Positions 1 through 10,446 of a DNA stretch of 10,446 bases are shown in pieces. Location of the stretch: positions 1 through 10,446 of the forward strand of contig DHLW01000073.1 in assembly GCA_002405485.1 (NCBI GenBank), in the 5' to 3' direction. Under the pieces are notes generated by a model, which did no database searches, was not told the origin of the DNA, and saw only the letters and a program-made list of their open reading frames with translations. Position 1 is the stretch's first letter. Every line of letters begins with the position of its first letter. The position numbers and the translations under genes were made by a program. The stretch is from Phycisphaerales bacterium UBA4658. Lineage in GTDB: Bacteria > Planctomycetota > Phycisphaerae > Phycisphaerales > UBA1924.

Positions 1-716
1 GCACGGAGATCGACCATCTGATTCTGGTACACCCGCCCCGACCGGATCATGAGCGTCGTCGAGATGGTGTTGAGCGCGAGCTTGGTCGCCGTGCCGGCTT
101 TGAGCCGCGTTGAGCCCGTCAGCAACTCCGGGCCCGTTGCGATGACGATGAGGTGATCTGCCCCCGCGGGCCTTGGCACCGGAGAGCACGTGAGCATTCC
201 CGTCAGGCATCCGGGCGCGGTCTGCTTGGCGTGGGCGATCCCGCCGAGGACGTACGGCGTGGTCCCGCCGGCGGCGATGCCGAGGATCGTGTCCGTCTCC
301 CTGATGCCCAGTGCGTCGAGTTCGGGAGCCGCGCCGCGGGGGTCGTCCTCCTTGCCCTCGCTGCTCTTTCTCAGTGCGGAATCCCCACCGGCGATGAAGC
401 CGACGACCCGGTCGGGGGAGACCTGGAACGTTGGTGGGCACTCGCTGGCGTCCAGCACCCCGAGCCGCCCGCTGGTCCCCGCGCCGAAGTAGATCAGCCG
501 ACCGCCCGCCACGAATCTCGGCTCCGCGGCGGAGATGAACGCCGCAATCGCCGGGGCGGCCTCGTCCATGGCCCTCTGGATCTCCGCGTTGACGTCGTTG
601 AACAGACCGACGATCTGCGCCGTGTCCATCTCGTGCAGACGCATCGTGGCCGGGTGCCGCTGCTCGGTCAGGATGTGCGATCGATCGGGTGGGTGCGGAG
701 GGGTGGCGGCGTTCAT
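1..716 (-). CDS. murQ: N-acetylmuramic acid 6-phosphate etherase, 3' end cut by window edge
   Basis: MurQ cleaves the D-lactyl ether of MurNAc-6-phosphate to give GlcNAc-6-phosphate and lactate, a cytosolic step of peptidoglycan recycling. Reading leftwards from the ATG at 716, 238 complete codons are visible with no stop; E. coli MurQ has 298 residues, so about 50-60 C-terminal residues lie outside. Family signatures are clear: LTEQRHPAT at residues 16-24, the sugar-phosphate (SIS) motif GAGTSGRLGVLDASECPPT at 78-96, IAGG at 108-111, EGKED at 120-124 and GSTRLKAGTATKLALN at 201-216. E92 (in SECPP) and E123 match E. coli Glu83 and Glu114, the residues implicated in catalysis. One variation: the usual AASGRTPYV reads AAGGTTPYV (148-156). 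The start is 11 bp after the stop of the upstream gene, with a weak AAGG upstream, so the two are probably co-transcribed. Identification is very secure. Confidence 0.96.
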   Translation of the reverse strand, partial: MNAATPPHPPDRSHILTEQRHPATMRLHEMDTAQIVGLFNDVNAEIQRAMDEAAPAIAAFISAAEPRFVAGGRLIYFGAGTSGRLGVLDASECPPTFQVSPDRVVGFIAGGDSALRKSSEGKEDDPRGAAPELDALGIRETDTILGIAAGGTTPYVLGGIAHAKQTAPGCLTGMLTCSPVPRPAGADHLIVIATGPELLTGSTRLKAGTATKLALNTISTTLMIRSGRVYQNQMVDLR

Positions 717-727
717 GCCTTGGATTC

Positions 728-1750
728 TCAGCCGCGGGGCACGAAGTGGACGAGCGGCACCGTGGCCATGGTGTGCAAGCCGGGTTTGGCGGCGATGATC
801 GCCGGGACGGCGTTGAGCGTGATCGCGCTGGTCGCCACGTCGCCGTGCACCGCGCCGGGGATGACCATCCGGATCGGGGGATCGGCGTCGAGAACGATCT
901 CGTCGCGCGGATCGGCCTGGGCGATCGCGGCCTGAAACTCCAGTTGGATGACCGGCGCCGAGCCCGCCGGCGCGCCCTTGGCCCACCCCTTGGCGACCTG
1001 CCGAACACCCGCGGCCCGGCCTTTGGGAATCGGCCCCAGACCGCAGGTCAGGTCTCGGTCGGCCTTGACGGGCTCGATCGTCTCTTCCCATCGATCAACA
1101 TGCAGGCCCAGGTACCGGGAGACAAAGTGCAGCGACTCGCCCAGCCCCACGTGCCGGAGCGTTCCTTCCTTGACCTTCGCGGCAAAGCCCGCGTCGTCGA
1201 GGCCCGCGCCGATCTTCTGCTGAAACGGAATGCGTCGGGTGGTGGCGTCCTGAATTCTGCTGATTCGCACACTCCGGACGTTTCGGCAGACTGCGGTGAG
1301 CGCCACCGGGAGCGTGTCCATCAGAAAGCCGGGGTTCACCCCCGTCCCGAGCATCCGGGATCCCGTCTTGAGGCACAGCCCATGCAGTTCGTCGGCGAGG
1401 CCGGCGTGTCGGAGCCAGGGATACAGCAGCTCCTCGCAGGTCGAGACCACCGGCATGCCCAGGTGGGCGAGTTCCCGCAAGCTGGGCATGCACCGTGCGA
1501 GGTCGCTGGAGGTGGTGAGCAGGGCCGCATCGAAGCTCCGGGCCCCGCCGCCCGCCGTGACGGCCTCGGCGATGGAAGAGCGGATGGTGCACCCGAACCC
1601 GCACCCGGGGACGATCGTTGAGAGCGGTTGACCGCTCAGGGCAGGATCGATGTCCACGGCTTGGGTGACCACGCCGATGCCGCGCTTGGCAAGGTCGGCG
1701 ACAATGATCTTTCCGAGCGGCCCGAGGCCGATGTGCAGGATCTTGAGCAT
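728..1750 (-). CDS. NAD(P)-binding oxidoreductase, dihydrodipicolinate reductase / 2,4-diaminopentanoate dehydrogenase-like
   Basis: A 340-residue cytosolic dehydrogenase. The N-terminus is a Rossmann fold: MLKILHIGLGPLG places a GxGxxG nucleotide-binding motif at residues 8-13, directly after the first beta strand. The core signature GTGVNPGFLMD (135-145), the DATTRR stretch (168-173), HVGLGES (200-206) and the C-terminal TLNAVPAIIAAKPGL (311-325) fit the COG3804-type family, related to DapB and to 2,4-diaminopentanoate dehydrogenase. The substrate cannot be read from sequence; an amino acid with a second amino group, or its imine, is the family expectation. I chose ATG 1750 because it puts the Rossmann strand at the very N-terminus; a GTG at 1774 would add eight residues with no convincing ribosome binding site. 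It is the first gene of a pair with murQ. The family call is firm and the reaction is open. Confidence 0.83.
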   Translation of the reverse strand: MLKILHIGLGPLGKIIVADLAKRGIGVVTQAVDIDPALSGQPLSTIVPGCGFGCTIRSSIAEAVTAGGGARSFDAALLTTSSDLARCMPSLRELAHLGMPVVSTCEELLYPWLRHAGLADELHGLCLKTGSRMLGTGVNPGFLMDTLPVALTAVCRNVRSVRISRIQDATTRRIPFQQKIGAGLDDAGFAAKVKEGTLRHVGLGESLHFVSRYLGLHVDRWEETIEPVKADRDLTCGLGPIPKGRAAGVRQVAKGWAKGAPAGSAPVIQLEFQAAIAQADPRDEIVLDADPPIRMVIPGAVHGDVATSAITLNAVPAIIAAKPGLHTMATVPLVHFVPRG

Positions 1751-1929
1751 GGGACCGAATGATATTCGACTCACGAGCGGTGTTCGCCCCGCATAGGCCA
1801 GCGCATATCGAGCCGTTCATGGGGTCTGGCTGGCGAAGCGGGTGGCGGTTGGTCGAAAAGGTCTTTAGACTGCGGACACCCTCGCTGGAATGATCAGTGT
1901 CGGACAGGGGGGCTTGACCAAAGGGCCAC
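1751..1929. other. Divergent intergenic region
   Basis: This 179-bp gap separates the leftward oxidoreductase-murQ unit from the rightward three-gene module, so it must hold promoters for both unless transcription enters from elsewhere. The only AT-richer patch lies around 1855-1870 (GAAAAGGTCTTTAGAC). No -35/-10 pair with proper spacing is evident on either strand, so I do not call a promoter. A weak AAGGG at 1921-1925 precedes the ATG at 1930. Confidence 0.5.
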
Positions 1930-3726
1930 ATGGCGGAATCGCGACTGAATCTTGTGGTTGGTGCTCCGCCGGAGGGGTACTCCGCGGTCGCTCTGCCGCT
2001 TGGGCAAGGCGGAGCCGGGGCAGCCGGGGGGCTTCGGCTGAGCGTGCTGGTCAAGAACACGCCTGAACCGGTGGGTGGCTCGCTGGTCGTGCTCCGCGAG
2101 CTGCTGGATGCTCGGGTCCTGCTCGGCTGCCTGTGCGACGCCGCGGGACGGGTCCATCAGTGGGTGGAGATCTGGGTGCAGTCCGACCAGGGGCTGGAAC
2201 AGGCCCCGGCCGGGGTGCGCGAGGTGCTCACCCCGGAAGTGCGCGGCACGCGTTGGGAGCAGATGGTCGGCGCGTACGACGCCTTCGAACGCCCGGTGCT
2301 GATCCGCACGGGCTTCGAGTCCACGCCGGCCCCGGCGATGAGCGTGGAGGTGCCCGCGGGCGGGGGCAAGGTGGAGATGACCTCCCAGCCGGCGCGGCTG
2401 ATGGTCCGGAGCTTCACCCCTCACGGGCTCGAGGCGTTCGCCGGGTTGCTCTCCTCGCCGGTGCTCAGCGGGACGCGGCCCCGGGTCGGGGTGCCGCACG
2501 GGAAGCACGTGATCGACCTGGATCGGGTGTTTGGTGTGTCGGCGCTCGATGGCGGCGGTCTGTTCCTTGGCCAGCCGGGCAAGTGGGGGCGCATGATCGA
2601 GGCGCTGCACCTCAAGCTCCGCCTGCTCTTGGACTGCGTCGAGAGCGTTCGAACGCTCGCCGCTCGGACGCAGCGCCCGGTGCTGAATCTTCGACCAGAG
2701 AGCTTTCAGGTGGCCATCGGGGACGCGGCCCGGGGGCTGCCGCAATGGTGGACGGCGCGGGCCCAGGTGTGTGACCCGGGCGACGCGGTCGCCCTCCCGA
2801 TGCAGACCTCAGACGCGAGCTACTTCCTCTCTGCGTCGATGTCCAGACCAAGCGTGTATCGACCCGAGTCGCTCGGGCTCTCCGGCGGCGGCGGACGCGG
2901 GCAGTTGCGGATTCGCCAGATCCTGACGCAGCGCGGGGAAGAGATCATCCTCGAAGGAACGCTGGTCACCAGCGAGCGCGTCCGCATGACCAAGCACGAC
3001 CTGGTCTGGCTCCGGGCCAGCGTCGGCTCCAGAAGGGTGGACCTGTACGGTCGGCTTGATGGCGACGCCGCGCTCACGGGTGGGGAGCTTCGGCTGCGAA
3101 CGCTCCCTCAGCGGCTTCCGGCCGACGTCTCGGCGTCGCTCAACGCCGCCCAGGGCGTGCCGCTCTCGGACGTGGGGTTTGAGATCGTCCCGCTGGTCTC
3201 CACGCCGTGCGATCTTTATGCGTTGGGCGTGATCGCGGTTCGGCTGCTGCTGGTCGGACGCGGGACAGCCTTGCCGGTGGCTCTGGACGAGATGCTGAGT
3301 CTGGCCCGGGCCGTGAATCAGTCGGCGGGCGGAGCCGGGCCGGTCTCGGGCGTGACGGACGTCTCGAAGCTCGTCGCTCAGGTCTTCTCCTCAGACCCGC
3401 GGTGGTTGCCGGCGCTCGGTCCGCATCGGCTCACCGAGGAAGACGTCACCCCGGAGCAATCGCTGGACTTGGTGCCTCCGGAGGTCTGGTTCGGCGTGCT
3501 GGGGACCATCGTTCAGATGTTCCCCGGGCTGGGGCCGGTCAGTCGAGCTCGGGATCTGGGCGACGTGCGGTTCGGCGGCGCCCACCTTGTGTTCGACGGA
3601 GCCGTGGAAGATCTGGACGTTCTGCTGCGGCGGACGCGCAGCTTGATCGTGATTGATTGGAACGCCAACCGCGAGGTGCACTCGGTTCTCCGGCGATTCG
3701 CGACCGGAGTCGGGACCGGCGGCTGA
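1930..3726 (+). CDS. Degenerate protein-kinase-fold protein (predicted pseudokinase), cytosolic
   Basis: A 598-residue protein with no signal peptide or transmembrane helix. The C-terminal half carries kinase landmarks in order: a helix at about 226-246 followed by VLNLRPES (251-258), which aligns residue for residue with HRDLKPEN; CDPG (281-284) in the DFG position; YRPES (310-314) where the APE motif would be; and DLYALGVIAVRLLL (428-441), matching the subdomain IX helix D-x-W/Y-S-x-G. The catalytic Asp is Asn253, the Lys is Arg255, the metal-binding Asn is Ser258 and DFG is DPG, so phosphotransfer is unlikely. About 115 residues separate the APE-like motif from subdomain IX, where a normal kinase has about a dozen, implying an inserted, strand-rich domain. 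No glycine-rich loop or VAIK lysine is visible in residues 1-225, whose function I do not recognise. It starts the module and lies 46 bp before the lipoprotein gene. The reading frame is secure; the role is inferred. Confidence 0.78.
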   Translation: MAESRLNLVVGAPPEGYSAVALPLGQGGAGAAGGLRLSVLVKNTPEPVGGSLVVLRELLDARVLLGCLCDAAGRVHQWVEIWVQSDQGLEQAPAGVREVLTPEVRGTRWEQMVGAYDAFERPVLIRTGFESTPAPAMSVEVPAGGGKVEMTSQPARLMVRSFTPHGLEAFAGLLSSPVLSGTRPRVGVPHGKHVIDLDRVFGVSALDGGGLFLGQPGKWGRMIEALHLKLRLLLDCVESVRTLAARTQRPVLNLRPESFQVAIGDAARGLPQWWTARAQVCDPGDAVALPMQTSDASYFLSASMSRPSVYRPESLGLSGGGGRGQLRIRQILTQRGEEIILEGTLVTSERVRMTKHDLVWLRASVGSRRVDLYGRLDGDAALTGGELRLRTLPQRLPADVSASLNAAQGVPLSDVGFEIVPLVSTPCDLYALGVIAVRLLLVGRGTALPVALDEMLSLARAVNQSAGGAGPVSGVTDVSKLVAQVFSSDPRWLPALGPHRLTEEDVTPEQSLDLVPPEVWFGVLGTIVQMFPGLGPVSRARDLGDVRFGGAHLVFDGAVEDLDVLLRRTRSLIVIDWNANREVHSVLRRFATGVGTGG

Positions 3727-3759
3727 GCGAAGAGACACACGCAGATCGCACACTTCATT

Positions 3760-3763
3760 GGAG
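3760..3763 (+). promoter_or_regulatory. Ribosome binding site of the lipoprotein gene
   Basis: GGAG ends nine bases before the ATG at 3773. It is the clearest Shine-Dalgarno in the module and fixes the lipoprotein start here rather than at an upstream in-frame ATG at 3653, which would overlap the preceding gene by 74 bp and bury the signal peptide. Confidence 0.65.
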
Positions 3764-3772
3764 AACGCGCAC

Positions 3773-4300
3773 ATGCAGCTTCGAAACCTGGTCCTGATGC
3801 TGGTCACGCTCATGCTCCCGGCCCTGCTGGTCGGGTGCAGCTCGGGTGGACCGGGCAAGTATGACGTGAATGTCGCGCTGGATCAGAGCGTGACCGGGGG
3901 CGTGGTGGTGCCGAGCATCGCCGTGAACATCATCGCCGCCGGCGGCCCGGAGGCGCAGCGCCTGAGCGGGATGAGCATGACCAAGTACTGGCAGCCCGAC
4001 AGCGCCGAGCGCCGAGAACTGGCCCCCAAGACCAAGGAGTTCACCTTCGGTCCTGGCAAGACCGGCGAGCAGCGGCTGCTCAAGAACGACCCGATCTGGG
4101 ACGCATGGAAGGGTGCCGACACGCTGTTCATCTTCGCCAACCTGCCGGGCGGCCACACCGACGCGCCGGGAAACATGGACAACCGGCGGGTCGAACTTAC
4201 GCTCGACAAGTCCCGCTGGGAGACTGGGCAGATCCTGCAGATCCTTGTGGCTCGGAGCAAAGTCAGTTGCCTGACGCCGATGAAGCCGGAAAAGAAGTAA
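3773..4300 (+). CDS. Predicted secreted lipoprotein of unknown function
   Basis: A 175-residue protein with a lipoprotein signal peptide: MQLRN, a hydrophobic stretch to about residue 20, then the lipobox L-V-G-C with the acylated cysteine at C22. The mature part (about 153 residues) looks strand-rich and compact. It shows alternating hydrophobic segments at 46-55 (VVPSIAVNII), a YW pair at 72-73, DPIWDAWK at 106-113, LFIFANLPGG at 118-127, NRRVELTLD at 137-145 and ILQILVARSKV at 154-164. A second cysteine, C166, lies near the C-terminus. It would sit in the inner or outer membrane facing the periplasm; no Asp at +2 argues for inner-membrane retention (+2 is Ser). The size, fold style and pairing with a large one-pass membrane protein recall the TssJ lipoprotein of type VI secretion, but I see no decisive TssJ signature. 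It is co-transcribed with the pseudokinase gene. The lipoprotein call is strong; the function is unknown. Confidence 0.88.
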   Translation: MQLRNLVLMLVTLMLPALLVGCSSGGPGKYDVNVALDQSVTGGVVVPSIAVNIIAAGGPEAQRLSGMSMTKYWQPDSAERRELAPKTKEFTFGPGKTGEQRLLKNDPIWDAWKGADTLFIFANLPGGHTDAPGNMDNRRVELTLDKSRWETGQILQILVARSKVSCLTPMKPEKK

Positions 4301-4315
4301 CCTCCCGCCAGCCCA

Positions 4316-4357
4316 GGGGGCCAGGGGGCGGGGGGCGAAGGTGGGTGGGGGGTGGGG
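4316..4357 (+). other. G-quadruplex-type sequence on the coding strand
   Basis: Six runs of three or more G lie within 42 bases: 4316-4320, 4324-4328, 4330-4335, 4343-4345, 4347-4352 and 4354-4357, separated by loops of 3, 1, 7, 1 and 1 bases. This exceeds the usual four-tract, loops-of-1-to-7 definition and would form in the mRNA, 16 bases after the lipoprotein stop codon. It could cause polymerase pausing, protect the upstream message end, or set the expression ratio of the two genes. Folding is predicted from pattern alone. Confidence 0.6.
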
Positions 4358-4369
4358 CACGGCGTCTCA

Positions 4370-4390
4370 AGGCGATCGTTCAGGCGATCG
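4370..4390. repeat. 9-bp direct repeat AGGCGATCG, period 12
   Basis: AGGCGATCG occurs at 4370-4378 and again at 4382-4390, with TTC between. The 12-bp period puts the copies on nearly the same helical face. With the palindrome at 4432-4448 there are four GCGATC cores (either strand) within 77 bp, which is compatible with a protein-binding site. GATC words are common in this GC-rich sequence, so chance is possible. Confidence 0.4.
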
Positions 4391-4431
4391 GCGGTGCGCC
4401 AGTTGCGCTTGAGCGTCTGGCCTCCGTGCGT

Positions 4432-4448
4432 GCGATCAGGGTGATCGC
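4432..4448. repeat. Perfect inverted repeat GCGATCA-GGG-TGATCGC
   Basis: Two 7-bp arms flank a 3-base centre, 61 bp before the start of the large gene. No T-run follows on either strand, so it is not a terminator; it suits either a small hairpin in the leader or a dimeric regulator's operator. Confidence 0.45.
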
Positions 4449-4509
4449 GGCCTGGCCATCCGGAGCACGCGGCCCGGGTTCGTAGTGTTGACTCGGCTGG
4501 TTGTGAACT

Positions 4510-7500
4510 ATGCCCACCTTCGGCGGATATGCGACGGTCTCCGAGCTCAGCCGAAGCGGGCTGGGGTGCGTCTATTCCGCCGTGGAGACCGCACGTCCGG
4601 GCGACTCGCCCGCGGGCGCGCCGAGGCACGCGATCAAGACCTGCCAGCCCGACGCGGCGATTCTCGGTGACGATGCCGCCGCTCAGTCCGTCGAGCGATT
4701 CGTTGAACATGCCCAGACGCTCCGCGACATCGCCTCCCGACCCGAGTGCCAGTCGCACTGGGCCAGGGTGCATGACATCGGACGAATGGACGGCGACGCC
4801 GGCCCCGGGGCGTACGTGGTCGTCGATCTGGGCACGCGCGGCACGATCGACAAGCTCGCCATGGGGCGGGTTCGCCTGGACGCTCCGGTCCTGAGCCGAC
4901 TGATCCGCGAGATCGTGGCCGGGCTGCGCACTCTTGAAGCGGCGATGCAGCGCGGGCACGGCGCGCTCAAGCCGACGAACATCCTGCTCATCGGGGACAC
5001 CGGCTCGGAGCTCACATCCGCACGCGTCGTGCTTACCGACCCGCTCCCCGCTTCGCAGGCCGACCTGAATCGCGACCGGCTCGCCGACGTGCGCTCCATC
5101 GGCGAGATCATCCACGCCCTGGTGCTGCACCAGAAGTTCAGGGGCGGGTGGCCCGTCGAAGGTTCGGCGGCGTGGACCGCGCTTGGGCCGACCGGCGGCA
5201 AGTGGCGCGAACTGGTCAACCAGCTTCTGGATCCGAACGACAAGGCCCAACGCCCGACTCTTCAGGAGCTGGACGCGCTGCTGACCACGCTGGGGATGGC
5301 CAAGCGGTCCAAGATGCCGCTGGTCGTCGGCGTCGCCGCGCTCGTGCTCGTGGCCGGGGGTGTGACTACCGCGGTGCTCGTGCGTGGTGGAGGACAGGCG
5401 GACCCTGCCAAGCCGGTGCTGACGTTCACGAGGTGGAACGAGGACACCAAGAAGCGGTGGGAGCAGCTCTGCCTGGCCTTCAGCGGGTGGTACGCGCTGT
5501 TCCAGAGCAAGCTGGACGAGCCGCCCGGGGAGGGCCTCCGCGATCGCGGGTTCAAGACGCGGCGAGAGGCCTATGCCGCGCTCGATCCGCAGCTCAAGAC
5601 GCTCCTGGAACTCCCGGGCGTTGGCGCGGGATTCGATCCGTGGTCGATCGCGGGCGTGAAGCGCGACGCCAGCGCCAGACAGCTCTCGGGAATGCTCTCC
5701 GACGAGGTCCGCAGCGACTCCGCGGTCGAAAAGACCGAACGGGCTCTGGAGGCCATCGATGCTGTCCGCACCGGCCTGATCGAGGGCTGGGAAGCGCCGA
5801 AGAAGCTCCTGCAGACCGCCAAGGACTTCCGCGACCAGTTCCCGGGCGCTCCGGCCGTCGACAACGCCGCCAAGTTCGTTGACGACATCGCCGCAAGCGT
5901 GCAGTTCAACGAAGCCACCGACGTTGCGGCGGTCGTGGACAAGGTGCTCGGCGTGGTGCCGATCGTCGAGAAGATCGGTGTGTCCGTCGAGTCCGCCAAG
6001 GCCGCCGGCCAGGCCGTCAAGACCTCGGGCGATCCGTTCCTCTCGAAGTTCGGCGAGCAGGTGACGGCGATGATCGCCACCGGAGCCGGCGCCGGCTCGG
6101 GCCGCGACGCGCTGCTGGCCCTCGAGCGCTCGGCGACGCAGGTCGCCGAGGCGGGCGCCAAGCTGCGGGCCTTCGTCGATGGCCCGTGGAAGCAGATCGA
6201 AGCCGAGGACTTCTTCGCGTCCGCCTCGTACGCCGAGCTGAAGAACCGCCCGGTGACTCCGGAGCTGTTCACCGAGTGGGCGGTCGCAGCGTCTCGCCAC
6301 CCGAGTCTGAACCCAGACGACGACCCGCGCCGCGGCGTGGACTTTGCGGCGGCCCTCGCCGCGCTGGACCAGCAGCGCACGCGGTTTGTATCCGCGCCAC
6401 TCTCCGGGGAGATCGAGCCCGCGCTCGACACTCGGCTTCGGCAGGTGCAGGCCGATGTGTCGGCCATCGCGCCGGATCGGCTCATCTGGCGGCGGGCCAA
6501 CGAGCAGGACGTCCGCACTCGTACGGCGGCGGTGAGAAAAGAGCTCGACGAGCTGCGCGTCGCCCTGGCCACACGGATCGATGCCCGGGCCGCGGAGTTG
6601 TCGGCGACCGCCTCGGAGTTCCGCACGACGCTCCGCGCCCGCAACGAGATCGTCGCGGGATCGGATGCGGTGAACTCGGCGTGGAGGAGCATTCGCGACG
6701 ACCTGTCGGGGTTCCCCGACGAGCAGTACGCCCAGACACGCGCCCGCGCCAAACTGATCGAGGATCGTCTCGTCAAGATCGACAAGTCCGACTTTGAGCC
6801 CGCGCTGGGGGGAGCGGATCAGGATGCGGTTCAGACGGAATGGGCCCAGCAGCTCGCCGTGGCCGCCTCCAGCGAGCGCGATCGACGCATCGCCGGCGTG
6901 CTCACGCTTCAGGGCCGCGCCGCCGACGTCCTCGGGCCGGAGTTTGACGCCCGAATCGTGGCCGAGGCGGAGGCGTTCCAGCGCTGGCAGGCGAGCGTCC
7001 GCGCCATGCGGAGTGAGCTGGCCGCGGCGGAGAACGCGCTGAATGCCGGCACGGATCCCGAGGGCACGCAGCTCGACGCCGCGGTCAGCAAGTGGACCAA
7101 TGACGAGGTGGGCAGGCAGCCGGCAGTGGCCTCGGCGATCGGCGGGCTGAAAGCCCGTGTCCTGGCCAGCAAGGCGCTTGCGACGGAGAACAACGTCGAC
7201 ACGCTGCTGGACAAGGTGCGACGTCCCGATCCCCGACAGCCCGAGCTCGCGCGGGCCGCATGGAAGCGGCTTGGCGATGCAGACGTCGGCTGGCCCCGCA
7301 CGCTGGCCCAGGCGCAGGAGGCCAAGGACGTCATCGCATCGATCCGCGCGGTGATCGGTGGCCTTCCCGACGCGCAGCGGGCCGCGGCGCAGGCCCAGGT
7401 GCAGACCGATCTGGCCTCTCGGTGGCAGCGCCTGGCCCTGGCCGCCGCATCGCCCAGGGACGTTGAGTCGGCCCTGGCCCTCATGGGCGACTTTCAGGTG

Positions 7501-8802
7501 GATCCGGCGAAGATCGACGACCGGCTGAAGCACAATCTCGTGATCATCGAGATGAAACGCGACGTGGCGGCCCAGGGCGTCACCGACGCGCGGGCAAGCC
7601 AGATGGCCGCGGCGTTCGCGCAGCGGATCCGGGGGCTCGGGGTGAACACGCCCGCTGTGCAGGCGATGCTGCGCGGTGTGGACGAGATCGCCCAGAACAA
7701 GGAGCCCGAGAAGCCCGCGATCGACCCTCGCACGCTGGGCCCCGGATCGATGGGCGGGCGGTTCTCGGCGACGTTCGATGCGGCAACCAGCGACCTGCGA
7801 TTCAGTTCCGGCGGCGTTTCGCTCGACTTCGTGCGCGTCGATCTCGGGCCGGACAACGCGGTCTACATCGCCGCCAGAGAGCTCTCGATCGGCGAGATGC
7901 TGGCCATCGTCGCCGGCGGGTCTGGGGCGATCCAGCAGATCGCCGAGGACTCGCCTCGCGGTGCGGATTTCCGCGGCCCACGCGGCTGGGCGTGGGCAAG
8001 CGAAGCCGCGCTCGGGCGCGCGCCGCTGTGGATTCCCAGGCACCCGCTCATGACCACCGCCACGCCCGCGTACGCGCCGGGGATCATCGCTCCCGGCACC
8101 GAGGCCAGCGTGGGCGATCAGGCCGGCGGCGACCCGTCGCCCGAGCACCCCGTGCAGTCGATGTCGCCGGTGTCACTTGGCGTGATCGCCCGTCTGGCAG
8201 GGTGCCGATTCCCGACCGCCGCCGAGTGGCGAGCCGCAAGCCAGCAGTTCAACGGCGGCGGGGGCGCGGGCGCGAATCTGCGTGATCAGGCCTTCGAGCG
8301 GCAGCGGGCGCACGTCTCGGCCATGCGAGCCCAGGCCGGCCCGGCCGAGGACGCCTTCCAATGGCCCGACAACGGCGCGTTCCTCCCCAACAACCCGCCC
8401 GTGGAGGGCGAGGCCCGCTCCCGCGCCGACAACGACGGCGTGCTCTGGTTCACGCGCACCAGCGTCGGGCCAGGCGGCCGAGTGAAGAATCTCGTCGGCA
8501 ATGTCGCCGAGTTCGTGCTGACCGACGGGGCGGCGATGGAGCGGGCCGGCGCCACGTCGGCGTCGCTCTCGGGCATGCTCGAGCGGGCCGGGCTCGCGGT
8601 CATCGGGGGTTCGGCGCTCAGCGACCCGCAGCTTCCCCTCGACCAGCCGCAGACCGTTTCGCTCTTTGACTCCGCCGAGGGGTTGAGCGACGTGGGTGTT
8701 CGGCTGGCCTTCAACGCCGCGGGGACCGCGCCGCCCAAGGAGCCGTTGATCGAGCGGCTGCGGAAGCTCGTGACGGACGACGCCCTGGCGCTCGGACGCT
8801 GA
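4510..8802 (+). CDS. Membrane pseudokinase with long helical stalk and C-terminal FGE/SUMF1-like domain
   Basis: A 1430-residue one-pass membrane protein. Residues 7-262 form a kinase domain: a weakened glycine loop SRSGLGCVY (14-22), AIK with Lys43, HGALKPTN (150-157) in place of HRDLKPEN, TDPL (176-179) in place of DFG, DVRSIGEI (193-200) as subdomain IX and QRPT (247-250) as subdomain XI. The ATP-lysine and loop Lys/Asn survive, but the catalytic Asp is Ala152 and the activation segment is very short, so it is probably a pseudokinase. Residues 270-291 are one hydrophobic helix, putting the kinase inside and the rest outside the membrane. Residues ~300-1060 are Ala/Arg/Glu/Asp-rich and helical, without obvious repeats. 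After a Pro-rich linker, 1083-1402 resembles formylglycine-generating-enzyme/SUMF1 domains: AVYIAARELSIGEM (1117-1130), GCRFPTAAEW (1231-1240), GNVAEF (1330-1335), GGS (1366-1368) and DVGVRLAF (1394-1401). Only one cysteine (C1232) lies in this domain, so the FGE catalytic pair is missing. A TGA directly upstream at 4504-4506 makes ATG 4510 the first possible start; there is no Shine-Dalgarno. Confidence 0.85.
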   Translation: MPTFGGYATVSELSRSGLGCVYSAVETARPGDSPAGAPRHAIKTCQPDAAILGDDAAAQSVERFVEHAQTLRDIASRPECQSHWARVHDIGRMDGDAGPGAYVVVDLGTRGTIDKLAMGRVRLDAPVLSRLIREIVAGLRTLEAAMQRGHGALKPTNILLIGDTGSELTSARVVLTDPLPASQADLNRDRLADVRSIGEIIHALVLHQKFRGGWPVEGSAAWTALGPTGGKWRELVNQLLDPNDKAQRPTLQELDALLTTLGMAKRSKMPLVVGVAALVLVAGGVTTAVLVRGGGQADPAKPVLTFTRWNEDTKKRWEQLCLAFSGWYALFQSKLDEPPGEGLRDRGFKTRREAYAALDPQLKTLLELPGVGAGFDPWSIAGVKRDASARQLSGMLSDEVRSDSAVEKTERALEAIDAVRTGLIEGWEAPKKLLQTAKDFRDQFPGAPAVDNAAKFVDDIAASVQFNEATDVAAVVDKVLGVVPIVEKIGVSVESAKAAGQAVKTSGDPFLSKFGEQVTAMIATGAGAGSGRDALLALERSATQVAEAGAKLRAFVDGPWKQIEAEDFFASASYAELKNRPVTPELFTEWAVAASRHPSLNPDDDPRRGVDFAAALAALDQQRTRFVSAPLSGEIEPALDTRLRQVQADVSAIAPDRLIWRRANEQDVRTRTAAVRKELDELRVALATRIDARAAELSATASEFRTTLRARNEIVAGSDAVNSAWRSIRDDLSGFPDEQYAQTRARAKLIEDRLVKIDKSDFEPALGGADQDAVQTEWAQQLAVAASSERDRRIAGVLTLQGRAADVLGPEFDARIVAEAEAFQRWQASVRAMRSELAAAENALNAGTDPEGTQLDAAVSKWTNDEVGRQPAVASAIGGLKARVLASKALATENNVDTLLDKVRRPDPRQPELARAAWKRLGDADVGWPRTLAQAQEAKDVIASIRAVIGGLPDAQRAAAQAQVQTDLASRWQRLALAAASPRDVESALALMGDFQVDPAKIDDRLKHNLVIIEMKRDVAAQGVTDARASQMAAAFAQRIRGLGVNTPAVQAMLRGVDEIAQNKEPEKPAIDPRTLGPGSMGGRFSATFDAATSDLRFSSGGVSLDFVRVDLGPDNAVYIAARELSIGEMLAIVAGGSGAIQQIAEDSPRGADFRGPRGWAWASEAALGRAPLWIPRHPLMTTATPAYAPGIIAPGTEASVGDQAGGDPSPEHPVQSMSPVSLGVIARLAGCRFPTAAEWRAASQQFNGGGGAGANLRDQAFERQRAHVSAMRAQAGPAEDAFQWPDNGAFLPNNPPVEGEARSRADNDGVLWFTRTSVGPGGRVKNLVGNVAEFVLTDGAAMERAGATSASLSGMLERAGLAVIGGSALSDPQLPLDQPQTVSLFDSAEGLSDVGVRLAFNAAGTAPPKEPLIERLRKLVTDDALALGR

Positions 8803-8846
8803 GCACGACCAGCGACACGCGGCTCGCGCCTGCCGCCAGGGCGCGG

Positions 8847-8877
8847 AAAAACACCCGAGCGGTGTTGTGCTCGGGTG
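8847..8877 (-). terminator. Rho-independent terminator of dnaK
   Basis: On the minus strand an 8-bp perfect stem (CACCCGAG/CTCGGGTG at 8870-8877 and 8852-8859, 10-base loop) is followed at once by five T's (8851-8847). It lies about 80 bp beyond the dnaK stop. On the plus strand there is no T-run after the stem, so it is directional. Confidence 0.8.
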
Positions 8878-8921
8878 CTGAGAGAGGGTTTGGTTCCAGG
8901 CCCCACGCGGAAAGTGAGGCG

Positions 8922-8945
8922 GTGTTCAGGGCGTCGCCTGAACAC
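8922..8945 (-). repeat. 9-bp inverted repeat just after dnaK
   Basis: GTGTTCAGG (8922-8930) and CCTGAACAC (8937-8945) are perfect reverse complements around a 6-base loop, beginning 10 bp after the dnaK stop codon. No T-run follows on the minus strand, so it is more likely a 3'-end stabilising hairpin preceding the real terminator than a terminator itself. Confidence 0.6.
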
Positions 8946-8955
8946 GCGTTGCGGC

Positions 8956-10446
<1,491 letters not shown>

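What the first reader, a model, noticed from the sequence alone, without database searches (positions are those of the whole stretch)
1930..8802. Self-contained three-gene envelope module: cytosolic pseudokinase, lipoprotein, membrane pseudokinase with FGE-like tip
The three genes run together on the plus strand, are bounded by a divergent metabolic pair and a convergent dnaK, and match no named system I know. Predicted locations are complementary: protein 1 in the cytosol, protein 3 spanning the inner membrane with about 1140 residues outside, and protein 2 lipid-anchored in the periplasm. This suggests a complex passing a signal or force between cytosol and envelope, with the kinase folds as scaffolds or nucleotide sensors. 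The co-direction and topology are seen; joint function is inferred.
Basis: partly seen in the sequence, partly recalled or inferred. Interest (0 to 1): 0.75.

Follow-up and report, generated by a model that had tools for sequence, protein, structure and literature searches.

The report
Detached control genes of bacterial harpoon
The three genes are not an unknown free-standing system: they are the separated outer-membrane anchor and two dead-kinase partners of a type VI secretion system (a molecular harpoon), in a version found in planctomycetes and verrucomicrobia whose control protein appears to work without phosphorylation.

Summary
The three genes, their order and boundaries are as described, but the module is not self-contained: it is part of a type VI secretion system (T6SS). 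In 61 loci from named genome records found through gene 1, the lipoprotein is adjacent in 51, gene 3 is present in 51 (both in 48), and the usual order continues into tssK-tssL-tssM; T6SS genes were found in the stretch or the genome for 56 of 61. The window's own genome carries the rest of a T6SS on another contig, without a detectable tssJ. Gene 2 supplies it: its predicted fold matches TssJ structures best, although no sequence family matches. Gene 3 is PpkA-shaped with a formylglycine-generating-enzyme-like tip, but the catalytic HRD aspartate is missing in 41 of 41 aligned proteins. Gene 1 is a cytosolic pseudokinase by fold. No FHA domain lies on the T6SS contigs of four genomes; no PP2C_2 phosphatase was found in two close ones. 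I read it as a T6SS membrane-complex and control block in which pseudokinase scaffolds replace an active kinase. Membership is well supported; mechanism is inferred.

The parts
1930..3726 (+). Gene 1: T6SS-associated cytosolic pseudokinase (598 aa); kinase fold spans residues 21-571 with large insertions
   Evidence: neighbours; T6SS-linked distant relatives
3773..4300 (+). Gene 2: TssJ-type outer-membrane lipoprotein (175 aa)
3836..3838 (+). Lipobox cysteine (residue 22) of gene 2
   Evidence: alignment A2, nearly invariant C22
4510..8802 (+). Gene 3: trans-membrane pseudokinase with periplasmic stalk and FGE-like tip (1430 aa)
4510..5319 (+). N-terminal kinase-like domain of gene 3
   Evidence: profile A3: StkP E 1.8e-13, PpkA 5hnv E 2.3e-7
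4957..4971 (+). Degenerate catalytic loop HGALK (HRD Asp replaced by Ala in the window, by Asn in 28 of 41)
5326..5382 (+). Predicted membrane helix of gene 3 (residues 273-291)
6184..6594 (+). Stalk unit of about 135 aa: one copy here, two or three in 8 of 41 proteins, none detected in 17 of 41
   Evidence: window match E 4.7e-4
7738..8718 (+). FGE/SUMF1-like C-terminal domain of gene 3 (residues 1077-1403)
   Evidence: own profile A4 E 6.8e-96, in which the window is a row; PF03781 in 20 of 23 A4 members, window itself 17.9 bits, under the cut-off; SUMF1 E 3.7e-8 by profile

Best explanation
The three genes are a detached piece of this bacterium's type VI secretion system. Gene 2 is its TssJ, the outer-membrane lipoprotein that holds the TssL-TssM membrane complex. 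Gene 3 is a PpkA-shaped inner-membrane protein whose kinase domain has lost the catalytic aspartate, joined through a periplasmic stalk to an FGE-like tip, the fold that I recall for TagR, the periplasmic activator of PpkA in Pseudomonas. Gene 1 is a second pseudokinase on the cytosolic side. Proposed mechanism: the tip of gene 3 senses envelope state or contacts TssJ-TssM; the signal passes through the stalk and membrane helix to the N-terminal pseudokinase, which with gene 1 forms a nucleotide-gated or purely structural dock for TssK and the baseplate, doing by binding what PpkA-Fha does by phosphorylation. Shown by computation: T6SS linkage, TssJ fold, kinase-like domains, loss of HRD Asp, FGE-like tip, co-occurrence. 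Inferred: sensing, docking and phosphorylation independence.
For: Context: of 61 P1 loci from named records, lipoprotein within 500 bp in 51, gene 3 in 51 (some are fragments), both in 48; some T6SS gene in the held stretch in 41 (34 if ClpV, VgrG, TagJ and TagF are not counted); for the 20 loci without one, 15 of 20 genomes have TssK. Usual order P1-TssJ-P3-X4-TssK-TssL-TssM. In 294 sampled Planctomycetota genomes 68 have TssK and all 9 genomes with a P1-profile hit are among those 68 (p about 5e-6 without the own genome, genomes treated as independent although three of the eight others are of one family, f72); of the 7 genomes with only a partial hit, 6 have it on the TssK contig within 5 kb. 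Own genome: TssK, TssL, TssM, TssA, TagJ, TssB, TssC, two Hcp, TssE, TssF, TssG, a ClpB-type ATPase and VgrG on contig C2; PF12790 gives no match above cut-off and the only A2 match is the window's gene. Folds and profiles. HRD Asp absent in 41 of 41 aligned proteins (window included; 41 of the 51 sequences at hand were aligned), while beta3 Lys is kept in 34, loop Asn in 36, DFG Asp in 36. FGE-like tip by own profile in 38 of 38 gene 3 frames over 1200 aa with a complete end, 17 of 17 of those from loci not used to build it. FHA domains: 6 in G000 and 4 in G095, none on contigs C2 or C94 or near the G095 cluster; PP2C_2 absent from G000 and G095. In Acidovorax, PpkA is reported to interact with TssJ, TssM and TssL and to form a complex with membrane and baseplate parts (PMC12607579, passages read).
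Confidence: 0.6

Rival explanations
1. Gene 3 is only a structural clamp or anchor: its stalk and tip brace TssJ-TssM against the outer membrane or wall, as TssW-like or TagL-like anchors do (TagL recalled), with no sensing; the pseudokinase domains are plain binding folds.
For: Length of gene 3 varies (1244 to 2107 aa among the 42 longest frames), in some relatives with two or three copies of a stalk unit (8 of 41), as for a spacer; the FGE-like tip has no conserved Cys where FGE has its catalytic pair; PpkA itself works partly as a recruiter in Acidovorax (PMC12607579, passages).
Against: Nucleotide-contact residues are mostly kept in gene 3 (beta3 Lys 34 of 41, DFG Asp 36 of 41), which a pure clamp would not need. 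Unit copies do not simply track length: L026 (1920 aa) has one copy, L038 (1829 aa) none.
Confidence: 0.25
2. Gene 3 or gene 1 is an active but unusual kinase, so this is an ordinary PpkA-type phosphorylation pathway.
For: Kinase fold with beta3 Lys, loop Asn and DFG Asp mostly present; PpkA among the profile hits.
Against: Base Asp of HRD absent in 41 of 41 gene 3 proteins; gene 1 lacks recognisable kinase motifs; no FHA domain on the T6SS contigs of G000, G095, G145, G033 and no PP2C_2 in G000 or G095.
Confidence: 0.12
3. A free-standing envelope signalling complex unrelated to T6SS.
For: In the window genome the trio stands apart from the other T6SS genes, beside dnaK. Five of 61 P1 genomes gave no T6SS evidence.
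Against: TssJ fold, conserved run into tssK-L-M, T6SS evidence for 56 of 61 P1 loci, 9 of 9 profile-positive sampled genomes are T6SS-positive.
Confidence: 0.03
4. Relic of a decaying T6SS that no longer fires in this organism.
For: The trio is separated from the rest; gene 1 of this clade lacks a conserved segment present in most relatives.
Against: All three frames are open, and the sheath, tube, baseplate, spike and ATPase genes on C2 are open frames with Pfam matches; the near relative L025 (gene 1 83% identical) keeps all three genes.
Confidence: 0.05

Closest known systems
TssJ (SciN / Lip / VasD) lipoprotein of the T6SS membrane complex
   Same: Lipobox, predicted transthyretin-like beta-sandwich with helices, place upstream of tssK-tssL-tssM in relatives
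   Different: No match to PF12790 or to TssJ chains by sequence; in this genome encoded away from tssK-L-M
PpkA, T6SS threonine kinase
   Same: Kinase-fold N-terminus, one membrane helix, periplasmic C-terminus, encoded in the T6SS cluster of relatives; profile match to 5hnv
   Different: Catalytic Asp lost in all 41 proteins aligned; stalk and FGE-like tip added; no FHA domain in the cluster of four genomes, no PP2C_2 in two
TagR, periplasmic activator of PpkA in Pseudomonas aeruginosa
   Same: FGE-like fold (TagR's fold is recalled, not tested here) and periplasmic place; TagR acts on PpkA (PMC6082577 and PMC6657622, passages)
   Different: Here the FGE-like domain is covalently part of the kinase-like protein; TagQ, TagS and TagT were not looked for
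TssW-PpkA-Fha axis of Acidovorax citrulli
   Same: Inner-membrane PpkA bridging membrane complex and baseplate, with an outer-membrane partner (PMC12607579, abstract and passages)
   Different: There Fha foci need enzymatically active PpkA; here the catalytic residue is absent
IRAK3 pseudokinase and kinase superfamily
   Different: 10% identity, large insertions, T6SS context

Membership tests
Type VI secretion system | Sheath TssB-TssC, Hcp tube, VgrG spike, baseplate TssE-F-G-K and membrane complex TssL-M in the same genome | tested here: met
   Pfam matches on contig C2; TssC
Type VI secretion system | The trio is genetically linked to T6SS genes | tested here: met
   41 of 61 loci hold a T6SS gene in the stretch, 15 of the other 20 genomes have TssK; in the window genome itself linkage is not met
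TssJ | Lipoprotein signal with lipobox Cys | tested here: met
   window residue 22; nearly invariant in A2, whose rows were mostly picked with a lipobox search
TssJ | Transthyretin-like beta-sandwich of TssJ type | tested here: met
   (a predicted model)
TssJ | Match to the PF12790 sequence profile (a detection convention rather than a defining property) | tested here: not met
   0 of 40 members at E <= 0.1; no match at the gene in G000 or G095
TssJ | Binds the TssM periplasmic domain | not testable with these tools
   no complex prediction offered
PpkA | Active Ser/Thr kinase with HRD catalytic Asp | tested here: not met
   Asp in 0 of 41; so gene 3 is not filed as a PpkA, only as PpkA-like in architecture
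PpkA | Fha substrate and PppA phosphatase partners encoded with it | tested here: not met
   no FHA domain on the T6SS contigs of G000, G095, G145, G033; PF13672 in neither G000 nor G095, and not on the T6SS contigs of G145; other phosphatase families not searched
Formylglycine-generating enzyme | Overall FGE/SUMF1 fold family | tested here: met
   PF03781 in 20 of 23 A4 members at E <= 0.01 (members picked by an end motif); profile E 3.7e-8 to SUMF1; window alone 17.9 bits, under the 23.3 cut-off
Formylglycine-generating enzyme | Catalytic Cys pair near the C-terminus (recalled) | tested here: not met
   2 of 23 rows have any Cys in that stretch and no Cys column is conserved there
Protein kinase fold (gene 1) | Kinase-like tertiary structure | tested here: met

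The most novel reading that the evidence does not exclude
A branch of T6SS in Planctomycetota and Verrucomicrobiota has turned the threonine-phosphorylation switch into a phosphorylation-free one: two pseudokinases, one cytosolic and one crossing the inner membrane with a built-in TagR-like sensor tip, relay envelope signals to baseplate docking by conformational change alone, with Fha and PppA dispensed with. Gene 1 would belong to a broader, unnamed T6SS protein family, often with a zinc-ribbon-like insert and at least once fused to FHA, coupling the TssJLM complex to TssK.
Probability: 0.35. Interest if true: 0.78.

Novelty: new variant of a known kind. Interest (0 to 1): 0.6.

Why it matters
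It gives a T6SS identity to proteins whose relatives, where I saw source names for gene 1, are called hypothetical, places a divergent TssJ that sequence searches miss, and exposes a T6SS class whose control protein is a dead kinase fused to its likely sensor. This makes a general question testable: how far PpkA acts as a scaffold rather than as an enzyme.

Tried and rejected
Pfam and NCBIfam on the three proteins gave nothing above cut-off. phmmer of gene 3 against the PDB gave nothing; the profile of its N-terminus did. Profiles of gene 1 and of the lipoprotein against the PDB gave nothing useful. Single-sequence searches for gene 1 and the lipoprotein reached only 3 and 4 of 294 genomes, own included; the gene 1 profile reached 9, but not G096, which the single sequence hit weakly (E 3e-6) and which also has TssK. 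BLAST self-comparison found no internal repeats in 42 gene 3 frames; a profile seeded from three visible units of one relative did, so the repeat claim rests on that seed: at least one copy in 24 of 41, two or three in 8. The search with the broad gene 1 alignment A5 returned 14 proteins (two with organism names, both planctomycete) and showed no other phylum; only 7985 candidates were scored. The gene between P3 and tssK was first labelled TssA by eye; two examples match no family and it is called X4 here. TagF was named by eye; two examples have no Pfam hit. No structure was predicted for gene 3 because both jobs went to genes 1 and 2.

How the counts were made. Neighbour counts use HMMs built by me from seeds that include the window and related genomes, at E <= 1e-3, and are conditional on gene 1 being present; locus L039 appears to be the same contig as seed L014 (same length, same genes). 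Five of the 61 loci gave no T6SS evidence (L043, L047, L060, L064, L078). The kinase alignment A3 holds 41 of the 51 gene 3 N-termini at hand (39 of 49 listed, plus window and L014); of the ten left out, one is the L014 duplicate and two are second frames without a kinase loop match; the readable loops of the rest also lack the Asp. Alignment A4 holds 23 C-termini picked by an end motif, so I tested all 55 gene 3 frames with its profile: 41 match; of the 45 with a complete end 39 match; of the 38 of these over 1200 aa all match, 17 of them from loci outside A4. The lipoprotein HMM does not match the small lipoprotein-like genes beside tssK in L136, L137 and L140; those were read by eye.

Literature: searches. 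I saw listings only, except PMC12607579 (outline, abstract, passages), PMC6082577, PMC6657622, PMC6461901, PMC13373197 and PMC3482391 (passages). None of the listings or passages described this trio; the library holds open-licence papers only. PMC6461901 mentions T6SS in freshwater Planctomycetacia in one passage.
Full report
What is there. The window holds three open + strand genes at the stated coordinates, with 46 and 209 bases between them. Upstream is a divergent dehydrogenase-like gene (PF19328) and downstream a convergent dnaK frame. The window is the first 10.4 kb of a 44 kb contig (C94) of a 3.9 Mb draft genome, G000, 79% complete. The other genes called on that contig showed no secretion genes by eye.

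What it belongs to. Searching the lipoprotein in 294 Planctomycetota genomes gave four genomes, own included. In the three others (G033, G095, G145) it lies in one run with genes that look like tssK, tssL and tssM. TssK is confirmed by PF05936 in G000, G033, G095, G096 and G145. In G145 the run is gene 1, lipoprotein, gene 3, an unnamed gene (X4), TssK, TssL, TssM and a TagF-like gene cut by the contig end. The window's own genome has the rest of a T6SS on contig C2: TssK PF05936, TssL PF09850, TssM PF14331, TssA PF06812 and TagJ PF07024, TssB PF05591, TssC PF05943, two Hcp PF05638, TssE PF04965, TssF PF05947, TssG PF06996, a ClpB-type ATPase and VgrG. No TssJ is found there; the only match to the lipoprotein profile in the genome is the window's gene, and PF12790 finds nothing above its cut-off.

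How general. A scan of a collection of 84,980 species genomes with the gene 1 alignment A1 gave 61 loci, mostly Phycisphaerae and other Planctomycetota, 13 titled Verrucomicrobia or Pedosphaera. With HMMs of my own, the lipoprotein was found in 51 of 61, each within 500 bp of gene 1; gene 3 in 51, some as fragments; both in 48; at least one T6SS gene in 41 (34 if ClpV, VgrG, TagJ and TagF are not counted); TssK, TssL or TssM in 25 of the 38 loci with at least 8.5 kb downstream. For the 20 loci without a T6SS gene in the stretch, 15 of 20 genomes carry TssK. The reverse view: 68 of 294 Planctomycetota genomes carry TssK, and the gene 1 profile hits 9 of 294, all among those 68 (p about 5e-6 leaving out the own genome, with genomes treated as independent). 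Two of the nine carry the full gene (G000, G145). Seven have partial matches in the N-terminal part of longer frames; six of these seven lie on the same contig and strand as TssK, within 5 kb. Four of the seven proteins were scanned and match no Pfam or NCBIfam family. Where I called genes (L136, L137, L140), the order is gene 1-like, a small lipoprotein-like gene (by eye; my lipoprotein HMM does not match it), TssK; an Fha-like gene lies between in L137, and an FHA-like domain is fused to the gene 1-like protein in L136 (by eye). So gene 1 looks like one form of a wider T6SS-linked family. The trio marks a subtype and is not universal: G095, a complete genome of the same family, has the lipoprotein, gene 3 and TssK-L-M, but no detectable gene 1.

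Gene 3. The N-terminal 270 residues match kinases as a profile (StkP E 1.8e-13; PpkA structure 5hnv E 2.3e-7), and 6 of 41 members match PF00069 on their own. The HRD aspartate is absent in 41 of 41 (Asn 28, Ala 6, Arg 3, Glu 2, Gln 1, Met 1), while the beta3 lysine is kept in 34, the loop asparagine in 36 and the DFG aspartate in 36. The membrane helix is at 273-291. The C-terminal part matches PF03781 in 20 of 23 members of A4 and SUMF1 as a profile, without a conserved cysteine where FGE has its catalytic pair (that position is recalled and read from the alignment). The A4 profile matches all 38 gene 3 frames over 1200 aa with a complete end, 17 of them from loci not in A4; four shorter frames with a complete end, over 500 aa, from records titled Verrucomicrobia or Pedosphaera (L069, L072, L082, L084) do not match. 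The stalk carries a unit of about 135 residues once in the window and two or three times in 8 of 41 proteins; 17 of 41 show none.

How it may work. In Pseudomonas and Serratia, a periplasmic input (TagQRST or RtkS) activates the kinase PpkA, which phosphorylates Fha, and PppA reverses this (PMC6082577 and PMC6657622, passages). In Acidovorax, PpkA is reported to interact with TssJ, TssM and TssL and to join membrane and baseplate parts (PMC12607579, passages). Here the PpkA-shaped protein has lost the catalytic residue and carries its own FGE-like tip, and the T6SS contigs of G000, G095, G145 and G033 hold no FHA domain (in G095, a single chromosome, none near the cluster); G000 and G095 hold no PP2C_2 protein (other phosphatase families were not searched). 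The simplest reading is that the protein recruits rather than phosphorylates: the tip meets TssJ-TssM or senses envelope state, and the cytosolic pseudokinase pair docks the baseplate. That last step is inference. A pure clamp role remains a serious rival.

Verdict. I rate it a new variant of a known system.

Noticed in passing
L024:16372-18417 and L024:18601 to L094:8080 (G000 contig C2); L016:8082-17998 (G095): A two-partner secretion pair (in G000 a ShlB-like transporter, PF03865 E 3e-9; and a very long filamentous-haemagglutinin-like protein named by eye) lies inside the T6SS region, between the tssM/TagF-like genes and tssA/tssB, in both genomes.
   Followed up: partly
L024:13649-16087: The TagF-like gene of the window's genome is fused to a second FGE-like domain (PF03781 E 8e-4, below cut-off), a parallel to the tip of gene 3; in G095 the TagF-like protein is short (L016:7057-7968).
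   Followed up: partly
window 1930-3726, residues about 140-155 of gene 1: Gene 1 of this clade lacks a segment (LCxDDALL..GLPxYSTSLHRYLY) conserved in the other aligned members; in several distant T6SS relatives the same segment carries paired cysteines like a zinc ribbon.
   Followed up: partly
L136:8909-12232, P0137: A gene 1-like pseudokinase fused to an FHA domain (FHA read by eye in L136; P0137 carries PF00498), which may link this family to the Fha scaffold.
   Followed up: no
L014:9925-10902, L024:5760-6692 and similar in 30 of 61 loci: An unnamed protein of about 310-325 aa (X4) sits between gene 3 and tssK; these two examples match no family in Pfam or NCBIfam.
   Followed up: partly
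L064, L068, L069, L071, L075: In these Verrucomicrobia or Pedosphaera loci gene 1 is divergent from the lipoprotein and gene 3, so adjacency but not co-direction is conserved.
   Followed up: no
L069, L072, L082, L084: Shorter gene 3 relatives with a complete end but no match to the FGE-like tip profile; no membrane helix was called in L082 and L084.
   Followed up: no
L036, L044: Two loci come from records titled Cyanobacteria bacterium CYA and Leptolyngbya sp. PLA1, which look like mislabelled planctomycete bins.
   Followed up: no
L085:9059-12524: One Verrucomicrobia locus has two TssJ-like lipoprotein frames, one on each side of a gene 1 that is split over two frames; its TssK and TssL frames are split too.
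   Followed up: no
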